From Chloroflexaceae bacterium (GTDB lineage: Bacteria > Chloroflexota > Chloroflexia > Chloroflexales > Chloroflexaceae), in contig JAAUTZ010000006.1 in the NCBI GenBank assembly GCA_012031225.1, positions 20,534-84,533 on the forward strand: a DNA stretch of 64,000 bases, in the 5' to 3' direction. Positions within the stretch are counted from its first letter, which is position 1. Every line of letters starts with the position of its first letter. The position numbers and the translations under genes were made by a program. The notes under the pieces were generated by a model, which did not search any database, was not told the DNA's origin, and worked only from the letters and a program-made list of their open reading frames with translations. Positions 1-64,000 of this stretch are shown here, one piece after another.

Positions 1-473
1 TGCACCACCAGCGCGGCCTGCTCGCGGCGATACACCGTCACTTGTTGGCGTTGCCAATCCACCAGCCAATACTCCTGCACCCCCCGCCGCGAGTAGAGCT
101 TGCGCTTCACTTCCGCATCCCGCTCGGCATTCGCCAGACCGGGCGACAAAACCTCGATCACTAGCTCCGGCGCAACGGTCAGGTGACCGGCCGCATCCAG
201 CCCGGTGGCAAGGCGGGCGTGGCTGATCCAGACCACATCGGGAACCACATTGTCATCATCATCGAAGACCACGCCGGGCGTACCCAATGTTAATCCCAAA
301 TCAGTTGCCTCACTCCACTCATCTAGCACACGACCGAGTCGGGTGCAGGCAAACTGATGGTGGTAGCTCGGTTGGCGCGACATATACAGTTCTCCGTCAA
401 TGATCTCGTAGCGGTTGCCGTTATCGGGTAGGGCGGCGAGGTCAGCCGTTGTCCAGCGTAGGGTATCGCTCAT
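1..473 (-). CDS. Uma2 family endonuclease (DUF820), 3' end cut by window edge
   Basis: The reading frame starts at ATG 473-471 and stays open to base 1, giving 157 visible codons; the C-terminus lies outside the window. The N-terminus has the family opening (TTADLAALPDNGNRYEIIDG), then ELYMSRQPSYHHQ, the acidic stretch DDDDNVVPDVVWIS and VAPELVIEVLSPG, and finally KRKLYSRRGVQEYWLVDW. These correspond to the PD-(D/E)XK-like core of Uma2/DUF820 proteins, with the Asp of VPD, the Glu of LVIEVLSP and the Lys-containing helix. Such proteins are abundant as paralogues in Chloroflexota and cyanobacteria. Their biological role is unclear; nuclease activity is predicted from the fold. The gene is upstream of nothing obviously related, and trpS follows on the same strand after a short gap. 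Confidence 0.85.
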   Translation of the reverse strand, partial: MSDTLRWTTADLAALPDNGNRYEIIDGELYMSRQPSYHHQFACTRLGRVLDEWSEATDLGLTLGTPGVVFDDDDNVVPDVVWISHARLATGLDAAGHLTVAPELVIEVLSPGLANAERDAEVKRKLYSRRGVQEYWLVDWQRQQVTVYRREQAALVV

Positions 474-516
474 GGGGGCGTGGCTCCTTTCGGGGTAGGC
501 ACGGCAAGATCAGCGG

Positions 517-1542
517 CTAGGTGATGCCCCACGTCAGCCCCATCGCATGGCGTATGCGGTAGAGCGTCTCGGCGGCTTCGGTGCGGGCCCGTTCGCTACC
601 CGCCGCGAGCACATCCTCGACCAGTCGCGGTTGTGTGGCTAGCTCAGCGCGGCGCGTTCGGATTGGCTCAAGGAACCGATTGATTGCGGCGGCGAGTTTG
701 CGCTTCACCTCAACATCGCCGACCTTGCCGTGCTGGTAGCGTTCTTTCAAATCGTTGACTTCCGCCACATCATCGTTGAAGGCATCGTGGTAGATAAATA
801 CGGGATTGCCCTCAACCCGGCCCGGAATATCGGCGCGGATACGGTTGGGGTCGGTATACATCCCGCGCACCTTCTCCTCAACCGTTTTGGGATCATCGGC
901 AAGGAAGATTGCATTGCCCAAGCTCTTACTCGCTTTGGCTTGGCCATCCAGCCCAACCAGCGTCGGCACATCGCCAATCAACGCCTCCGGTTCGGGCAAT
1001 ACGGGGTTGTCCTCATCCGCATACAGGTTATTGAAGCGGCGGGCAATCTCGCGGGTGACTTCGATATGCGACTCCTGATCCTTGCCAACGGGCACAAGGT
1101 TCGCACGTACATGCAGAATATCGGCGGCTTGCAGGACGGGGTAGCTCAGCAAGCCCATCGAAGGCTGCTCAATCTCCAGATCGCGCATGACATCTTTGAG
1201 GTTCGGTACACGCTGAAGGCGCGGCACTGTGACCAGATTGGAGAAGATGACCGTCAGTTCGCTGATCTGGGGCACCAGTGATTGCAGAATGTAGTGGCTG
1301 CGCTGCGGGTCAATCCCGACGCTCAGGTTATCCAACACCACATCGCGGATATTCTGGGTCGTCTCGCCGAGCTTATCCCGTTCAAGGCGGGTGGTGAGCG
1401 TGTGCAGATCAGCCACAAAGAAGAAGCATTCATACTCATCTTGCAGGCGCACGCGGTTCTTGAGCGTGCCGACATAGTGCCCCAAGTGCATCTTCCCAGT
1501 GGGGCGATCTCCAGTCAAAATACGTGGGCGGGCAGTTGTCAT
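517..1542 (-). CDS. trpS: Tryptophan--tRNA ligase
   Basis: Cytoplasmic class I aminoacyl-tRNA synthetase that charges tRNA-Trp using ATP. The 341-residue length fits bacterial TrpRS. The HIGH-type signature is HLGH at residues 19-22, after the family opening [18 protein letters not shown], and the KMSKS loop is KASKS at 203-207. The start chosen is ATG 1542-1540, which has AGGAG eight bases upstream. A longer frame reaching 1578 would add 12 residues that do not look like the family N-terminus and would include that binding site. It is flanked by unrelated minus-strand genes, so it may be monocistronic. No T-box or other leader was seen in the 180 bases upstream. Confidence 0.97.
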
Positions 1543-1724
1543 TGCAGCAATTCTCCTCATGTGCGGTGCGCTCGGCACACCATGCAGACCTAGCTAGCCC
1601 TTCCAGTATAGCATATCCCTTTGCGAGCGATGTGATTCGGGCGATGGGAGCAGACACAGCACGCTACCCACGCTCACGCTAGCACGTTTCCAGCGATAGG
1701 GCGGCGCAGGACTGGGACATCCCC

Positions 1725-2423
1725 CTACGCCTGCCCGCGCCCGTAGCGCACTTCGGGCGGGATGCTGCTTGCCCCGACGTGCTGATCCAGCCACGCATTG
1801 AGCGGGGCGGCAGTGTGCCACACCCACGCCACATGCTCACGGGCGGCACGGCTCGCCAATGCTGCACTCGGCGGCATGTGTTTGCCCATAATCAGGTCCT
1901 TCTGGCGCAGCAGCGCAACACGCGCATGATCATGGGGGTAGCCGCGGGGCACCGTCTTTAAGGGAGCCAGCATCAGCAGCGGCTCCAATCCGGCCGCCGT
2001 CAAGCTGGCGAGCAGGTCTGCCAGTGCCGCGCCGCTTGCTTCATCCAGCACAGCCGCCCGAAAACGTTCCAGTTGGTCGCGGGCAAGCTCGTGATAGCCA
2101 GTGCCCGCATATAGCCCGAGTTTCGAGATTTCGGCATACAGCCCAGCCACAGCATCACTCCGTTCCAGTGTGCCATACGTGGTGAGCTTGTAGGGCGATT
2201 TATCGGGGGAGAAACGCACGTCGCGGTTTTGCCGGAACACGCGCACCGTGCCCCCAAATTCGAGGCTCAAGTCGTGCAGCAGCGCAGTGAGCGGATCGCG
2301 GATCTGGGTCTCCCACTGATTGCGGGTGGCCGTGAAGTATTCCTTTGAATTGTCCTGCTCTAGCCCTTCAAACCAACTGACGGCATCATGCCCAAAGCCA
2401 ACAAATTCGGTATTGCCCATCAT
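1725..2423 (-). CDS. DUF2461 domain protein
   Basis: A 232-residue soluble protein of the DUF2461 / TIGR02453 family. The family hallmark RDVRFSPDKSPYK begins at residue 67, and the N-terminal segment with WFEGLEQDNSKEYF is also typical. It has no signal peptide or membrane segment. Members are widespread in bacteria and some fungi, but no biochemical role is established, so I assign none. It sits between trpS and the helicase gene on the same strand, with 89 bases separating it from the helicase stop codon, so it could be co-transcribed with the helicase. Confidence 0.9.
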   Translation of the reverse strand: MMGNTEFVGFGHDAVSWFEGLEQDNSKEYFTATRNQWETQIRDPLTALLHDLSLEFGGTVRVFRQNRDVRFSPDKSPYKLTTYGTLERSDAVAGLYAEISKLGLYAGTGYHELARDQLERFRAAVLDEASGAALADLLASLTAAGLEPLLMLAPLKTVPRGYPHDHARVALLRQKDLIMGKHMPPSAALASRAAREHVAWVWHTAAPLNAWLDQHVGASSIPPEVRYGRGQA

Positions 2424-2512
2424 GCTGTGCCTTTCGTCTCATGTAAATATCTTAGCACAAGTGTAGGATATTTTCATGCATTCGTCAAGCACCCCCGCCC
2501 GCCCGCCGTACT

Positions 2513-5197
2513 TTATTCTATCCACCGCCACACCTGCATCGCACCATAGGCTCCCGCTGGCAGCGTGGCGAAATTCGCATCACCCAAGCCGCGCCCCAGC
2601 AGATGCAGCCACCCTCGCGGTTGCAGGGCTTTGCCACTCAAGATCAGGTAATCGCTAGCGCGGGTGAGAGCCACGTAGAATAGCCGCTCCTGCTCGGCGT
2701 GCTGCATCTGCTGCTCGCGGGCAAGGGCCCGTTGCCAGATCTGCGGCTTTTGCAGCTCACCGGCGGCATCGTGCAGACACACGGCCAAGCCGTAGCTCGC
2801 ATGGGCAAGCCACACACTCCGCAAGGGCGGGTTGGTGCGGCTCAGGTCGGGCAGCACGACCATCGGGAACTCTAGCCCTTTGCTGGCATGCACCGTCATC
2901 AGGCGCACACTGCCTTCGGCTTCAAGCGGAGCCGCACCCTCACGCGGGGCTGCTTCGAGCAACTGGCGCAGATACTCGGTGTAGGCCCGCAGATCAGCCG
3001 TATCGGTGCGGCGGATCGCCTCGATCAGCTTCTCCACATTCACGCAGCGTTGCGCTCCATCGGGCAGGGCACTCAGCACGGCAAGGTAGCCCGTCCGCAT
3101 CAGGGCAGTACGCAATAACTCGACGACAGTTAGCCGCCCACGCAGGGCATACAGTTCACGCAAGGTGGTGCGGGCATGTTCCAGCGTAGCTGGCGCATCC
3201 GGCAGGTCGGCGTGCAGCAGGGCATCCCAGATGCTCTGCGGATGGCTCAGGCGCAGCCGCACGATGGTGTTATCATCCAGTGCAAAAAGCGGCGAACGTA
3301 ACACCCCAACCAGTGCCAACTCATCGGCGGGATTGTTGAGCACGCGCAAGAGATGGAGCAGATCTTGCACCTCTTGGCGATCATAGTAGCCCCGTCCGGC
3401 GGTAGTCAGGAAGGGGATGCCTGCCGCCCGCAACGCCTGTTCATACACGGTGAAGTAGGTTGAGGCTTGCAACAGAATCGCCACATCGCCGTAAGTCGGC
3501 AGCCGCCACGCGCCGCGTTCGTGGATGATTGGGCCCTGCTCGCCTGCCACCAGTGCCGTCAGCCGTTCAGCGAGCAGGGCTGCTTCAGTCGCCCGCAGAT
3601 CGCCGCTTGCGCCGGGCATGTCGAGCAGGTGCAGCTCGACGCAGTGCGGATGGGCGGGGCTAGGGCGATGCGCGATAAGCGGTTCAAACGGGATTTCAAA
3701 ATCAAACAACGGGCGCGGGCGGTCCAGAACCTGCGCCATCACCCCGTTGATCCACGCCAGCAGGGGCGGGTGCGTGCGGAAGGAGGTGTTCAGGCTGACC
3801 GGCTGCCCGCCGATGTGCTGCACCTGCTGCTGCACCTGCTGAAACACACTCACATCTGCACCACGAAAGCGATAGATGGACTGTTTGCCATCGCCAACTA
3901 CGAACAGCATCGGCAGATCGGATTGGCTCTGGCTATTGTGGGGCTGATCGCTGGTGCCGGGCCGGGCTTCATCCAAGCCGGTCAGGGCATAGACAATCGC
4001 CCGTTGGGCATCATTCGTATCTTGGAACTCATCCACTAGCACTGCCCGCAGGCTCCGCCGCCACCGTCGTTGCACATCAGGGTGGGTCAAGGCGGCGCGG
4101 GCCCGCCACTCCAGATCATCGAAATCAAGCGCGTTCTGCTCAATTTTGTGCTGGCGATAGGTGTCTAGCACCCGTAGGTAGACTTGCACCAGCGCAACCG
4201 TGAGCTGCGCGGCGCGTTGTTCTAGCTCGGCATCTAGCTCAGCCATCAAGATTGGTTCCGCTTTGAGCAGTTCGCGTAGAGCTTTCAGGTGGGCTTTGGA
4301 AAGATCGAGGGGGGCTTTACTGGGCCACTGCTTGGCACTCCCCCCGCGCAGATCAATATCGGTGAGCGCAGCCCAATCATCCGGCACAGCCTGCGGGGTA
4401 AGCGTAGCGAGCCACGCCGCCAATGCCTGCACCTGTGCGCCAATCCGATCTGTGGCGGGGGCAGCGGGCGCAAGCACGGCAATCTGCGCGGTGCTGTCCT
4501 GCCATGTTGGGTCAGCCTGTACCGTTTGCCACACTTCCGCCCGCAACGTCGCATGGGCAGCTTGCCACTCCGCCCGCAACGCCTCTGGTGCGGTGGGGAG
4601 GGTGGCGACAACCGCCCGCAACGCATCCCCGCGCAGGAGCATCTCGCGCAGGATCGTGCGGAGATCGCTCAGGCTCAGTTCGGCTTGCAGCGTGGCAAAC
4701 TGAGCCTGTACCTGTGGATCAGCAACAGGCTCGGCGGCGGCTTGGGCCAGCCACGCTTGCAGGGCGGTATCCATACTTGCCTCGCGCAGCAAGCTGGCCT
4801 CAACTTCATCCAGCACCGCAAACTGTGGATCAAGCCCGGTCTCGACGGGCTGGGCCCGCAGCAACGCCGTGCAGAAGCTGTGGATCGTGCTAATCCGGGC
4901 GGCTTCGACGGCATCGCGCAGATACTCCCACAAGGCGCGTTCGGTCGGCGGCGCAGACCGCAAGCGTTGCTCTACCGCCGTGCGGACCCGTTCGCGCATC
5001 TCGCGGGCGGCTTTCTCAGTGAAGGTAATTGCCAAGAGCGGCGGCGGCTCACTGGCTTGGTCGGGGTCGGCATAGGTCACTAGCAAGCGCAGGTAACGTT
5101 CGACAAGGACGCGGGTTTTGCCACTGCCCGCGCCCGCCGTCACCACGATATGCCCATCCAGATCAATTGCCTGCTGCTGTGCGGGCGTGAACTGCAT
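2513..5197 (-). CDS. UvrD/AddA-like superfamily 1 DNA helicase lacking a nuclease domain
   Basis: An 894-residue SF1A helicase. All core motifs are visible: Walker A AGAGSGKT at 21-28, motif Ia ITFTEKAAREMRERV, motif II LVDEFQDTND, motif III VVGDGKQSIYRFRGAD, motif IV LNTSFRT, motif V MTVHASKGLEFPMVV and motif VI FYVALTRASDYLI. The arrangement and the large insertions match the AddA (RecB-like) branch more than UvrD itself. Full AddA proteins are usually about 1,200 residues and end in a RecB-type nuclease domain. This one stops some 40 residues after motif VI. The downstream gap is only 89 bases, so there is no room for a split nuclease domain. Its role is probably DNA unwinding in repair; no AddB-like partner is in the window. 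ATG 5197 has AAAGG about nine bases upstream. Confidence 0.9.
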   Translation of the reverse strand: MQFTPAQQQAIDLDGHIVVTAGAGSGKTRVLVERYLRLLVTYADPDQASEPPPLLAITFTEKAAREMRERVRTAVEQRLRSAPPTERALWEYLRDAVEAARISTIHSFCTALLRAQPVETGLDPQFAVLDEVEASLLREASMDTALQAWLAQAAAEPVADPQVQAQFATLQAELSLSDLRTILREMLLRGDALRAVVATLPTAPEALRAEWQAAHATLRAEVWQTVQADPTWQDSTAQIAVLAPAAPATDRIGAQVQALAAWLATLTPQAVPDDWAALTDIDLRGGSAKQWPSKAPLDLSKAHLKALRELLKAEPILMAELDAELEQRAAQLTVALVQVYLRVLDTYRQHKIEQNALDFDDLEWRARAALTHPDVQRRWRRSLRAVLVDEFQDTNDAQRAIVYALTGLDEARPGTSDQPHNSQSQSDLPMLFVVGDGKQSIYRFRGADVSVFQQVQQQVQHIGGQPVSLNTSFRTHPPLLAWINGVMAQVLDRPRPLFDFEIPFEPLIAHRPSPAHPHCVELHLLDMPGASGDLRATEAALLAERLTALVAGEQGPIIHERGAWRLPTYGDVAILLQASTYFTVYEQALRAAGIPFLTTAGRGYYDRQEVQDLLHLLRVLNNPADELALVGVLRSPLFALDDNTIVRLRLSHPQSIWDALLHADLPDAPATLEHARTTLRELYALRGRLTVVELLRTALMRTGYLAVLSALPDGAQRCVNVEKLIEAIRRTDTADLRAYTEYLRQLLEAAPREGAAPLEAEGSVRLMTVHASKGLEFPMVVLPDLSRTNPPLRSVWLAHASYGLAVCLHDAAGELQKPQIWQRALAREQQMQHAEQERLFYVALTRASDYLILSGKALQPRGWLHLLGRGLGDANFATLPAGAYGAMQVWRWIE

Positions 5198-5253
5198 CGC
5201 GTGTGCCTTTGCTGCTCGGTGTCAGGGTTCGGGTAACAGGTAGCACCGAGCGA

Positions 5254-6009
5254 TTACTCGACGGTGCGGATGTACTGCATCAGCCCGTCCGTGCCTAGCT
5301 GCGCCTCAAGCTGCAACACTATCTCCAGCATCGGGCGATAGGGGTGATTGCCTTGCAGCATGCGGGCGACGGCGCGGTGTGCGCCGAGCTGCACCAAATG
5401 GCGATACGCAACCCACTCGGCAAAGCCCTCGCGCAGCACCAGATCGGTGAGCAAGGGGCAATGCTCACCCTGCCATGCGTGCGCGTATTCGTGGGCAACA
5501 GTCGTGCGGAAGATCAGGCGCGGCAAGCCATGCAGTAGGAAGATCGCCCGCACCCGCCCCTGCCGCAGATACAGTCCAAGCGTGCGCTCATAGCGGGTGG
5601 GCGTGGGTGCGGTGCCGGATTCGTCTATCTCGTGCTGACGTAGCTCGCGCATAGTGGGCGCATCTACCAAGCGGAAATCCACCCCCACCCGCAACACCAA
5701 GCCCTGCCGTTCGCGCAACGTCTGGACGGTTTCCAGAAACAGCTGGCGTGCTAGTGTCAGATCATAGATTGCCACCTGATGGCACTGGTTGCACTGCTGG
5801 CGGCCATCGTGCAGCTGCCACGCCTGATTGGTAAGCGGTGCGCCGCACGTATCGCAGCGCGGGCGAGTGTGGATGCAGGTGGGGCAGTAGCGTTCGGGGC
5901 GATCAATCAAGACATAGTATGTGCCGCTAAGTACCTGCCCACACGCGGCACAGGTGGTTGGCGCAGGCGTGGGGAAGTGGTACAGTGCAGCGGGCATAGG
6001 GGTATCCAT
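5254..6009 (-). CDS. DA1-like zinc metallopeptidase with LIM-like zinc knuckles
   Basis: From ATG 6009 the product is 251 residues. The N-terminus has four CxxC pairs (20-23, 42-45, 52-55, 73-76), laid out like a LIM or treble-clef zinc-binding module. The C-terminal half has a zincin motif HEYAH at 173-177, followed by Trp, and downstream Glu residues at 194 and 198 in EGFAEW that could supply the third zinc ligand. This order (LIM-like module, then AHExxHAW and a downstream E-G) matches the plant DA1 peptidase family (PF12315-like). There is no signal peptide, so it should be cytoplasmic. A GTG start at 6048 is possible but lies inside a perfect 9-bp inverted repeat. The substrate is unknown. 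Confidence 0.75.
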   Translation of the reverse strand: MDTPMPAALYHFPTPAPTTCAACGQVLSGTYYVLIDRPERYCPTCIHTRPRCDTCGAPLTNQAWQLHDGRQQCNQCHQVAIYDLTLARQLFLETVQTLRERQGLVLRVGVDFRLVDAPTMRELRQHEIDESGTAPTPTRYERTLGLYLRQGRVRAIFLLHGLPRLIFRTTVAHEYAHAWQGEHCPLLTDLVLREGFAEWVAYRHLVQLGAHRAVARMLQGNHPYRPMLEIVLQLEAQLGTDGLMQYIRTVE

Positions 6010-6021
6010 AGGGTGCAGGGA

Positions 6022-6052
6022 GGGCGTGCCCGTATCACACAGAGGCACGCCC
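6022..6052 (-). terminator. Inverted repeat downstream of the patatin gene
   Basis: Perfect 9-bp arms (6022-6030 and 6044-6052, GGGCGTGCC and its complement) with a 13-base loop lie 11 bases beyond the patatin stop codon. There is no T tract, so it may act as a processing or partial termination hairpin. It overlaps the extended GTG start of the next gene, which argues for the internal ATG. Confidence 0.45.
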
Positions 6053-6063
6053 GCTCCAGTAGG

Positions 6064-7161
6064 CTACAACTTAAACCGCTCCATGTTTTCAGGGGTCAGG
6101 TACGCAATATCGAAGCTCGACTCAACACCGAGTTGGTGGTTGTGGGCTTTGAGCCATGCTTCAGCCGCTGCACGCCCCAGATCGCGCAGATAGGTCAGGA
6201 AGCTCCACTCGGCAATCAGCTTGCTCGATGTATCGAGCTTCTTCATCTCTTCAGCAACCTCGATCATATGCAGGCGCAGACGATCCCGCACATTCATAAT
6301 CCCCATATCCTCTTGATCGAGCAGCACTCTGGCGGTAGATATAAACCGTAGCTCCTTGATCAGGCTGGAGTTGAACGTAATCTCATTCAGGCGATCCAGA
6401 ATATCGCGGGCGGTGCGCGGAATATCTTCGCGGTAGAAGGGGTTGATCTGCACAATCATCAGGTCATTCACATCAGTTTCGATGACCAAGGGGTAGAGGA
6501 CTGGATTGCCCATGTAGCCCCCGTCCCAGAAGGCTTCGCCCTCGATCTCAACAGCTTGGAACAAGAATGGGAGACACGCCGAAGCCAAGATCATCTCCAC
6601 CGTCATCTCTGGGTTGCGAAAGACGCGCACTTGCCCGGTATGCACGTTTGTTGCAGCAATGAACAGCTTCGGGCTTTCACTGTTCTGCACCACCTCGAAA
6701 TCTATCGAATCGAGCAATACGGAGCGCAGGGGGTTGATGTCAAACGGATTCAGGGTGTAGGGTGAGAACGTGCGTCCGAGTTGATCGAAGAAGTGATAGG
6801 TCGGCGACCATTCGAGCGACCATCGCCCCATCATCATATCGAGCGGGGTGCGCTGAAAGGGGCTAAACATTGCCGCGTTGCTGTTCGCCCGCCAGAAATC
6901 GTGCAGAACCGCTTGGGCATTTTTACGTCCTTTTTGCAAGCCATACGCCAAGAGCACCGCATTCATTGCGCCCGCACTTGTTCCGCTGACACCGGCAATC
7001 TCGATGCTTTCTTCTTCGAGCAGGCGATCCAATACGCCCCACGTAAATGCGCCGTGCGATCCCCCGCCCTGCAACGCAAGTTCAACTTGGCGGACTTTGG
7101 GTGGTTCCGTAGGTGCGGCTACATCCGGCGTAGTATCTCCAATTGGTGCTTCGTCTGTCAT
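6064..7161 (-). CDS. Patatin-like phospholipase
   Basis: A 365-residue serine lipase/acyl hydrolase of the patatin (RssA/YchK-type) family. The oxyanion loop is GGGSHG at 32-37, the nucleophile elbow is GTSAG at 60-64 with Ser62, and the catalytic Asp lies in DGGYMGN at about residue 213, giving the Ser-Asp dyad. There is no signal peptide or membrane span, so it should act on membrane phospholipids or neutral lipids from the cytoplasmic side. ATG 7161 follows the strong site AGGGAGGG. An extended -10 (TGG then TATAAT, minus strand, 7269-7264) lies about 100 bases upstream and is a candidate promoter. The neighbouring upstream genes encode membrane-associated SPFH proteins. Confidence 0.92.
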   Translation of the reverse strand: MTDEAPIGDTTPDVAAPTEPPKVRQVELALQGGGSHGAFTWGVLDRLLEEESIEIAGVSGTSAGAMNAVLLAYGLQKGRKNAQAVLHDFWRANSNAAMFSPFQRTPLDMMMGRWSLEWSPTYHFFDQLGRTFSPYTLNPFDINPLRSVLLDSIDFEVVQNSESPKLFIAATNVHTGQVRVFRNPEMTVEMILASACLPFLFQAVEIEGEAFWDGGYMGNPVLYPLVIETDVNDLMIVQINPFYREDIPRTARDILDRLNEITFNSSLIKELRFISTARVLLDQEDMGIMNVRDRLRLHMIEVAEEMKKLDTSSKLIAEWSFLTYLRDLGRAAAEAWLKAHNHQLGVESSFDIAYLTPENMERFKL

Positions 7162-7263
7162 TGCTACAAGCCCTCCCTAAGTGTTCGGAGCTAATCCCCA
7201 CCGCCCAACAGAGGCACTGGGTACCTATTAAGCAATCTGTCCAATCCCTACTTGACACCTACG

Positions 7264-7272
7264 ATTATACCA
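7264..7272 (-). promoter_or_regulatory. Candidate extended -10 for the patatin gene
   Basis: On the minus strand TGG is followed directly by TATAAT (7269-7264). No good -35 hexamer lies 17 bases upstream, but an extended -10 can function without one. It lies in the gap between the SPFH stop codon and the patatin start. Confidence 0.4.
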
Positions 7273-7297
7273 CGTTGCGCTACACCCATTTCCGGTG

Positions 7298-8572
7298 CTA
7301 CTTCTTGCCGCTATCGGCAATCAGGCGGGCTTGCTCCTGCTGCGCGATCTGCGGCAGCACCTGCGCCAGCAACAACGTTGAGAGCGCAGAGGTGTTACTA
7401 TCATTGGCATCCGTCCGCACGAGCAAGGGGCGGGGGGCATGCGCCGCCAGCATCGCCGCGACTTCCAGCTCACGCAGGGCCAGCTCATAGCGCAACACGG
7501 CGCGGTTATCTTGATAGGCTTTGCCAAGATGCTGCAACGCCCGCGCCTCGTTTTCGGCGGCTTTCAGCTCAGCTCGCCCGCGGGTCTCAATCTCCCAACG
7601 CACCCGCTGCGCGTCGGTTTCGTTCTCTTGCAACATTTGGGCCACATCCTCGCGGGCTTTGTTGATCGCGGTGCGGACATCAACCAGCTTGGCATCCCGC
7701 TCTTTGCGGGACCGTTCGGTCTCCATCAGCAGCGTATCGGTGCGCTGCTTGCGAACCAACTCCCACTCACGCTCATACGCTGCCAGCTCTTTCGAGATGC
7801 GCTCGCGGGTAGCAAGATGCTCTTGGTACTGCTCAGGCAGTTGCACATCGGGGATGTTTGCCCCCGTGATCCGCACCCCGTAGCGTTGCAGCAGGCGGTT
7901 GAGCATCTCCTGCATATCGCCCACATCGCTGCCGCGCAGATCGTAGGCGCGTTCCGTGTAAACAAGGCGGCTGCGCTGGCGGATAGCATCCTGCACGGCA
8001 CTGCTCAGTACCAGATCAAAGTTGCTTGCGCCGATATTCCGCACAAACGCCACTGGATCAACGATGCGAAACTTGAGGAAGAACTCGATAGATTTGAGCG
8101 GCACATTCTCGCGGGTGGGCGAGGCGAACACCGGCGCAGTGTAGGGAATCTCCGTCGAGGTATCTACAATGTACTCCACCTTATCCCACGGCATCAGCAG
8201 GAAGTGCCGCCCCGGATCGAGCGTCCCCGTAATCTTGCCGAAGGTGGAGCGAATGCCCGTTGTGCCCTGCTCAATCTCAATGATCGAGCCAAGCACCCAG
8301 CGGGTTACGGCAAACCCGATCAAGGGCACGGCAAGGCAGAAGGTGAGGACGGCGACGGGGCCTACCCCAGAGATCACGCCCACGCCAATCAGATAGAGTG
8401 CAAACGCAACAGCCACCCACCAGCCGAAGCCGCGCCGATCCTTGGGGATGACCACGGGCACAAGTGCGCCGCCATCGCCAGAGCGCAACATCTGGCGAAT
8501 GTTGTTCCACGCCGTAACAATCTCTTTAATCTTCGAGAAGTCGTGCGGTGTCTGATTCGCTGCGGTTGTCAT
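7298..8572 (-). CDS. SPFH/Band 7 domain membrane protein (second of a pair)
   Basis: A 424-residue protein with two closely spaced hydrophobic segments near residues 50-100 (FALYLIGVGVISGVGPVAV and following). An SPFH/Band-7 domain of about 170 residues follows (ILGSIIEIEQGTTGIRSTFG onwards), then a long charged, coiled-coil-like region (residues about 255-380). This is the stomatin/flotillin layout: a membrane-anchored oligomeric scaffold, function unspecified. Its ATG (8572) lies 47 bases inside the upstream SPFH gene, so the two are translationally coupled and probably form hetero-oligomers. The C-terminus ends with a short Ala/Gln-rich tail. Confidence 0.85.
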   Translation of the reverse strand: MTTAANQTPHDFSKIKEIVTAWNNIRQMLRSGDGGALVPVVIPKDRRGFGWWVAVAFALYLIGVGVISGVGPVAVLTFCLAVPLIGFAVTRWVLGSIIEIEQGTTGIRSTFGKITGTLDPGRHFLLMPWDKVEYIVDTSTEIPYTAPVFASPTRENVPLKSIEFFLKFRIVDPVAFVRNIGASNFDLVLSSAVQDAIRQRSRLVYTERAYDLRGSDVGDMQEMLNRLLQRYGVRITGANIPDVQLPEQYQEHLATRERISKELAAYEREWELVRKQRTDTLLMETERSRKERDAKLVDVRTAINKAREDVAQMLQENETDAQRVRWEIETRGRAELKAAENEARALQHLGKAYQDNRAVLRYELALRELEVAAMLAAHAPRPLLVRTDANDSNTSALSTLLLAQVLPQIAQQEQARLIADSGKK

Positions 8573-10094
8573 TGATCCTCTCCTCTATCACAGGGGTTGG
8601 CTTTTCAGCTTCACGGATAACTTTCTCAATCTGCCCCGAACGCTCGCGGATGCGCTTGGCAATCTCGGCGGTACGTTGGCGAATATCTTGCAGCTCTTCG
8701 GGCGTGTAGAGCGTGGGATCGCCCACACCGACCATCTCCCGCGCCACTGCGAGGAAGTCTACCGACTGGTCGCCACGCGCACCAATATGGATGATCTGCG
8801 GCAGCTGCTCGGCAATCTGCTCGACACTGTTGAGGATCTCCTGCTGGAAGCGATACTCCAAGATTTCGGGGTAGTGGGCACTGCTCACAGCCCGAATATC
8901 GAGGGCTTGCGCTTCGAGCAAAGCCGCATTCGCCCGGGCTTCACTCTCGGCTTCAATCTTGCGCTGGCTTGCAAGCGCGTTCGCTCGATTGACCTCTTTC
9001 TCGCGGGCGGTGTTGATCTGGGCTTGATAGGCAGCAATCTCGGCGCGGATCACCGAGAGCTGCTCGTGCAAGCCCGCTAACTCTTTGTTGAAATCGCCCT
9101 CATCCTGCTCCTTGCGGAGCTTGAGTTCATACTCGTAGGTGTAGGCTTCTTTGGCCACACGCACCATCTCCGGTGCAGCCAAGTCCATCCGATACTGCTG
9201 GCTCGCTGGCTCGGCGTGGGTGATGTTGGCATTCACAAAGCGCACCGCGGGCAAGAATTGGCGATTGAGCGTATCCAATACCGATTGGGTACTCTCGCCC
9301 ACCAGATCGTAAATTGCCTCAGCTTTCTGCTCATAGATCAAGGCACGGGTGACTTCACTCACCGCGTTCTGGAGCTTCTCGCTGAAGCCTTGCGTGCCAC
9401 CAAGTGTAAAGATGAACTCGGATGGTTCCTCAACGCGGAACTGCAAAAACATATCCACTGACGCATTCATTCGCCCGGCAGTGGGGGCTTCGCGGATCGG
9501 TGCATTGTAGGGGTACTCTTTCGTCGTATTGACGATATAGTTCACGCGCCGCCAGAAGTTGAACAAACCCAGATCGGCGCGTCCAGCTGGCACCACCTTC
9601 ACGAGCTTCCCATACTCGGTAATCAAGGCTTGGCAGCCATCGGGAACCATCACGTAGCTACTACGCCACGCACTATAGCCCGCATACAGCAGCAACAGCA
9701 TCCAATAGTGGGGCCCAAACAAGGCGAGCGCAAAGCGGCCTTCGGCGAAGAAGCCCACTGCCCCATCAATCAATGCGGTAAACAGGAAGCCCATCACGCC
9801 GATAAAAGCCCACACCACCGTCCAGATCATCCAGCCATACGAACGCCCATCTTTGGGGATCACCACCGGCGAAATGACATTGATCATCTCCCCGTCGCGT
9901 TCGCGCTGAAAGCTCCGATTCAGCACTTCGGCGGCATCATCCAGAGCCACCGTCATCTGCACAATTTCGGTGCTGCCAGAGCTGGCACGTTCGCGGGCCG
10001 AGACGAAATCGCCGGCACTGGCGCGGAACTGCTGAAACTCCTCCGTCTGCATCAGTTCGGTTGCCGTCTGCATCATCTGTTGTAAACGGTTCAC
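8526..10094 (-). CDS. SPFH/Band 7 domain membrane protein (first of a pair)
   Basis: A 522-residue protein paralogous to its downstream neighbour: an N-terminal cytosolic segment of about 90 residues, hydrophobic segments at roughly 95-165 (WMIWTVVWAFIGVMGFLFTA and YWMLLLLYAGYSAW), an SPFH domain beginning at about residue 170 (VPDGCQALITEYGKLVKVV), and a coiled-coil region at about 340-420. The start is GTG 10094, with AAGGAG nine bases upstream. The product is probably membrane scaffold or quality control, like stomatin/HflK-HflC-type pairs. It is not close enough to HflK/HflC to name it so. It is transcribed divergently from the MFS gene. Confidence 0.85.
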   Translation of the reverse strand: MNRLQQMMQTATELMQTEEFQQFRASAGDFVSARERASSGSTEIVQMTVALDDAAEVLNRSFQRERDGEMINVISPVVIPKDGRSYGWMIWTVVWAFIGVMGFLFTALIDGAVGFFAEGRFALALFGPHYWMLLLLYAGYSAWRSSYVMVPDGCQALITEYGKLVKVVPAGRADLGLFNFWRRVNYIVNTTKEYPYNAPIREAPTAGRMNASVDMFLQFRVEEPSEFIFTLGGTQGFSEKLQNAVSEVTRALIYEQKAEAIYDLVGESTQSVLDTLNRQFLPAVRFVNANITHAEPASQQYRMDLAAPEMVRVAKEAYTYEYELKLRKEQDEGDFNKELAGLHEQLSVIRAEIAAYQAQINTAREKEVNRANALASQRKIEAESEARANAALLEAQALDIRAVSSAHYPEILEYRFQQEILNSVEQIAEQLPQIIHIGARGDQSVDFLAVAREMVGVGDPTLYTPEELQDIRQRTAEIAKRIRERSGQIEKVIREAEKPTPVIEERINDNRSESDTARLLED

Positions 10095-10440
10095 CTCGCT
10101 ACACTCCTTTCGCTATCTGGCGCGAGCAGTAAGGTCAGGCTACCCATAATACCCCTATGATACCATTTTCTGGGCGACTGTGCGGCGCAAGGTGACGGCA
10201 CAGCGATCAAGCCTACCCCAGCGTATTTCGAGCGAGCGGTGCGCTAGTGCTTCCTGAATATATACAATCAAGGTACATCTAGCAGGTATTTTCATCTGGC
10301 TCTCATTGACAAAACGGAAAATACTCGCTACTATGCTAATGCCTATACAGCAAGTTTCAGATAAAGTTCATACCTAAAAGCAATTCTTGTATAAGGGCTG
10401 CGACTGTCAATCGCCTGTTTTGAGCACAAAAGGGATACGC
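10095..10440. other. Divergent intergenic region between SPFH pair and MFS transporter
   Basis: About 350 bases without a credible gene. It contains the binding site for the SPFH gene at its left end, an A/T-rich section, and a near-consensus promoter for the transporter (annotated separately). An upstream in-frame TTG/ATG extension of the transporter frame to 10387 is not favoured, because ATG 10441 has its own binding site and begins the normal N-terminus. Confidence 0.6.
10306..10334 (+). promoter_or_regulatory. Sigma-70 type promoter for the MFS gene
   Basis: Perfect -35 TTGACA (10306-10311), a 17-bp spacer and -10 TACTAT (10329-10334). Predicted transcription start is near 10341, giving a leader of about 100 bases before ATG 10441. 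Confidence 0.7.
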
Positions 10441-12065
10441 ATGTCCACGTCTGTAAAGACTGCTGCTGCAAGCCCAACTGAAGCCACCCGTGCTTCGTGG
10501 CTCCCAATGATCATCATCGGCTTAGCCCAAATCCAAATGGTGTTAAATGTCAATGCGCTGCCTGTTTCGATAGGCCCCATTGTCGAAGAGTTTGAAACCT
10601 CGCCGACCACGATCAGCACCGCGCTTGTCGTCTATTCGCTCGCCGTGGCCGCCTTCGTGATGCTGGGCGCAAAGCTCGGCAAGATTATTGGCGCACGCCT
10701 GATCTTCCAAATCGGAGTGCTGCTGCATGGTTTGGCAATGCTCGGCATTGCCCTCAGCCCATCCGCCTACATCATGGTGTTTGTGCAACTGCTCGCAGGC
10801 TTAGCCGCCGCGATCCTTGTGCCCTCGCTCGTCGTCTTGATTGCCGTGCATTACAAAGGCCCCCAACAGGCGCAGGCTCTCGGCTATCTCGGTGCAGCAC
10901 AGGCATCGGCGGGTGTAGCCGCATTTATCGTCGTCGGCACCATCGGCACCGTACTCAGTTGGCGCATTCCCTTCGGCATGATCGCAATAGTTGCAGTGGC
11001 AGTGCTGTTCTTGAGCTTCCGCCTGAAGTCCGTCCCCAAGCAGAGCGGGGTGAGCATAGACTGGATCGGGGTGTTCCTTGCGGCCCTCAGCATCATCTTG
11101 ATTAGTCTCGGCTTCAACTTCTTGAATGCGTGGGGGCTGTTCATTGCCACACCCAATGCCCCTTTCGCCATTCTGGGGGCATCACCCGCCCCGATCATGA
11201 TTGTCGTGGGCGTTATGCTAGGGCAAGCCTTCTTCGCATGGTCGCTCAAACGCGAAGCCCTCAACCGTTCAACGCTGCTTGCGCTGGAGGTGCTGGACAC
11301 CCGCGTCGAGCGGGCCACCACCTTTGCGCTGTTCATCATCAGTGGGCTGGGGCCCGCCGTCAATTTCCTGATCCCGCTCTACATCCAGATTGTGCAGGGG
11401 CGCACTGGCTTGCAGACAGCCGTCTCAGTGATCCCCTACTCACTCGCCATTTTCACCGGCACAGCGTTTATTGTGCGGGCTTTCGGGCGGCTCACCCCCC
11501 GCCAGATCGGGTGGATCGGCTTTGTCGTGGTCTCCATCGGCTTAACGATGCTAGCTTTCACGATCCAGAATGAGTGGGGTACGCCACTCGTCATCCTCAG
11601 CCTGATCGTGCTTGGGCTAGGCGAAGGCTCGCTCTTGACCCTCGTGTTTAATGTATTGGTCTCAGCCTCACCAAAAGAACTCGCAGGCGACGTAGGCGCA
11701 CTGCGGGGCACCACCAATAACCTCTCGACGGCAGTTGGGACGGCAATCGCAGGGCGTTGTCGGTGGGCTTACTCACCGCCATCATTGGCAGCTATGTGGC
11801 CAGCAGCCCAATTCTTACCCCCCAGTTTACGCAACAACTGAATCTCGATAGTGCCGACTTCGTAAGTAACGATCAGCTGCTGGAGGTGCTGAGTACAACT
11901 ACCGCCACGCCTGCCGAGATCGAAGAAGCGGTCCAGATCAACACCGAAGCGCGGCTGCGTGCGCTCAAGCTATCATTCCTGTTTTTAGCCGTCGTTGCGC
12001 TGGTGGCGATTGTACCGGCCACTTTTCTACCCGATTATATCCCAGAAGAGATCCCTAGTTCGTAG
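10441..12065 (+). pseudogene. MFS transporter (DHA2-like), interrupted by one frameshift
   Basis: A major facilitator permease, about 14 predicted membrane helices in all. The N-terminal frame from ATG 10441 covers residues 1-437 normally (for example IIIGLAQIQMVLNVNALPVS and LVVYSLAVAAFVMLGAKLGK). At the GGG run 11752-11754 the frame shifts. The last part of the protein (TTG 11757 on: SVGLLTAIIGSYVASS, a final helix and the end PDYIPEEIPSS) continues in another frame to the stop at 12065. Restoring one G joins the two parts seamlessly (GTAIAGALSVGLLTAIIGS). The long periplasmic segment before the last helix is typical of 14-TM drug:H+ antiporters. It is either a real lesion or a sequencing error; four other genes here show comparable C/G-run indels. 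The substrate cannot be told from sequence. Confidence 0.85.
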
Positions 12066-12119
12066 GATCATCGTGACTTGTGTAGGACTATCAACGAACT
12101 GAGCACAATGGAGGAATCA

Positions 12120-13508
12120 ATGACGACGACTCTTGACGCAGCATATGCGTATGCAGAGACCCACGCGGACCGTTTTGTGCAAGAACTGGATGCGCTACTC
12201 CGCATCCCTAGCCTCAGTGGTGATCCGGCGCATGCGGGCGATGTGCGCCGCACCGCCGAATGGCTTGCCACGCACATGCAGCAGATCGGGCTGAACAACG
12301 CACAGGTGATGGAGACTGCCGGACATCCGGTGGTGTATGGCGAGTGGCTGGAAGCTGGTGCAGATCGCCCGACGGTGCTGGTCTATGGCCACTACGACGT
12401 TGTGCCCGCAGCAATGGAAGATGGCTGGGATACCCCGCCCTTCGAGCCAGTCATCAAGGATGGTCGCATCTACGCACGCGGCACAACCGACAACAAGGGG
12501 CAACTCTTCATCCACCTGAAAGCCTTTGAAGCCTGCTTGCAAGGTATGGGCACCCTGCCCGTGAACATCAAGTTCCTGCTGGAAGGCGAAGAAGAAGTCT
12601 CCTCGCCCAATCTGCGCCCATTTATTGAAGCCCATCTTGACCTGCTCCGGGCCGATGTGTGTGTGATTAGCGACACCTCGATGCGGGCCATAGATGAGCC
12701 AGCGATCCTGCACAGCCTGCGCGGGATGACCTACATCGAGGTGGAAGTGCGCGGCCCCGCCACCGATCTGCATAGCGGCTTCTACGGCAGTGCCGTGCAT
12801 AATCCGGCACTGGCACTGGTCGAGATCCTCGCCCAGCTGCACAACGCCGATCACAGCATTGCCGTGCCCGGCTTCTATGATGATGTCGTGCCGCTCACCG
12901 ACGCGGATCGGGCGATGATTGCCCACAACCCACTGAGCGAAGCGGAGCTGATCCGCCAGACGGGTGCGCCCGCTAGTTGGGGCGAAGCCGCCTACACCCT
13001 ACGCGAACGGGTGACAGCCCGCCCCACACTGGAGATCAACGGGCTAGTCAGCGGCTGGGGTGGCGCAGGGCCCAAGACGATCATCCCCCAAAAGGCTCTG
13101 GCCAAGATTAGCTGCCGCTTGGTGGGCAACCAAAACCCGCACCGTATCTACGAACTGCTCAAGCAGCACATCGAGTCACTTGCCCCACCCACCGTGCAGG
13201 TTGAGGTACGCCTGCTCACCACTGGCGAACCCGCCCTGATCGCCACCGACCAGCCCGCGATGCACGCCGCCGTGCGAGCCTATGAGCGGGGCTGGGGCGC
13301 AACCCCGATCTTTACGCGGGGCGGTGGCAGCATCCCTATCGTGGCCGATATGTACACCTTGATGCGGATCCCGGTTGTGATGATGGGCTACGGTCTTGAT
13401 GACGATGGGCTGCACGCCCCCAACGAATCCTACAGCCTTGAAATGTTTCAGCGCGGGATTAACACAGCGATTGTCTACCTTGACGAACTCGCCAACCTTC
13501 CGCACTGA
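12120..13508 (+). CDS. M20 family dipeptidase
   Basis: A 462-residue cytosolic zinc peptidase of the M20 (ArgE/DapE/CPG2) clan, closest to dipeptidases of the PepV/CNDP-like type. Metal and catalytic motifs are VYGHYDVVPA (first zinc His and the following Asp), GRIYARGTTDNKGQ (bridging Asp), and LEGEEEVSSPNL (catalytic Glu-Glu). A dimerisation lid domain follows around residues 205-320. ATG 12120 has GGAGG six bases upstream; a longer frame to 12078 is not needed. The gene lies in a run with the MFS transporter upstream and leucyl aminopeptidase and an AbgT transporter downstream, so the block probably handles imported peptides or amidated amino acids. Confidence 0.93.
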   Translation: MTTTLDAAYAYAETHADRFVQELDALLRIPSLSGDPAHAGDVRRTAEWLATHMQQIGLNNAQVMETAGHPVVYGEWLEAGADRPTVLVYGHYDVVPAAMEDGWDTPPFEPVIKDGRIYARGTTDNKGQLFIHLKAFEACLQGMGTLPVNIKFLLEGEEEVSSPNLRPFIEAHLDLLRADVCVISDTSMRAIDEPAILHSLRGMTYIEVEVRGPATDLHSGFYGSAVHNPALALVEILAQLHNADHSIAVPGFYDDVVPLTDADRAMIAHNPLSEAELIRQTGAPASWGEAAYTLRERVTARPTLEINGLVSGWGGAGPKTIIPQKALAKISCRLVGNQNPHRIYELLKQHIESLAPPTVQVEVRLLTTGEPALIATDQPAMHAAVRAYERGWGATPIFTRGGGSIPIVADMYTLMRIPVVMMGYGLDDDGLHAPNESYSLEMFQRGINTAIVYLDELANLPH

Positions 13509-13559
13509 TCTTGGACAAGCAATAACAACCGTATAACAGCAACAGAGGAGTCAGTACAC

Positions 13560-15020
13560 ATGGATGTCACCCTGAAACAAGGACGTATTCTGGATGAGGC
13601 GGCTGATCTCGCAATCCTTGCCACATATGCCGAAGAAGCCTTGCCGGAAGCCATTGCCGGATTGATCGAAGCCGATGATTACAAAGGCACCCCCAAGCAA
13701 ACCGCACTGATCTACCCGCGTGGCGCAGTTGTCCCGCGCCGTGTGCTGCTGGTTGGCTTGGGCAAGCGCGATGAGCTGAAAGCCAACACGCTGCGTCAAG
13801 CGGCGGCTATCGGGGTACAGCAGGCCCAGAAGCTGCAAGCTGCCAGTGTCACCATCGGGGTGCATGGCCCAATGCCACTGGATGAGACCCGCGCCGGGCA
13901 AGCGATTGCCGAAGGGCTAGCACTCGGTGCGTATCGCTTCCTGCGCTACCGCACCAACCTCAAGCCCGAAGAGAGCTTTGCCGTCAGCAGCGTAGCCCTG
14001 CTCACGGACGAAGCCAACGCTGCCACCCAAGCCGGCGTAACACAGGGGCTAGCGATTGCACGCGGCGTTACCCTCGCCCGTGATCTCGTCAATACACCCG
14101 GCGGCGACCTGACCCCGCCGGATCTGGCGGATGCGGCAGTGGCACTAGGCCAGCGCGTGAAGGTCACGGTAACCGTGCTCGACAAAACCCAATTAGAGGA
14201 AGGTGGCTTTGGTGGTATCCTCGCCGTAGGGCGGGCATCCAAGAGCGAACCGCGTTTCATCATTATGGAATACGGCACACCGAGCGCAGATACGCCCACG
14301 ATCTGCTTGGTGGGCAAAGGCTTGACTTTCGACTCCGGCGGACTGTCCATCAAGCCCGCCGATGCCATGACCACCATGAAGAGCGACATGGGCGGCTCGG
14401 CTACCGTGTTTGGCACCGTGCAGGCTGTAGCCGAGCTAGGCCTGCCGATCCACCTTGTTGGGCTTGTCCCTTCCGCCGAGAATATGATTGACGGCGATGC
14501 CTACCGCGTCGGTGATATTATCAAGACGCTGAGTGGCAAGACGATTGAGGTGCTGAACACCGATGCCGAAGGGCGCATCATTCTCGCCGATGCACTCCAT
14601 TACGCGCAACAGTATCAGCCCAAAGCGATCATCGAGTTCTCGACCCTCACCGGCGCAGTTATCATTGCGCTCGGTGCCTATGCCACCGGCATGATGGGAA
14701 CCGATCAGGCGTTGATGGATGCCCTCCGCCAAGCCGGTGAAGCGACCAGCGAGCGCGTCTGGCAGCTGCCCCTGTGGGATGAGTACAAAGAAATGATCAA
14801 GAGCGAGATTGCCGACATCAAGAATATCGGCGGACGACCCGCTGGCTCGATCACAGCGGGCGCATTTCTCGCCAACTTTGTCGGCGAGTACCCCTTCGTC
14901 CACTTCGATATTGCCGCGACGGGCTTTGAAGAGAAGCCCACCCAAGCCTACCATATGGCCGGCGGCACGGGGGTCGGCGTGCGCTTAATGGTGGAGTATT
15001 TGCAGCACTACGCCAAGTAA
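13560..15020 (+). CDS. pepA: Leucyl aminopeptidase (M17)
   Basis: A 486-residue cytosolic aminopeptidase that removes N-terminal residues from peptides using two metal ions. The M17 signature NTDAEGRIILADAL is present, as are the metal/catalytic segment GKGLTFDSGGLSIKP, the MKSDMGGSA segment and the conserved VGLVPSAENMI. The length is typical. ATG 13560 follows AGAGGAG. It lies 51 bases after the M20 dipeptidase and 82 bases before the AbgT transporter, all on one strand, which suggests co-transcription for peptide use. Confidence 0.96.
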   Translation: MDVTLKQGRILDEAADLAILATYAEEALPEAIAGLIEADDYKGTPKQTALIYPRGAVVPRRVLLVGLGKRDELKANTLRQAAAIGVQQAQKLQAASVTIGVHGPMPLDETRAGQAIAEGLALGAYRFLRYRTNLKPEESFAVSSVALLTDEANAATQAGVTQGLAIARGVTLARDLVNTPGGDLTPPDLADAAVALGQRVKVTVTVLDKTQLEEGGFGGILAVGRASKSEPRFIIMEYGTPSADTPTICLVGKGLTFDSGGLSIKPADAMTTMKSDMGGSATVFGTVQAVAELGLPIHLVGLVPSAENMIDGDAYRVGDIIKTLSGKTIEVLNTDAEGRIILADALHYAQQYQPKAIIEFSTLTGAVIIALGAYATGMMGTDQALMDALRQAGEATSERVWQLPLWDEYKEMIKSEIADIKNIGGRPAGSITAGAFLANFVGEYPFVHFDIAATGFEEKPTQAYHMAGGTGVGVRLMVEYLQHYAK

Positions 15021-15034
15021 CAGACTCCTCGCAG

Positions 15035-15064
15035 GCGGGCATAGGCCTGATGACCTGTGCCCGC
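15035..15064 (+). other. Strong hairpin between pepA and the AbgT gene
   Basis: An 11-bp stem (15035-15045 with 15054-15064, one G-U wobble) with an 8-base loop. No T tract follows, so it may be a processing or mRNA-stabilising hairpin rather than a terminator. Confidence 0.4.
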
Positions 15065-15102
15065 GCCAATCCTTTCATTAATACCAAAGTAAGGAGATCC
15101 CT

Positions 15103-16767
15103 ATGACCGCAGAAACCAGTGTCGCTGGTGGTGGTGGTGGTGGCGGCGGCAGTCGCTCGCTCACCGACAGATTATTGGATGGGATTGAGATCGTTGGCAA
15201 CAAAGTCCCCCATCCGGTGCTGATGTTCCTCTACTTGATTGCAGGTGTAATCGTCCTCTCGGCAATCCTTGCACTCGTTGGGGTAAGTGCTACCGAAGAG
15301 ATCGCCGTGCCGGTTGACGCAGCCCGCGAGGTGCTGTTCTACGCCGACTCAGCCGAGCCATCGGGAGTGATCACAATCCGCCCCTTCGATACCCAGTATG
15401 AGATCCGCGAAGAGACGGTAGCCATCCAGAGTCTCCTCTCAGTTGATGGTATTCGATTCATCTTCACCTCGTTTGTTGCCAACTTCGCGGGCTTCGGGGT
15501 GGTCGCGGTAACGCTCGTGGCCATGGCCGGCGTAGGCGTGGCCGAGAAGGCCGGCATGATGGCCGCCCTGATCCGCAAGCTGGTAGAGGTAGCCCCACGC
15601 CAATTGCTCAGCTTCTTCATGATCTTCGTTGGCGTGCTTTCAAGTGTCGCCTCCGATGCAGGCTACCTGATCCTGATCCCGCTCGCGGCAGCCGCCTTTA
15701 TGACAGTGGGACGGCATCCGCTGGCCGGCATGGCCGCCGCCTTTGCCGGTGTGGGCGCGATCTTCGGCGTAAACCTGCTGCTCACCCCCACCGATGCGAT
15801 GCTGACCGAGATCACCAACGAGGCGATTCTGGTGGCGGGCGGGCAGCCGATCATCATCACTGCCAACTACTACTTCTCGGCGGTTTCGTCTATCGTACTG
15901 GCTATCGTCGCCGTGTTTATCACCGAGCGCATTGTTGAGCCACGCTTGGGCAAATTCGATCCGAGCCAAGCGAGTGCCGCCCCTGAAGCACCAGATGTAG
16001 ATGAAGCTGGCGAAGCAAAGGGCTTGCGCTATGCGCTGTATGCCACACTCGGCATCATTGCCTTTGTGTTGCTGATTACGCTGCCGCCGGGCGCACCCCT
16101 GCGCGATCCAGAGACCGGCGCGATTATTGGCAATACGCCCTTTATGGATAGCCTGATCTTCATCATCTCGCTGATCTTCCTGATCGCTGGGATTGGCTAC
16201 GGCATCGGTGCCAATACGATCAAGCACAGCAACGACGTGATCAACGCCGTCACCCAAACCTTTGCGAGCCTCTCTGGGCTAATCTTTATGCTCCTCATGA
16301 TCAGCCAGTTCATTGCGATCTTCAACTTCAGCAACATTCCCACCGTCGCTGCAATCACGCTTGCGGGCTTCCTAGAGCAAGCCAACATCGGCGCAATCCC
16401 CTTGCTGATTGGCTTCATCTTTGCGATTGTGGTGCTAGACTTCATCCTGCCCGGCTTGATCCCCAAGTGGGCCATCTTTGCGCCAGTGTTCGTGCCGATC
16501 TTCCTACGCTTGGATGTCCCCCCCCAAACCCTGCTGGCCGCCTACCGCGTCGGCGACTCGCCGGTGAATACGATCACGCCGCTGATGGTCTATCTGCCCT
16601 TCATCGTCACGATTGCCCAACGCTACCAGAAAGATGCAGGCTTGGGCACGGTGATCGCCCTGATGCTGCCCTACGTGCTGATCATCCTGATCGCGTGGAT
16701 CATCCTCTTCGTGGCATGGTTTGCGCTTGGCATCCCCCTCGGTCCCGGCTACCCCGTGCGCCTGTAG
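15103..16767 (+). CDS. AbgT family transporter
   Basis: A 554-residue integral membrane protein with the family opening LTDRLLDGIEIVGNKVPHPV just before the first helix, and two helical hairpin regions typical of AbgT (for example IPKWAIFAPVFVPIFLRLDV and RVGDSPVNTITPLMVYLPF near the C-terminus). Family members import p-aminobenzoyl-glutamate or export antifolates. An unusual run of eight glycines follows MTAETSVA at the N-terminus. ATG 15103 has AAGGAG upstream. Placement after an M20 dipeptidase and M17 aminopeptidase recalls E. coli abgAB-abgT, where M20 enzymes split p-aminobenzoyl-glutamate. Whether the M20 protein here has that activity is inference. Confidence 0.93.
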   Translation: MTAETSVAGGGGGGGGSRSLTDRLLDGIEIVGNKVPHPVLMFLYLIAGVIVLSAILALVGVSATEEIAVPVDAAREVLFYADSAEPSGVITIRPFDTQYEIREETVAIQSLLSVDGIRFIFTSFVANFAGFGVVAVTLVAMAGVGVAEKAGMMAALIRKLVEVAPRQLLSFFMIFVGVLSSVASDAGYLILIPLAAAAFMTVGRHPLAGMAAAFAGVGAIFGVNLLLTPTDAMLTEITNEAILVAGGQPIIITANYYFSAVSSIVLAIVAVFITERIVEPRLGKFDPSQASAAPEAPDVDEAGEAKGLRYALYATLGIIAFVLLITLPPGAPLRDPETGAIIGNTPFMDSLIFIISLIFLIAGIGYGIGANTIKHSNDVINAVTQTFASLSGLIFMLLMISQFIAIFNFSNIPTVAAITLAGFLEQANIGAIPLLIGFIFAIVVLDFILPGLIPKWAIFAPVFVPIFLRLDVPPQTLLAAYRVGDSPVNTITPLMVYLPFIVTIAQRYQKDAGLGTVIALMLPYVLIILIAWIILFVAWFALGIPLGPGYPVRL

Positions 16768-16786
16768 CCGATGTATGTACTCGCGT

Positions 16787-16816
16787 GGGCGTGAGGCATT
16801 GTCCCTCACGCCCTTT
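16787..16816 (+). terminator. Intrinsic terminator after the AbgT gene
   Basis: Perfect 10-bp arms (16787-16796 and 16804-16813, GGGCGTGAGG and its complement) with a 7-base loop, followed by TTT. It lies 20 bases beyond the stop codon and ends the peptide-utilisation block. Confidence 0.65.
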
Positions 16817-16980
16817 GGATTGCCTTCTCGCCCCACTGCCCCACCGCCTCACATCGCCTCATTCCCCTGATACCGCACCGCCGCACGCCCGCGCTCGATT
16901 TGTGCTACCATGAAAGAAGCACGCAAACGACCCGCCCCGCACCGATAGATGCCAGATGAACACTAGAGGGAGTGATCACC

Positions 16981-19900
16981 ATGACTGTTGTTGAACCGCC
17001 TGTTGCGCCCCCGCCCGCACTCGATGAGCGTGAGCTTGCCCGCCGTGCCGTCGAGCTAGCGGCAGACCTGCTGCACCGCGCCAACGATCTGCAAACCCCG
17101 CAAGAGTATCGCCAAGCCCGCAAAATTGCCCGCATGATGGAAGACCCCAATGGCAAAGCCCTCACCATCGCCCTCTCCGATCAAGTCTTTCGTAGCCACC
17201 GCCACGCCCGCATCGCCGATCAGCTGGAACACCTGCTGCGCGGCTATGGCGTGCCCACCTACATGGCGCAGTGGGAGCAGGGCGCACTATGGACTGGCGG
17301 CGCACTTGGCAAATACCTGCCCGACATGGTTGTGCCGCCCTTTGCCAGCCGCCTGCGCCAAGAAACGCGCTCGGTGATCCTGCCCGGCGAAGAGCGCGAG
17401 CTGCGGGCCTATCTCAAGCAACGCCGCGCCACAGGCACCCGCCTGAACCTCAACCAGCTCGGCGAGGCGATCCTCGGTGAAGGCGAAGCCCGCCGCCGCC
17501 TCGATGCCTACCTCACCCTGCTGGCCCGCGAGGATGTCGAATACATCTCGGTCAAGCTCTCCTCCGTCTTCAGCCAGATCAACTTGATCGCCTACGACCA
17601 TACCCTCACGCTCGTCAAGGAACGCCTGCGCGAACTCTACCGCACCGCCTTGCAGCACACCTTTCGCCAGCCGGACGGCAGCCGCACCCCCAAATTCATC
17701 AACCTCGATATGGAAGAGTACCGCGACCTGCACTTCACCGTGCAGGCCTTCCGCGAGGTGCTGGACGAGCCGGAGTTTACGCGCCTACGGGCCGGCTTGG
17801 TGCTGCAAGCCTACCTGCCCGACTCCTTCCATGTGCAGCAAGAGCTGACCGCGTGGGCCCAAGAGCGTGTCGCACGCGGCGGCGCACCGATCAAGATCCG
17901 CATTGTCAAGGGCGCGAATCTAGCGATGGAGCAGGTCGAAGCGGCGATGCACGATTGGCCCCAAGCCCCCTACACCAGCAAGCTCGAAGTGGATGCCAAC
18001 TTCAAGCGCATGGTCGTGTATGGCTGCAATCCGGCGTGGGTGGCTGCCGTCAACTTAGGCGTTGCCAGCCACAACCTGTTCGACATTGGCTATGCAATCC
18101 TTGTGCGTGAACACTATGGCGTAGAAGCATACGTCGAATTTGAGATGCTCGAAGGCATGGCCAATCACCAATCGCGGGCGGTGCAAGAGCGGGCCGGTGG
18201 CTTGCTGCTGTATGCCCCCGTCGTCAAGGAAGAAGATTTCCACAGTGCGATTGCCTACCTCGTGCGGCGGCTCGATGAGAACACGGCTGAGGAGAACTTC
18301 CTGCACGACCTGTTCGGCTTGCAGCCCGGCACGGACACATGGGAAAAGCAGCGCAAACGCTTTCTGGTGGCGTGCGAGCTACGCGACAAAGTCCGCACCA
18401 CGCCGCGCCGCACCCAAGATCGGCGGCTGGAAGAGGATGCCGGCGAGCCGGACATGCCCGCCCTGCGCGAAGCTCCCTTCCGCAATGTGGCCGACACCGA
18501 TTGGGCCTTGCCCGCCAACCAAGCGTGGGTGCGCGACATCCTCAGCCGGTGGCGCACCCGTGCCCCCGAACTGATCCCGCTCCAGATCGGCGGCGACCTG
18601 ATAAGCACCAGCTACCCCGGCGAAGGGATAGACCCCTCGCGCCCGAATGTGGTTGCTTATCGCTACGCCCTCGCCGACCACGCCCAGATCAACCGGGCCC
18701 TCGATGCTGCTGTGCAAGCCCTCGCCGATTGGTCTGCCCGCCCGCTTGCCGAACGCCGGGACCTGCTGATCCGCGCCGGCTACGAGCTACAACGCAATCG
18801 CGGCGACCTGCTCGGAGCCATGATCCTCGATGGCGGCAAAGCCATTCCCGAAGCCGATGCGGAAGTCTCCGAAGCGATAGACTTTGCCAACTACTACGCC
18901 CGCACCTTCGATACGCTCGCCGAAGAACTGCACGATTGTCGTTCGCAGCCGCTCGGTGTCATCGTCATTACCCCCCCATGGAACTTCCCGCTGGCCATCC
19001 CGTGCGGGGGCGTGCTAGCCGCCCTCATCGCTGGCAACACCGTAATCCTCAAGCCCGCCCCCGAAGCAACGCTGGTTGGCTGGCATCTCGCGCAGACGCT
19101 GTGGGCCGCCGGCATTCCGCGTGCGGTGCTGCAATTTGTGCCCGCCCCCGACAATGAGATCGGGCAAGCCCTCGTCACCGATGATCGCGTCGGCGGGGTA
19201 ATCTTGACCGGCTCGCGGGCAACCGCGTTGATGTTTCAAGGCTGGAAGCCGGACTTGCGCCTCTTTGCCGAGACGAGCGGCAAGAACAGCCTCATTATCA
19301 CGGGGCTTGCCGATCACGATCAAGCGATCAAAGACCTCGTGCGTTCGGCGTTCGGGCACAACGGGCAGAAGTGTTCCGCCGCCAGCCTTGCCGTGTTGGA
19401 AGCCGAAGTCTACGATAGCCCCGCCTTTCGCCGCCAACTTGCCGATGCCGCCGCTAGCCTCACCGTCGGGAGCGCGTGGGATCCCGCCAGCAAAGTTACG
19501 CCCCTGACGCAAGTGCCCAGCGACAACTTGCGCCGCGCCTTAACCAGCCTCGACACCGGCGAGACGTGGCTCCTAGAACCGCACCAGATCGGTGACAACC
19601 CGCGCCTGTGGTCGCCGGGCATCAAAATCGGGGTGCAGCGCGGTTCGTTCTTCCACCAGACCGAATGCTTTGGGCCCGTGCTTGGGCTGATGCGGGCGGA
19701 TGATCTGGCAGAAGCGGTAGAGCTTGCCAACGATACCCACTTCGGCTTGACGGGCGGCATTCATAGCCTTGATGACCGCGAGATTGCCTACTGGCAAGAG
19801 CGGGTCGAGCTTGGCAATGCCTACATCAATCGCCACATTACGGGGGCAATTGTGCAACGCCAACCCTTTGGCGGCTGGAAAGGCTCGGTGTTTGGCCCCG

Positions 19901-20568
19901 GCGCAAAAGCCGGTGGACCCAACTACGTGCTGCAACTGCTACACTGGGATCAGGAAGGCGTGCCCGCCCAACAAGCCGTGCCCGCGCCCACCGTCCAATC
20001 GCTGCTGGTACGCTATCAGGCCCTGCTGCCCACCGCCCAACAGACGTTGCTACAGGCCAGTGCGGGCAGCTATGCCCACGCATGGGCCACCCATTTCAGC
20101 CAAGCCCATGACGTAACCGGGCTGTATTGCGAGGCGAACATCTTCCGCTACCGCCCGTGTCGCGGGGTGCTACTCCGTGCAACCACCCACACCGAACTGG
20201 TCAATATCTGTCAGGTAGCCCTTGCCGCCCGCACCGGCGGCGTGCCCCTCACGATCAGCTTGCCGCCCACCGCTCCGGCGGCGTGGCAACACCTCGCCGA
20301 AGCAGGCGCAGTTGAGGTCATCATTGAGGATGAAATGCTCCTTGTGACCCGCCTGCAAGAGGGCGGCAGCAGGGCCTATGAGCGGCTCCGCACGCCCGGC
20401 AGCCCATCGGCAGTGCTGCGCCGCGCCGCCCAATTCGCCAACCTTGCCGTGCTGGAGGGACCCGTGCTCGCAAATGGGCGGCTCGAACTCCGCACCTTCT
20501 TGCGCGAGCAGGCCATCTCGCAGACTTTGCACCGCTACGGCAACATCCTGCCCACCCCGCAAGCGTAA
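16981..20568 (+). CDS. putA: Bifunctional proline dehydrogenase / L-glutamate-gamma-semialdehyde dehydrogenase
   Basis: A 1,195-residue enzyme oxidising proline to glutamate in two steps. The N-terminal half is an FAD-dependent PRODH barrel (about residues 90-450, with KLSSVFSQINL, VLQAYLPDS and RIVKGANLAMEQ). The C-terminal half is an NAD-dependent aldehyde dehydrogenase: VIVITPPWNFPLAIPCGG, general base Glu764 in FAETSGKNS and nucleophile Cys798 in GHNGQKCSAAS. A tail of about 190 residues follows. There is no N-terminal ribbon-helix-helix domain, so it should not be an autorepressor like E. coli PutA. ATG 16981 is preferred over GTG 16972, because GGGAG sits nine bases before the ATG and abuts the GTG. 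A possible extended -10 (TGC then TACCAT) lies at 16903-16911. Confidence 0.95.
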   Translation: MTVVEPPVAPPPALDERELARRAVELAADLLHRANDLQTPQEYRQARKIARMMEDPNGKALTIALSDQVFRSHRHARIADQLEHLLRGYGVPTYMAQWEQGALWTGGALGKYLPDMVVPPFASRLRQETRSVILPGEERELRAYLKQRRATGTRLNLNQLGEAILGEGEARRRLDAYLTLLAREDVEYISVKLSSVFSQINLIAYDHTLTLVKERLRELYRTALQHTFRQPDGSRTPKFINLDMEEYRDLHFTVQAFREVLDEPEFTRLRAGLVLQAYLPDSFHVQQELTAWAQERVARGGAPIKIRIVKGANLAMEQVEAAMHDWPQAPYTSKLEVDANFKRMVVYGCNPAWVAAVNLGVASHNLFDIGYAILVREHYGVEAYVEFEMLEGMANHQSRAVQERAGGLLLYAPVVKEEDFHSAIAYLVRRLDENTAEENFLHDLFGLQPGTDTWEKQRKRFLVACELRDKVRTTPRRTQDRRLEEDAGEPDMPALREAPFRNVADTDWALPANQAWVRDILSRWRTRAPELIPLQIGGDLISTSYPGEGIDPSRPNVVAYRYALADHAQINRALDAAVQALADWSARPLAERRDLLIRAGYELQRNRGDLLGAMILDGGKAIPEADAEVSEAIDFANYYARTFDTLAEELHDCRSQPLGVIVITPPWNFPLAIPCGGVLAALIAGNTVILKPAPEATLVGWHLAQTLWAAGIPRAVLQFVPAPDNEIGQALVTDDRVGGVILTGSRATALMFQGWKPDLRLFAETSGKNSLIITGLADHDQAIKDLVRSAFGHNGQKCSAASLAVLEAEVYDSPAFRRQLADAAASLTVGSAWDPASKVTPLTQVPSDNLRRALTSLDTGETWLLEPHQIGDNPRLWSPGIKIGVQRGSFFHQTECFGPVLGLMRADDLAEAVELANDTHFGLTGGIHSLDDREIAYWQERVELGNAYINRHITGAIVQRQPFGGWKGSVFGPGAKAGGPNYVLQLLHWDQEGVPAQQAVPAPTVQSLLVRYQALLPTAQQTLLQASAGSYAHAWATHFSQAHDVTGLYCEANIFRYRPCRGVLLRATTHTELVNICQVALAARTGGVPLTISLPPTAPAAWQHLAEAGAVEVIIEDEMLLVTRLQEGGSRAYERLRTPGSPSAVLRRAAQFANLAVLEGPVLANGRLELRTFLREQAISQTLHRYGNILPTPQA

Positions 20569-20650
20569 GCACGCGGCGAGGGGATGAATGCCTTGTCAAT
20601 AGTCGTGTTTAATTGGTTTAAGCCTGTACCAGAAAGAGGTGTACCCACCC

Positions 20651-21400
20651 ATGACCCAAAAACTCACCGCGAGCGTTGCCCTGATCACGGGGGCATCATC
20701 CGGGATCGGAGCGGCCACTGCGCTTGCCCTCGCCGCAGAAGGAGCCGCCGTTGCGCTGCTGGCCCGCCGTGCCGAGCGGCTAGACACCCTCGCCGAACAG
20801 ATCAGCGCAGCAGGCGGCACCGCACTCGCAATCCCCACCGATGTCACCGACGAACGCCAAGCCCGTGCCGCCGTTCAGCAAACGTTCGAGACGTGGGGGT
20901 GCGTGGATATTCTCGTCAACAATGCGGGCGTAATGTACAACAGCCCGATTGATGGCGCAGATACTAACGAGTGGCGGCGCATGGTAGACCTGAATATTAT
21001 GGGCGTGCTGTATATGACCCACGCCACCCTACCGATTATGAAGCAGCAGCAGCGCGGGCACATCGTCAATGTATCTTCGGTGGCCGGGCGACTCGCCTTT
21101 GCCAATGCGGCCGTGTACAATGCCACCAAGTGGGGCGTGGTTGGCTTCTCCGAAGCGTTGCGGCAGGAATCGTTTGGGCACGGCATCCGCACCACCATCA
21201 TTGAACCGGGCCTCACTGAAACCGAGCTGTTCGATCACATCACCCACACCGCCACCCGCGAGGCCTTCCTGAAGCGCGTGCAGGCCATGCAATCCTTGCG
21301 CGGCGAAGATATTGCCAATGCGATCCTGTATGCCGTGACGCAGCCCGCGCACGTCAACGTGAATGAGATCCTGATCCGCCCGACGGGGCAGGATCGCTAG
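20651..21400 (+). CDS. SDR family NAD(P)-dependent oxidoreductase
   Basis: A 249-residue classical short-chain dehydrogenase. The cofactor motif TGASSGIG is at about residues 14-21, NNAG is at about 93-96, and the catalytic Ser (NVSSVAG) and YNATK follow. The sequence around LVNNAGVMYNSPI and GLTETELFDHI is closest to the YdfG/serine-dehydrogenase-like subgroup, but the substrate cannot be assigned. ATG 20651 has AGAGG about 11 bases upstream; a GTG at 20639 overlaps that site. It follows the proline oxidation gene by 82 bases. Confidence 0.92.
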   Translation: MTQKLTASVALITGASSGIGAATALALAAEGAAVALLARRAERLDTLAEQISAAGGTALAIPTDVTDERQARAAVQQTFETWGCVDILVNNAGVMYNSPIDGADTNEWRRMVDLNIMGVLYMTHATLPIMKQQQRGHIVNVSSVAGRLAFANAAVYNATKWGVVGFSEALRQESFGHGIRTTIIEPGLTETELFDHITHTATREAFLKRVQAMQSLRGEDIANAILYAVTQPAHVNVNEILIRPTGQDR

Positions 21401-21523
21401 GGCTTGCCCCTGACTCCCTGCCACCCGAAATACGGTATACTACGCATAGGCGCGGCTGCCATCTGCTGGGGCGCTCCCCCAATTCAGAATGGGTGGCCGT
21501 TTGTTGTGTATCAAGAGGAGCGC

Positions 21524-22465
21524 ATGAACCAGACAACCACATCCGCAACATCCCCCAAGCAAGCGCGTGCGCTGCACGAGTTTTTCCAATTTGAGTGTTC
21601 GCACCGCTACGCCCTTGCTGCACTCGGCGCGGCCACGCTCAGTGCGCTAGCCATTCGGGTAGGCGGGCTGCCTGCGGCGGCAGCCATTGCCGCAACGGGT
21701 GCAGCCGGTGTCGCCTACACCATCCTGATCGAACCGGCCATGCCCGTACTCGAACGCATCACGCTGCGGGTGCCCGATCTGCCGCCCGCCCTCGATGGGC
21801 TACGCATCGGGCAGCTCAGCGATCTGCATCTCGGCGTGCTGCACACCACTGCCAATACGCGCTGGGGCGTGCGCCAGATGCTCCGTGAACAGCCAGACCT
21901 GATCGTGATTACGGGTGATTTTGTGACCCTGCCGCAAGCCATCCCCACGATTGGCCCGCTGCTCCAGCCCTTGCACGCACCGCTCGGCATCTACGCCATC
22001 ACGGGCAACCATGATTACTGGGAAGGGGTGGCCGAGATTACCGCCGCAGTGACCCAGCTCGGCATCACCATGCTGTTCAACGAGAACCGCCGCCTGACGT
22101 GGCGGGGAGCCGACTTCTGGCTGGCTGGCACGGATGATATGTGGTATGGCGCACCCGATCTGGAGGCGACCCTCGCGGGCATTCCAGCCGGCGCACCGAC
22201 GATCCTGCTGGCCCACGAACCGGACTTCGCGGGCGAGGCGGCGCGGCGCGGCGTAACCGTGCAGCTATCGGGGCACACGCACGGCGGGCAGATCCGCCTG
22301 CCGCTGCTGGGCACGCTCTGCCTGCCGCGCATGGGGCTATACTTTGCGGGGGGCTACTTTGCGGTAGCAGGCATGCACCTGTACGTCTCACGCGGGCTAG
22401 GCGGCATACCGGTGCGCTTCAACTGTCGCCCCGAATCGGCCATCATCACCCTGCGGCAGGGCTAG
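21524..22465 (+). CDS. Membrane-anchored metallophosphoesterase
   Basis: A 313-residue calcineurin-like phosphoesterase of the YkuE/YaeI type. Residues about 25-75 contain two hydrophobic segments (YALAALGAATLSALAI, AAAIAATGAAGVAYTILI) that should anchor it. The metal-binding motifs then follow in order: SDLHLG, ITGDFV, ITGNHDYW, LAHEPDF and SGHTHGGQ. Relatives hydrolyse UDP-2,3-diacylglucosamine or similar phospholipid-linked phosphoesters; the actual substrate is unknown. ATG 21524 has AGAGGAG upstream. The TAG stop shares the palindrome CTAG with the stop of the convergent PII-like gene. Confidence 0.9.
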   Translation: MNQTTTSATSPKQARALHEFFQFECSHRYALAALGAATLSALAIRVGGLPAAAAIAATGAAGVAYTILIEPAMPVLERITLRVPDLPPALDGLRIGQLSDLHLGVLHTTANTRWGVRQMLREQPDLIVITGDFVTLPQAIPTIGPLLQPLHAPLGIYAITGNHDYWEGVAEITAAVTQLGITMLFNENRRLTWRGADFWLAGTDDMWYGAPDLEATLAGIPAGAPTILLAHEPDFAGEAARRGVTVQLSGHTHGGQIRLPLLGTLCLPRMGLYFAGGYFAVAGMHLYVSRGLGGIPVRFNCRPESAIITLRQG

Positions 22466-22758
22466 AGGAACTTTGTGCCGCGCACCACATCTACCAGCGT
22501 GCGGTAGACAATCACCGCAAAGTGCTCGAAGTAGGTATCTGAAAGCCGCTCCACAATGCGCTCGGCAACATCCGGTGCAACCAGCGTCTCAATCTTAACA
22601 TTGTTGCCCTGCCACGTACTGGCCCGGATGCCGCGGGTGCCCTCGCCGTAGACTTCCGTCAAGGTGAAGCCATTTGCGCCCGCCTTGCGAATATCATCAA
22701 GGATCCGTTCGCGCAGCACATGCTCCGTAATGATCGTCACCAGCATCAGCTGTTGCAT
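22462..22758 (-). CDS. PII-like signalling protein (SbtB/DUF190-type GlnB fold)
   Basis: A 98-residue small trimeric-type PII homologue. Recognisable segments are LMLVTIITEHVLRERILDDI, the G-rich stretch GANGFTLTEVYGEGTRGIR, NVKIETLVAPDVAERI and YFEHFAVIVYRTLVDVVRG. The order resembles SbtB-like carbon-sensing PII proteins more than GlnB/GlnK: there is no T-loop tyrosine motif (YRGAEY), so uridylylation is unlikely. ATG 22758 is nine bases from AGGAGG; ATG 22764 is too close to it. It stands alone, tail to tail with the phosphoesterase gene (4-base stop overlap), with no bicarbonate or ammonium transporter beside it. Ligand and partner are unknown. Confidence 0.8.
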   Translation of the reverse strand: MQQLMLVTIITEHVLRERILDDIRKAGANGFTLTEVYGEGTRGIRASTWQGNNVKIETLVAPDVAERIVERLSDTYFEHFAVIVYRTLVDVVRGTKFL

Positions 22759-22831
22759 TGGCATGCCCTCCTCATTGGCTCACAGCGGTGGGCGTACCCC
22801 CGCCTAATATCATTCTACCATGCTACCACGC

Positions 22832-22860
22832 TTGACGTTTTCCTCTGAGAATGCTACAAT
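22832..22860 (+). promoter_or_regulatory. Sigma-70 promoter of the lysine cluster
   Basis: The -35 is TTGACG (22832-22837), the spacer 17 bp and the -10 TACAAT (22855-22860), preceded by TGC, which makes an extended -10. Transcription should begin near 22867, leaving about 250 bases of leader before lysT. Confidence 0.8.
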
Positions 22861-22917
22861 CCCGAATTGGAACATAATATTACGTGTTATGTACGATTGT
22901 ACGTGAGCGATATACAC

Positions 22918-22983
22918 ATGATACCTACTCGCCTCAAGCAGAGCAAAAAACATTACCAAGCAGTGGATCCTGCTGGTCGGTAA
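22918..22983 (+). CDS. Candidate lysine-rich leader peptide (21 aa) of an attenuator
   Basis: A short frame ATG 22918 to TAA 22981-22983 encodes 21 residues: MIPTRLKQSKK, then HYQAVDPAGR. Three of its first 11 codons are Lys, two of them tandem AAA (22945-22950), which is what a leader peptide sensing Lys-tRNA supply should look like. The binding site is weak (GTGAG about 13 bases upstream). The stop lies 35 bases before the 5' arm of a terminator-like hairpin. Leader-peptide attenuation of lysine genes is, to my knowledge, reported for the homologous Thermus cluster. Assignment here is inference from position and codon content. Confidence 0.6.
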   Translation: MIPTRLKQSKKHYQAVDPAGR

Positions 22984-23048
22984 CCTGTGCCCTTGCGCGA
23001 GTTGATTTGGCTGACACGGCTCCACCAGACCTTGATCGGTGGAGCTTT
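22953..23048 (+). promoter_or_regulatory. Candidate attenuator: antiterminator and terminator hairpins
   Basis: Nested stems 22953-22957/22979-22983 and 22959-22963/22970-22974 overlap the end of the leader peptide. A perfect 8-bp stem 23019-23026/23038-23045 (GCTCCACC and complement, 11-base loop) followed by TTT is the terminator-like element. Bases 22963-22970 (GTGGATCC) can pair, with one mismatch, to 23018-23025 (GGCTCCAC), which would sequester the terminator's 5' arm. A ribosome stalled at the tandem Lys codons would leave 22963 onward free. The U tract is short, so termination may be partial. Confidence 0.55.
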
Positions 23049-23114
23049 GCTGTGTGTGCGCGTTAGGATGCACACTATCACAAACGCTACAAAGCAGAGA
23101 GAAGGAGCGTGTTC

Positions 23115-24365
23115 ATGCCGCAGACCCTTGCAGAACAGATCCTGAGCCACGCCGCCGGGCGCACCGTGCAAGCCGGTGAGGTTGTAACCGTGCGCGTAGA
23201 TCTGGCGATGATCCACGATAGCCTCGCGCCCGGCATCATCCGCCTGCTGCACGAAGATTTAGGAGCCGAGCGGGTGTGGGATGTAGATAAGGTCGCCGTC
23301 GTGATAGACCATGTCGCCCCCGCCGCAACCGTGCAGACGGCCACCCACCAAGCCAATACGCGCAAGTGGGTGCGCGAGCAGAATATTACCCACCTGTTCG
23401 ATGTGGGGCGCGGTATCTCGCATCAGGTATTGGTTGAAGAACGCCTCGCCCGGCCCGGCATGATCGTCGCTGGCAGCGATAGCCACAGCACCGGCTACGG
23501 CGCAGTTGGCGCATTTGGCACGGGCATGGGATCTACCGATATGGCCCTGATCCTCGCCACGGGACGCACATGGATGCGTGTGCCAGAGACGGTGCGCGTG
23601 CTGGCGCGTGGGCAGTTTCGGCCCGGCGTGAGTGCCAAAGACTTGGGCCTGTATGCCGCCCGCGTCCTCCGGGCCGATGGCGCAACCTATGCCTCGGTCG
23701 AGTGGCACGGCGTAGACTTCCTGAGTGTCGGGGATCGGATGACCCTCGCTACCCTCTCGATTGAAGTAGGCGGCAAGGCCGGCATCGTGCCGCCCACGGG
23801 CGCACCCGCCGCCGATTTGGACGTGCCCGCGTGGCTGCGCGTGGAAGACGGCCCAACCTACCTCCGCACCGTTGAGGTGGATCTGGATACGCTTGAGCCA
23901 CAGATCAGCATGCCACCCTTTGTAGATAACGTCGCCGACCTGCGCGATGTCGGCAAGGTCGCCGTAGATGTCGTCTATCTTGGGACGTGTACCAATGGTC
24001 GCTACGAAGATATGGCTGCCGCCGCGCAGATCCTACGGGGGCGCACCATCGCCAAAGGCACGCGCATGATCGTGGTTCCCGCCAGTAGCGAATCGCTCCA
24101 ACGCGCAACCAGCGATGGCACACTCACAACCCTGCTGGCTGCTGGCGCAACGATTGGCACGCCCGGCTGTGGCGCATGCATCGGGCGGCATATGGGCGTA
24201 CTCGCGCCGGGCGAGGTGTGTGTCTTCACCGGCAATCGCAATTTTCGCGGGCGCATGGGCAGCCCCGATGCCCAGATTTACCTGACCTCACCCGAAGTTG
24301 CCGCCGCCACCGCGCTGACTGGCTACATCACCCATCCGCAAGACGTGATGGCCGAAGGAGAATGA
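23115..24365 (+). CDS. lysT: Homoaconitase large subunit (lysine biosynthesis)
   Basis: A 416-residue aconitase-superfamily subunit; with LysU it converts homocitrate to homoisocitrate through an [4Fe-4S] cluster. The signature GSDSHSTGYGAVGAFGTGMG is present, and three candidate cluster cysteines lie in YLGTCTNGR and GTPGCGACIG. Length and small-subunit partner match the bacterial LeuC/LysT class. The homoaconitase rather than isopropylmalate assignment rests on the following lysine genes. ATG 23115 lies eight bases after GGAG; GTG 23109 is too close to it. It is the first structural gene behind the attenuator-like leader. Confidence 0.88.
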   Translation: MPQTLAEQILSHAAGRTVQAGEVVTVRVDLAMIHDSLAPGIIRLLHEDLGAERVWDVDKVAVVIDHVAPAATVQTATHQANTRKWVREQNITHLFDVGRGISHQVLVEERLARPGMIVAGSDSHSTGYGAVGAFGTGMGSTDMALILATGRTWMRVPETVRVLARGQFRPGVSAKDLGLYAARVLRADGATYASVEWHGVDFLSVGDRMTLATLSIEVGGKAGIVPPTGAPAADLDVPAWLRVEDGPTYLRTVEVDLDTLEPQISMPPFVDNVADLRDVGKVAVDVVYLGTCTNGRYEDMAAAAQILRGRTIAKGTRMIVVPASSESLQRATSDGTLTTLLAAGATIGTPGCGACIGRHMGVLAPGEVCVFTGNRNFRGRMGSPDAQIYLTSPEVAAATALTGYITHPQDVMAEGE

Positions 24366-24369
24366 TTAT

Positions 24370-24870
24370 ATGGCTCGCATCTGGAAATTTGGCAGCGATG
24401 TGAATACCGATCAGATTGTACCCGGACGGTATGCCCCCTACATGCTCAAGAACGAAGACGACCTGCGTAAGTACCCCTTTGTCGAAGCCCGCCCCGACTT
24501 CGCCCCGAATGTACAGCCCGGCGATATTCTGGTGGGCGGCAACAACTTCGGCTGCGGCAGTTCCCGCGAGTACGCCCCACTTGCGCTCAAGATGGTAGGC
24601 GTGGGGGCAATCATTGCGCCCCTGTTTGCGCGGATTTTCTTTCGCAATGCGCTGAACTTGGGCATTCCCCTGTTCACCGTTGACCTGACCGAGCAGCTAC
24701 AAGATGGACAACAGGTGCAGCTTGATCTTGCAACAGGCTTGCTCACCACCGATCCGGGCGAGCAGATCCAGCTCCCGGAGCCATCCCTGTTTATGCGCGA
24801 GGTGTGGCAAGCAGGCGGGATCGTGCCCTTCTATCGCCAGTATGGCCGCTTTCCGGGCGAAGCCGCGTAG
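24370..24870 (+). CDS. lysU: Homoaconitase small subunit
   Basis: A 166-residue swivelling domain protein completing the homoaconitase heterodimer. It opens with WKFGSDVNTDQIVPGRY, has the signature GGNNFGCGSSREYAP and the segment VGAIIAPLFARIFFRNALN typical of the LeuD/LysU family. ATG 24370 is four bases after the lysT stop, with GGAG inside the end of lysT, so the two are translationally linked. It is separated by 74 bases from the homoisocitrate dehydrogenase gene. Confidence 0.9.
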   Translation: MARIWKFGSDVNTDQIVPGRYAPYMLKNEDDLRKYPFVEARPDFAPNVQPGDILVGGNNFGCGSSREYAPLALKMVGVGAIIAPLFARIFFRNALNLGIPLFTVDLTEQLQDGQQVQLDLATGLLTTDPGEQIQLPEPSLFMREVWQAGGIVPFYRQYGRFPGEAA

Positions 24871-24944
24871 GGCAAGGGTATAGGCAGTTACGCCGTGGGT
24901 ACGCACGCTCCTCAGAGCGGTAACGGAACAGGGAGGCGATAGCG

Positions 24945-25982
24945 GTGCAGATTTGCATCATTGCAGGAGACGGGATCGGCGGCGAAGTGCTGGATGCCGC
25001 CGCACAGGTGTTGCGCCAGCTTGGGCCAGAGCTGACGCTGGTGTATGCCGAAGCGGGCTGGCAGACCTTTCAGGAGCATGGCGAGGCCCTGCCCGATGTC
25101 ACTTTGCGCCTCGCCCAACAATCGGATGCAGTGCTGTTCGGTGCATCCGGCTCGCCTAGCTTCCCCGTGCCCGGCTACCGTAGCCCCATCGTTGCGCTAC
25201 GGAAGGCGTTGGATGTCTACGCCAATATCCGCCCTACCCGCAGCCCCGCCGGTACTGTGCCTGCCGTTGATCTGGTGGTGGTGCGCGAGAATACCGAAGA
25301 TGTCTACGCCGGCCGCGAGCGCATCGAAGATGATGGCGACACCGTGATTACTGAGCGCGTCGTGACCCGCCGCGCCAGCACCCGCATCGCACGGGCGGCG
25401 GCTGAGCTGGCCCGCCAGCGGGCCGCAACCCGCCCCACCCGCCGGGCGCGGGTGACGGTGGTGCATAAAGCCAACGTGATCCGCGAGGGCGATGGACTGT
25501 TCCGGCGCACCGCACTGGAAGTGCTTGCCGCCTACCCCGAACTGGACGCAGACGAGCTGCTCGCCGATGTTGCGGCCATGCGGATCGCCCAGTCGCCCGC
25601 CCGCTTCGATGTGCTGGTGACAACCAACCTCTTCGGCGATATTCTCTCAGACATTGCCTGCATTCACGGCGGCGGCTTGGGCTTGGCCAGCAGTGCCAGC
25701 ATCGGTGATCGGTATGCCCTCTTCGAGCCGGTACACGGCTCTGCGCCGGATATTGCCGGCAAAGGCATCGCCAATCCTATCGCCGCACTTGATTGTGTGG
25801 CCATGTTGTATGATTGGCTGGATGGGCGCGGCTATCCACAGGCAAGCCAGCACGCGCACAAGCTGCGGGCGGCCCTTACCACGATCCTGCGCGAGGGTCC
25901 GCACACGCCCGATTTAGGCGGCACCGCCACCACGCAGGCTGTGACGGCCCGAGTGCTGGCGTTGGTGACAGGTGACAGGTGA
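24945..25982 (+). CDS. Homoisocitrate dehydrogenase
   Basis: A 345-residue NAD(P)-dependent beta-decarboxylating dehydrogenase of the isocitrate/isopropylmalate/homoisocitrate family, predicted to give 2-oxoadipate from homoisocitrate. Motifs: [10 protein letters not shown] at the N-terminus, [28 protein letters not shown] (catalytic Lys), [15 protein letters not shown] (metal-binding Asp) and [19 protein letters not shown]. The start is GTG 24945, after AGGGAGG. The last coding residues (TGDR) and the TGA stop lie within three tandem copies of a 7-base repeat, which extend past the gene, so the natural C-terminus has been overwritten by repeat sequence. Confidence 0.88.
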
Positions 25983-25988
25983 CAGGGT
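25964..25988 (+). repeat. Heptamer repeat across the homoisocitrate dehydrogenase stop codon
   Basis: Three tandem copies of GGTGACA (complement TGTCACC, a form of the ACCTGNC heptamer seen elsewhere in the window). The array encodes the last residues and supplies the stop codon. Confidence 0.75.
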
Positions 25989-26101
25989 AGATCGGAACGT
26001 AGGCACGGCGTTGAGTGATCGAGGACCGGAGCGTTTGTCCATCCGAATAATGAGGGGCGGCTGCCCCATGTGCAAGCATATACCAGAAGGAGATCAATAG
26101 C

Positions 26102-26269
26102 ATGCAAGCCGAATGTCCCGAATGCGGTGCAATGATCGAACTGCCGGAAGGCACAGTCGAGGGTGAGATTATCGTCTGTGGCGATTGTGGAGCCGAGCTA
26201 GAAGTTGTCTCGCTCGATCCGCCGACGTTGGTCCTTGCGCCCGAAGTGGGCGAAGATTGGGGAGAATAA
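26102..26269 (+). CDS. lysW: LysW amino-group carrier protein
   Basis: A 55-residue acidic protein. LysW carries alpha-aminoadipate (or glutamate) on its C-terminal glutamate through the later steps of the pathway. Two CxxC pairs (CPEC at 5-8, CGDC at 26-29) form a zinc knuckle, the middle is Glu-rich, and the C-terminus is exactly EDWGE, the motif whose last Glu is modified. ATG 26102 has AAGGAG upstream. The stop is three bases before lysX, its cognate ligase gene. Confidence 0.96.
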   Translation: MQAECPECGAMIELPEGTVEGEIIVCGDCGAELEVVSLDPPTLVLAPEVGEDWGE

Positions 26270-26272
26270 ACC

Positions 26273-27160
26273 ATGCGGATCGGTGTCTTGCTATCGCGGG
26301 TGCGCGTCGAGGAAAAGCTGCTGCTGGCCGAACTAGAGCGGCACGGCGCAGGCTATACGCTCCTCGATGATCGGGAGTTGGTCTTTGACCTAAACGCGGG
26401 CACGTATGCCTTCGATGTCATTCTGGAGCGTTCGATCCACCACTCGCGGGCCCTCTACGCGCTCAAAGCCTTCAATGACCGCGACGTGCCCACCGTCAAT
26501 ACCTACCACGTCGCCCGCATCTGTGGCGACAAGGTGCTGACTACCCAAGCCCTGATCAAGCACGACGTACCGACCCCGCGCACCCGCATGGCCTTCACCG
26601 CCGAGTCGGCATTGGCGGCAATTGAGGAGCTAGGCTACCCAGCCGTCCTCAAGCCCGCGATTGGCTCGTGGGGGCGGCTGATCGCCAAAGTCAATGACCG
26701 CGAAGCCGCCGAAGCCTTGCTCGAACACAAGGAGATTCTCGGCTCGTATCACCACTCGATCTTCTACATTCAGGAGTATGTCAAGAAGCCCAACGGGCGC
26801 GACATTCGTTCGTTTGTCGTGGGCGATACCTGCATCTGTGCGATCTATCGCACCAGCGGACACTGGATCACCAACACCGCCCGCGGCGGCGCAGCGAGCA
26901 ACTGCCCGGTCACCCCGGAACTAGCCCAGATTTCGGTGGCGGCGGCGCAGGCAGTCGGTGGCGGGGTACTCGCGGTAGATGTGTTTGAGACTGACGACGG
27001 GCAGCTGCTCGTCAACGAAGTCAACTATACGATGGAGTTTCGCAATAGCATTGACACAACGGGCGTAAACATTCCGGCGTTGGTGATTGAGTATGTGCTC
27101 GCGGTAGGACATGGCGCGATTGTGCCGCACAACGGGCGGTGGACGATGAGTGACGACTAG
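26273..27160 (+). CDS. lysX: Alpha-aminoadipate--LysW ligase (ATP-grasp)
   Basis: A 295-residue RimK-type ATP-grasp ligase that attaches the amino group of alpha-aminoadipate to the C-terminal Glu of LysW. ATP-grasp features are the Lys in [16 protein letters not shown], the segment [20 protein letters not shown], and the metal-binding end [19 protein letters not shown]. That last stretch resembles Thermus LysX, which supports an aminoadipate rather than purely glutamate-specific role; dual use for arginine cannot be excluded. ATG 26273 lies three bases after the lysW stop, so translation is coupled. Confidence 0.93.
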
Positions 27161-27175
27161 CACGAGGGGAGCAAG

Positions 27176-28213
27176 ATGAGCATGCGTGTGGCGATAGTCG
27201 GGGGGAGTGGCTATGTAGGCGGCGAACTTGCCCGCCTGCTGCTGGCTCATCCGCACGTCGAGTTGGTGCAGATCACATCGGAGCGGCTGGTGGGCAAGCC
27301 GATTGGCAGCACTCACCCCAACCTGCGCGGGCACACCAGCTTGCAGTATGTATCAGCGCGGGGGGTGGAGCCGTGCGATCTGCTCTTTCTGGCGATGGCG
27401 CACGGCGAAGCCGCCAAACAGATTGACCACTATGCCAACCTTGCGCCCAAGATCATTGATTGCTCGGCCGATTTCCGCCTGTCCGATCCCGCTACCTATG
27501 AGCAGTGGTATGGCGAAGCCCACCCCGCCCCGCACTGGCTCGATAGGTTTGTGTATGGCTTGCCCGAAGTCAACCGCGAGGCGATCCGCAGCGCACGCTA
27601 CGTCAGTGGGGTAGGCTGCAATGCCACCGCCACCAACTTTGCGCTGTTGCCCCTAGTGCGAGCGGGTATGCTCGATCCACAGGCTGACGTGATTGTCGAG
27701 GTCAAGGTTGGCTCATCGGAGGGCGGCGCACAGTCCAGCGACTCCTCGCACCACCCAGAGCGGAGCGGCGTAGTGCGGGCATTCGCCCCGACGGGCCACC
27801 GCCACACCGCAGAGGTGATGCAGATCACCGGGCTGCAACGGGTCCACCTCTCGATCACGAGCGTGGAACTCGTGCGGGGCGCAGTGGCTACCGCGCATGT
27901 GTTCCCGCGTGAGCCGCTCGATGAGAAAGCCCTGTGGCAGCTGTTCCGGGCCGTCTACAGCAGCGAGCCGTTTGTCCGCATCGTGCGTGAGCGCACGGGG
28001 ATGCACCGCCTGCCAGAGCCGAAGCTGCTCTCTGGCACGAACTTCGTAGACGTGGGCTTTGCCACCGATCCGCAGACGGGGCGCGTCGTGACGATTGCCG
28101 CGCTCGACAACTTGATGAAGGGTGCAGCAGGCACGGCGGTGCAGTGTATGAACCTGATGTGGGGCTTCGATGAGCAGGATGGGCTAGCCTTCGTGGGCTT
28201 GCATCCGCTGTAA
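27176..28213 (+). CDS. lysY: [LysW]-L-2-aminoadipate 6-phosphate reductase
   Basis: A 345-residue ArgC-family NADPH reductase that turns the LysW-bound acyl phosphate into the semialdehyde. The Rossmann opening is VAIVGGSGYVGGELARLL, and the active-site Cys sits in SGVGCNATATNFALLPL. The long GSSEGGAQSSDSSHHPERSG loop and GHRHTAE are ArgC/LysY-like. ATG 27176 has GGGGAG four bases upstream; a second ATG at 27182 has better spacing, so the start is uncertain by two residues. It follows lysX by 15 bases. Confidence 0.93.
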   Translation: MSMRVAIVGGSGYVGGELARLLLAHPHVELVQITSERLVGKPIGSTHPNLRGHTSLQYVSARGVEPCDLLFLAMAHGEAAKQIDHYANLAPKIIDCSADFRLSDPATYEQWYGEAHPAPHWLDRFVYGLPEVNREAIRSARYVSGVGCNATATNFALLPLVRAGMLDPQADVIVEVKVGSSEGGAQSSDSSHHPERSGVVRAFAPTGHRHTAEVMQITGLQRVHLSITSVELVRGAVATAHVFPREPLDEKALWQLFRAVYSSEPFVRIVRERTGMHRLPEPKLLSGTNFVDVGFATDPQTGRVVTIAALDNLMKGAAGTAVQCMNLMWGFDEQDGLAFVGLHPL

Positions 28214-28242
28214 ATGATCGGGGTGAAGAGTGAGGGATAAGG

Positions 28243-28273
28243 GGGTCACTGACCCACCTAGCGTGGAGCTAGG
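28243..28273 (+). other. Two adjacent small inverted repeats before the homocitrate-synthase-like gene
   Basis: A 6-bp inverted repeat around one base (28243-28248/28250-28255, GGGTCA and TGACCC) is followed at once by 6-bp arms CCTAGC/GCTAGG (28257-28262/28268-28273). No U tract follows. They could be internal mRNA structure or a binding site; the function is unknown. Confidence 0.35.
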
Positions 28274-28302
28274 CGAAGCACGGGTGAGAGGAAGGAACCG
28301 CG

Positions 28303-29835
28303 ATGCAAGCACACGCCGCTGAGATGCCCGCCTTTCTGGTGGATGAGAACCCAGCGCACAAACAGTTTTTCCAAGCCCGCGATCTGTTCAACCTGATCGG
28401 CTACCTCCAGCAGCATGGCTTCGGCGTGTTCAGCATCCGCGAATCGTTGCAAGCCGTGAGCCGCTGCCGCGACGGGACGCTACAGGGCTTCTTTCTGAGC
28501 CAAGCGCAGGCGTGGGAGGCAATCCGCATGATGAATGCCCTCGGCGTGGGGGTCGTCGAGTTGCCGGCCTACCCGATGAACCAGCCCGGCCAAGAGCAGA
28601 ACCAGTGGCTGATTGCCCAAGCCCAGCAGCACGATCTCCAGATCGAGTTTGCCGCGCACGCCCGCTGTGTCGAGCTAGACATCTACGCCGCGTATCAGGC
28701 CGGCTTCCGGCGCGTGCATCTCTACATCGGCACGAGCAAGATCAAGCAGGCCACAGCGGGCGCAAGCATCACCCGCATGGCCGAGAAAGCCTTCGAGAGC
28801 ATTGCCCTTGCGCGGAGCTTGGGCTACACGAGCGTCCGCATCAGCACCGAAGATGCCTTCCGTACCACGCTCGATGACTACGCTGAGTTCTTCACCCAGC
28901 TCCAACACCTGCTCGCCCAGCACGATCTGCGCGTGAATGGGATTGGCATTCCTGATACGGTGGGGGTTTCGACCCAAGAGGAGCTTGGCGAGCGGATCAG
29001 CATTCTGCAACAGGTGGGCATCCCGTTTGATTTCCTCGAATGCCACATCCATAACGATGTGGGCAATGCCGATCAGATTTATGTCAACACGCTGATGGTC
29101 TGTATGCGCTTGGGCATCACCATGCTGCCCGACTTCTCGATCTTGGGGATTGGTGAGCGCAACGGCACGATTGGCTTAAGCTCGCTGCTAGAGAGCATCT
29201 ACCGCCGCCTGATCCAGCTTTACCCCCGCAAGATGCCCCAGATCCGGGCGGCAGTGCGCGATCAGCTTGGTATGCTCCCCACCGGCGAACTCTTCGTGAA
29301 TGCCTACAATACCGCCGATAGCTACTTCTACAACCTGCTCTCGCGCAACGGGTTTGTGTTTGACCGTAGCCCGTTCTCATCCAACACCGAGTATGACGGC
29401 AGTGGCGTACACGCCGATACCACGATGCGGGCCTATCAGCTTGCCCTCGCCGAAGGACGGCACGGGCAAGCCGCCATAGACATCGGCAATAGTGCCTACT
29501 GCGGCGCACTGCCCCTGTACGACATGAGCCTACGCACGCCTGTGCTGGCGTGTTTTGGCTGCGGCAAAAGCAACGTGCGCTTTTGGCGCGAACAGGCCCA
29601 GCTGGTGCGCCGCCCGACGCAGGCTGTCCTCGCCAGTGTCGAACGGCTACAGGCCCAGCTCGGCCCAGATGGAGCCTTCGCGCCGGAGCAGGCGCAGGAC
29701 GACAACGCCCTCGATGAGTACATCGCCCGTGCAATCCGCTTCCTAAGTGTGCAGCATAGCGGGATGACCCATCAAGAGGCGATGGAACTGGTTGAGCTGT
29801 TCTATCAGCCGCAGTCCCCCAAGAGCGGGGGTTAG
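28303..29835 (+). CDS. Divergent homocitrate-synthase-like protein (DRE-TIM/HMGL-like)
   Basis: A 510-residue protein of the pyruvate-carboxyltransferase-like TIM-barrel family. Seen: an N-terminal extension of about 50 residues, then RCRDGTLQGFF (variant of the RDGxQ motif), HIHNDVGNAD (HxH metal ligands) and GIGERNGTIGLSSLLESIY (equivalent of GERAGN). This family condenses or cleaves acetyl-CoA with 2-oxo acids. The only lysine-pathway step otherwise missing from the cluster is homocitrate synthase, so that is the likely role. It is longer and more divergent than typical 370-400 residue homocitrate synthases. The Cys-rich FGCGKSNVRFW region near residue 425 and the C-terminal part are not familiar. 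ATG 28303 follows GGAAGGA. Confidence 0.65.
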   Translation: MQAHAAEMPAFLVDENPAHKQFFQARDLFNLIGYLQQHGFGVFSIRESLQAVSRCRDGTLQGFFLSQAQAWEAIRMMNALGVGVVELPAYPMNQPGQEQNQWLIAQAQQHDLQIEFAAHARCVELDIYAAYQAGFRRVHLYIGTSKIKQATAGASITRMAEKAFESIALARSLGYTSVRISTEDAFRTTLDDYAEFFTQLQHLLAQHDLRVNGIGIPDTVGVSTQEELGERISILQQVGIPFDFLECHIHNDVGNADQIYVNTLMVCMRLGITMLPDFSILGIGERNGTIGLSSLLESIYRRLIQLYPRKMPQIRAAVRDQLGMLPTGELFVNAYNTADSYFYNLLSRNGFVFDRSPFSSNTEYDGSGVHADTTMRAYQLALAEGRHGQAAIDIGNSAYCGALPLYDMSLRTPVLACFGCGKSNVRFWREQAQLVRRPTQAVLASVERLQAQLGPDGAFAPEQAQDDNALDEYIARAIRFLSVQHSGMTHQEAMELVELFYQPQSPKSGG

Positions 29836-29856
29836 CCAACGAAAGGAGCAAGCCCA

Positions 29857-30657
29857 ATGCTCGTGGTCAAAGTCGGCGGAAGCAAAGGCATCAATTACGA
29901 CATGCTGTGCCGCGATCTGGCGATGCTGGCGCAGGGCGGCAAACGGATTGTGCTGGTGCATGGCGGCTCCGATGAAACCAACCAGCTCTCGGAGGCATTG
30001 GGCCATCCGCCGCGTTTTGTCACTTCCGTATCGGGGCATACCAGCCGCTACACGGATCGGCGCACGCTGGAACTGTTTATGATGGCCACCGGCAAAATCA
30101 ATGCAGTTCTCGTGGAGCAACTGCAACGGCAAGGCGCAAACGCACTCGGCTTGCGCGGCTTGGATGGCCGCCTGCTGAGTGGCAAGCGCAAAGCGATGAT
30201 CCGCATTATCGAGGATGGCAAGCAAAAGATCGTGCGCGACGACTGGACCGGCACGGTTGAGCAGGTTAACACGGGCTTGCTCTCGCTGCTGCTCAAAGAG
30301 GGCTACCTGCCCGTGATTGCCCCGATTGCAGGCAGCTTTGATGGTGAAGCGATCAACGTAGACGGCGACCGCGCCGCGGCAGCAATTGCCGCTGCACTCG
30401 GCGCAGAGACGCTGCTGCTGTTGACGAACGTGCCCGGCTTGCTGCGCCACTTCCCCGACGAAAGCAGCCTGATCAGCCACATCCCCCGCGCCGAGATAGA
30501 CGACTACCTGCCGCTGGCTGAGGGGCGCATGAAGAAGAAAGTGCTGGGCGCATCGGAAGCCCTGATGGGCGGCGTGGGGCGGGTCATCTTGGGCGATGCC
30601 CGCCGCCCGACCCCCGTGAGCGATGCCCTTGCGGGGGCCGGCACGGTGATTGGCTAG
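29857..30657 (+). CDS. lysZ: [LysW]-aminoadipate/glutamate kinase
   Basis: A 266-residue amino-acid kinase of the ArgB/LysZ type that phosphorylates the side-chain carboxylate of LysW-bound aminoadipate. It opens MLVVKVGGSKG (phosphate-binding Lys and Gly) and has LVHGGSDETNQLSEALG, SGHTSRYTDRRTLELF and INVDGDRAAAAIAAALGA. LysZ-like features are the GHTSRYTDR segment and the RMKKKVLGA ending. ATG 29857 follows AAAGGAG, 22 bases after the homocitrate-synthase-like gene. Its end overlaps or abuts the start of the next gene. Confidence 0.93.
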   Translation: MLVVKVGGSKGINYDMLCRDLAMLAQGGKRIVLVHGGSDETNQLSEALGHPPRFVTSVSGHTSRYTDRRTLELFMMATGKINAVLVEQLQRQGANALGLRGLDGRLLSGKRKAMIRIIEDGKQKIVRDDWTGTVEQVNTGLLSLLLKEGYLPVIAPIAGSFDGEAINVDGDRAAAAIAAALGAETLLLLTNVPGLLRHFPDESSLISHIPRAEIDDYLPLAEGRMKKKVLGASEALMGGVGRVILGDARRPTPVSDALAGAGTVIG

Positions 30658-30658
30658 C

Positions 30659-31294
30659 GTGCAGAGCAGCGCACCTACGCCTGCCGTCTGCCGGATTGCG
30701 GTGCTGTATGATGGCGCGTACCTTGCCGCCGTGCAGGCATACTACACCCAATGCGGGCACGGGCAGCTTGCCTTGCAGCCGTTGCACCACTTGTTGGAAC
30801 AGGCGGTGCAGCACGCCGAAAAGGGGTACAATAGTTATCGGATCATCTTTGCAGGCTGGTATGCTGGTAGCAACGATGGCGATCCGAGCCTGCTGCCGCC
30901 GCAGCACGAGCTACTGCTCGCCGGAATTACAGCGCGGTGGGTGCTGCTCGATCCTGCCGCACCTACCGATCAGCGCGGCGTAGCCGTAACGCTGGCCAGC
31001 GATGCACTGGAACTAGCCTTGAGCGGGCGCGTAGATGTGGTGGTGCTGGTTGCAACGGGAGCCTATCTCGCTGAGCTAGCCCGCACGCTCACGCGGCAGG
31101 GCGTGCGCGTATTGCTGGCCCATGCTACGCCGCGTGAGCAACTCGCCACCACGCTGCTGGATCGCCGCCTGCGCGATGCGTGTAGCTACGTGGTCAATGT
31201 TGCCCAATTTGAACACGCCGCCGAACGCCACTGGCAGGCACTTTTTCAGGGGCTATTCCGCCCCCCGCACGAGATGCAGGAGCAAGCCGAATGA
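30659..31294 (+). CDS. NYN/LabA-like domain protein in the lysine operon
   Basis: A 211-residue protein from GTG 30659 (TTG 30650, inside lysZ, is also in frame). It opens like a NYN/PIN-like nuclease of the LabA/DUF88 type: IAVLYDGAYLAAVQAYY, where the Asp is the usual first catalytic acid. A later strand reads DVVVLVATGAYLAELARTLTRQGVRVLL, the position of the canonical SGDSDF motif, here ATGAYL, so the second acidic cluster is missing. It may therefore bind RNA without cutting. There is no clear ribosome binding site of its own; its stop overlaps the lysJ start (ATGA, 4 bases), so it is firmly within the operon. No link between such proteins and lysine synthesis is known to me. Confidence 0.6.
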   Translation: MQSSAPTPAVCRIAVLYDGAYLAAVQAYYTQCGHGQLALQPLHHLLEQAVQHAEKGYNSYRIIFAGWYAGSNDGDPSLLPPQHELLLAGITARWVLLDPAAPTDQRGVAVTLASDALELALSGRVDVVVLVATGAYLAELARTLTRQGVRVLLAHATPREQLATTLLDRRLRDACSYVVNVAQFEHAAERHWQALFQGLFRPPHEMQEQAE

Positions 31295-32493
31295 CGTTAA
31301 CGTTGCCTGAATTGACAACCCAACCCCGCACCAATGCGGACATTATCGCCACCGAGCAGGCCCACACCAGCGGCGTGTATCCCAAACGCGACGTTGCGCT
31401 TGTGCGTGGGCTAGGGGCGCAGGTGTGGGATGCTGACGGCGTGGAGTATCTCGACTGCACCAGCGCACAGGGCGCAGCCAATCTGGGGCACTGCCACCCA
31501 GCAGTGGTGGCGGCTCTCCATGAGCAGGCGCAGATCCTCATCAGCTGCCCCGAAATCTTCCCCAACGACCAACGCGCCGCCTATCAGCAGGCTCTTGTGG
31601 CTGCCCTACCGAGTGGCATGGCGCGGGTGTTTCTGTGCAATTCAGGCGCAGAAGCCATCGAGGGCGCATTGAAATTTGCGCGCCTGCTCACTGGGCGCAC
31701 CGGCACTGTGGCCACCAAACGCGGCTTTCACGGGCGCACGATGGGCGCACTCTCGACGACGTGGGAGCCAAAGTACCGCGAGCCATTCGCGCCCCTGATC
31801 GCCGATGTAACCCACGTTGCCTACAACAATCTGGATGAGCTAGACCGCGCCGTGCACGCAACCACCGCTGCCGTGCTGATCGAACTCGTGCAGGGCGAAG
31901 GCGGCGTGCGGCCTGCCGATCCCGCCTATGTGCAGGGCGTGGCTGCGCTGTGCCGTGAGCGCGGCGCACTGCTGATCGTGGATGAGGTGCAGACCGGCTT
32001 CGGGCGCACTGGGCGGCTGTGGGCATGCGATCACTACGGCATCACGCCCGACCTGATCACCCTCGCCAAATCTATTGCGGGCGGCGTGCCAATGGGGGCT
32101 ATCGGCATACACGCCCGCTTCGGCACGCTGCAACCTGCTATGCACGGCACCACCTTCGGCGGCAATCCGCTCGGCTGTGCTGTGGCGCGGGCAGTGCTGC
32201 ACGAACTGACCACGACTGATCTGTTATGTCAAGCGACACTGAAGGGCGAGTACCTGCTTGGCAAGCTACGCGCACTCACATCACCGAAGATCCGCGAGGT
32301 GCGCGGCATGGGCTTGATCGTCGGGCTAGAGCTGAAGGAGCGCGTGCAGCCCTACCTGATCCGCCTGCTCGAAGAACAGCGCGTGCTAGCCCTGCCCGCC
32401 GGGCCAACTGTGCTCCGCCTGCTGCCGCCGCTCGTGATCGAGTACGCCCAGCTTGACCGTGCCGTCGCTGCGGTTGCCGCCGTGCTTGAATAG
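31291..32493 (+). CDS. lysJ: [LysW]-aminoadipate semialdehyde transaminase
   Basis: A 400-residue class III PLP aminotransferase of the ArgD/LysJ family, giving LysW-lysine from the semialdehyde with glutamate as donor. Motifs: [16 protein letters not shown] (phosphate binding), [25 protein letters not shown] (Asp binding the pyridine N) and [13 protein letters not shown] with the Schiff-base Lys. The length is typical. The start codon overlaps the preceding NYN-like gene by four bases. It is followed by 254 bases containing an inverted pair of 9-mer repeat arrays before lysK. Confidence 0.93.
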
Positions 32494-32531
32494 TCGAGCC
32501 ACGCGCACCGCAACACGCCGGGAATGCAAAC

Positions 32532-32567
32532 CACGAAGAACACGAAGGGCACGAAGAACACGAAGAA
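32532..32567 (+). repeat. 9-mer tandem repeat (CACGAAGNN), left copy
   Basis: Four consecutive 9-base units, CACGAAGAA or CACGAAGGG, with no drift in period. They are the inverse complement of the array at 32663-32698 and could form a long hairpin with it. Confidence 0.8.
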
Positions 32568-32662
32568 CGATAGCACAAACATAAACTATCCCATGCCACT
32601 CTTCACGCATAGCTCAGAAATTTCGTGTGACCTAACGGATATTGATACACACTGATGATTCC

Positions 32663-32698
32663 CTTCGTGTCCTTCGTGTCCTTCGTGCCCTTCGTGGT
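32663..32698 (+). repeat. 9-mer tandem repeat (CTTCGTGNN), right copy
   Basis: Four 9-base units, CTTCGTGTC twice, then CTTCGTGCC and CTTCGTGGT, inverted relative to 32532-32567. About 95 unrelated, moderately A/T-rich bases lie between the arrays. The lysK binding site follows 40 bases later. Confidence 0.8.
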
Positions 32699-32747
32699 TT
32701 GTCTTTGTGTCCAGTTGCTTGGTTGTCGCTAGGACTAAGGAGCTGCT

Positions 32748-33833
32748 ATGTCGAATCCCGCTGACTTCGATCCGGTTGCGTTTCTGGAGCAATTTGTCCG
32801 CATCGAGAGCTACTCTGGCGAGGAGCAAGCCGTCGCCCGCTTTCTCGTCGCCACGCTGCACCAACTGGGCTTTGCCGCCGATATTGACGGTGCGGGCAAT
32901 GTGGTTGCTACCGCCTGCGCCCGCGCCGCCGATGACCCAACCGCGCCAATCATCCTGCTAGGGCACATAGATACCGTCGCGGGGATAGTACCCGTGCGCC
33001 GCGAACAGGGGCGGCTGTATGGGCGCGGCACGGTGGATGCCAAAGGCGCGTTTGCCACCTTTGTCGCCGCCGCCGCCAAACGGCGCGCCAGTGGCAACTT
33101 CCGTGCGCCATTGATCCTCGTGGGGGCGGTTGAAGAAGAGGCGGCCTCATCCAAAGGGGCGCACTTCATCCTTGACCGTTACGCGCCTGCCGCCTGCATC
33201 ATCGGCGAGCCGAGCGGCTGGGAGCGGCTGACACTCGGCTATAAGGGGCGGCTCCTGCTCGATGGGCACTGGCACACCGCTAGCGCACACAGCGCAGGGC
33301 AAGCCACGCCCGCCGCCGAGCAAGCCGTAGCCTACTGGCAAGCCGTGCAGGCCTACTGCGCCAGCTTCAATGCCGACAAGCCGCGCCTGTTTGACCAGCT
33401 GCTGCCCTCGCTGCGGGCGATCAATACCACCAGCGACGGCTTGCACGATGAAGCCACCCTCACCATTGGGCTACGCCTGCCGCCCAAGCTCGACCCGACT
33501 CACCTGATCGAGACGCTGTGCGGCTTGCTCCCCGATGATGCCCCCGCCACGCTTGCCTTTCGCGGCGGCTGCTTTGCCTATCAAGGCGACAAAAACAACC
33601 CGCTCGTGCGGGCTATGCTCAAAGGTATTCGGGCCCACGGCGGCACGCCCGGCTTCCTGCTCAAAACCGGCACCTCCGATATGAATGTCGTTGGGCCGGT
33701 GTGGCAATGCCCGATCCTTGCCTACGGGCCCGGCGACTCCGCGCTTGACCATACGCCCGATGAGCATATCCCGATCAGCGAGTACCTGCGAGCGATTGAG
33801 GTGCTGAGTACCGCCCTGCACGAGCTGTGCTAG
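32748..33833 (+). CDS. lysK: [LysW]-lysine/ornithine hydrolase
   Basis: A 361-residue M20-family zinc hydrolase that releases lysine from LysW. Motifs: the opening FLEQFVRIESYSGEEQAVARF, LLGHIDTVAG (zinc His and catalytic Asp), GRGTVDAKGAFATFV (bridging Asp) and GAVEEEAASSKGA (catalytic Glu pair). The sequence is LysK/ArgE-like rather than DapE-like. ATG 32748 follows AAGGAG. It is the last gene of the cluster; the 254-base repeat-bearing gap upstream means it may have separate expression from the rest. Confidence 0.92.
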   Translation: MSNPADFDPVAFLEQFVRIESYSGEEQAVARFLVATLHQLGFAADIDGAGNVVATACARAADDPTAPIILLGHIDTVAGIVPVRREQGRLYGRGTVDAKGAFATFVAAAAKRRASGNFRAPLILVGAVEEEAASSKGAHFILDRYAPAACIIGEPSGWERLTLGYKGRLLLDGHWHTASAHSAGQATPAAEQAVAYWQAVQAYCASFNADKPRLFDQLLPSLRAINTTSDGLHDEATLTIGLRLPPKLDPTHLIETLCGLLPDDAPATLAFRGGCFAYQGDKNNPLVRAMLKGIRAHGGTPGFLLKTGTSDMNVVGPVWQCPILAYGPGDSALDHTPDEHIPISEYLRAIEVLSTALHELC

Positions 33834-33852
33834 GTGGCGGGTAAACCTTCAT

Positions 33853-33998
33853 ACCTACCACCTAAAACCTGTTACCTCACACCTACCACCTGCTTCATCC
33901 TTCGTGTTCTTCGTGCCCTTCGTGTTCTTCGTGGTATGTGTTCCCTAGCACCTGAAACCTCACACCTAGCACCTGACCCCTGACCCCTGACCCCTCGC
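33853..33998 (+). repeat. Composite heptamer / 9-mer / heptamer repeat array
   Basis: Six degenerate heptamers ACCTNNN (33853-33894), four 9-mers CTTCGTGNN (33900-33935), then eight heptamers (C/A)CCTNNN (33943-33998, including two perfect CCCTGAC units). The array fills the gap between convergent lysK and the LysM/lectin gene. It resembles short tandemly repeated repetitive (STRR) heptamers known from cyanobacteria. Confidence 0.85.
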
Positions 33999-34001
33999 AC
34001 C

Positions 34002-35211
34002 CTACCCCAGCCGTTGCAGTTGATTGTCTATGCTACGCGCAAACACCGCCGTGCCCTGCGGCCCAACCACCGCCGCCGGAGCCGACGCGATAATCATGTT
34101 CTGGCGGATCCAGCCACTCCAGCGCGAGCCATCCCAATAGATCTGGTACACCGCGCCGTCCGAGCCACGCCCGAACACATCGAGCAGCCCATTGCCGCGT
34201 GACACCACCGACGGGGCTTCGGTAATCAACCCGCCGAGATCTTCCCAGCCATTCCAGCGGGTACCATCCCACCAGCTATGGATCAAGTGCCCATCGCCCA
34301 TACGGGTAGCGAAGATGTCAATCCGATTGGGGCCACGAGACCGCCGCCGGATTGAAGTTGATTGGCTGAAAGCCGCCCGGAAACGTATTCGTCATATCTT
34401 CCCACTGGCTCCAGCCACCGCTCGCATCCCACCAGCAATGGATCAGATTGTTGCTGCCGCCACGGGCGAAAATATCCAGCCGCGCTTGGCTCCACGAGCA
34501 GACCGTCGGGCTAGATTGCAAGCCACCGCCGTGATTCTCCCAGCCATACCAACCTGTGCCGCCCCAATAGATGTGGTACAAGTTGTTGTCGTTGCCACGC
34601 ACAAACACGTCAATGTTGTTAATATCGCGCACCACTGCTGCGGGCGAATTGCTGAACCCAACCGGCGGCTTGCCGAGATCCTGCCACTGCGTCCCGAAAT
34701 GCTGAAACAAGCTCCCGCCCGTACTGCGGCAATAGACGTGGAACTGCTGCGTCATCGGGAAGTAGACCCCATCCGGCGAATCGGTGATCGTGCCGCCGAG
34801 CAGCTGCGGATCGCCGCCGGGTTGGTTGGGCGCGGTTTCAAGCGTGGGGATGGTCAAGTTCAAGCCTGCGGGCAGTTGCCGTGGATCGCTGCCGATGCTG
34901 CCCTTGTTCGCTTCATAGATCAGATACCACTTGGTCCCATCTTGGTAGAAACGTTCGGCAAGCTCCCACAGCGTATCATTGGGCTTGGTGGTGTAGGTGG
35001 TGGGCAAGCCGGGCGGCGCAGGCGGGGCGGGCGGTGGGCTGTTCAAGTCGGGGATCGTCAGCGTCTTCCCAGCGAATACGTTGCCGGGGTTATCGCCAAA
35101 CACAGTGCGGTTAGCCTCGTAAATGATATGCCACAAGCTACCATTCTTGTAGAACTTCTCGGCAATATCCCACAGGGTATCGCCACGCTGCGTTACATAC
35201 GTCTGCGCCAT
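34002..35211 (-). pseudogene. LysM repeat protein with PLL-like lectin repeats, one frameshift
   Basis: From ATG 35211 (AAGGAG upstream) the frame encodes two LysM domains (GDTLWDIAEKFYKNGSLWHI, and NDTLWELAERFYQDGTKWYL) joined by a Pro-rich linker. Repeated modules of about 50 residues follow, with the pattern D-F-RG-N-L-H-YW-G-W-W (VFVRGNDNNLYHIYW; IFARGGSNNLIHCWWD). These resemble PLL-type fucose lectin or sialidase-like propeller blades. The frame stops at 34318. One base too many in a CCCC run (plus-strand 34329-34332) separates it from the next blades, which resume as RIDIFATRMGDGHLIHSWW and end at 34002. Removing one C restores a protein of about 402 residues. There is no signal peptide, which is odd for LysM proteins. 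A surface- or glycan-binding role is inferred. Confidence 0.75.
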
Positions 35212-35332
35212 ACGGTGCTACTCCTTCGTATTGGCATTGGTGATGTGACAATGCCCCACCAAAAACAGGGCTATATCGTGTATTATACGCTATGATAGCG
35301 ATGAAGCTCGCGGTATACTAATTGAGGTGCTT
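35212..35332. promoter_or_regulatory. Divergent promoter region between LysM/lectin and glycosidase-like genes
   Basis: A short A/T-rich divergent gap. The minus strand carries TATAAT (35284-35279 region) toward the LysM gene, and the plus strand carries TATACT shortly before GAGG and ATG 35333. Neither has a clear -35, so these are weak calls. Confidence 0.35.
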
Positions 35333-36964
35333 ATGCTTCAGATTCCAAACATGGTCTTGATCGTCGTGCTGCTGGGTGCGCTCTGGCCACCGAGCATCCC
35401 CGACTACCCGCGCCCGAACCCGCACGCCCAGACGGTGGCGGTTGCCGAAGGGCTACGCGGCTTGGTGATCCGCGATCCGTGGTACGATTTCGGAACCACG
35501 CCCAATCAGCCCGATCAGCCCAACTTCGCTGCCCAAGATGAGATGGGGCGCATGCTGGCTCTGCTAGGGGTAACGTGGGTGCGCTTTGAGTTTCATATTG
35601 AGGCTGGCACCGCCCGCGAAGTGGAAGCCCAGATCGCCCGCAACGATTACTTCATCAACGAGGTAGCCCCCCGCCACGATCTCAAGGTGTTGGGCTTGCT
35701 GGGCTTCAACCTGCAACGCGGGCGCGATGAGTACGATCTGCTCGCCACCGACTTTATCACCGATACGGTGTATGGCGGCGGCGTGAACGACTATATGCAG
35801 ATCTGGCTGGACCGGGCCCGCCTGATTGCAGACCGCTACCAAGACCGGATCCTCGCCTACGAAGTGCTGAATGAGCAAAACCGCCTGCCCCCCGATGGTC
35901 GCCCGATTCCGGCTGAGGTAACAGCCCGCCTGCACACCAAATTCTACCGCTTCTTTCGCAACGTGGATCGCAACCGCCCCGGCGACCAACGCTGGCGCGA
36001 CAACGTGAAGATCATTGTGGGCGGCTTGCATCCCGCAGGCAGCTTCGATGTTGATGATCCCAAGTACGTTTCAGATCGCGATTACGTCCGCCAACTGTAT
36101 CGTAGCGACGGGTTTCGCAGCTACCGCGAGAGTTTCCTCAGCTGGCCCCTCGATGGGCTAGGCTACCACCCCTACCCCGAAGAGATCCGGATCTCGCCGC
36201 AAAGCGATATGAATTTGATTACCACGCGCATGAATGCGGTGCGGGACGTGCTGCGTGAAGTCGGCGATCCGTTCGTGCCATTCTGGATTACCGAGCTTGG
36301 CTACAATGCTGGCTTCCGCAACCAGACAACCGCCGAGCAAGCCGAGTTCCTGCGCCAATCCATCTTGACGATGGCGAGCCGCGATGATGTCGAGACCTTC
36401 TTCTGGTTTAAGTATGAGGACTTCCCGCCCGCCACAGGGCCTAACGCGCAACTGTGGGGCGTGGTGCGGATCCCCTTTACCGAAGATAATCGCTGTGACG
36501 GGGGGGCCTGCTATGATGTCATTGGGCGACCTGACCTGCTGCGTCCCGCCTTCTGGACAATGCGCGAACTCACGGGGGTGCAGGGCCGCTTGCCCGATCC
36601 GCCCGCCGAGATTGTGCTGAACCAGCGCGGCACAGTGCTGATCTCGCCCACGTTGGCGCTATCGCCCACGACCCTGCTCACGCTCACCGCAACGATCAAC
36701 CGCCCTAGCGTGCAACTCCCCGTAACAGTGACGTGGGCCATCGAGCAGCCCCCGAACGTGCCCTTCACCTATGAGCAGGTGCTGACTGATACCAATCGCC
36801 TCACTGCAACGCTCGTGCTGTCGCGCACCCTGCCTGCCAGCTTCAACCTCAGCCTCACCGCGAGCAACACCGCCGCCACGATCCAGCAGCAGGGGCAGGT
36901 GACATTCCGTGAGCTACGCGGGCGGGCATTCCTGCCATTCATCATTCGCCAACCGACACGCTGA
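35333..36964 (+). CDS. Secreted glycoside-hydrolase-like protein (clan A TIM barrel)
   Basis: A 543-residue protein from ATG 35333 (GTG 35327 is also possible) with a hydrophobic N-terminus (MLQIPNMVLIVVLLGALW) acting as a signal sequence. The TIM-barrel region carries LGVTWVRFEFHIE, ILAYEVLNEQN (NE acid/base position), GLGYHPYPEE and PFWITELGYNAG (Glu nucleophile position), as in GH5/GH39-type glycosidases. The exact family is uncertain. After about residue 420 comes a beta-rich, Thr-rich module with Ig-like character. The very end is RAFLPFIIRQPTR, resembling the YLPxxxR tails common on secreted Chloroflexota proteins. It is probably a wall-associated or external polysaccharide hydrolase. 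Lipidation is not indicated. Confidence 0.7.
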   Translation: MLQIPNMVLIVVLLGALWPPSIPDYPRPNPHAQTVAVAEGLRGLVIRDPWYDFGTTPNQPDQPNFAAQDEMGRMLALLGVTWVRFEFHIEAGTAREVEAQIARNDYFINEVAPRHDLKVLGLLGFNLQRGRDEYDLLATDFITDTVYGGGVNDYMQIWLDRARLIADRYQDRILAYEVLNEQNRLPPDGRPIPAEVTARLHTKFYRFFRNVDRNRPGDQRWRDNVKIIVGGLHPAGSFDVDDPKYVSDRDYVRQLYRSDGFRSYRESFLSWPLDGLGYHPYPEEIRISPQSDMNLITTRMNAVRDVLREVGDPFVPFWITELGYNAGFRNQTTAEQAEFLRQSILTMASRDDVETFFWFKYEDFPPATGPNAQLWGVVRIPFTEDNRCDGGACYDVIGRPDLLRPAFWTMRELTGVQGRLPDPPAEIVLNQRGTVLISPTLALSPTTLLTLTATINRPSVQLPVTVTWAIEQPPNVPFTYEQVLTDTNRLTATLVLSRTLPASFNLSLTASNTAATIQQQGQVTFRELRGRAFLPFIIRQPTR

Positions 36965-36982
36965 GCCGAGGAGCTAGAGCCG

Positions 36983-38440
36983 ATGCCAAAACGCCCCCCC
37001 GATCTTTTTGATAGCCAGCGCGAAGCCCTGTTGCAAGCGCAAGCCCCGCTTGCGACGCGCATGCGTCCGCGCACGCTGGATGAGTTTGTTGGACAGGAGC
37101 ATATACTCGGCGAGGGGCGGCTGTTGCGGCGAGCGATCCGCGAGGATACGCTCTTCTCGCTGATCCTGTGGGGCCCGCCCGGCAGCGGCAAAACCACGCT
37201 GGCCCAGATTATTGCCAATGCCACCAAAGCCCACTTCGAGCCGCTCAGTGCGGTGTCTGCTAGCGTCAGCGATCTGCGCCGCGTGATCAAAGAGGCACAG
37301 GATCGGCTGGGCATGTTCCAGCATCGCACGATCCTGTTTATTGATGAGATCCACCGCTTTAACAAAGGGCAGCAAGATGCGGTGCTACCCTACGTCGAGG
37401 ATGGCACCGTGATCTTGATTGGCGCAACGACTGAGAACCCCTCGTTTGAGGTCAACCCCGCGCTGCTCTCACGGGCGCGGGTGTTCACGCTCGAAGCCCT
37501 CGCTGATGAGCAGATCGGTGTGCTCGTTGAGCGGGCTTTGAGCGACTCTGAGCGTGGGCTGGGGCCGCTACAGGTGGTGCTGGCCAACGATGCCCGCGAT
37601 CTCCTGCTGAACATGGTCAATGGTGATGCCCGCACCGCCCTGAATACGCTAGAGATCGCCGCGCTGGCCAAGCCGCCTTCGCTGGGCGACAAACGCCTGC
37701 TCACGGTGGATGACATCCGCGATGCCTTGCAGAGCCGCGCCACACGCTACGACAAGCGCGGCGAGCTGCACTACAATGCGATCTCTGCGCTGCACAAGAG
37801 TGTGCGCGACAGTGATCCCGATGGTGCGCTCTATTGGCTTGGGCGGATGCTGGAGGGCGGCGAAGACCCGCTCTACATTGCCCGCCGCTTGATCCGGGTG
37901 GCGATTGAGGATATTGGCATCGCCGATCCGCATGCCTTGCCCCAGATGATTGCGGTGCAGCAGGCGGTGCATTTCTTGGGGCAGCCCGAAGGCGACCTCG
38001 CCCTCGCACAGGCGGTGGTCTACCTAAGCCAAGCCCCCAAGAGCAACGCCGTGTATGCCGCCTACAAAGCCGTCCTGAAGGATGTGCAGCAGACCCGCAA
38101 CGAGCCAGTGCCACTCCACCTCCGCAATGCCCCTACCGGACTGATGCGGGATCTCGGCTATGGCAAGGATTACGAGTATGCCCACGATCTCGAAGCGGGG
38201 CGATCCGATCAAGCCCATCTGCCCCCCAATCTGGCGGGGCGGATCTATTACGAGCCGACCAATCGTGGCTTTGAGCGTAGCGTGCGCGAACGGCTCGCGT
38301 GGCGCGAGGAGCGAGCGACCCCGCCTAGCCCCACTGCGGACGCAGCCCGCGGCGCACGGCCCAAAGGCAGCCCGCCCCCGCCCGCCACGCTTGATCCGCA
38401 GGCATTGGCGGGGGAGGAATCACAGGATGCACCGGAGTAG
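36983..38440 (+). CDS. rarA: Replication-associated recombination protein A
   Basis: A 485-residue AAA+ ATPase of the RarA/MgsA/WRNIP1 family acting at stalled replication forks. Walker A is GPPGSGKTT, Walker B ILFIDEIHRF, sensor 1 IGATTENPSFEV, with the Arg finger in LLSRARVF. The C-terminal tetramerisation region (YIARRLIRVAIEDIGIADPH, and LHLRNAPTGLMRDLGYGKDY) is complete. The last 50 residues form a Pro/Ala-rich tail not usual in the family. ATG 36983 has GAGGAG upstream. It lies 18 bases after the glycosidase-like gene but is functionally unrelated. Confidence 0.96.
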   Translation: MPKRPPDLFDSQREALLQAQAPLATRMRPRTLDEFVGQEHILGEGRLLRRAIREDTLFSLILWGPPGSGKTTLAQIIANATKAHFEPLSAVSASVSDLRRVIKEAQDRLGMFQHRTILFIDEIHRFNKGQQDAVLPYVEDGTVILIGATTENPSFEVNPALLSRARVFTLEALADEQIGVLVERALSDSERGLGPLQVVLANDARDLLLNMVNGDARTALNTLEIAALAKPPSLGDKRLLTVDDIRDALQSRATRYDKRGELHYNAISALHKSVRDSDPDGALYWLGRMLEGGEDPLYIARRLIRVAIEDIGIADPHALPQMIAVQQAVHFLGQPEGDLALAQAVVYLSQAPKSNAVYAAYKAVLKDVQQTRNEPVPLHLRNAPTGLMRDLGYGKDYEYAHDLEAGRSDQAHLPPNLAGRIYYEPTNRGFERSVRERLAWREERATPPSPTADAARGARPKGSPPPPATLDPQALAGEESQDAPE

Positions 38441-38471
38441 CACGGGTCGCCGCTAGTACGCACGCGGCTAG

Positions 38472-38500
38472 TTGCCAAAATGACCGGATGCGAGTATAGT
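38472..38500 (+). promoter_or_regulatory. Promoter for the 81-residue protein gene
   Basis: -35 TTGCCA (38472-38477), 17-bp spacer, -10 TATAGT (38495-38500). A hairpin (38510-38515/38530-38535) lies in the short leader before ATG 38574. Confidence 0.6.
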
Positions 38501-38573
38501 TGAGAGGCGGTGAACAGCAAGCCCTCACCGTTCACACCACGTCAAGGATAGGGGTAATCAGAAGGGAGAACCC

Positions 38574-38819
38574 ATGACGCTTGAGGAAGCGATTGCAGAT
38601 CTGAAACAACGCATTCAGGCAGTTAGCCCAGATGCCGTGATTCGGGTGTTGCGTGCATCAGCTGAGGAAGCCAGCATCCGTGCTTATGCCAAAGCCGACG
38701 ATGAAACGGCGATTAAAGATGCTACCCGCGAAACCACGTTCGAGATGCTCACGTCCGATGGGTTGGATGTGCAAGTAATCTTTTACGATATTGCCACCTC
38801 ACTCCCACCCGAAGAATAG
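38574..38819 (+). CDS. Small conserved-looking protein of unknown function
   Basis: An 81-residue acidic soluble protein, ATG 38574 with GAAGGGAG upstream and a good promoter 75 bases before. The predicted fold is alpha/beta: helix EEAIADLKQRI, strand AVIRVLRAS, ASIRAYAKADDETAIKDATR, and strand DVQVIFYDIATS. I do not recognise a family with a known function. Its coding is credible because of its own promoter, binding site and codon use like its neighbours. Confidence 0.7.
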   Translation: MTLEEAIADLKQRIQAVSPDAVIRVLRASAEEASIRAYAKADDETAIKDATRETTFEMLTSDGLDVQVIFYDIATSLPPEE

Positions 38820-38895
38820 GCCCGCACATACGAGCCAGCACGCGGGGCACGTCTGCTCCGCGTACTGGCTATCGGTATGTTTGGCTACGCTGCGC

Positions 38896-39342
38896 CTAGA
38901 AGTTGACGCTTACGCCCGCCTCCTGCCATTCCCCCGTGACATCGCCCACGGTGTACGTGCCCACACCGAAGAGCCGCACTGTACCCGTACCGTTTGCCTG
39001 TAGCTCAATCGCCTCGCCAACCACCCGCACCTGAATGTCGCTGCCGCTAACCGTCACTGTGCCGGGCCAACCCGTGATGCGGACTGTGCCATCTGGCAGC
39101 GTGGTACGCCGCCCGCGTCCATCCATCTGAATATCGGCATCACCGCGCACCCAGATAATGCCCGCACCGGGGCCAACCTGCACCGTGCCGCTGCCGTTGA
39201 TCTGGGCTGTGCCGCTCCCGCTTGCCGTCACCGTGCCTGTGCCGGATACCTCTGCTGCCTGTGCATAGCTCACCAGCTGCCCCCCAAACATTGCCATCAG
39301 TCCGATTGTCAGTACCAGTAGGGTCGTCATCACGCGCTGCAT
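38896..39342 (-). CDS. Secreted GTG-repeat beta protein of unknown function
   Basis: A 148-residue protein with a clear signal peptide (MQRVMTTLLVLTIGLMAMFG, cleavage likely after AQA near residue 29). The mature part is rich in short beta-strand repeats of the type GTGTV / GSGTAQI / GTGTVRLFGVGTYTV, suggesting a beta-helix or beta-sheet surface protein. ATG 39342 follows AAGGAG. No catalytic motif is evident. It is transcribed convergently with the small 81-residue gene and shares the strand with metG upstream, which ends 185 bases away. Confidence 0.7.
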   Translation of the reverse strand: MQRVMTTLLVLTIGLMAMFGGQLVSYAQAAEVSGTGTVTASGSGTAQINGSGTVQVGPGAGIIWVRGDADIQMDGRGRRTTLPDGTVRITGWPGTVTVSGSDIQVRVVGEAIELQANGTGTVRLFGVGTYTVGDVTGEWQEAGVSVNF

Positions 39343-39527
39343 TATCGTGTCTCCTTGTTATCCTGCTTGTTATTTGTTGCAGACCGGTTTGTCTGTCTGA
39401 TTACAGGATAGCGAGGAGCTATGAAATTAGTGTGAAGGCAGGGTGCAGAGTGTGTGCGGCAAGATAGGACGAATGGGGGATACCATCGGCGGGGGCACTG
39501 GCGCATGCAGTGCCCCACCAAAGGGAG

Positions 39528-41309
39528 TTACGCCTGCTCTAGGCGGGCGAGTTCCTCAGCTACGACGCTCTCATCCAGCTTCTTAAAGAGTGGTGCGGGT
39601 GGTAGCAACGCCTGTCCGACGGGCAAATCGGTTGGCTCCCACCGCCCCTCCCACGTTGCATACGCACCCGTCAATGCCCGGTGCGTGCTGCCGTCGCTTT
39701 CGGTATACTCACGGAACTCCAGCGGGCCTGCGATGAAGCCACGGTAGCCGAGCATGGCGTGCAACTGCTGGCTGGTAAACGGCAGGAACGGCGTAAACAG
39801 GAGCTTCAGGTGATCCACGCAGCGCAACGCCACATACAGGATCGTCGCGGCCCGTTCGCGGTCCGTCTTAATCACCCGCCACGGCTCCTGCTCACTCAGG
39901 TAGTTATTCACCAAGCTGGCAAGGCGCATCGTCTCCTTGATCCCCGCCTGAAAGCGCGCCGCATCTATGAGATCGCCCACCGTTGTGAAGCCTTGCGTGA
40001 TCTCCCCTAGCACGCCCTGATCCGTATCGCTCAATGGGCCCGGCTGGGGCACACTGCCAAAGTTGCGGTAGACATTCGTCAGGGTGCGGTTGACAAGATT
40101 ACCCCACGTCGCCACCAACTCCTCATTGTTGCGGCGCACAAACTCGGCCCACGTAAAGTCGGTATCCTGATTCTCAGGGCCTGCAATGGTCAAGAAGTAA
40201 CGCAACGGATCGGGATCGTAGCGGCTCAGGAAATCGCGCACATAGATCACAATCCCGCGACTACTGCTAAACTTCTTGCCCTCCATCGTAAGGAACTCGC
40301 TACTCACAATATTCGTCGGCAGGTGCAACGCCTCACCCTGCCCACCGCCAAACGTGCCGCCATTGCCATAGCCGAGCAGCATACTGGGCCAGATGATGCT
40401 GTGAAACACGATGTTGTCTTTGCCCATAAAGTAGACGTGCCGCGCCTGCGGATTCTGCCACCACTCGCGCCACGCATCCGGTGTCCCTTGATTGTGGGCC
40501 CACTCGATGCTGGCTGAGAGGTAGCCGATCACCGCATCAAACCAGACGTAGATCTTCTTATCGTTGCGATCCGCATACTCAGGCAGCGGAATCGGCACGC
40601 CCCACTCTAGGTCGCGGGTGATCGCCCGCGCCTTCAAATCTTCCAGTATATTCAGCGAGAAGCTCCGCACATTGGGCCGCCAATGCTCCTGCTGCACCAG
40701 CCACGCCTGCAACTGTGCGGCAAACGCAGGCAGATCGAGAAAGTAGTGTTCGCTATCGCGGAACACCGGCGGCTGCCCGTCCACCTTCGAGCGTGGGTTG
40801 ATCAAGTCGGTGGGATCAAGCTGGCTACCGCAGTTGTCGCACTGATCGCCGCGCGCCTCGCTATAGCCGCAGATCGGGCACGTCCCCTCGATATACCGAT
40901 CTGGCAAGGCTTGCCCAGTGCTAGCCGAGAATGCCCCTAGCGTCGTCTGCACAATGATATAACCGCGCTCATACAGGGTCTTAAAGAGATCCTGCGTCAC
41001 GGCGTAGTGGTTGCGGGTAGTAGTGCGCGTGAACAGATCGTAGCTCAAGCCGAGCTGGTACAGATCATTGCCAATCACTTCGTTATAGCGATCCACCAAC
41101 TGCTTGGGGCTGATCCCCTCTTTATCGGCAGCTAGCGTCACCGGTGTGCCGTGTTCATCCGTGCCAGAGATCATCAGCACGCGGTTGCCCTTCATGCGCT
41201 GGTAGCGGGCGAAAATATCGGCGGGCACACCAAAGCCGGCAACGTGCCCCAAATGGCGCGGCCCACTCGCATAGGGCCATGCCACCGCAATTACAATATA
41301 TTCTGACAT
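39528..41309 (-). CDS. metG: Methionine--tRNA ligase
   Basis: A 593-residue class I synthetase charging initiator and elongator tRNA-Met. The HIGH-type motif is HLGH in [15 protein letters not shown]. The connective-peptide zinc site is CPICGY with CDNCG (four Cys), and the KMSKS-type loop is KFSSS in [10 protein letters not shown], the variant found in archaeal/MetG2-like enzymes. The C-terminal tRNA-binding EMAP domain present in many MetRS is absent. ATG 41309 follows AGGAGGAA. The 436 bases upstream show no T-box or SAM riboswitch that I recognise. Confidence 0.96.
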
Positions 41310-41746
41310 CGCTTGGTTCCTCCTCTTTACGCTTACCTATCGCTCTCACGTATGCACGCCAGTCTATGCCAGAGCATGCCTATCCACACTCAGCAACGCA
41401 TACTGGGGCGGGGATGACCTATGCACGGGGAAACACGGAATTGGGATCAACAGATGGACGAAAGGGTCAGAGGAGCTACCCGCACATGAACCCAGCTACC
41501 GTCACCATCAAGCCAGCCCAGAACCAAGCGGGGCGACAAGCCTGACGCACATGCGAAGGGAATGCCCAAAATGGTGGTATAATCTGGCGCAGTTGTGTAT
41601 AATAGTGTTTCACAGTCATAAGACAGCGTGTTTCCTTTCGGTACAGAACCATGTGCTGTTAGTATACCACAGCCGGATATGTCTCGACCAAAAGCTAGTT
41701 CTGGAGCAGCTACCCGCCGCATCGGGAGTTGAAAGGGTGTACCCCC
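41310..41746. other. Divergent intergenic region between metG and the SH3 protein gene
   Basis: About 435 bases with no convincing gene; a 91-codon minus-strand frame (41447-41722) lacks any binding site or family resemblance. Plus strand: two TATAAT hexamers 20 bases apart (41578-41583, with TGG before it as an extended -10, and 41598-41603) are probable promoters for the SH3 gene, about 150 bases upstream of its GTG. Minus strand: TGG then TATACT near 41660 could serve metG with a long leader. Confidence 0.55.
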
Positions 41747-43420
41747 GTGAATGCAATACAGTTGATTGTTATTGGATTGGTGATGGCCCTAGCCGTAGGC
41801 TATTTGCTCTACCGCCGCAGTCGCAGCAAAGCCAGCGATAGCCTCGATCTGCCGCCGCCGAATATCGGCGATCTAGTGGATTACACATCCGGCGAACCCA
41901 TCGAGCCGACTTCGCTTGCGGATCGCTTCAAAGCCCTCTCGCTACCGGGCAGGATCCTCGTCGGCGTGCTGCCATTGCTCCTGCTCGGCTTGGGCGCATT
42001 ATTGGTGTTCAACGTCTTTCTCCGCACCCCGCCGCCACCGCCCGCCCCACCCCCGATCTTGACGCTTACGAAAGCTGATCTGGTGAATCCGACGACGATT
42101 AGCGTTGCCGCCCAGACTGAGAATATCCCGGATGGCACGGAGCTAGGCCTCGAACTGCTGGCCAACGATCAGCCTGTTGAATGGTTTGATGATACGACTA
42201 TCACTGGTCAAGTCATTAGCAGTACCCTAGATATGCGCGTGAGCCGCAGCGATGATGCACCGCCCGTAGATTGTTCACAGAGCTTTGATATACGCCTGAG
42301 CGGAAGTGTCAACGGGGTTCCCGTCACAGCTGTGCGTGAGTTCTTCGTGCCGCCCCTGTTCCGCGATGAGTTCTGTGCGCCCGCAGTTGCCGAAGTGCCG
42401 ACGCGCACCCCCCGCCCCACCGCAATCCCGATCACACCTACCGCTACGCCCGCTACCGACCCAGAGCCAGACATTCCGGTGCTTGTGCCAGCTGATCCAG
42501 AGCCGGGCGTGAGTGTGGCCGTGGGTAATGGCGGCAACGTGCGGGCAACCCCCAGTGGCGAAGGCGAACTTGTGACGCAGATTGCGCTAGGCGACCCGGT
42601 AGAAGTGCTGGGGCGGCTGGCAGACAGTTCGTGGTTCCGCATCCGCACCGCCGATGGCAGCGAAGGTTGGACGTTCAGCGCAGCCCTGAACCCACCAGCG
42701 GACGTGATCGAGCAGGTTCCGGTGCTGGATGCGAGTGGTGTTGCCCAAGCCCCACCTGCCGCGCCCGCTGATCCAACCGCTACGGCTACGCCCGAAGCGG
42801 CTGCCCCAGATAACAACAGCAGCGACCCAGCCACAACCCCAACTGAGGCCCCCAACGATGATGGGATTGTGCAGGTGCAGGTCGGCAATGGCGGCAACGT
42901 GCGGTCAGCACCGAGCGGCACGGGCGAATTGTTGACCCAGATTGTGCTGGGGCAGACGGTGGAGGTGCTAGGGCGGCTCGCTGATAATTCGTGGTTCCGT
43001 ATCCGCACCCCCGATGGCACCGAAGGCTGGACCTCCAATGGCGCCCTAAATCCGCCTGCCGATGTGCTTGAGCGCATTCCGATCCTCACTGCCACCGGCG
43101 AGCAGGAGTCGCCCCCTGTCGCAGCGGCTCCTGAACCGACGGCAACCCCCGCGATCACCGCCGCCGATCTACCGGATGCCGCCGAGCGCACTGTCGTCGT
43201 GTTTAATAGCGGGCAGCTCCACCAAGAGCCGAGCTTTGATGCGCCCCCAGCCGGCGATGATCTAACGACGGGCGAGACGGTTGAGTTGCTAGCGAAAACA
43301 GGCGATGAGGAGTGGTTCAAAGTCCGCACCACACGCAGCGAAGTCGGCTGGGCGCATAACACCGTCATCACTGTGCCGCCCGAATTGGCGCTGCTGATGC
43401 CAATTGAAAACCCGCTCTAG
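41747..43420 (+). CDS. Membrane-anchored triple-SH3 domain protein
   Basis: A 557-residue protein from GTG 41747 (AAAGGG nine bases upstream). An N-terminal membrane helix (NAIQLIVIGLVMALAVGYLL) and a second at about 75-100 (ILVGVLPLLLLGLGALLVF) anchor it. Then come a Pro-rich stretch, a globular domain of about 130 residues, and three bacterial SH3 domains separated by Thr/Pro/Glu-rich linkers. The first two are near-duplicates (VGNGGNVRATPSGEGELVTQ; VGNGGNVRSAPSGTGELLTQ, both ending in WFRIRTxDGxEGW). The third is more diverged (WFKVRTTRSEVGW). Such proteins usually bind peptidoglycan or surface partners outside the membrane. It lies eight bases before the exonuclease/WYL gene. Confidence 0.85.
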   Translation: MNAIQLIVIGLVMALAVGYLLYRRSRSKASDSLDLPPPNIGDLVDYTSGEPIEPTSLADRFKALSLPGRILVGVLPLLLLGLGALLVFNVFLRTPPPPPAPPPILTLTKADLVNPTTISVAAQTENIPDGTELGLELLANDQPVEWFDDTTITGQVISSTLDMRVSRSDDAPPVDCSQSFDIRLSGSVNGVPVTAVREFFVPPLFRDEFCAPAVAEVPTRTPRPTAIPITPTATPATDPEPDIPVLVPADPEPGVSVAVGNGGNVRATPSGEGELVTQIALGDPVEVLGRLADSSWFRIRTADGSEGWTFSAALNPPADVIEQVPVLDASGVAQAPPAAPADPTATATPEAAAPDNNSSDPATTPTEAPNDDGIVQVQVGNGGNVRSAPSGTGELLTQIVLGQTVEVLGRLADNSWFRIRTPDGTEGWTSNGALNPPADVLERIPILTATGEQESPPVAAAPEPTATPAITAADLPDAAERTVVVFNSGQLHQEPSFDAPPAGDDLTTGETVELLAKTGDEEWFKVRTTRSEVGWAHNTVITVPPELALLMPIENPL

Positions 43421-43428
43421 GCGCGGCT

Positions 43429-44328
43429 GTGGCACCGCTGATCCACGCTGCCGCCCAGATTGCCCAAGCGCACCCGACTAACCTTGCAGCGTGGCGACGC
43501 TTGCCGCTTGCTGAAGTGCCGCTTGTTTTTCTGGATGTGGAGACAACCGGCTTGAATGCCGCAGGCGGGCATCGGATCTGCGAGTTGGCCATGCTGCGCG
43601 AGTGGCACGGCACGCTCCACGCCGCATTCGAGACGCTACTCAACCCCGAACGCGACAGCGAGGCGGCGGCATTGGCGGTGCATGGGCTAGCCCCCGACCA
43701 ACTGGCGTATGCCCCCCTGTTTGCGGATGTTGCCGCGCAGGTGCTCGATCTGCTCACGGATGCCGTCCTCGTGGCCCACAATGCGCCGTTTGATGTGAGC
43801 TTCCTCAATCACGAACTGCTACGGATTGGGCACACCCCACCAATCCTACCCGTGCTTGATACGCTGGTGCTGTCGCGCCGCCTGTTGCGCCTACCCGCCT
43901 ACAACCTCACCGCGCTCGCCGCTACACTTGGCTTACACCGCCCTTCGCACCGGGCTATGGCGGATGCCTTGACGCTACGCGGGCTGTTCGCGCACCTTGT
44001 CGAGCGGCTCGCCGAAGATGAACAGATCACCTGCATCGGCGATATTCTGCGCTTTCAGCGCGGCTTGCGCCCCGCCGAGCCTGAGCCATCCGCGCCGCCT
44101 TTGATTGCCCAAGCATTGCAGGAGCAACGCCGCCTCCGCATCATCTACCGTTCGCGCAGCGCACCCGAAGCAATAGAGCGCGAGATTCTGCCGCTTGAGC
44201 TGATCCACGAGGGCTACGGGCAAAACCTACGCGCCTATTGCTTCTATCGGGGCGACATTCGCGTCTTTGCGATCAAGAAGATTGAGGATATGTGGCTCGT
44301 GCCGGATGAGGAACAGATCTCCTCGTAG
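43429..44328 (+). CDS. DnaQ-type 3'-5' exonuclease fused to a WYL domain
   Basis: A 299-residue protein starting at GTG 43429, with no clear binding site; it starts eight bases after the SH3 gene and may be coupled to it. Residues about 30-200 form a DEDDh exonuclease: ExoI LVFLDVETTGLN (Asp, Glu), ExoII LVAHNAPFDVSFLNHE (Asp), ExoIII HRAMADALTLRGLF (His, Asp). The C-terminal 75 residues look like a WYL domain: ALQEQRRLRIIYRSRSAP, REILPLELIHEGYGQNLRAY and RVFAIKKIEDM. WYL modules bind nucleic-acid or nucleotide ligands and regulate many transcription factors and defence proteins. Attached to an exonuclease it may sense DNA ends or nucleotides. It is not the replicative epsilon subunit. Confidence 0.8.
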   Translation: MAPLIHAAAQIAQAHPTNLAAWRRLPLAEVPLVFLDVETTGLNAAGGHRICELAMLREWHGTLHAAFETLLNPERDSEAAALAVHGLAPDQLAYAPLFADVAAQVLDLLTDAVLVAHNAPFDVSFLNHELLRIGHTPPILPVLDTLVLSRRLLRLPAYNLTALAATLGLHRPSHRAMADALTLRGLFAHLVERLAEDEQITCIGDILRFQRGLRPAEPEPSAPPLIAQALQEQRRLRIIYRSRSAPEAIEREILPLELIHEGYGQNLRAYCFYRGDIRVFAIKKIEDMWLVPDEEQISS

Positions 44329-44353
44329 GGGGTGCCGGGCGCGTTGTCTGCCG

Positions 44354-45706
44354 CTAGGTTAGCTCGCGTGCGCCTACATCGGGGCGGAAGCTGCGCCCGC
44401 TAAAGCTGATCCGCTCGGCATTGAGCAGGGCCCGCCCGCGTGCGCCCGGCAGCGTTACCCCAGATGCCACCACCGTCAGGACGTGCCCGCCGCTCGTGGT
44501 CAAGTCGGCATTCGCGTGGTTGTTTTTCGCCACGAAGTTGGCGATCATCACCGAGACGACATCTGGGTTGGCACTCTCATCGGTGCGTTGGCGCAAACCG
44601 TGCGGCGTGCGCGTCTGATCGTGGAACACGAGCACATCCTCATCGAGCCGATCAAAGCCGGTAATCGGACTCCCGATAGCGGCGTGGTGCGGGTAGCCAT
44701 CGCTCACCAACGCCAGCCCGACGGTTGCCTCATCACGCCACGTCAAGGCCGGCTGCCAAGCTAGCTCGTGGCGGGTTGCTGCCCACAGCAGCTCCAGCAG
44801 CGAACTGTTGAGGCGCGGCAACACCACCTGCGCCTCCATATCACGCAGGGTGCAGCGCAGCCCAATAATCAAAGGCCCCTGTTTGGTAATCAAACAATCC
44901 AAGCCGAGTATGCCCCACACAGGTCGTTGCTCGCGCTGCAAGGCGGACAGCGTCGGCAGCAGCAGATGCTGGTGCAGATACGTGCCGAGCTTGCGATAAT
45001 AGGCTGAGGTTCCAGTATGTGCGCCCATTGCCGGTGCATAGGCCGCCTGTGGCGTATCATCCCGCTGATCGTAGATGCGGGCGGGCAGGAGTGGCAGAGC
45101 CGTCTCGCCATCGGTGATGGCTGAGAATGCCACCACCGTGCCGTTGTGGTAGGCTTCGATCACCACCCCCCGATGGGTGGCATCGAGCGGATCGGCGGCA
45201 AACAGCTCGCGCAAGCCGCGTAGGGCTTCGTAGCGATCCGTGTAGCTCTGGGCAGCTACGTCAGGATGATCGGCCCGCAACTGAAGCGGCAGGGGCTGGG
45301 CGGCAAGGTAGCGTTCGGCTAGCTCCAGTTCACGGAAGGCTCGCCCGGCGGCAGTCGGGAGCTTGTGGCGCAGGAAGAACTCTTTCGCATCACACGCGCT
45401 ATAAGCCAGCCGCGCTGTTGCCGCAGGCGCACCCACCACGCGCACCCCCACCTCGCGGGCTTCACTCGCAAGGTTGGCATACAGCAGGGCAGGCTCAGCC
45501 GGCACAATCACGTCCATCCCCGACAGCATCGCCCAGTGGCTCAACCGCTCGGCGTGGTCGAGGGGCAGATCGAGCAGGCACGGCACAATCTGCTGGGTGC
45601 CGCCATTGCCGGGCGTGCAATAGATGCGTTGCACTGCCGGATCGTTGAAGAGCTTCCAGAGCAGGGCATGAGTTCGGCCATCACTGCCCAGCACGAGCAC
45701 ATCCAT
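44354..45706 (-). CDS. PurD-like ATP-grasp protein lacking catalytic residues
   Basis: A 450-residue homologue of phosphoribosylamine--glycine ligase. The N-terminus is clear (VLVLGSDGRTHALLWKLFND, then CTPGNGGTQQ, cf. GSGGREHAL and APGN.GT). The ATP-grasp core is degenerate: where PurD has VVKADGLAAGKGV this reads LQLRADHPDVAAQSY, and where PurD has GPKVIEFNxRFGDPETQ this has GPLIIGLRCTLRDMEAQ, replacing the metal-binding Glu and Asn and other active residues while keeping VVLPRL. It is thus unlikely to make glycinamide ribonucleotide and may be regulatory or a new-function paralogue. ATG 45706 follows GAGGAG, 24 bases after the FolD-like gene on the same strand. Confidence 0.8.
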   Translation of the reverse strand: MDVLVLGSDGRTHALLWKLFNDPAVQRIYCTPGNGGTQQIVPCLLDLPLDHAERLSHWAMLSGMDVIVPAEPALLYANLASEAREVGVRVVGAPAATARLAYSACDAKEFFLRHKLPTAAGRAFRELELAERYLAAQPLPLQLRADHPDVAAQSYTDRYEALRGLRELFAADPLDATHRGVVIEAYHNGTVVAFSAITDGETALPLLPARIYDQRDDTPQAAYAPAMGAHTGTSAYYRKLGTYLHQHLLLPTLSALQREQRPVWGILGLDCLITKQGPLIIGLRCTLRDMEAQVVLPRLNSSLLELLWAATRHELAWQPALTWRDEATVGLALVSDGYPHHAAIGSPITGFDRLDEDVLVFHDQTRTPHGLRQRTDESANPDVVSVMIANFVAKNNHANADLTTSGGHVLTVVASGVTLPGARGRALLNAERISFSGRSFRPDVGARELT

Positions 45707-45730
45707 GCCTTGCGCTCCTCACCGCCCCGC

Positions 45731-46597
45731 CTATTGGAACGGCGGGCGAATCTGCCACTCAGTCGCCTTGAGCACATTCTCTAGCAGGATCACGTTGGTC
45801 ATTGGACCCGTGCCGCCGGGCACTGGCGTGATCGCACTGGCAACTCGGCTAGCACTGGCAAAATCCACATCACCGACGATGCTGTCATCGGGCTGCACAT
45901 TGATCCCAAAATCAAGCACCACCGTACCGGGCCGCAGCATCTCGCCCGTAATCAAGTTGCTGTGTCCGACTGCCACCGCCACAATCTCGCACGTCTTGAG
46001 AATATCTATCAAGCCGACGGTGTGCGCGTGGCAAACGGTGACGGTGGCATTCGCCCGCAGCAGCATGCCCGTCAGGGGTCGCCCCACCGCCATGCCCCAG
46101 CCCACCATCGCCACATGCTTGCCTTCAATTGGAATATCGTAGTAGTGGAGCAAGGCCATGCCGCCCGCCGACGCACAGGCCGCCATGGCTGGCTGGCCCT
46201 GCGCGAGCAAGCCCGCATTGGTTGGGTGGATGCCGTCTACATCTTTATGGAAATCAAGGTGCAACAGGGCGTGGTGCAGATCGAGGTGATCGGGCAGGGG
46301 CAGTTGCAGCAGAATACCCTGTACCATCGGATCGGCACTGAGCTGCGCCAGCGTTTGGTTCAGCGTCGCTTGGCTCGTATCAGCCGGCAGATGCTTTAGG
46401 AGAAAGACCATACTGGCATTTTCGCATTGCTTGCGAATACTCCGCACATAGGCATCGGCGGCGGGATCGCCTGCAACTTGCACGACGGCAAGGCACGGCA
46501 CAATACCATGTTCAGCATGCAGGCGAATGATCTGTTCGCGCAGGGCAACGCGCCGTGTACGGGCAACACTGCGCCCATCAAGCAGGATTGCAGTCAT
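45731..46597 (-). CDS. folD: FolD-like methylenetetrahydrofolate dehydrogenase, cyclohydrolase Lys missing
   Basis: A 288-residue FolD-family protein from ATG 46597 (GAGAGGA upstream). The fold is intact: GILLQLPLP (Gln98), KDVDGIHP (Asp121), and the C-terminal VVGDVDF-type segment with ITPVPGGTGPMTN. But the YxxxK motif is YVRSI at 50-54: the Lys needed for cyclohydrolase chemistry is Ile. The PCTP loop reads ACAS (140-143), and the nucleotide loop GRSxIVG reads GWGMAVG. In studied FolD enzymes, loss of this Lys abolishes cyclohydrolase but can spare dehydrogenase activity. The gene just upstream encodes a cyclodeaminase/cyclohydrolase-family protein that could supply the lost step. Alternatively the protein is inactive. 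Confidence 0.85.
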   Translation of the reverse strand: MTAILLDGRSVARTRRVALREQIIRLHAEHGIVPCLAVVQVAGDPAADAYVRSIRKQCENASMVFLLKHLPADTSQATLNQTLAQLSADPMVQGILLQLPLPDHLDLHHALLHLDFHKDVDGIHPTNAGLLAQGQPAMAACASAGGMALLHYYDIPIEGKHVAMVGWGMAVGRPLTGMLLRANATVTVCHAHTVGLIDILKTCEIVAVAVGHSNLITGEMLRPGTVVLDFGINVQPDDSIVGDVDFASASRVASAITPVPGGTGPMTNVILLENVLKATEWQIRPPFQ

Positions 46598-46666
46598 GCG
46601 TCCTCTCATTGCTAAGTGGCACACGTCCCCAGCATTGTGCCCCGTGTGCTGCTTTCGCGTCGCTGA

Positions 46667-47308
46667 TTACTGGTTGATCCGGGCCCGCACAATGTCGAGG
46701 ATGCCTTGCGTCTCCTCAACCATACCCACCGAAAGGTCTTCCATTTGGGCTTGCACCTGCCGCACATAGTTCTTATCATCCAGCGTGGCGAGATTGATCT
46801 CGACACTAAGCAGGGCACTCTGCGCGGTGGCGCGAGCCAGTGCCGCTGCCACACCAATATCGCTGACGAGCATGCGGCTACAGCGATTGGCCATGCTAGT
46901 GCAGAGCGGCAACACATGCACCGCCGCCCGTGCAGTCCGTAGCGGCACTTCGGCGGCTTGGCGCGTCACCTTCTGGATCGCCGCCCGCCGACTCGCGGCA
47001 TCCGCGTCGGTCGTGCGCGGGAGCTTGTAGGCTGCTGCGAGGCGGTTGAAGATCTCGATGTCGTCTTCGGCAAGCTGCTGAAACTCGCCGCGCAGCTCAT
47101 CCGCCTGCGCCAATACCGAGCGGATCGCATCGGCTTCATCCGGGGCGCCGTTGGTGCGGTTCAAGCTGATGTTGCAGACCATGCTGATCAGGCTCGCCGC
47201 AAGTGCGCCGCTCAATGCCGCCGCACTCCCGCCGCCGGGCGTGGGGCTGCCCGATGCAAGCGCATCGAAGAAGCTAGCAAGGGGTTGATTCCGCAGTGGT
47301 TCACTCAT
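46667..47308 (-). CDS. Cyclodeaminase/cyclohydrolase family protein (FTCD C-terminal domain, FchA-like)
   Basis: A 213-residue stand-alone protein of the formiminotransferase-cyclodeaminase C-terminal family. It opens with SFFDALASGSPTPGGGSAAAL, the folate-binding loop of the family, and is all-helical after that (GALAASLISMVCNISLNR, YKLPRTTDADAASRRAAIQK, SDIGVAAALARATAQSA). Stand-alone members act as methenyltetrahydrofolate cyclohydrolase (FchA) or formiminotetrahydrofolate cyclodeaminase. ATG 47308 follows a perfect AAGGAGGT about 11 bases upstream; longer frames to 47353 are not needed. It heads a three-gene minus-strand run with the FolD-like and PurD-like genes, which argues for a one-carbon folate role. 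Confidence 0.88.
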   Translation of the reverse strand: MSEPLRNQPLASFFDALASGSPTPGGGSAAALSGALAASLISMVCNISLNRTNGAPDEADAIRSVLAQADELRGEFQQLAEDDIEIFNRLAAAYKLPRTTDADAASRRAAIQKVTRQAAEVPLRTARAAVHVLPLCTSMANRCSRMLVSDIGVAAALARATAQSALLSVEINLATLDDKNYVRQVQAQMEDLSVGMVEETQGILDIVRARINQ

Positions 47309-47440
47309 GATGTGTGCGACCTCCTTATAGCGCGTAGTTGCATCACCGGTCAAGTGGTGCTATGCTACCAATCAGAATAGCCAATGACGTATTCAGATCG
47401 CCTTCCTATTATAGCAGAGTTCAGCCGTGAGAGCGTAACG

Positions 47441-48339
47441 ATGCCAACCCACTGCACCCCACCACCCCCCGCCGCCTTTTTCATCGGCTGTGCCGTGTGG
47501 GGCTACAAAGGCTGGCTCGGCACCCTATTTCCGGCGGGCAGCAAGCAGCCCGATCTGCTGCGCCTGTATAGCCGCCGCCTCACGACGGTAGAGGGCAACA
47601 CCACCTTCTACGCCACACCCACCCGCGAGACGGTACGCCGCTGGGAGCAGGAGACTCCGCCTGACTTTCGCTTTTGCTGGAAGCTGCCGCGCAGTGTGAG
47701 CCACAGCGGGAGCCTGAGCCGCCAATTCGGGCTGACACTGGCATTCGTCGAGCGGATGGCAATGGCCGATCAGCGCACGGCTCCTTTCTTCTTGCAGCTG
47801 CACCGAGTTACAGCCCACAGCAGCTCCCCGATTTGGCGGGCTGGCTGGCGGCGTGGGCAGCGCAGTTACAGCCCTATCAGATTGCGGTGGAGGTGCGCCA
47901 CCCGGCGTGGTATGCTGCGCCCGCCGAAGCAGCCCTGATGGAGCTACTGGAGCAGCACGGAGCCGGGCGCGTTTTGATGGATGTGCGCCCGATCCGCCAG
48001 CTTGAGCCGCAGCCGAGTGCCGCACTGGAGGATGCCCGCGAACGCAAGCCGGATGTTCCCCTGCACTTGCTGCACAGTGGCGGCTTTACGCTGTTGCGCT
48101 ACATTGGACACCCCGACCCAGAACAGAATACGGTATGGCTGGAGGAGTGGGCCGGACGGCTAGCAACATGGCTACAGGCAGGCATCACGGTGTATGCCTT
48201 TATGCACTGCCCCGACGAGAGCCGCTCGCCTGCGCTGTGCCGGATGCTCTACGCCCGCCTCGCCGAGCGGATCAGCCTGTCGCCGCTGGCGTGGGCCAGC
48301 CACCCGCCAGAGCTACCGCAGCAGCAGACCCTATTTTGA
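47441..48339 (+). pseudogene. DUF72 family protein, interrupted by one frameshift
   Basis: A TIM-barrel DUF72 (YecE-like) gene. The first frame from ATG 47441 carries FIGCAVWGYKGWLGTLFP, EGNTTFYATPTRETVRRWEQ, and FRFCWKLPRSVSH, and reads well to FFLQL at 47800. The next frame then continues PSYSPQQLPDLAGWLAAW, IAVEVRHPAWY, the middle and the end ITVYAFMHCPDESRSPALC to 48339. Inserting one C near 47800-47802 joins them into a protein of about 299 residues, the normal DUF72 size. It is either a true lesion or a missed base. The family's function is not established. It is divergent from the cyclodeaminase gene. Confidence 0.88.
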
Positions 48340-48492
48340 GCGAGGCTACCCGCTCGCCAGTTCCATTGTTCTATACTCCTCGCCGTATCAGCCGATTCGC
48401 CCGCCCCCTAGCTCCCAACACCTTGACGCATCTCGTACAATATTCAGAGAGAGAATCTACAGACTTTTGGCAACTGTGAGAGGAGCAACACG

Positions 48493-49542
48493 ATGTCCCG
48501 CATTCAGATCGGTATACTCGGCGCAACCGGCATGGTTGGGCAACGGTTTATTCAACTGCTACACACCCACCCGCTGTTTGAGATTGGCGCACTGACGGGC
48601 AGCGAACGCACTGCCGGGCGCACCTACGGCGAGGCTGGCGGCTGGCGGCTAGATACGCCTATGCCCGCCAGCGTGCGCGACATGCCGATCTTGCCCAGCG
48701 ATGCCAGCCTCGATACGCCGTTGGTGTTCTCGGCCCTGCCGAGCAACGCCGCCGAAGCCGCCGAGCTACGCCTTGCCCAAGCCGGGCACATCGTCTGCTC
48801 GAATGCGTCTACCTTCCGCATGACGGAGGACGTGCCCCTGCTCATCCCGGAAGTCAACCCCGATCACCTTGAGCTGATCCACACCCAGCGCAAACGGCGC
48901 GGCTGGAGCGGCGCGATCATCACCAACCCCAACTGCACCTCGACCCCCGCCACGATGGTCTTTCGGGCCTTGCTGGATGCGTTTGGCTTGCGGCGCACGA
49001 TGATTATCAGCATGCAGGCATTGTCTGGGGCGGGCTACCCCGGCGTGCCCTCCTACGATATGGTAGACAATGTGATCCCCTACATTGGTGGCGAGGAGCC
49101 AAAAGTTGAGCGCGAGCCGCAGAAGATGCTCGGCACATTGCACGATGGGCAGATTACCCCTGCCGCATTTGTCACCTCAGCCATGTGCAATCGTGTGCCA
49201 GTGCTAGAGGGGCATTTGGAGTGCATCTCGGTGGAATTGGAACGCCGCCCCCCACTGGAAGACGTGATCGCCGTGCTGCGCGAGTTCCGCGCCCTGCCAC
49301 AGGAATTGCGCTTGCCTACCGCCCCATCGCAACCCATCGTGGTGCTGGATGGGCCAGATCGCCCGCAGATCCGCCGCGACCGCGACACCGGCAATGGTAT
49401 GTCCACTGTCGTAGGGCGGGTGCGCGAGTGCCCTATTCTCGGCTACAAGCTGGTTGTGCTAGGACACAATACCCTGCGCGGCGCAGCAGGCGGCTCGGTG
49501 CTGAATGCCGAACTGCTCGTCGCCCAAGGGTATCTGGGCTAG
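48493..49542 (+). CDS. asd: Aspartate-semialdehyde dehydrogenase
   Basis: A 349-residue NADP-dependent enzyme making aspartate semialdehyde from aspartyl phosphate. The dinucleotide site is ILGATGMVGQRF, the nucleophile Cys is in NPNCTSTPATM, the ALSGAGYPGVPS segment follows, and HNTLRGAAGGSVLNAE is at the end. It is of the archaeal/fungal-like subclass rather than the E. coli type. Since lysine is made here through aminoadipate, this enzyme should serve threonine and methionine synthesis. ATG 48493 follows AGAGGAG. No neighbouring aspartate-family gene is present. Confidence 0.95.
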   Translation: MSRIQIGILGATGMVGQRFIQLLHTHPLFEIGALTGSERTAGRTYGEAGGWRLDTPMPASVRDMPILPSDASLDTPLVFSALPSNAAEAAELRLAQAGHIVCSNASTFRMTEDVPLLIPEVNPDHLELIHTQRKRRGWSGAIITNPNCTSTPATMVFRALLDAFGLRRTMIISMQALSGAGYPGVPSYDMVDNVIPYIGGEEPKVEREPQKMLGTLHDGQITPAAFVTSAMCNRVPVLEGHLECISVELERRPPLEDVIAVLREFRALPQELRLPTAPSQPIVVLDGPDRPQIRRDRDTGNGMSTVVGRVRECPILGYKLVVLGHNTLRGAAGGSVLNAELLVAQGYLG

Positions 49543-49566
49543 GGGGCGCAGAGCGCGGTATCACGG

Positions 49567-49580
49567 TTCAGGTGTCAGGG
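49567..49580 (-). repeat. Inverted heptamer pair downstream of asd
   Basis: On the minus strand CCCTGAC is followed by ACCTGAA, two units of the same heptamer family, facing the large array at 49639-49729. A 9-mer-like remnant (CTTCGTGGT type) sits between them near 49612-49620. Confidence 0.55.
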
Positions 49581-49638
49581 GCAGCGAGCAACCGGGTTGT
49601 TTTCTTGCGTGTTCTTCGTGGTTGGTCCGGCGTGCCTT

Positions 49639-49729
49639 CCCTGACCCCTGACCCCTAACACCTGACACCTAACACCTAACACCTGACACCTAACACCTGA
49701 CACCTGACACCTAACACCTGACACCTGCT
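49639..49729 (+). repeat. Heptamer array (MCCTRAC)x12 upstream of rlmN
   Basis: Twelve uninterrupted 7-base units alternate irregularly between CCCTGAC, CCCTAAC, ACCTGAC and ACCTAAC, then a final ACCTGCT unit runs directly into a TATAAT hexamer. This is the largest and most regular array in the window and makes up most of the intergenic region. Confidence 0.92.
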
Positions 49730-49734
49730 ATAAT
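49726..49734 (+). promoter_or_regulatory. Extended -10 of a probably leaderless rlmN transcript
   Basis: TGC followed by TATAAT (49729-49734) ends seven bases before the rlmN ATG (49742), so transcription should start at or next to the start codon. No ribosome binding site is present between them. Confidence 0.65.
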
Positions 49735-49741
49735 ACTCCCT

Positions 49742-50857
49742 ATGAATACAGAAGCATCACAACCATTCGACGTGTACAATGCCACCCTCACCGAGCTAGA
49801 GCAGCTGCTGCACAACTGGCAACAGCCGCCCTTTCGGGCCCGCCAACTCTACCGCCAACTGTATGTCAACTGGATTGACGATCTGGCACAGGCCACTGAC
49901 CTGCCCGCCGCCCTGCGCGAACGGCTTGCCCAAGAAACCCGGCTCGGTAGCCTTGAACTCGTACACACCCAACACGCCGATGCCGGTATGACCCGCAAAG
50001 CCCTGTTTAAACTCGATAACGGAGCCGTCGTTGAGACGGTGCTGATGGTCTACCCCGAACGGGCCACCGTCTGCATCTCGACCCAAGCCGGCTGTGCGAT
50101 GGGCTGTGTCTTCTGTGCGACGGGCACGCTCGGCCTGCTCAAGAACCTGACCAGTGGCGAGATCGTCGCGCAGATGCTGTGGGCCAGCCGCGAGCTGCGC
50201 CAGATCAACCCGCAGATCAGCATCACCAATCTGGTCTTTATGGGCATGGGCGAACCCTTCGCCAACTATGATCGCTGGTGGGCCGCCGTCGAACGCCTGC
50301 ACGACCCGCAGGGCTTCAACTTCGGCGCACGCCGGATGACCGTCTCCACCGTCGGGCTAGTGCCGGGCATCCGCCGCCTCGCCGACGCACCGTTGCCAAT
50401 CAACTTAGCGATCTCGCTGCACGCCCCCAACGATGCCCTCCGCAGTGAACTGATGCCAATCAATACGCGCTACCCCATCGCCGAACTGCTCGCCGCCACC
50501 CGCGCCTACATCAGCCGCACGCGGCGGCGCGTCTCCTTCGAGTATGTACTGCTCAATGAGCGCAACGATACGCCCGAACTGGCTGCCGAATTAGCGACGC
50601 TGCTGCGCGGCAGCCGCACCCAACCACCGCTCCTGTGCCATGTCAACCTGATCCCTTGGAACCCGTTTCCGGGCACGCCGCTCAACCGCTCGATCCGCAA
50701 GCGCGTGTTGGCCTTCCAGCAAGTCCTTATTGATGCAGGTATCGCCTGCACGGTGCGGGTCGAGCGCGGAGTCGAGATTGCCGCCGCGTGCGGACAGCTT
50801 GCCGGGCACACCCAGCTGAAGCCAACCGCCGCCCCAGCCTCACTGGAGATTGTATGA
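49742..50857 (+). CDS. rlmN: Dual-specificity RNA methyltransferase RlmN
   Basis: A 371-residue radical-SAM enzyme methylating C2 of A2503 in 23S rRNA (and A37 in some tRNAs). The cluster-binding motif is CAMGCVFC within [17 protein letters not shown]. Family segments are [51 protein letters not shown] and [10 protein letters not shown], with the C-terminal methylatable Cys in [14 protein letters not shown] 49742 lies seven bases after a TATAAT box with no binding site, indicating a leaderless mRNA. The gene end overlaps the next gene by a few bases. Confidence 0.96.
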
Positions 50858-52592
50858 ACTGCCCCCCCGCCGCGTGATCGGCAGCCTGCTGGTGCTGCTG
50901 GCTCTGCTCGCTGGCTGCACCTTTGCACCGCAACCTGTCGCGCCTGTTACACCGACGCTTGCGCCCCCGCCTAGCATTCCTAGCCCTGCGCCAAACACAC
51001 CGGACACGCCCCCCGCCAGCGAGCCAGAACGCCCTAACCCACCGAACGCTGCCGCACCTGAAGCGACCCCCTTCCCGCCACCGCAGCCCGCCGCACCGCC
51101 GAGTGGCGCGGGTGGCACGCTGATTATGGCGTTGAGTGGCCAAGACCCAACCACGCTTGACCCCGCCCTTGTGGGCGACGTGCTGAGTGCCTTCGTGGTG
51201 CGCCAGCTATTCACGGGCTTGGTGCGCCTCGATGACCAACTCGATGTGCAGCCAGATCTGGCGCAGGCGTGGACGATCAGCCCCGATGGGCGCACCTACA
51301 CCTTTACGCTGCGTGACGATGCCCGCTTTGCCGATGGCACGCCGATCACTTCTGCCGATGTGCAGGCGAGCCTCGAACGGGCCACCGACCCGCGCCTCGC
51401 GGCGAACCTGCCCGCCGCCACCTACCTCGCTGATATTGTTGGGGTGCGTGAGAAGCTGAATGGCACAGCCGCTAGCATCAGTGGCCTTGCCGTGCCCGAT
51501 GAGCGCACCATCGCCTTGACGATTGACGCGCCGAAAAGCTACTTCCTTGCCAAGCTAGCGCACCCTGTTTCGTTCGTCGTAGATCGGCGGGTAGCCGAGC
51601 GCGGCGGCGAGTGGTTCACCCAACCCAACGGCAGTGGCGCATTTACGATTGAGCAATGGCAGCGCAATGAACTCCTCGTGTTGCGCCGCAACGAGAACTT
51701 CTACCGCGACCTTGCCGAGCTAGAACAGATCCGCTTCCTGCTTGGCGCAAATGCTAGCAACGCCCTTGTGCAGTACGAAGAAGGGCGCGTAGACCTCGTG
51801 TCGGTACCGTCGTTTGCGCTGGAACGGGTGCGCGACACAAGCAATCCACTCTCCCGTGAACTGGTCAGCGTGCCGCAACTCTCGCTCACCTACATCGGCA
51901 TGAATGTCAATCTGCCGCCTTTCGATGACATCAAGGTGCGGGAGGCATTCAGCCTGTTGTTAGACCGCAACAAGGTCGCCGAAGTGACTCTCCGCAACAG
52001 CGTTGCGCCGGCACGCGGGATCTTGCCGCCCGGCATACCCGGCTACAACGATGCCCTCCCCGCGCACGTTGCCGCCCCCGACCAATTCGTAGACTTGATC
52101 GCCCAATCCAAATATGGGAGCATCGCCAACTTGCCGCCCATCGTAGCCTATGGCGGCGGCTGGACAGACACCCTGAGCCAACTTGCCAACACCTACGGCA
52201 TCACGCTTGAAGTCCGTAGCTTTGAGAACTTCGGCACCTACCTGACCGCCCTGCGCGAGAACCGCCTGCCGATGTTTGCCACGGGCTGGATTGCCGACTA
52301 TCCCGATCCAGAGAACTTTCTCGGTGTGCTGTTTAGCTCCGAAAGTGGCGAGAACCACATGGGCTACCGCAACCCAGAGGTAGATCGGCTCCTTGTCGCT
52401 GCCGCTAGCAGCACTGACCAAGCCGAGCGCGAGAGCCTCTACCGCGAGGCAGAGCAGCTGATCCTTGCCGATCATCCGGTGATCCCGATCTATCACGATG
52501 TGGAGTATATGCTGACCAAGCCCTACGTAACGGGACTGACTGTCACCCCGCTCGGCATTCTCGAAATGTCCAACGTGGCACTGATCCGTTAG
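50850..52592 (+). CDS. Peptide-type ABC transporter substrate-binding lipoprotein (start uncertain)
   Basis: An SBP_bac_5 (DppA/OppA-like) protein of about 580 residues. The lipoprotein signal is [17 protein letters not shown], with the lipobox Cys in LAGC. A Pro/Thr/Ala-rich linker follows, then [20 protein letters not shown] and [20 protein letters not shown], characteristic of the family, and a C-terminal [16 protein letters not shown]. The in-frame start is TTG 50850, inside the rlmN end, but it is badly spaced from GGAG. ATG 50854 has perfect spacing (overlap ATGA) but is out of frame because of a run of seven C; eight C would put it in frame. No permease or ATPase genes are adjacent, so partners lie elsewhere. 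Confidence 0.85.
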
Positions 52593-52609
52593 GCGCAAGG
52601 AGATACATT

Positions 52610-53920
52610 ATGACAAGCCCCCAGAACATCAAAGGCATGCGCGATCACCTGCCGCCCGCGATGCTGCTCCGCCAACACATCCTGCACACGCTCACCACCG
52701 TCTTTGAGCGGCACGGCTTTGAGCCACTCGGCACACCGATCCTCGAATATGCTGAAACGCTGGAGGGCAAGCTCGGCGAGGATGAGAAACTGATCTACCG
52801 CTTCGAGGATCACGGCGGGCGGCGGCTCGCCCTGCGCTACGATCAGACCGTCCCGCTAGCGCGGGTGGTCGCCCAATACAGCGGGCAACTCGCCCTGCCG
52901 TGGCGACGCTATGCGATTGGGCCCAGCTATCGTGGCGAACGGCCCGGACGTGGCCGCTACCGCGAGTTCTACCAAGCCGATGCCGATATTATCGGCAGTA
53001 GCTCGCCGCTAGCAGATGCCGAGATCATCACGCTCTTGACGGAAAGCCTCACCACGCTAGGCTTCACCGACTTCACGACCCTGCTCAATCATCGCCAGAT
53101 CATCGGCGGCATTGCACGGGTGAGCGGGCTAGATGAAGCTGCCGCCGGTGATGTGTATCGGGCGATAGATAAGCTCGACAAGATCGGGAGCGACGGGGTG
53201 CGCGAGGAGCTACACGAGCGTGGGGTTGCTCCTGCTGCCGCCGAACGCATCCTCACGTTGGTGCAACTCGATGGCTCGCCTGATGCCGTGCTGCACGAAC
53301 TTGGCACGCAGCTACACGGCGACGAACGCGCCACTGCCGCCCTTGCCAATCTGCGGGCGATCATTGCTGCCCTCGATGCGATGGGCGTACCCCCCGCATA
53401 TTACCGTGTCGCGCCCCGCCTTGCACGCGGGCTATCCTACTACACCGGCTTGGTCTTCGAGGCGATCACCGCCCACTGGCCCGCCGGCTCGCTACTCGGC
53501 GGCGGACGCTACGATGAACTAGTCGGCATGTTTGCCAAAAACTCCGTCCCTACCGTCGGGTTGGCCTTCGGCATAGATCGGCTGCACGACGTAATGGAGG
53601 AGCTAGGGCTAGGCCCCCGTGCCACCACTACCGCCGCCGTGTATGTGACCATCTTCAGCACCGAGCAGGTAGCCGCCAGCCTCACACTGGTGCAGGAACT
53701 TCGGGCAGCGGGGATCAATGCGATCACCGCACTGGACAGCAGCAGTGGCTTGGGCAAACAGTTTAAAGAGGCTGACCGCAAGGGCCTGCGCTATGCGCTC
53801 GTGCTAGGCCCCGATGAGGTGGCGCAGGGCGTGGTCAGCATCCGCGATATGCAGGATGGCGCACAACACAGCGTGGCGCAGACGGACGTGGCAGCAGCGT
53901 TGCACCAGATGTTGGGGTAG
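52610..53920 (+). CDS. hisS: Histidine--tRNA ligase
   Basis: A 436-residue class II synthetase charging tRNA-His. Motifs: KGMRDHLPPAMLLR opening, LRYDQTVPLARVVAQ, motif 2 GPSYRGERPGRGRYREFYQAD, and the His-specific segments ARGLSYYTGLVFE and GGGRYDELVGMF; the C-terminal anticodon domain is present (TIFSTEQVAASLTLVQELR). ATG 52610 follows AAGGAG. It is adjacent to, but not obviously linked with, the lipoprotein gene, and convergent with the transferase gene (18 bases between stop codons). Confidence 0.97.
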   Translation: MTSPQNIKGMRDHLPPAMLLRQHILHTLTTVFERHGFEPLGTPILEYAETLEGKLGEDEKLIYRFEDHGGRRLALRYDQTVPLARVVAQYSGQLALPWRRYAIGPSYRGERPGRGRYREFYQADADIIGSSSPLADAEIITLLTESLTTLGFTDFTTLLNHRQIIGGIARVSGLDEAAAGDVYRAIDKLDKIGSDGVREELHERGVAPAAAERILTLVQLDGSPDAVLHELGTQLHGDERATAALANLRAIIAALDAMGVPPAYYRVAPRLARGLSYYTGLVFEAITAHWPAGSLLGGGRYDELVGMFAKNSVPTVGLAFGIDRLHDVMEELGLGPRATTTAAVYVTIFSTEQVAASLTLVQELRAAGINAITALDSSSGLGKQFKEADRKGLRYALVLGPDEVAQGVVSIRDMQDGAQHSVAQTDVAAALHQMLG

Positions 53921-53938
53921 CGATTGCTGTACCGGCTC

Positions 53939-54982
53939 TCAGTTGATCTTGAATGGCTGGAATGTTGCAATCCCATTTGGGCAGCAGGCTTCCAGCCACC
54001 AGATCGCCGCCCCTGCCGCTGTGAGCAGGGCCACTCCCACCACAATCGCCGAGTCGAGGTTAGCGCGGGTCAAGTAGGTGCCCACCATGCCAAGTGCCCC
54101 TGCGATCAGGTAGATCGTCAACACCGCCTCGCGTTTGTTCATACCGAGTGCCACCAGCCGATGCGAGAGGTGATCCTTGCCGGGTGAGGTGAAGGGATTC
54201 ACCCCGCGCCGCAAGCGCGACACCACAACGAGCGTCATGTCAAACACCAGCACCCCTAGCACCACCACCGGAACCATCCACGTCACCAGATTGGTATTGG
54301 CGGGGAAGCGCAACTTGATGGCCAGCACGGCCAGCAACAAGCCAATAAACAGGCTGCCCGTATCGCCCATAAAGATGTTTGCCGGATTCCAGTTGTAGCG
54401 GAGGAAGCCAATGCACGCACCCATCAGGGCCGCGGCCATCGTTGCCACCAGCACCTGCGGGGGCGTATTCATTGCCGCAAGCAGCAGGAAGAAGGCGGCA
54501 GCGATAGTGGCAACGCCGCCCGATAGCCCATCCATGTTGTCCATAAAGTTCAGCGCATTGGTAATCCCAATCACCCAGAAGAAGGTGAGCAGCCAATCCA
54601 GCCCCGCCACATGAAACAGCAGGACCTGCGTGCCGCCAACAATCAAGATCACCGATGCAAGCCCCTGCGCGATGAGCTTGATGAAGGGCGACAAGCCCCA
54701 GCGATCATCCACCAAGCCCGTCAGAGCCATCAGCGAAGCCGCTAGCATGATCCCAAACAACTCCCGCACGTAGGCTTCGCCGTGAAAGAAGCTGACAATG
54801 AATAGGGCTAGCACCACCCCAATGTAGATCGCTGCTCCACCGAGCAACGGCACTGGCGTAACATGCACATCCCGCGAGCGGGGAATGGAGACCAAGCCGG
54901 TGCGGAGTGCGGCCCGCTTGACGAGCGGTGTCACGAGCACTGAGAAGGTCAGCGCAGTGAGCAGGATCAGGATCGTATCCAA
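53939..54982 (-). CDS. Undecaprenyl-phosphate sugar-1-phosphate transferase (WecA/TagO/MraY family)
   Basis: A 347-residue polytopic membrane enzyme with about ten or eleven helices. It transfers a phospho-N-acetylhexosamine from UDP to polyprenyl phosphate, starting a surface polysaccharide. The active-site segments are GLVDDRWGLSP (Asp pair), NFMDNMDGLSGG, FMGDTGSLFIG and the HxH-like GKDHLSHRLV, typical of WecA/TagO rather than MraY. It lies at the end of a minus-strand run with two O-antigen-ligase-like genes upstream, which fits cell-surface glycan assembly. The start overlaps nothing; the preceding TPR frame ends three bases upstream. Confidence 0.92.
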   Translation of the reverse strand: MDTILILLTALTFSVLVTPLVKRAALRTGLVSIPRSRDVHVTPVPLLGGAAIYIGVVLALFIVSFFHGEAYVRELFGIMLAASLMALTGLVDDRWGLSPFIKLIAQGLASVILIVGGTQVLLFHVAGLDWLLTFFWVIGITNALNFMDNMDGLSGGVATIAAAFFLLLAAMNTPPQVLVATMAAALMGACIGFLRYNWNPANIFMGDTGSLFIGLLLAVLAIKLRFPANTNLVTWMVPVVVLGVLVFDMTLVVVSRLRRGVNPFTSPGKDHLSHRLVALGMNKREAVLTIYLIAGALGMVGTYLTRANLDSAIVVGVALLTAAGAAIWWLEACCPNGIATFQPFKIN

Positions 54983-54984
54983 CG

Positions 54985-57900
54985 CTATTGTCCCCCAGCC
55001 ACCTTTTGTTTGAATAGCTCCACAAGGTATTCAAATTGGGAAATCTCAAGGTCGCGCCCATCTTGGGTTTGGGCTTGCGCTAAACCGATCTCAGCTTGAT
55101 CGAGAGCTTCGGCATAGCGGTTGCTATCGCTCAGGACAATCGTGTAGTTCCGCAGATTGTCGAGATTGTTTGGCTCACGTTCGGCAATTTTGCCATACAG
55201 CGCGATAGCAGCATCAAGGTCGTTGACCCGTACCGCTAGCAATGCGGCAATCGAATTGAGCAGGCTATCATCGCTCTTGTTCGCAATCTGGATATACTTG
55301 GTTGCGAGCTGTTCGGTCAGTTCCGGCTCGGCTGCAAGGCTATCTATGATCTGCTGGGCATACTGATCCAGTGCGTGCGGATTGGTGTCTAGCGCGGCAA
55401 GGTACATCTCGGTTGCACGCTCCAGATCACCGCGCACACGATACAACTCGGCAAGGCGCGGGGGCGTATCGGCATACAGTTTGTCGAGCGACCACGAACG
55501 CTCCAGCAGAGCTTCCGCCTGATCATACGTGGCCGTAGCTTGCGCGGTATCGCCGACACTGCCGTAGTAGCCACCGAGAATGAGCAGCACACTGGCGTGC
55601 TCATTCAGCAGCACGACATCTTGGGGGCAATCGTATTTGCTTGGTCATACCACGCGGTAGCCGCTTGCAGGCGGGCAATATCCTGCGTCCAGTTGTACCA
55701 GAAGTTGTTCAGCCGGGCAAGGTTGGCATAGTGGTCTTTGTTCATCGGGTTCAGTTCGCGGGCGGCATCCAGCACGGCTTCGGCATAGCTCATCATCTGC
55801 ATCGGCGTATGCGTCTGCACAAAGTTGGCTGCATCTTGCGGCGAACTGATCCGCAGCAGGCGGTTGAGGTCAGGATCGGCCAGCGGCTCACCGCTCGGCA
55901 TGCCTTGGGACTGCTGCTGCTGGGCGATAGTCATCAGGGTCCGCCCCAGATTCAGGTAGTAGAAATCTTCACGCGGGTTGCTGTTGATCGTCTCAGCAAA
56001 TTTGCTCAGGGCGATCACCTGCTCATTCAGCCCAGCCGCGGGCTGATCGCTAAAGGCTTGCCCCTCGTGGAACCGCATATCGGCATAGACGGTACTAAGA
56101 TTGAACCACCACACCGCCCCAAAGGTCAGCGCAATCAGCATGCTGTACAAGCCGATCTTGGCCGGGTTGGTCTGGTTGGGGGCAGGCGCACGCGCTCCCG
56201 AACGGGAAGCCCCCGTCCGCAATGCTGAGGCGGTTGCGCCACGCCCGACCTGCTGGCTGCCGCGCTTCTTGCGCTTGCCGCTAGCGGCGGGAGCTTCTGG
56301 TTCGGCTTCAACGGGCGTTGGCTCTGGTTCTGGGACCGGCTGCGCGACTTTGCCAATCACGTAATGCCCCGCCATCTGCCCCGCCACGACAGTCAAGGCG
56401 AGGATTGTCCAGAACATCGTCAAGGTTGAGACAATCGGGATTCCTGTCAAGCCTTCGACAAAATGCCCCACGATGATTGCAATCGTAGCAATGAAGAAGA
56501 CTTGCCAGTACCACTCTTTGCTCTGGCGCACCATTCGCCACGCCAAAATGCCAAACGAGAAAAGCATGAAGAAATAGGACATCAAGCCGAGCAAGCCCTT
56601 CGTAACCAGTTCATCCAGAATAGCTTGGTGCGAACGATCCGGCGATGCGCCGCGTGATTCGATCTGCGCTAGCGAGGGCGGGTAGAACGGGTTGTACGCA
56701 ACAAACATGCTCTCTGGGCCCCAGCCGATCAATGCCCGCACCGGATCGGCGGTAATCAACTCCATCGCGCCGCCCGCGTGTTCGTCGCCCGCCCAGATCA
56801 GGATTCGCACGCGCCCCGTGCCGTAGTCGGTAATCAGCAGCTGCCCCAGTCGGCCTACGTAGGGCACTTCGCGGAGCTGGTTGAAGAACGGTGTGTAGGT
56901 GGTGTTAAAGACGATGAGAAAGCCCCCTGCCAGTGCCACCAAGCCAACCCACGACCAGAGCAGGATCCGTAGGCGTTGCAACAGCACCAGCTGCCCGACC
57001 ACTTTGGCGCGGGCGATTGCCTGTATCAGCAGCAGCATAAAGAAGACAAACAGCCCTGCGCCCAAGCCAATGAACGGACCGCGGCTCTGCGAGAAGAGGA
57101 TTGTCACCAGCATTGCGAGGGTTGCACCGCCCGCCGCCCCTGCGTGGATCCACAGCGAGAGGCGCGAAGGTTGGGTAGCGCGGCGCGGCAGGGTTACGCC
57201 CAAGCCATACGCCACGCCAATTGCAGCAACACTCGTGAGCAACCAGATCCACCAATCCATGCCATTGGTTATCCGTTCATCAAGCACCTGCACATTCGGC
57301 GAACCGGAAGAAGCCGCGAAGGTCGCCCCGAAGAACAGCATATACACGGCATACAGCGCACCGGGCCAGAGCGGGAGCGATGGGCTGTTGTCATCCGCTT
57401 GGCGGGGGCCAAGCAGGGTCCAGAGGGCGGTTGAGGTCAACACGGCACCGGGGAACACCCACCAGTAGCGGAAGTCCGCCGTCCGCACGATAGAGCCGAA
57501 TTTGATCACGGCCAGCAGCAACGCGAGCGTGCCCACGACAATCAGGCTGAAGACCAGCACCCACAGCAGATCGGTGCGGGTGTTTTGCGGTGCAGGCGCA
57601 GATGCAGCCATGCTCAGGCGGCTGAACAGCCAGAACAGGGCGAGCGGCACCACCATCAGGAGGTAGGCGGCGACGAAGATCGAGTTGCCCATCGTGGATG
57701 CGACCCGCGCAATCACATCGCCGCGCCACGGCAGGGGATCAAGCCCGAAGTGCTGCATCATGCCGTAGCCCGCTACCGCCAAGCCCGTCATCAGCACCAC
57801 CACCATCAGCCGTTCGAGCTGTTCGCGGCGGCGCATGGTCGCCACAATAATCAGAAACAGCCCGATGTATGAAAGGTTGGTGTAGGTTCCTTGCAGGCGT

Positions 57901-58313
57901 TGGTAGCTCCCCCAGAAGCTCGTATGCGGCACAACCGAAGTGAAGGTTGTAAAGAGAAAGACCAGCGCATACAGCAACGCGGGCAACAGCAGCGGCACAC
58001 TGTTGAGCCACTTCCAGAAGCCTGCGAAGGGGTTGCTATTCGGCTGAGCCGCCGGATCGTCTGGCGTAGGATTGGCAGGCGCAGGGTTGGCACTGATCAG
58101 TTCCAGCACGCGGATGATGCCGATTGCAGCCATAAAGAGGACAATCGCCCGCAGGGTGGTAGCCTTATCCGGCTCGAAGTGGCGGGCAGAGAGCAGGTTG
58201 AAGTAGATCGGGATCAACGCCATAATTGCGAGCCAGCCCGCTTCAAGGATCCGTTCGCACCAGATACTCAGGGTTGTCTGTCTTTGCATGCTTTGCATAG
58301 TAGTTCTACTCAC
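54985..58313 (-). pseudogene. O-antigen ligase-like membrane protein with TPR tail, one frameshift
   Basis: The main frame (start GTG 58313 or ATG 58298) encodes many membrane helices with an O-antigen ligase (Wzy_C) domain. LVTILFSQSRGPFIGLGAGL is the characteristic core, followed by YNPFYPPSLAQIESRGASPD with a conserved His in RSHQAILDELVTKGL. Then comes a cytosolic or periplasmic linker rich in Pro/Glu/Lys (KRKKRG) and TPR-like repeats. The frame ends at 55605. The TPR region continues in another frame (LLNEHASVLLILGGYYGSVG to FKQKVAGGQ) to 54985. One missing C in a CCCCC run (complement of 55622-55626) accounts for the break and restores IAPQDVVLLNEHAS. The whole protein is about 1,110 residues. 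Role: likely attaching or polymerising polysaccharide on a lipid carrier. Confidence 0.82.
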
Positions 58314-58395
58314 TTGTGTTGAACATCAAGCGGGGCAATGCCCCACCGGATACCATTGATACCATTGGTCATCTGCATCGTGGTGACACTGTGCG

Positions 58396-60258
58396 TTACA
58401 CACTGCCTGAATGGGCAACCATAGGGTGTACGGAATAGGCGGCATCTGGGTTGCTAAGGGCTTGCGCCTGTTCGTCCTGTTTATAGCTATCAGCCCGCGC
58501 TAGAATCTCGCGGGCGTTGTTGCGGCTACTCTCACTCACGGGCGTGCCATCCAGCATCGCCGCGAGTTCGTCGGTGCGCTGCGGCAGATCCAGCAGGCGG
58601 ATGTTGGTGCGTGTGCGGAGCTGCCCATCAGCCTGCCCTTCCACCACCTCTTTGCTGATCGCATAGTGCGCGTCAGCAAATGCTGCTACCTGCGGCAGGT
58701 GCGTAATACAGAGGACTTGGTGCTGGGTAGCAATGCTCCATAGCTTCTGCCCCACCACTTGGCCTGCCCGCCCACCTACGCCCACATCTACTTCATCAAA
58801 TACGAGCGTCGGCACGCTATCCACTTTGGAGAGGATTGACTTGAGGGCCAGCAACAGCCGCGCACTCTCGCCGCCAGAGGCGATCTTCGCCAGTGGCTTG
58901 AGCGGCTCGCCGGGATTGGGCGAGATCATAAACTCCAGCCGATCAAGGCCTGTGCGATCAAATGCCAATCTATCACCGGGCTGGTCGGCTCCTTCGCTTA
59001 ATGGCACACCCGCATTATCAAGCACATGCTCAATCTGCACGGCAAAACGCACACGCGGCATCGCTAGATCGGTCATCGCCCGTTCAATTAACTGCGCGAG
59101 GGTTTCGCCTGCGGTGCGGCGTTGGCGCGAGAGTTGCCCACCGCGTGCGCCGAGTTCGTGCAGCAAGGTATCCTCACGCGCTTCCAGATCAGCCATATAC
59201 GCGGCACTATTGGTCAGCCGGTCAATCTCGGCTTCGGCATGGGCAGCACGTTCGATCAAGCTCGCCAGATCGCCGCCGTGCTTGCGTTGCAGGCTCTTGA
59301 GCAGGGTAATGCGCTCCTCAATCACATCGAGGCGGTGCGGGTCGGTGTCCAGCCGATCCCGATAATCACGCACACTTGCCGCCAGTTCTTCAAGGTAGAT
59401 CAAGGCTTCGTTGGCATGTTCGCTGAGGGCGGTTGCCGTCGGATCAAAGCGGGCTAACTCGCTGAGGTCATTCACCACGCGCCCCATCGTCTCGGTAAGC
59501 GGGAGGACGGGCACGCGCCCACCCTCGTCACCTTCGTAGAGCAAGGCGTAGGCACTCAGCACCAGTTCAGTGATCCGGACTGTATTTTGCAGCAGCAACC
59601 GCTCTTGGAGCAATTCTTGCTCTTCATCCGGGCGCAGCTGTGCAGCTTGCACATCATCCAATAGCAGGCGTAGCTCTTCGATGCGATCCACGCGGCGGGC
59701 TTCATCGTGGCGCAGTTGGGTAAGCTCTTGCTGCACGGTGCGGAGCTGATCCACTTGGGCCGCAAACTGTTCGCGTAGCGGCACCAGCCCCCCGAAACGG
59801 TCCAGCATATCAAGATGGGTGCGCGTATCAAACAGGGCCGTACCTTCGTGCTGCCCGTGAATATCTACCAGCAGGCTGCCAATCTCGCGCAGCACCACCG
59901 AATTGACCGCCCGCCCATTGATGCGCGAGACCGTGCGCCCGCTTTCGGCACTGATCTCGCGGGTAATCACGACGTGCTCATCCTGCCCAGCTTGCCCATC
60001 TGCCAAGCCATACTGTTCAAGCAAGGCGCGGACGGGCGAATGCGGCCGAAGGTGAAAGACCCCTTCGACCCGCGCCCGGGCGGTGCCAGCGCGGATCATA
60101 GCCGGATCAGGGCGTTCGCCGCGTAGCAGGCCGAGGGCATCTATAATAATGGATTTCCCTGCGCCCGTCTCGCCCGTCAACACATTGAAGCCCTGCTCCA
60201 GCGTCAGGTTGAGTTCATCAATGATGGCAAAATCACGGATGTGCAGTTCGAGTAGCAT
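58396..60258 (-). CDS. recN: DNA repair protein RecN
   Basis: A 620-residue SMC-like ATPase of double-strand break repair. It opens LLELHIRDFAIIDELNLTLE and has Walker A GETGAGKSII near residue 31. A long coiled coil in the middle surrounds a globular arm. The C-terminal half has the signature FMISPNPGEPLKPLAKIASGGE and LLLALKSIL, Walker B LVFDEVDVGVGG, and the His loop QVLCITHLPQVAA. ATG 60258 is the family N-terminus; the longer frame to 60375 adds 39 non-homologous residues. The binding site is weak. It lies 82 bases before the ligase/TPR gene. Confidence 0.97.
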   Translation of the reverse strand: MLLELHIRDFAIIDELNLTLEQGFNVLTGETGAGKSIIIDALGLLRGERPDPAMIRAGTARARVEGVFHLRPHSPVRALLEQYGLADGQAGQDEHVVITREISAESGRTVSRINGRAVNSVVLREIGSLLVDIHGQHEGTALFDTRTHLDMLDRFGGLVPLREQFAAQVDQLRTVQQELTQLRHDEARRVDRIEELRLLLDDVQAAQLRPDEEQELLQERLLLQNTVRITELVLSAYALLYEGDEGGRVPVLPLTETMGRVVNDLSELARFDPTATALSEHANEALIYLEELAASVRDYRDRLDTDPHRLDVIEERITLLKSLQRKHGGDLASLIERAAHAEAEIDRLTNSAAYMADLEAREDTLLHELGARGGQLSRQRRTAGETLAQLIERAMTDLAMPRVRFAVQIEHVLDNAGVPLSEGADQPGDRLAFDRTGLDRLEFMISPNPGEPLKPLAKIASGGESARLLLALKSILSKVDSVPTLVFDEVDVGVGGRAGQVVGQKLWSIATQHQVLCITHLPQVAAFADAHYAISKEVVEGQADGQLRTRTNIRLLDLPQRTDELAAMLDGTPVSESSRNNAREILARADSYKQDEQAQALSNPDAAYSVHPMVAHSGSV

Positions 60259-60305
60259 TGGTTCATGTCCGTTCGGTGGCAATCGCACAGGCGCACCACT
60301 GCAAC

Positions 60306-60330
60306 ATAAAGAAAGTTGCCCAGTGGCAAC
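60306..60330 (-). terminator. Intrinsic terminator downstream of the O-antigen-ligase-like gene
   Basis: On the minus strand a 6-bp stem (GTTGCC / GGCAAC, arms at 60325-60330 and 60315-60320) with a 4-base loop is followed by TTTCTTT. It separates the upstream ligase-like gene from recN. Short stem, so moderate confidence. Confidence 0.55.
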
Positions 60331-60401
60331 CTGTTCCCCATTGAGGATTGTACCACAGGGCAAGATGCCCCGCAATGCGTTGCGCGGGAATAGTAACCGA
60401 C

Positions 60402-61880
60402 TTAGGTATGTTCAGCTTCCGCATCCGCTAGCATTGCCACCGCCATGCCCAAGCCCATACAGCCCCAGAACAAGGCAACCATGTGGCTGAATTCGATATT
60501 GAAGAAGTAGTGATCGGCTAGCCCCACCGCAAGGGCGGCTACCAAGCCCGCCTGACAGCCGAGCAGCCACGCTGCGCGTTCTTCATCAAGGCGCGGCAAG
60601 GCTTGGAGCGTTAGGACAAACCACGCGGCAACGATAGCCAGAAATGCCGCCAAGCCAATCAAGCCCATCCGCTGCCCAATGGTGAGGTAGATGCTGCTCA
60701 CGCCCGCCACGAGGTCTATCTCTGGCGCGGCTCCAAAGCCGATCCCAAAGAAGGGGTAGCGGGCAATGATGTTGAGCGCATTCTGGTATTCGGCAAGGCG
60801 CATCTGCTGCGCCTGATCGCGGAACTGCACGCCCTCGGCTACGCGCTCAATAAAGTCATCGGCAATGCCCACGCTCGCCATCAGCACCAAGCCCAGTACG
60901 ATGGCTGCGCCCATGCCCCACCACAGCCGCCGATAGCGCAGGGTGGCAAGGTAGATCGCGGCGAAGATAATCCCGAACAGAGCCGCGCGGGAGAAGGTCA
61001 GCAGGAGGGCTAAGCCAATCACGCCGGATAGCCCGATCAGAACCCAACGCGGCAAAACAGGCTTTGCGATGACGATCTGGGCGGCGGTGAGTGCGCCCAC
61101 GAGAGCCAGCATGCCGCCGAAGCTGTTCGGGTCTACTGCGGTGGCAATCGCCCGCTCCAGCCCATCGGGGTCATCCTCCACGTAGCGCAACACGCGCCCA
61201 TCAGTGGGGTAGCCGATGCGCCCCAGTGCGGTAAGGAGCCGCAGTGACAGTTCATCGGGCAGCAGCACCAACACCAACCCCAATGCCGCCGCCGCACTAC
61301 CGAGCAGGATCGCTGCCCGCAGGACAAACCGCGCCTGCGCACGGCTCTGGATGCAGTTGATCAGGCTGAAGTAGAGCAGCACACCCAGCACGAATTTCGC
61401 GTAGTTGTGCAGCGTGGTGGTATCGGGCAAGCCGCCCGCGCCGAGCACAAGCGAGAAGAAGGTGAAGCCGAGAAAGCCTAAAATCGGCAAGCCAAGCGGG
61501 GAGAGGGTGAGATCGTACTGATCGCTGCGGGCAAGGATGCGCAGCAACCACACCAGCAGCAGCCCGGCTAGCGCGAGCGAGAGCAACGTCGGGGTGATGC
61601 CGATGCTGAAGGGGAGCGTACCGAAGGGGAGCAGCGTGATGATGGCGAATACAACGACAATGCCGGCCATCGTACTCGTCAAGAGGAAGTAAGCGGCTCC
61701 GAGTGCTGCTATGCCCGCCGCAATATAGAGGGGCCCAAACGCCGCCCCCACCCCCACCAATGCCCCAGCGAGCAACGCGAGGAGCGCGGCCCCGGCGGGC
61801 GTAGTCAGGCTATGGCGCACATCATCGGCGGCGGGCAGCCGCCAGCGTGCGGTGGGGGGCGTTTGGTCTGCAAATGCCAT
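60402..61880 (-). CDS. O-antigen ligase family membrane protein
   Basis: A 492-residue polytopic membrane protein, about 12 helices, without the TPR tail of its larger neighbour. The Wzy_C/WaaL core is visible in LALLLTFSRAALFGIIFAAIY, followed by the periplasmic loop VQFRDQAQQMRLAEYQNALN and YPFFGIGFGAAPEID, then SSIYLTIGQRMGLIGLAAF. The family ligates or polymerises lipid-linked polysaccharide on the outer face of the cytoplasmic membrane. ATG 61880 has AAGGAG about 14 bases upstream. It follows glpX by 18 bases, with which it is probably co-transcribed although unrelated in function. Confidence 0.88.
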   Translation of the reverse strand: MAFADQTPPTARWRLPAADDVRHSLTTPAGAALLALLAGALVGVGAAFGPLYIAAGIAALGAAYFLLTSTMAGIVVVFAIITLLPFGTLPFSIGITPTLLSLALAGLLLVWLLRILARSDQYDLTLSPLGLPILGFLGFTFFSLVLGAGGLPDTTTLHNYAKFVLGVLLYFSLINCIQSRAQARFVLRAAILLGSAAAALGLVLVLLPDELSLRLLTALGRIGYPTDGRVLRYVEDDPDGLERAIATAVDPNSFGGMLALVGALTAAQIVIAKPVLPRWVLIGLSGVIGLALLLTFSRAALFGIIFAAIYLATLRYRRLWWGMGAAIVLGLVLMASVGIADDFIERVAEGVQFRDQAQQMRLAEYQNALNIIARYPFFGIGFGAAPEIDLVAGVSSIYLTIGQRMGLIGLAAFLAIVAAWFVLTLQALPRLDEERAAWLLGCQAGLVAALAVGLADHYFFNIEFSHMVALFWGCMGLGMAVAMLADAEAEHT

Positions 61881-61898
61881 ACGTCAGGTTACGTCTCC

Positions 61899-62909
61899 TT
61901 AGCGGATGCGCCTAGACAAATCGCCATCGGGGTCATAGGGGATCTCTGAAATCTGCATGAGTTTATCCCACCGGTGGTAGGCTTGCAGGTAGCGCATCGT
62001 GCCACTCAGCGAACGCATCACGATACTGTAGGTGCGTGCGCCACCACCCATATACTCAACCCCATCGAGGAAGCCGCCGGTGGTGATGCCCGTTGCGGCA
62101 AAAAACACATTTTCCGAGCTGACGAGATCATTCGTCGTGTAGACCCGATTTAAGTCCAGCCCTTGCTCGAGGCAGAGTATCCGCTCTTCATCGTTGCGGG
62201 GCCAGACCTTGCATTGGATCGCACCACCAGTACACTTCAGCGCACAGGCTTTCACCACCGCCTCAGGTGCGCCGCCAATGCCCATCAGCATATCCGCCGC
62301 CGGATTCGGCACGGTGGCCATCACACCGGCTGATACGTCGCCGTGATCAATCAAGCTGATGCGTGCGCCAGCCTCGCGGATTTGGCGGATCAAGTCCTTG
62401 TGGCGCGGACGATCTAGCACCACCACCAGCACATCGCTGATCTTCTTGCCGAGCGCACGGGCCACACGCTTGATATTATCGGCAACCGGTGCGTTGATGT
62501 CAATCATATCTTCGGCTTCTTCGGCAACAACGATCTTGTCCATGTAGGCAATCCCTTGCCACTGGTACATTGTGCCCCGCTCGGCGGCAGCTACCACCGA
62601 GATCGCCCCCGGCCGGCCTTCGGCGACCAGTGCCGTACCTTCCACCGGATCTACCGCAATGTCCATCTCAACGCCTTCGCCCGTGCCCACCCGATCTCCG
62701 GTGTAGAGCATCGGTGCTTCGTCCTTCTCGCCCTCGCCAATCACCACCACCCCATTGAAGGGGACACTCAGCAACGCCAGCCGCATCGCGTCTACCGCCG
62801 ACTGATCGGCGGCGTGTTTGTCGGCGCGGCCCATCCAACGCCCACTGTTCAGGGCGGCGGCTTCGGTGGCACGGACCAAGTACATACCTAAATTACTGTC
62901 AATCTGCAT
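61899..62909 (-). CDS. glpX: Class II fructose-1,6-bisphosphatase
   Basis: A 336-residue GlpX-type enzyme hydrolysing fructose 1,6-bisphosphate (in some lineages also sedoheptulose bisphosphate), for gluconeogenesis or a carbon-fixing cycle. Motifs: LVRATEAAALNSGRWMGRAD, VVIGEGEKDEAPML (metal-binding Glu), MDIAVDPVEGTALVAEGRPG, and GGAPEAVVKACALKC. The length is normal. ATG 62909 follows GAGGAGGT. A candidate -10 (TATACT, minus strand, 62967-62962) is about 50 bases upstream. Confidence 0.97.
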   Translation of the reverse strand: MQIDSNLGMYLVRATEAAALNSGRWMGRADKHAADQSAVDAMRLALLSVPFNGVVVIGEGEKDEAPMLYTGDRVGTGEGVEMDIAVDPVEGTALVAEGRPGAISVVAAAERGTMYQWQGIAYMDKIVVAEEAEDMIDINAPVADNIKRVARALGKKISDVLVVVLDRPRHKDLIRQIREAGARISLIDHGDVSAGVMATVPNPAADMLMGIGGAPEAVVKACALKCTGGAIQCKVWPRNDEERILCLEQGLDLNRVYTTNDLVSSENVFFAATGITTGGFLDGVEYMGGGARTYSIVMRSLSGTMRYLQAYHRWDKLMQISEIPYDPDGDLSRRIR

Positions 62910-63327
62910 AAACTACCTCCTCGTAGCACTGCCATTCAATGCTTGCATCTTGTTCTCTCTCAGTATACGTGGGCGAGCAACCAAGTAGGTACACCCCTGA
63001 TGTAGGGGCGTTCTTTCTATTTCAGAAAAATGGTATACTATAGCATGGTAGCATTGTTCAGTGGTCAGCTTGTATTTTTGGATTACACAGATCGCTACCG
63101 ATACATATCAATACTAGCCAAGTCTCGTTAATCCAATCCAGTTACCCTAAGCTGAGCGCACACTACCACCTTTCACGCGCATCCTTGCCAGTCAAGCACG
63201 GAACCGCATCTGAAGATTGAAACGATATGGTTGTATGGGACGAACGCGACCGCTCATAGGCAATGATCGTCATCACTCTGCCCGCATCATAACACAGATT
63301 CTGACCACGCTGTACCCGCCAGTCGTG
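62910..63327. other. Divergent intergenic region between glpX and the right-edge gene
   Basis: About 415 bases with no convincing gene. Minus strand: TATACT (62967-62962) as candidate -10 for glpX. Plus strand: TGG then TATACT (63031-63039), an extended -10 for the right-edge gene, with a weak -35 (TTCTTT) 17 bases upstream. A near-palindrome TAGCATGGTAG follows; an 11-base complement of it (CTACCATGCTA) occurs just upstream of the lysine promoter. The minus-strand frame 63163-63417 shows no recognisable protein and no binding site. Confidence 0.5.
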
Positions 63328-64000
63328 ATGCAGGCGCAGGGAACGCCTGCCCGACCTGCTGCGCATCACGCGGGAGGTACACCTAGCCCACCCCCAACGT
63401 TCGCGTTTCTCGTGCATCCATTAGCAGTCAGTGATATTTATAAGAGCCGCCCACTGCGCTTCGCCCGCGCCCTCCCCCAGCCCCTCGTAGAGCGGCTAGT
63501 CGCCTATGCCCCGCCCGTCTACCTTGCGCGAATACGCGGCATTCGCAGTGCCGCAACGGGTGAAGAGATCGCCGGCTTGCTCTACTCCATCGGCACCACC
63601 CCCGCGCAGATGTTGCGCCACCCGCCAGAGTTCACCTATCGCCGCCTCGTGCAGACAGCCCGTTCGGCGGCGCGGCGCGGCGCACGCCTGCTAGGGCTGG
63701 GCGCGTTCACTTCGGTTGTCGGCGATGCGGGCATCACTGTTGCCCAGCGCACCACCGTCGGCATTACCAGTGGCAATACCCTGACTGTCGTGGCAACGCT
63801 GGAAACCATCGAGACGGCCCTCGCCCAGCTTGGGCGCAATCCGGCTCAGGGCCGCGTTGCCGTCATCGGTGCAACGGGCAGCATCGGGGCGGCGTGTGCG
63901 CGGATGCTGGCCACGCACATGCAGCAGGTTTGGCTGATTGCGCCACGCCCCGAACGCCTGCACGCCCTGCACCAGCAGATTCGCCACGCAGGCTCCCACG
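63328..64000 (+). CDS. Acyl-ACP-reductase-like dehydrogenase, 3' end cut by window edge
   Basis: From ATG 63328 an open frame of 224 codons runs off the window. It begins with a poorly conserved leader, then FAFLVHPLAVSDIYKSRPLR, PPVYLARIRGIRSAATGEEI, RRGARLLGLGAFTSVVGDAG, ITSGNTLTVVATLETIETAL and the Rossmann nucleotide site VAVIGATGSIGAACARML. This pattern matches the family of fatty acyl-ACP reductase (cyanobacterial AAR)-like proteins. It probably reduces an acyl thioester to an aldehyde, or is a related oxidoreductase. No binding site clearly marks ATG 63328, so the start is uncertain. The catalytic Cys region, if any, is partly outside the window. Confidence 0.72.
   Translation, partial: MQAQGTPARPAAHHAGGTPSPPPTFAFLVHPLAVSDIYKSRPLRFARALPQPLVERLVAYAPPVYLARIRGIRSAATGEEIAGLLYSIGTTPAQMLRHPPEFTYRRLVQTARSAARRGARLLGLGAFTSVVGDAGITVAQRTTVGITSGNTLTVVATLETIETALAQLGRNPAQGRVAVIGATGSIGAACARMLATHMQQVWLIAPRPERLHALHQQIRHAGSH

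Follow-up and report, generated by a model that had tools for sequence, protein, structure and literature searches.

How is transcription of the LysW lysine cluster in a Chloroflexaceae bacterium adjusted to lysine? The question is raised by a 64,000-nucleotide stretch of its DNA (hereafter the window, whose positions are used throughout), in which a small lysine-rich ORF and a terminator-like hairpin lie in front of the cluster on the forward strand. Leader-peptide attenuation is a classical mechanism, and Tsubouchi and colleagues are said to have described it in 2005 for the LysW lysine cluster of Thermus thermophilus. Our analysis leads us to consider it highly probable that the leader in the window is a ribosome-mediated transcription attenuator that couples the cluster to charged tRNA-Lys.

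A lysine-rich leader precedes the LysW cluster

The leader begins with a promoter (22832–22860) composed of TTGACG (22832–22837), a 17-bp spacer and TACAAT (22855–22860), which matches the consensus at 10 of 12 positions and carries an extended TG. The 21-codon ORF MIPTRLKQSKKHYQAVDPAGR, which has homologous leaders in relatives, extends from the ATG at 22918 to the TAA at 22983 and is preceded by a weak Shine-Dalgarno sequence. Within this ORF, the Lys codon AAG (22936–22938) is part of a KQSKK motif that corresponds to the KQxKxxKK kept in relatives, whereas the proposed stall site, as read from the sequence, comprises the tandem Lys codons AAA AAA (22945–22950). The tail of the leader, GCTGGTCGGTAA (22972–22983), is the counterpart of GGTCTGGTTAG in the family, which spans the stop codon. 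Further downstream, a hairpin of nine pairs including one G-U is followed by TTT (23018–23048, –16.8 kcal/mol) and contains a perfect 8-bp core formed by GCTCCACC (23019–23026) and GGTGGAGC (23038–23045). The U-run of this putative terminator is weak and short (TTT at 23046–23048, within TTTGCTG). Promoter, ORF, the Lys codons at 22936, 22945 and 22948, and the hairpin with its TTT all lie where a preliminary description of the window had located them.

The first gene under control of the leader would be lysT, encoding the homoaconitase large subunit (23115–24365; NF001614, TIGR01343), the N-terminus of which (MPQTL) is common to the window and the sister genome G001. On the same strand follow lysU for the homoaconitase small subunit (24370–24870; NF010629 above cut-off), a gene resembling that of homoisocitrate dehydrogenase (HICDH-like, 24945–25982; TIGR02088 below cut-off), the carrier protein gene lysW with the C-terminal EVGEDWGE (26102–26269), lysX (26273–27160; TIGR02144 above cut-off) and lysY for an ArgC-like reductase (27176–28213; TIGR01850). 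The cluster continues with lysZ for the LysW-aminoadipate kinase (29857–30657; NF010659 above cut-off), the aminotransferase gene lysJ (31291–32493; TIGR00707 above cut-off, the LysJ model NF042418 below its own) and lysK for the LysW-lysine hydrolase (32748–33833; NF003367 above cut-off). Between lysZ and lysJ there is also a gene for an NYN-domain protein, a putative nuclease (30650–31294). Inside the cluster, the gene at 28303–29835 encodes a divergent HMGL-like synthase of 510 amino acids, the best match of which to the usual homocitrate synthase has an E value of 5e-8. The usual enzyme was not found in the window genome, its sister or family f4, and the HMGL-like protein is probably its replacement. 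Lysine synthesis by the LysW route fits with the absence of DapB, which was not found in the 12 order genomes tested.

Taken by itself, the window is modestly unusual. The folding of the leader region reaches z = –1.3 in the single-window test, and promoter and terminator scans of the window return values near expectation. At least three Lys codons within 20 codons have a probability of 0.008 given the local Lys frequency of 2.1%, and the antiterminator duplex of the window alone is not significant (p = 0.24). It is conservation that puts the element far beyond chance.

The leader is conserved across the order

In G001, the one further genome of the genus covered by the search, the LysT protein is 97% identical to that of the window. 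At the DNA level, identity is 97% in the leader ORF and in the stretch from leader to hairpin, 100% in the hairpin with its TTT and 93% in the promoter, compared with 62% in the 5' UTR, 82% in the spacer after the terminator and 67% at four-fold sites of lysT. The high identity of leader and hairpin beside the low identity of silent sites therefore indicates strong purifying selection on both.

A strong match to LysT, full or partial, is present in 56 of the 61 genomes of the first search. In family f4 (G042, G048, G051, G054, G056 and G060), a leader of the form M..KQ[VA]K[QR]SK[KQ]PDxxSG-stop adjoins lysT in the same arrangement as in the window, whereas homocitrate synthase heads the operon in most other genomes of the order and has the leader directly on its 5' side. 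Thus, the element tracks the first gene of the pathway rather than any one gene. Two matches to a CRISPR repeat (RF01356) are also seen in G042, about 1.2–1.4 kb upstream of lysT (L014, positions 70–93 and 308–331).

Overall, 47 genomes of the order, with that of the window counted among them, encode a Lys-rich peptide, typically KQxKRxKKPxxRSG-stop, directly 5' of the first lysine gene, and lysine makes up 18.9% of leader residues as opposed to 2.1% in the genes of the window. A conserved promoter, TTGAC[AG]-17-TAnnnT, is predicted upstream of all 47 leader ORFs with a spacing of exactly 17 bp; its mean score is 10.26 out of 12, compared with 5.3 in shuffled DNA. Of the 47, 46 have a terminator hairpin followed by a U-rich tail. 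Lys codons and pairings, whose loss in relatives would by the preliminary description have spoken against an attenuator, are conserved in the sister species and the 47 order genomes. In seven genomes (L051, L055, L060 and L084–L087), which include members of g10, the genus of Chloroflexus islandicus, the –10 box ends only 9–10 nt 5' of the leader ATG, which would make these ORFs nearly leaderless.

A second conserved small ORF (..TPRxxRPELFG[SA]CQVR.., or ..RPELFTGC.. in f3) is observed in L051–L090, where it lies between the attenuator and homocitrate synthase and overlaps or abuts the start of the latter; neither the window nor f4 has this ORF.

Peptide constraint at the leader front, RNA constraint at its end

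In an alignment of 31 sequences, 7 of the 12 pairs of the terminator stem show double-sided changes, with 41 doubly changed cells compared with 12.4 in shuffles (reached in 0 of 500), and 92% of cells are paired as opposed to 46% or less when the strands are slid. For the antiterminator, formed by GGTCTGGT and ACCAGACC, the share of paired cells is 94.6%, compared with 39% or less when slid. Compensated changes occur at two of its pairs, and covariation is weak because the strand hardly varies; covariation in the terminator stem is strong. Individually, the antiterminator duplex reaches p ≤ 0.05 in 29 of the 47 genomes; genus g20 of f3 relies on a different pairing sequence, GGCAGCGAG with CTCGCCGCC.

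In the wider family, it is the last part of the leader ORF, GGTCTGG-TTAG, that forms the conserved antiterminator strand, and this strand runs across the stop codon. The window sequence at 22963–22975 is a diverged version of this strand. The preliminary description had 22963–22970 pair with the 5' arm of the terminator, which is essentially right for the window, where seven of the eight positions pair and one is mismatched, but the antiterminator here has diverged from that of the family.

Codon comparison of 29 ungapped core leaders separates two kinds of constraint. KK is present in 25 of the 29, the first Lys exchanging AAA and AAG, and variation in the codons for Lys, Gln and Pro is concentrated at the third position; at codon –9, for example, AAG occurs 17 times and AAA 10 times. 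Towards the end of the ORF, Ser is encoded by TCT in 25 of the 25 genomes that have Ser, although TCT makes up 3.9% of the Ser codons of neighbouring genes. Gly is encoded by GGT in 28 of 29, compared with 20% of usage. NGG accounts for 27 of the 29 codons at position –4, and all 29 have G as their last base, whereas the amino acid encoded there varies between R, W, M and G. These patterns indicate selection on the RNA at the leader end and on the peptide at its front; pairing of the last codons (TCT GGT stop) with the 5' side of the terminator explains why their RNA sequence is frozen. This combination is what ribosome-mediated attenuation requires. The leader may be translated: the codon-position pattern, with the third-position variation that a translated peptide would show, supports coding, although the Shine-Dalgarno sequence is weak.

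A ribosome-dependent switch is predicted in the nascent RNA

When RNA of the window is folded up to a point before the 3' arm of the terminator, two structures compete. A protector hairpin (22950–22988; 22950–22966 with 22970–22988, –12.1 kcal/mol), termed 1:2, forms its inner pairs with a probability of about 0.6. The antiterminator pairs 22963–22967 with 23021–23025 and is extended by pairing of 22972–22975 with 23017–23020; its 5' strand (22963–22975) is kept in G001, and its 3' strand (23017–23025) overlaps the 5' arm of the terminator. The probability of the antiterminator is 0.04 without a ribosome, where the protector hairpin competes with it, and 0.97–0.99 with a ribosome on the Lys codons (bases to 22959 or 22962 blocked). 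This switch score is reached by 6 of 400 shuffles of 22951–23016. Once the 3' arm has been made, equilibrium folding favours the terminator in all states of the window, with a probability of about 1 whether or not a ribosome is stalled, and mostly also in relatives (mean 0.81). The switch must therefore be kinetic and operate during transcription. Comparison of masked and unmasked folds, as the preliminary description had suggested, accordingly reveals a switch from 0.04 to 0.98 in nascent RNA but none at equilibrium. Together with the order-wide occurrence of the element and its conserved pairings, the ribosome dependence of the nascent fold supports the attenuator interpretation that had been put forward.

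In the mechanism that we propose, RNA polymerase would start about 50 nt 5' of 22918 and a ribosome would begin the leader peptide. When lysyl-tRNA is scarce, the ribosome would stall on the Lys codons (22936–22950) and open the 22950–22966/22970–22988 hairpin, such that 22963–22975 becomes free to pair with the emerging 23017–23025. Formation of the terminator (23018–23046) would thereby be delayed and transcription would continue into lysT and onward. When lysine is plentiful, the ribosome would reach the stop codon and cover the antiterminator strand, and the terminator would form. The same outcome is expected if no translation takes place, since the 1:2 hairpin would then hide the antiterminator strand.

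Alternative explanations

The reading that survives best besides our own accepts the attenuator family as genuine but regards the copy in the window as decayed, leaving a constitutive or weakly regulated leader. We consider this unlikely. The short U-run, the divergence of the antiterminator from GGTCTGG:CCAGACC, the stability of the terminator in every equilibrium state and a covariance-model score of 39 bits, compared with 76–124 for most order members, would all be explained by decay. However, G001 has kept leader and hairpin almost intact despite a divergence of one third at silent sites, and a ribosome-dependent switch is still predicted in the nascent RNA of the window.

Considerably less probable is that the hairpin does not terminate at all, and that the leader acts instead on translation, by coupling to or masking the start of lysT, or through its peptide in trans. 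Trans-acting leader peptides exist, as described in PMC7298713, and the poor U-run in the window would suit such a role, but the hairpins of relatives are strong and have long U-runs. Moreover, the hairpin ends about 50 nt upstream of the lysT Shine-Dalgarno sequence AGAAGGAG, which is left uncovered, and it is the RNA of the leader tail that is constrained, not its peptide.

That the leader RNA binds a ligand or tRNA, as a T-box or lysine riboswitch would, appears most improbable: such RNAs control lysine genes elsewhere, but the leader has a conserved coding pattern and no long structured aptamer, and the lack of Rfam matches (nothing up to E = 1 in 20000–27000, and no leader-RNA family in six relatives) speaks against them. 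Finally, a chance small ORF next to the unrelated terminator of a neighbouring gene would be in keeping with the weak single-window statistics, but is hardly credible because the upstream P-II-like gene (22462–22764) is transcribed away from the leader, so that the hairpin is not its terminator, and because the element is conserved order-wide.

Distribution beyond the order

A covariance model trained on 31 rows, the window sequence among them, finds matches in 70 of 158 genomes of the class, 67 of which are among the 82 genomes of the order. Many order genomes outside the training set match with E values of about 1e-17 to 1e-25, and G001, also outside it, with 2e-5. The model does not detect the f3 genus g20, whose leaders can nevertheless be recognised by eye. 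When the order was scanned with a pattern, the known leaders were accompanied by scattered matches at the level of the reversed-pattern control.

An exact-pattern scan with AARAARCCNGNNNNNNGGTCTGGTTAG of 84,980 species, one genome per species, gives 30 matches, 28 of which are Lys leaders. These are found in Chloroflexus islandicus, Candidatus Chloroploca asiatica, Oscillochloris, Roseiflexus and Kouleothrix, as well as on contigs labelled Anaerolinea, Anaerolineae or Chloroflexi, and nearly all lie immediately 5' of homocitrate synthase or lysT. The L199 leader precedes an HMGL-like synthase and that of L200 a LysW-like ORF, while the leaders of L197 and L180 are cut by sequence ends. The two remaining matches, L179 and L182, lack the conserved hairpin and are false positives. 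A Lys leader with homocitrate synthase is also seen on a contig titled Candidatus Gracilibacteria (L190); this looks the same as a 4025-base contig of G017, a member of the family of the window, and the title is therefore probably wrong.

Probable reuse of the module for other amino acids

Weaker matches of the model revealed Arg-rich leaders 5' of argG in 19 genomes. These leaders end in ..LRFRRRTQPDDPSG, ..QQKRRRQRRPQPATRPG or ..LRHRFRRQPAMRPG, each before a stop codon, carry clusters of Arg, and share the xG-stop tail, the terminator and the complementary strand with the Lys version. Loci of this type are L133, L134, L136, L139, L142, L143 and L164, with upstream regions L205–L222. The argG of the window genome itself (L203) has a tRNA gene upstream instead, as judged by eye, and in G236, which lies outside the class, it is argC that follows a leader containing Arg. 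The common tail of Arg-rich leaders before argG suggests that the attenuator module has probably been reused for other amino acids.

Genes of the LysE family have leaders of two kinds. In genus g21, the leader is Lys-rich and stands at the head of an operon encoding a LysE-family protein, a PLP enzyme, LysW and LysX (Lys-rich loci L151, L152 and L159–L162), whereas Gln-rich leaders with the same tail are found at LysE-family genes elsewhere (L137, L144, L145, L148, L149, L163, L169 and L170). We lean slightly towards the view that all of these represent an ancient, exchangeable Chloroflexota chassis, in which the Ser-Gly-stop codons of a short and in some cases nearly leaderless ORF would double as antiterminator and only the regulatory codons would be swapped. 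Lys codons would serve lysine operons and the LysE-family gene heading the LysW operon, Arg codons would serve argG and perhaps argC, and Gln-rich versions would stand before other LysE-family transporters.

Relation to known systems and implications

The overall arrangement of the window, with promoter, leader ORF carrying regulatory codons, protector hairpin, antiterminator and terminator in this order, is that of the E. coli trp, his and leu attenuators, where the position of the ribosome decides the outcome, as it would here. Unlike in E. coli, the leader stop codon forms part of the antiterminator strand, the leader ORFs of several relatives are nearly leaderless, and one tail is common to the Lys and Arg versions. 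The reported attenuator of Thermus thermophilus lys shares with the window the pathway, the Lys codons of the leader and attenuation upstream of the cluster, but belongs to a different phylum. Lysine riboswitches and T-boxes likewise control bacterial lysine genes in cis, whereas the predicted sensor here is a translated ORF, unmatched in Rfam, in which no family of this kind is listed.

Leader peptides with alternative hairpins have also been derived from comparative genomics, both for attenuators predicted to control amino-acid operons of Actinobacteria (PMC1262725) and for His attenuators of Firmicutes (PMC9413887), which concern other amino acids and other phyla. No attenuator of Chloroflexota was found in those parts of the literature that were covered, and the broad survey of Lopatovskaya et al. 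2010 (Mol Biol 44:128, cited in PMC4833913) may already contain a prediction of this kind. Attenuation itself is known, and the newest aspect is the reusable Lys/Arg chassis.

For Chloroflexota, including cultured genera such as Chloroflexus, the leader provides a testable mechanism of amino-acid control. One attenuator design has been kept across the order and into contigs labelled Anaerolineae, and it has apparently been retuned from lysine to arginine by codon change. From it, regulation of lysine as well as arginine genes can be predicted in many uncultured genomes, and the leaders suggest which transporters of the LysE family tie to lysine metabolism. In the bacterium of the window, the switch most likely turns lysine production on when lysine is short.
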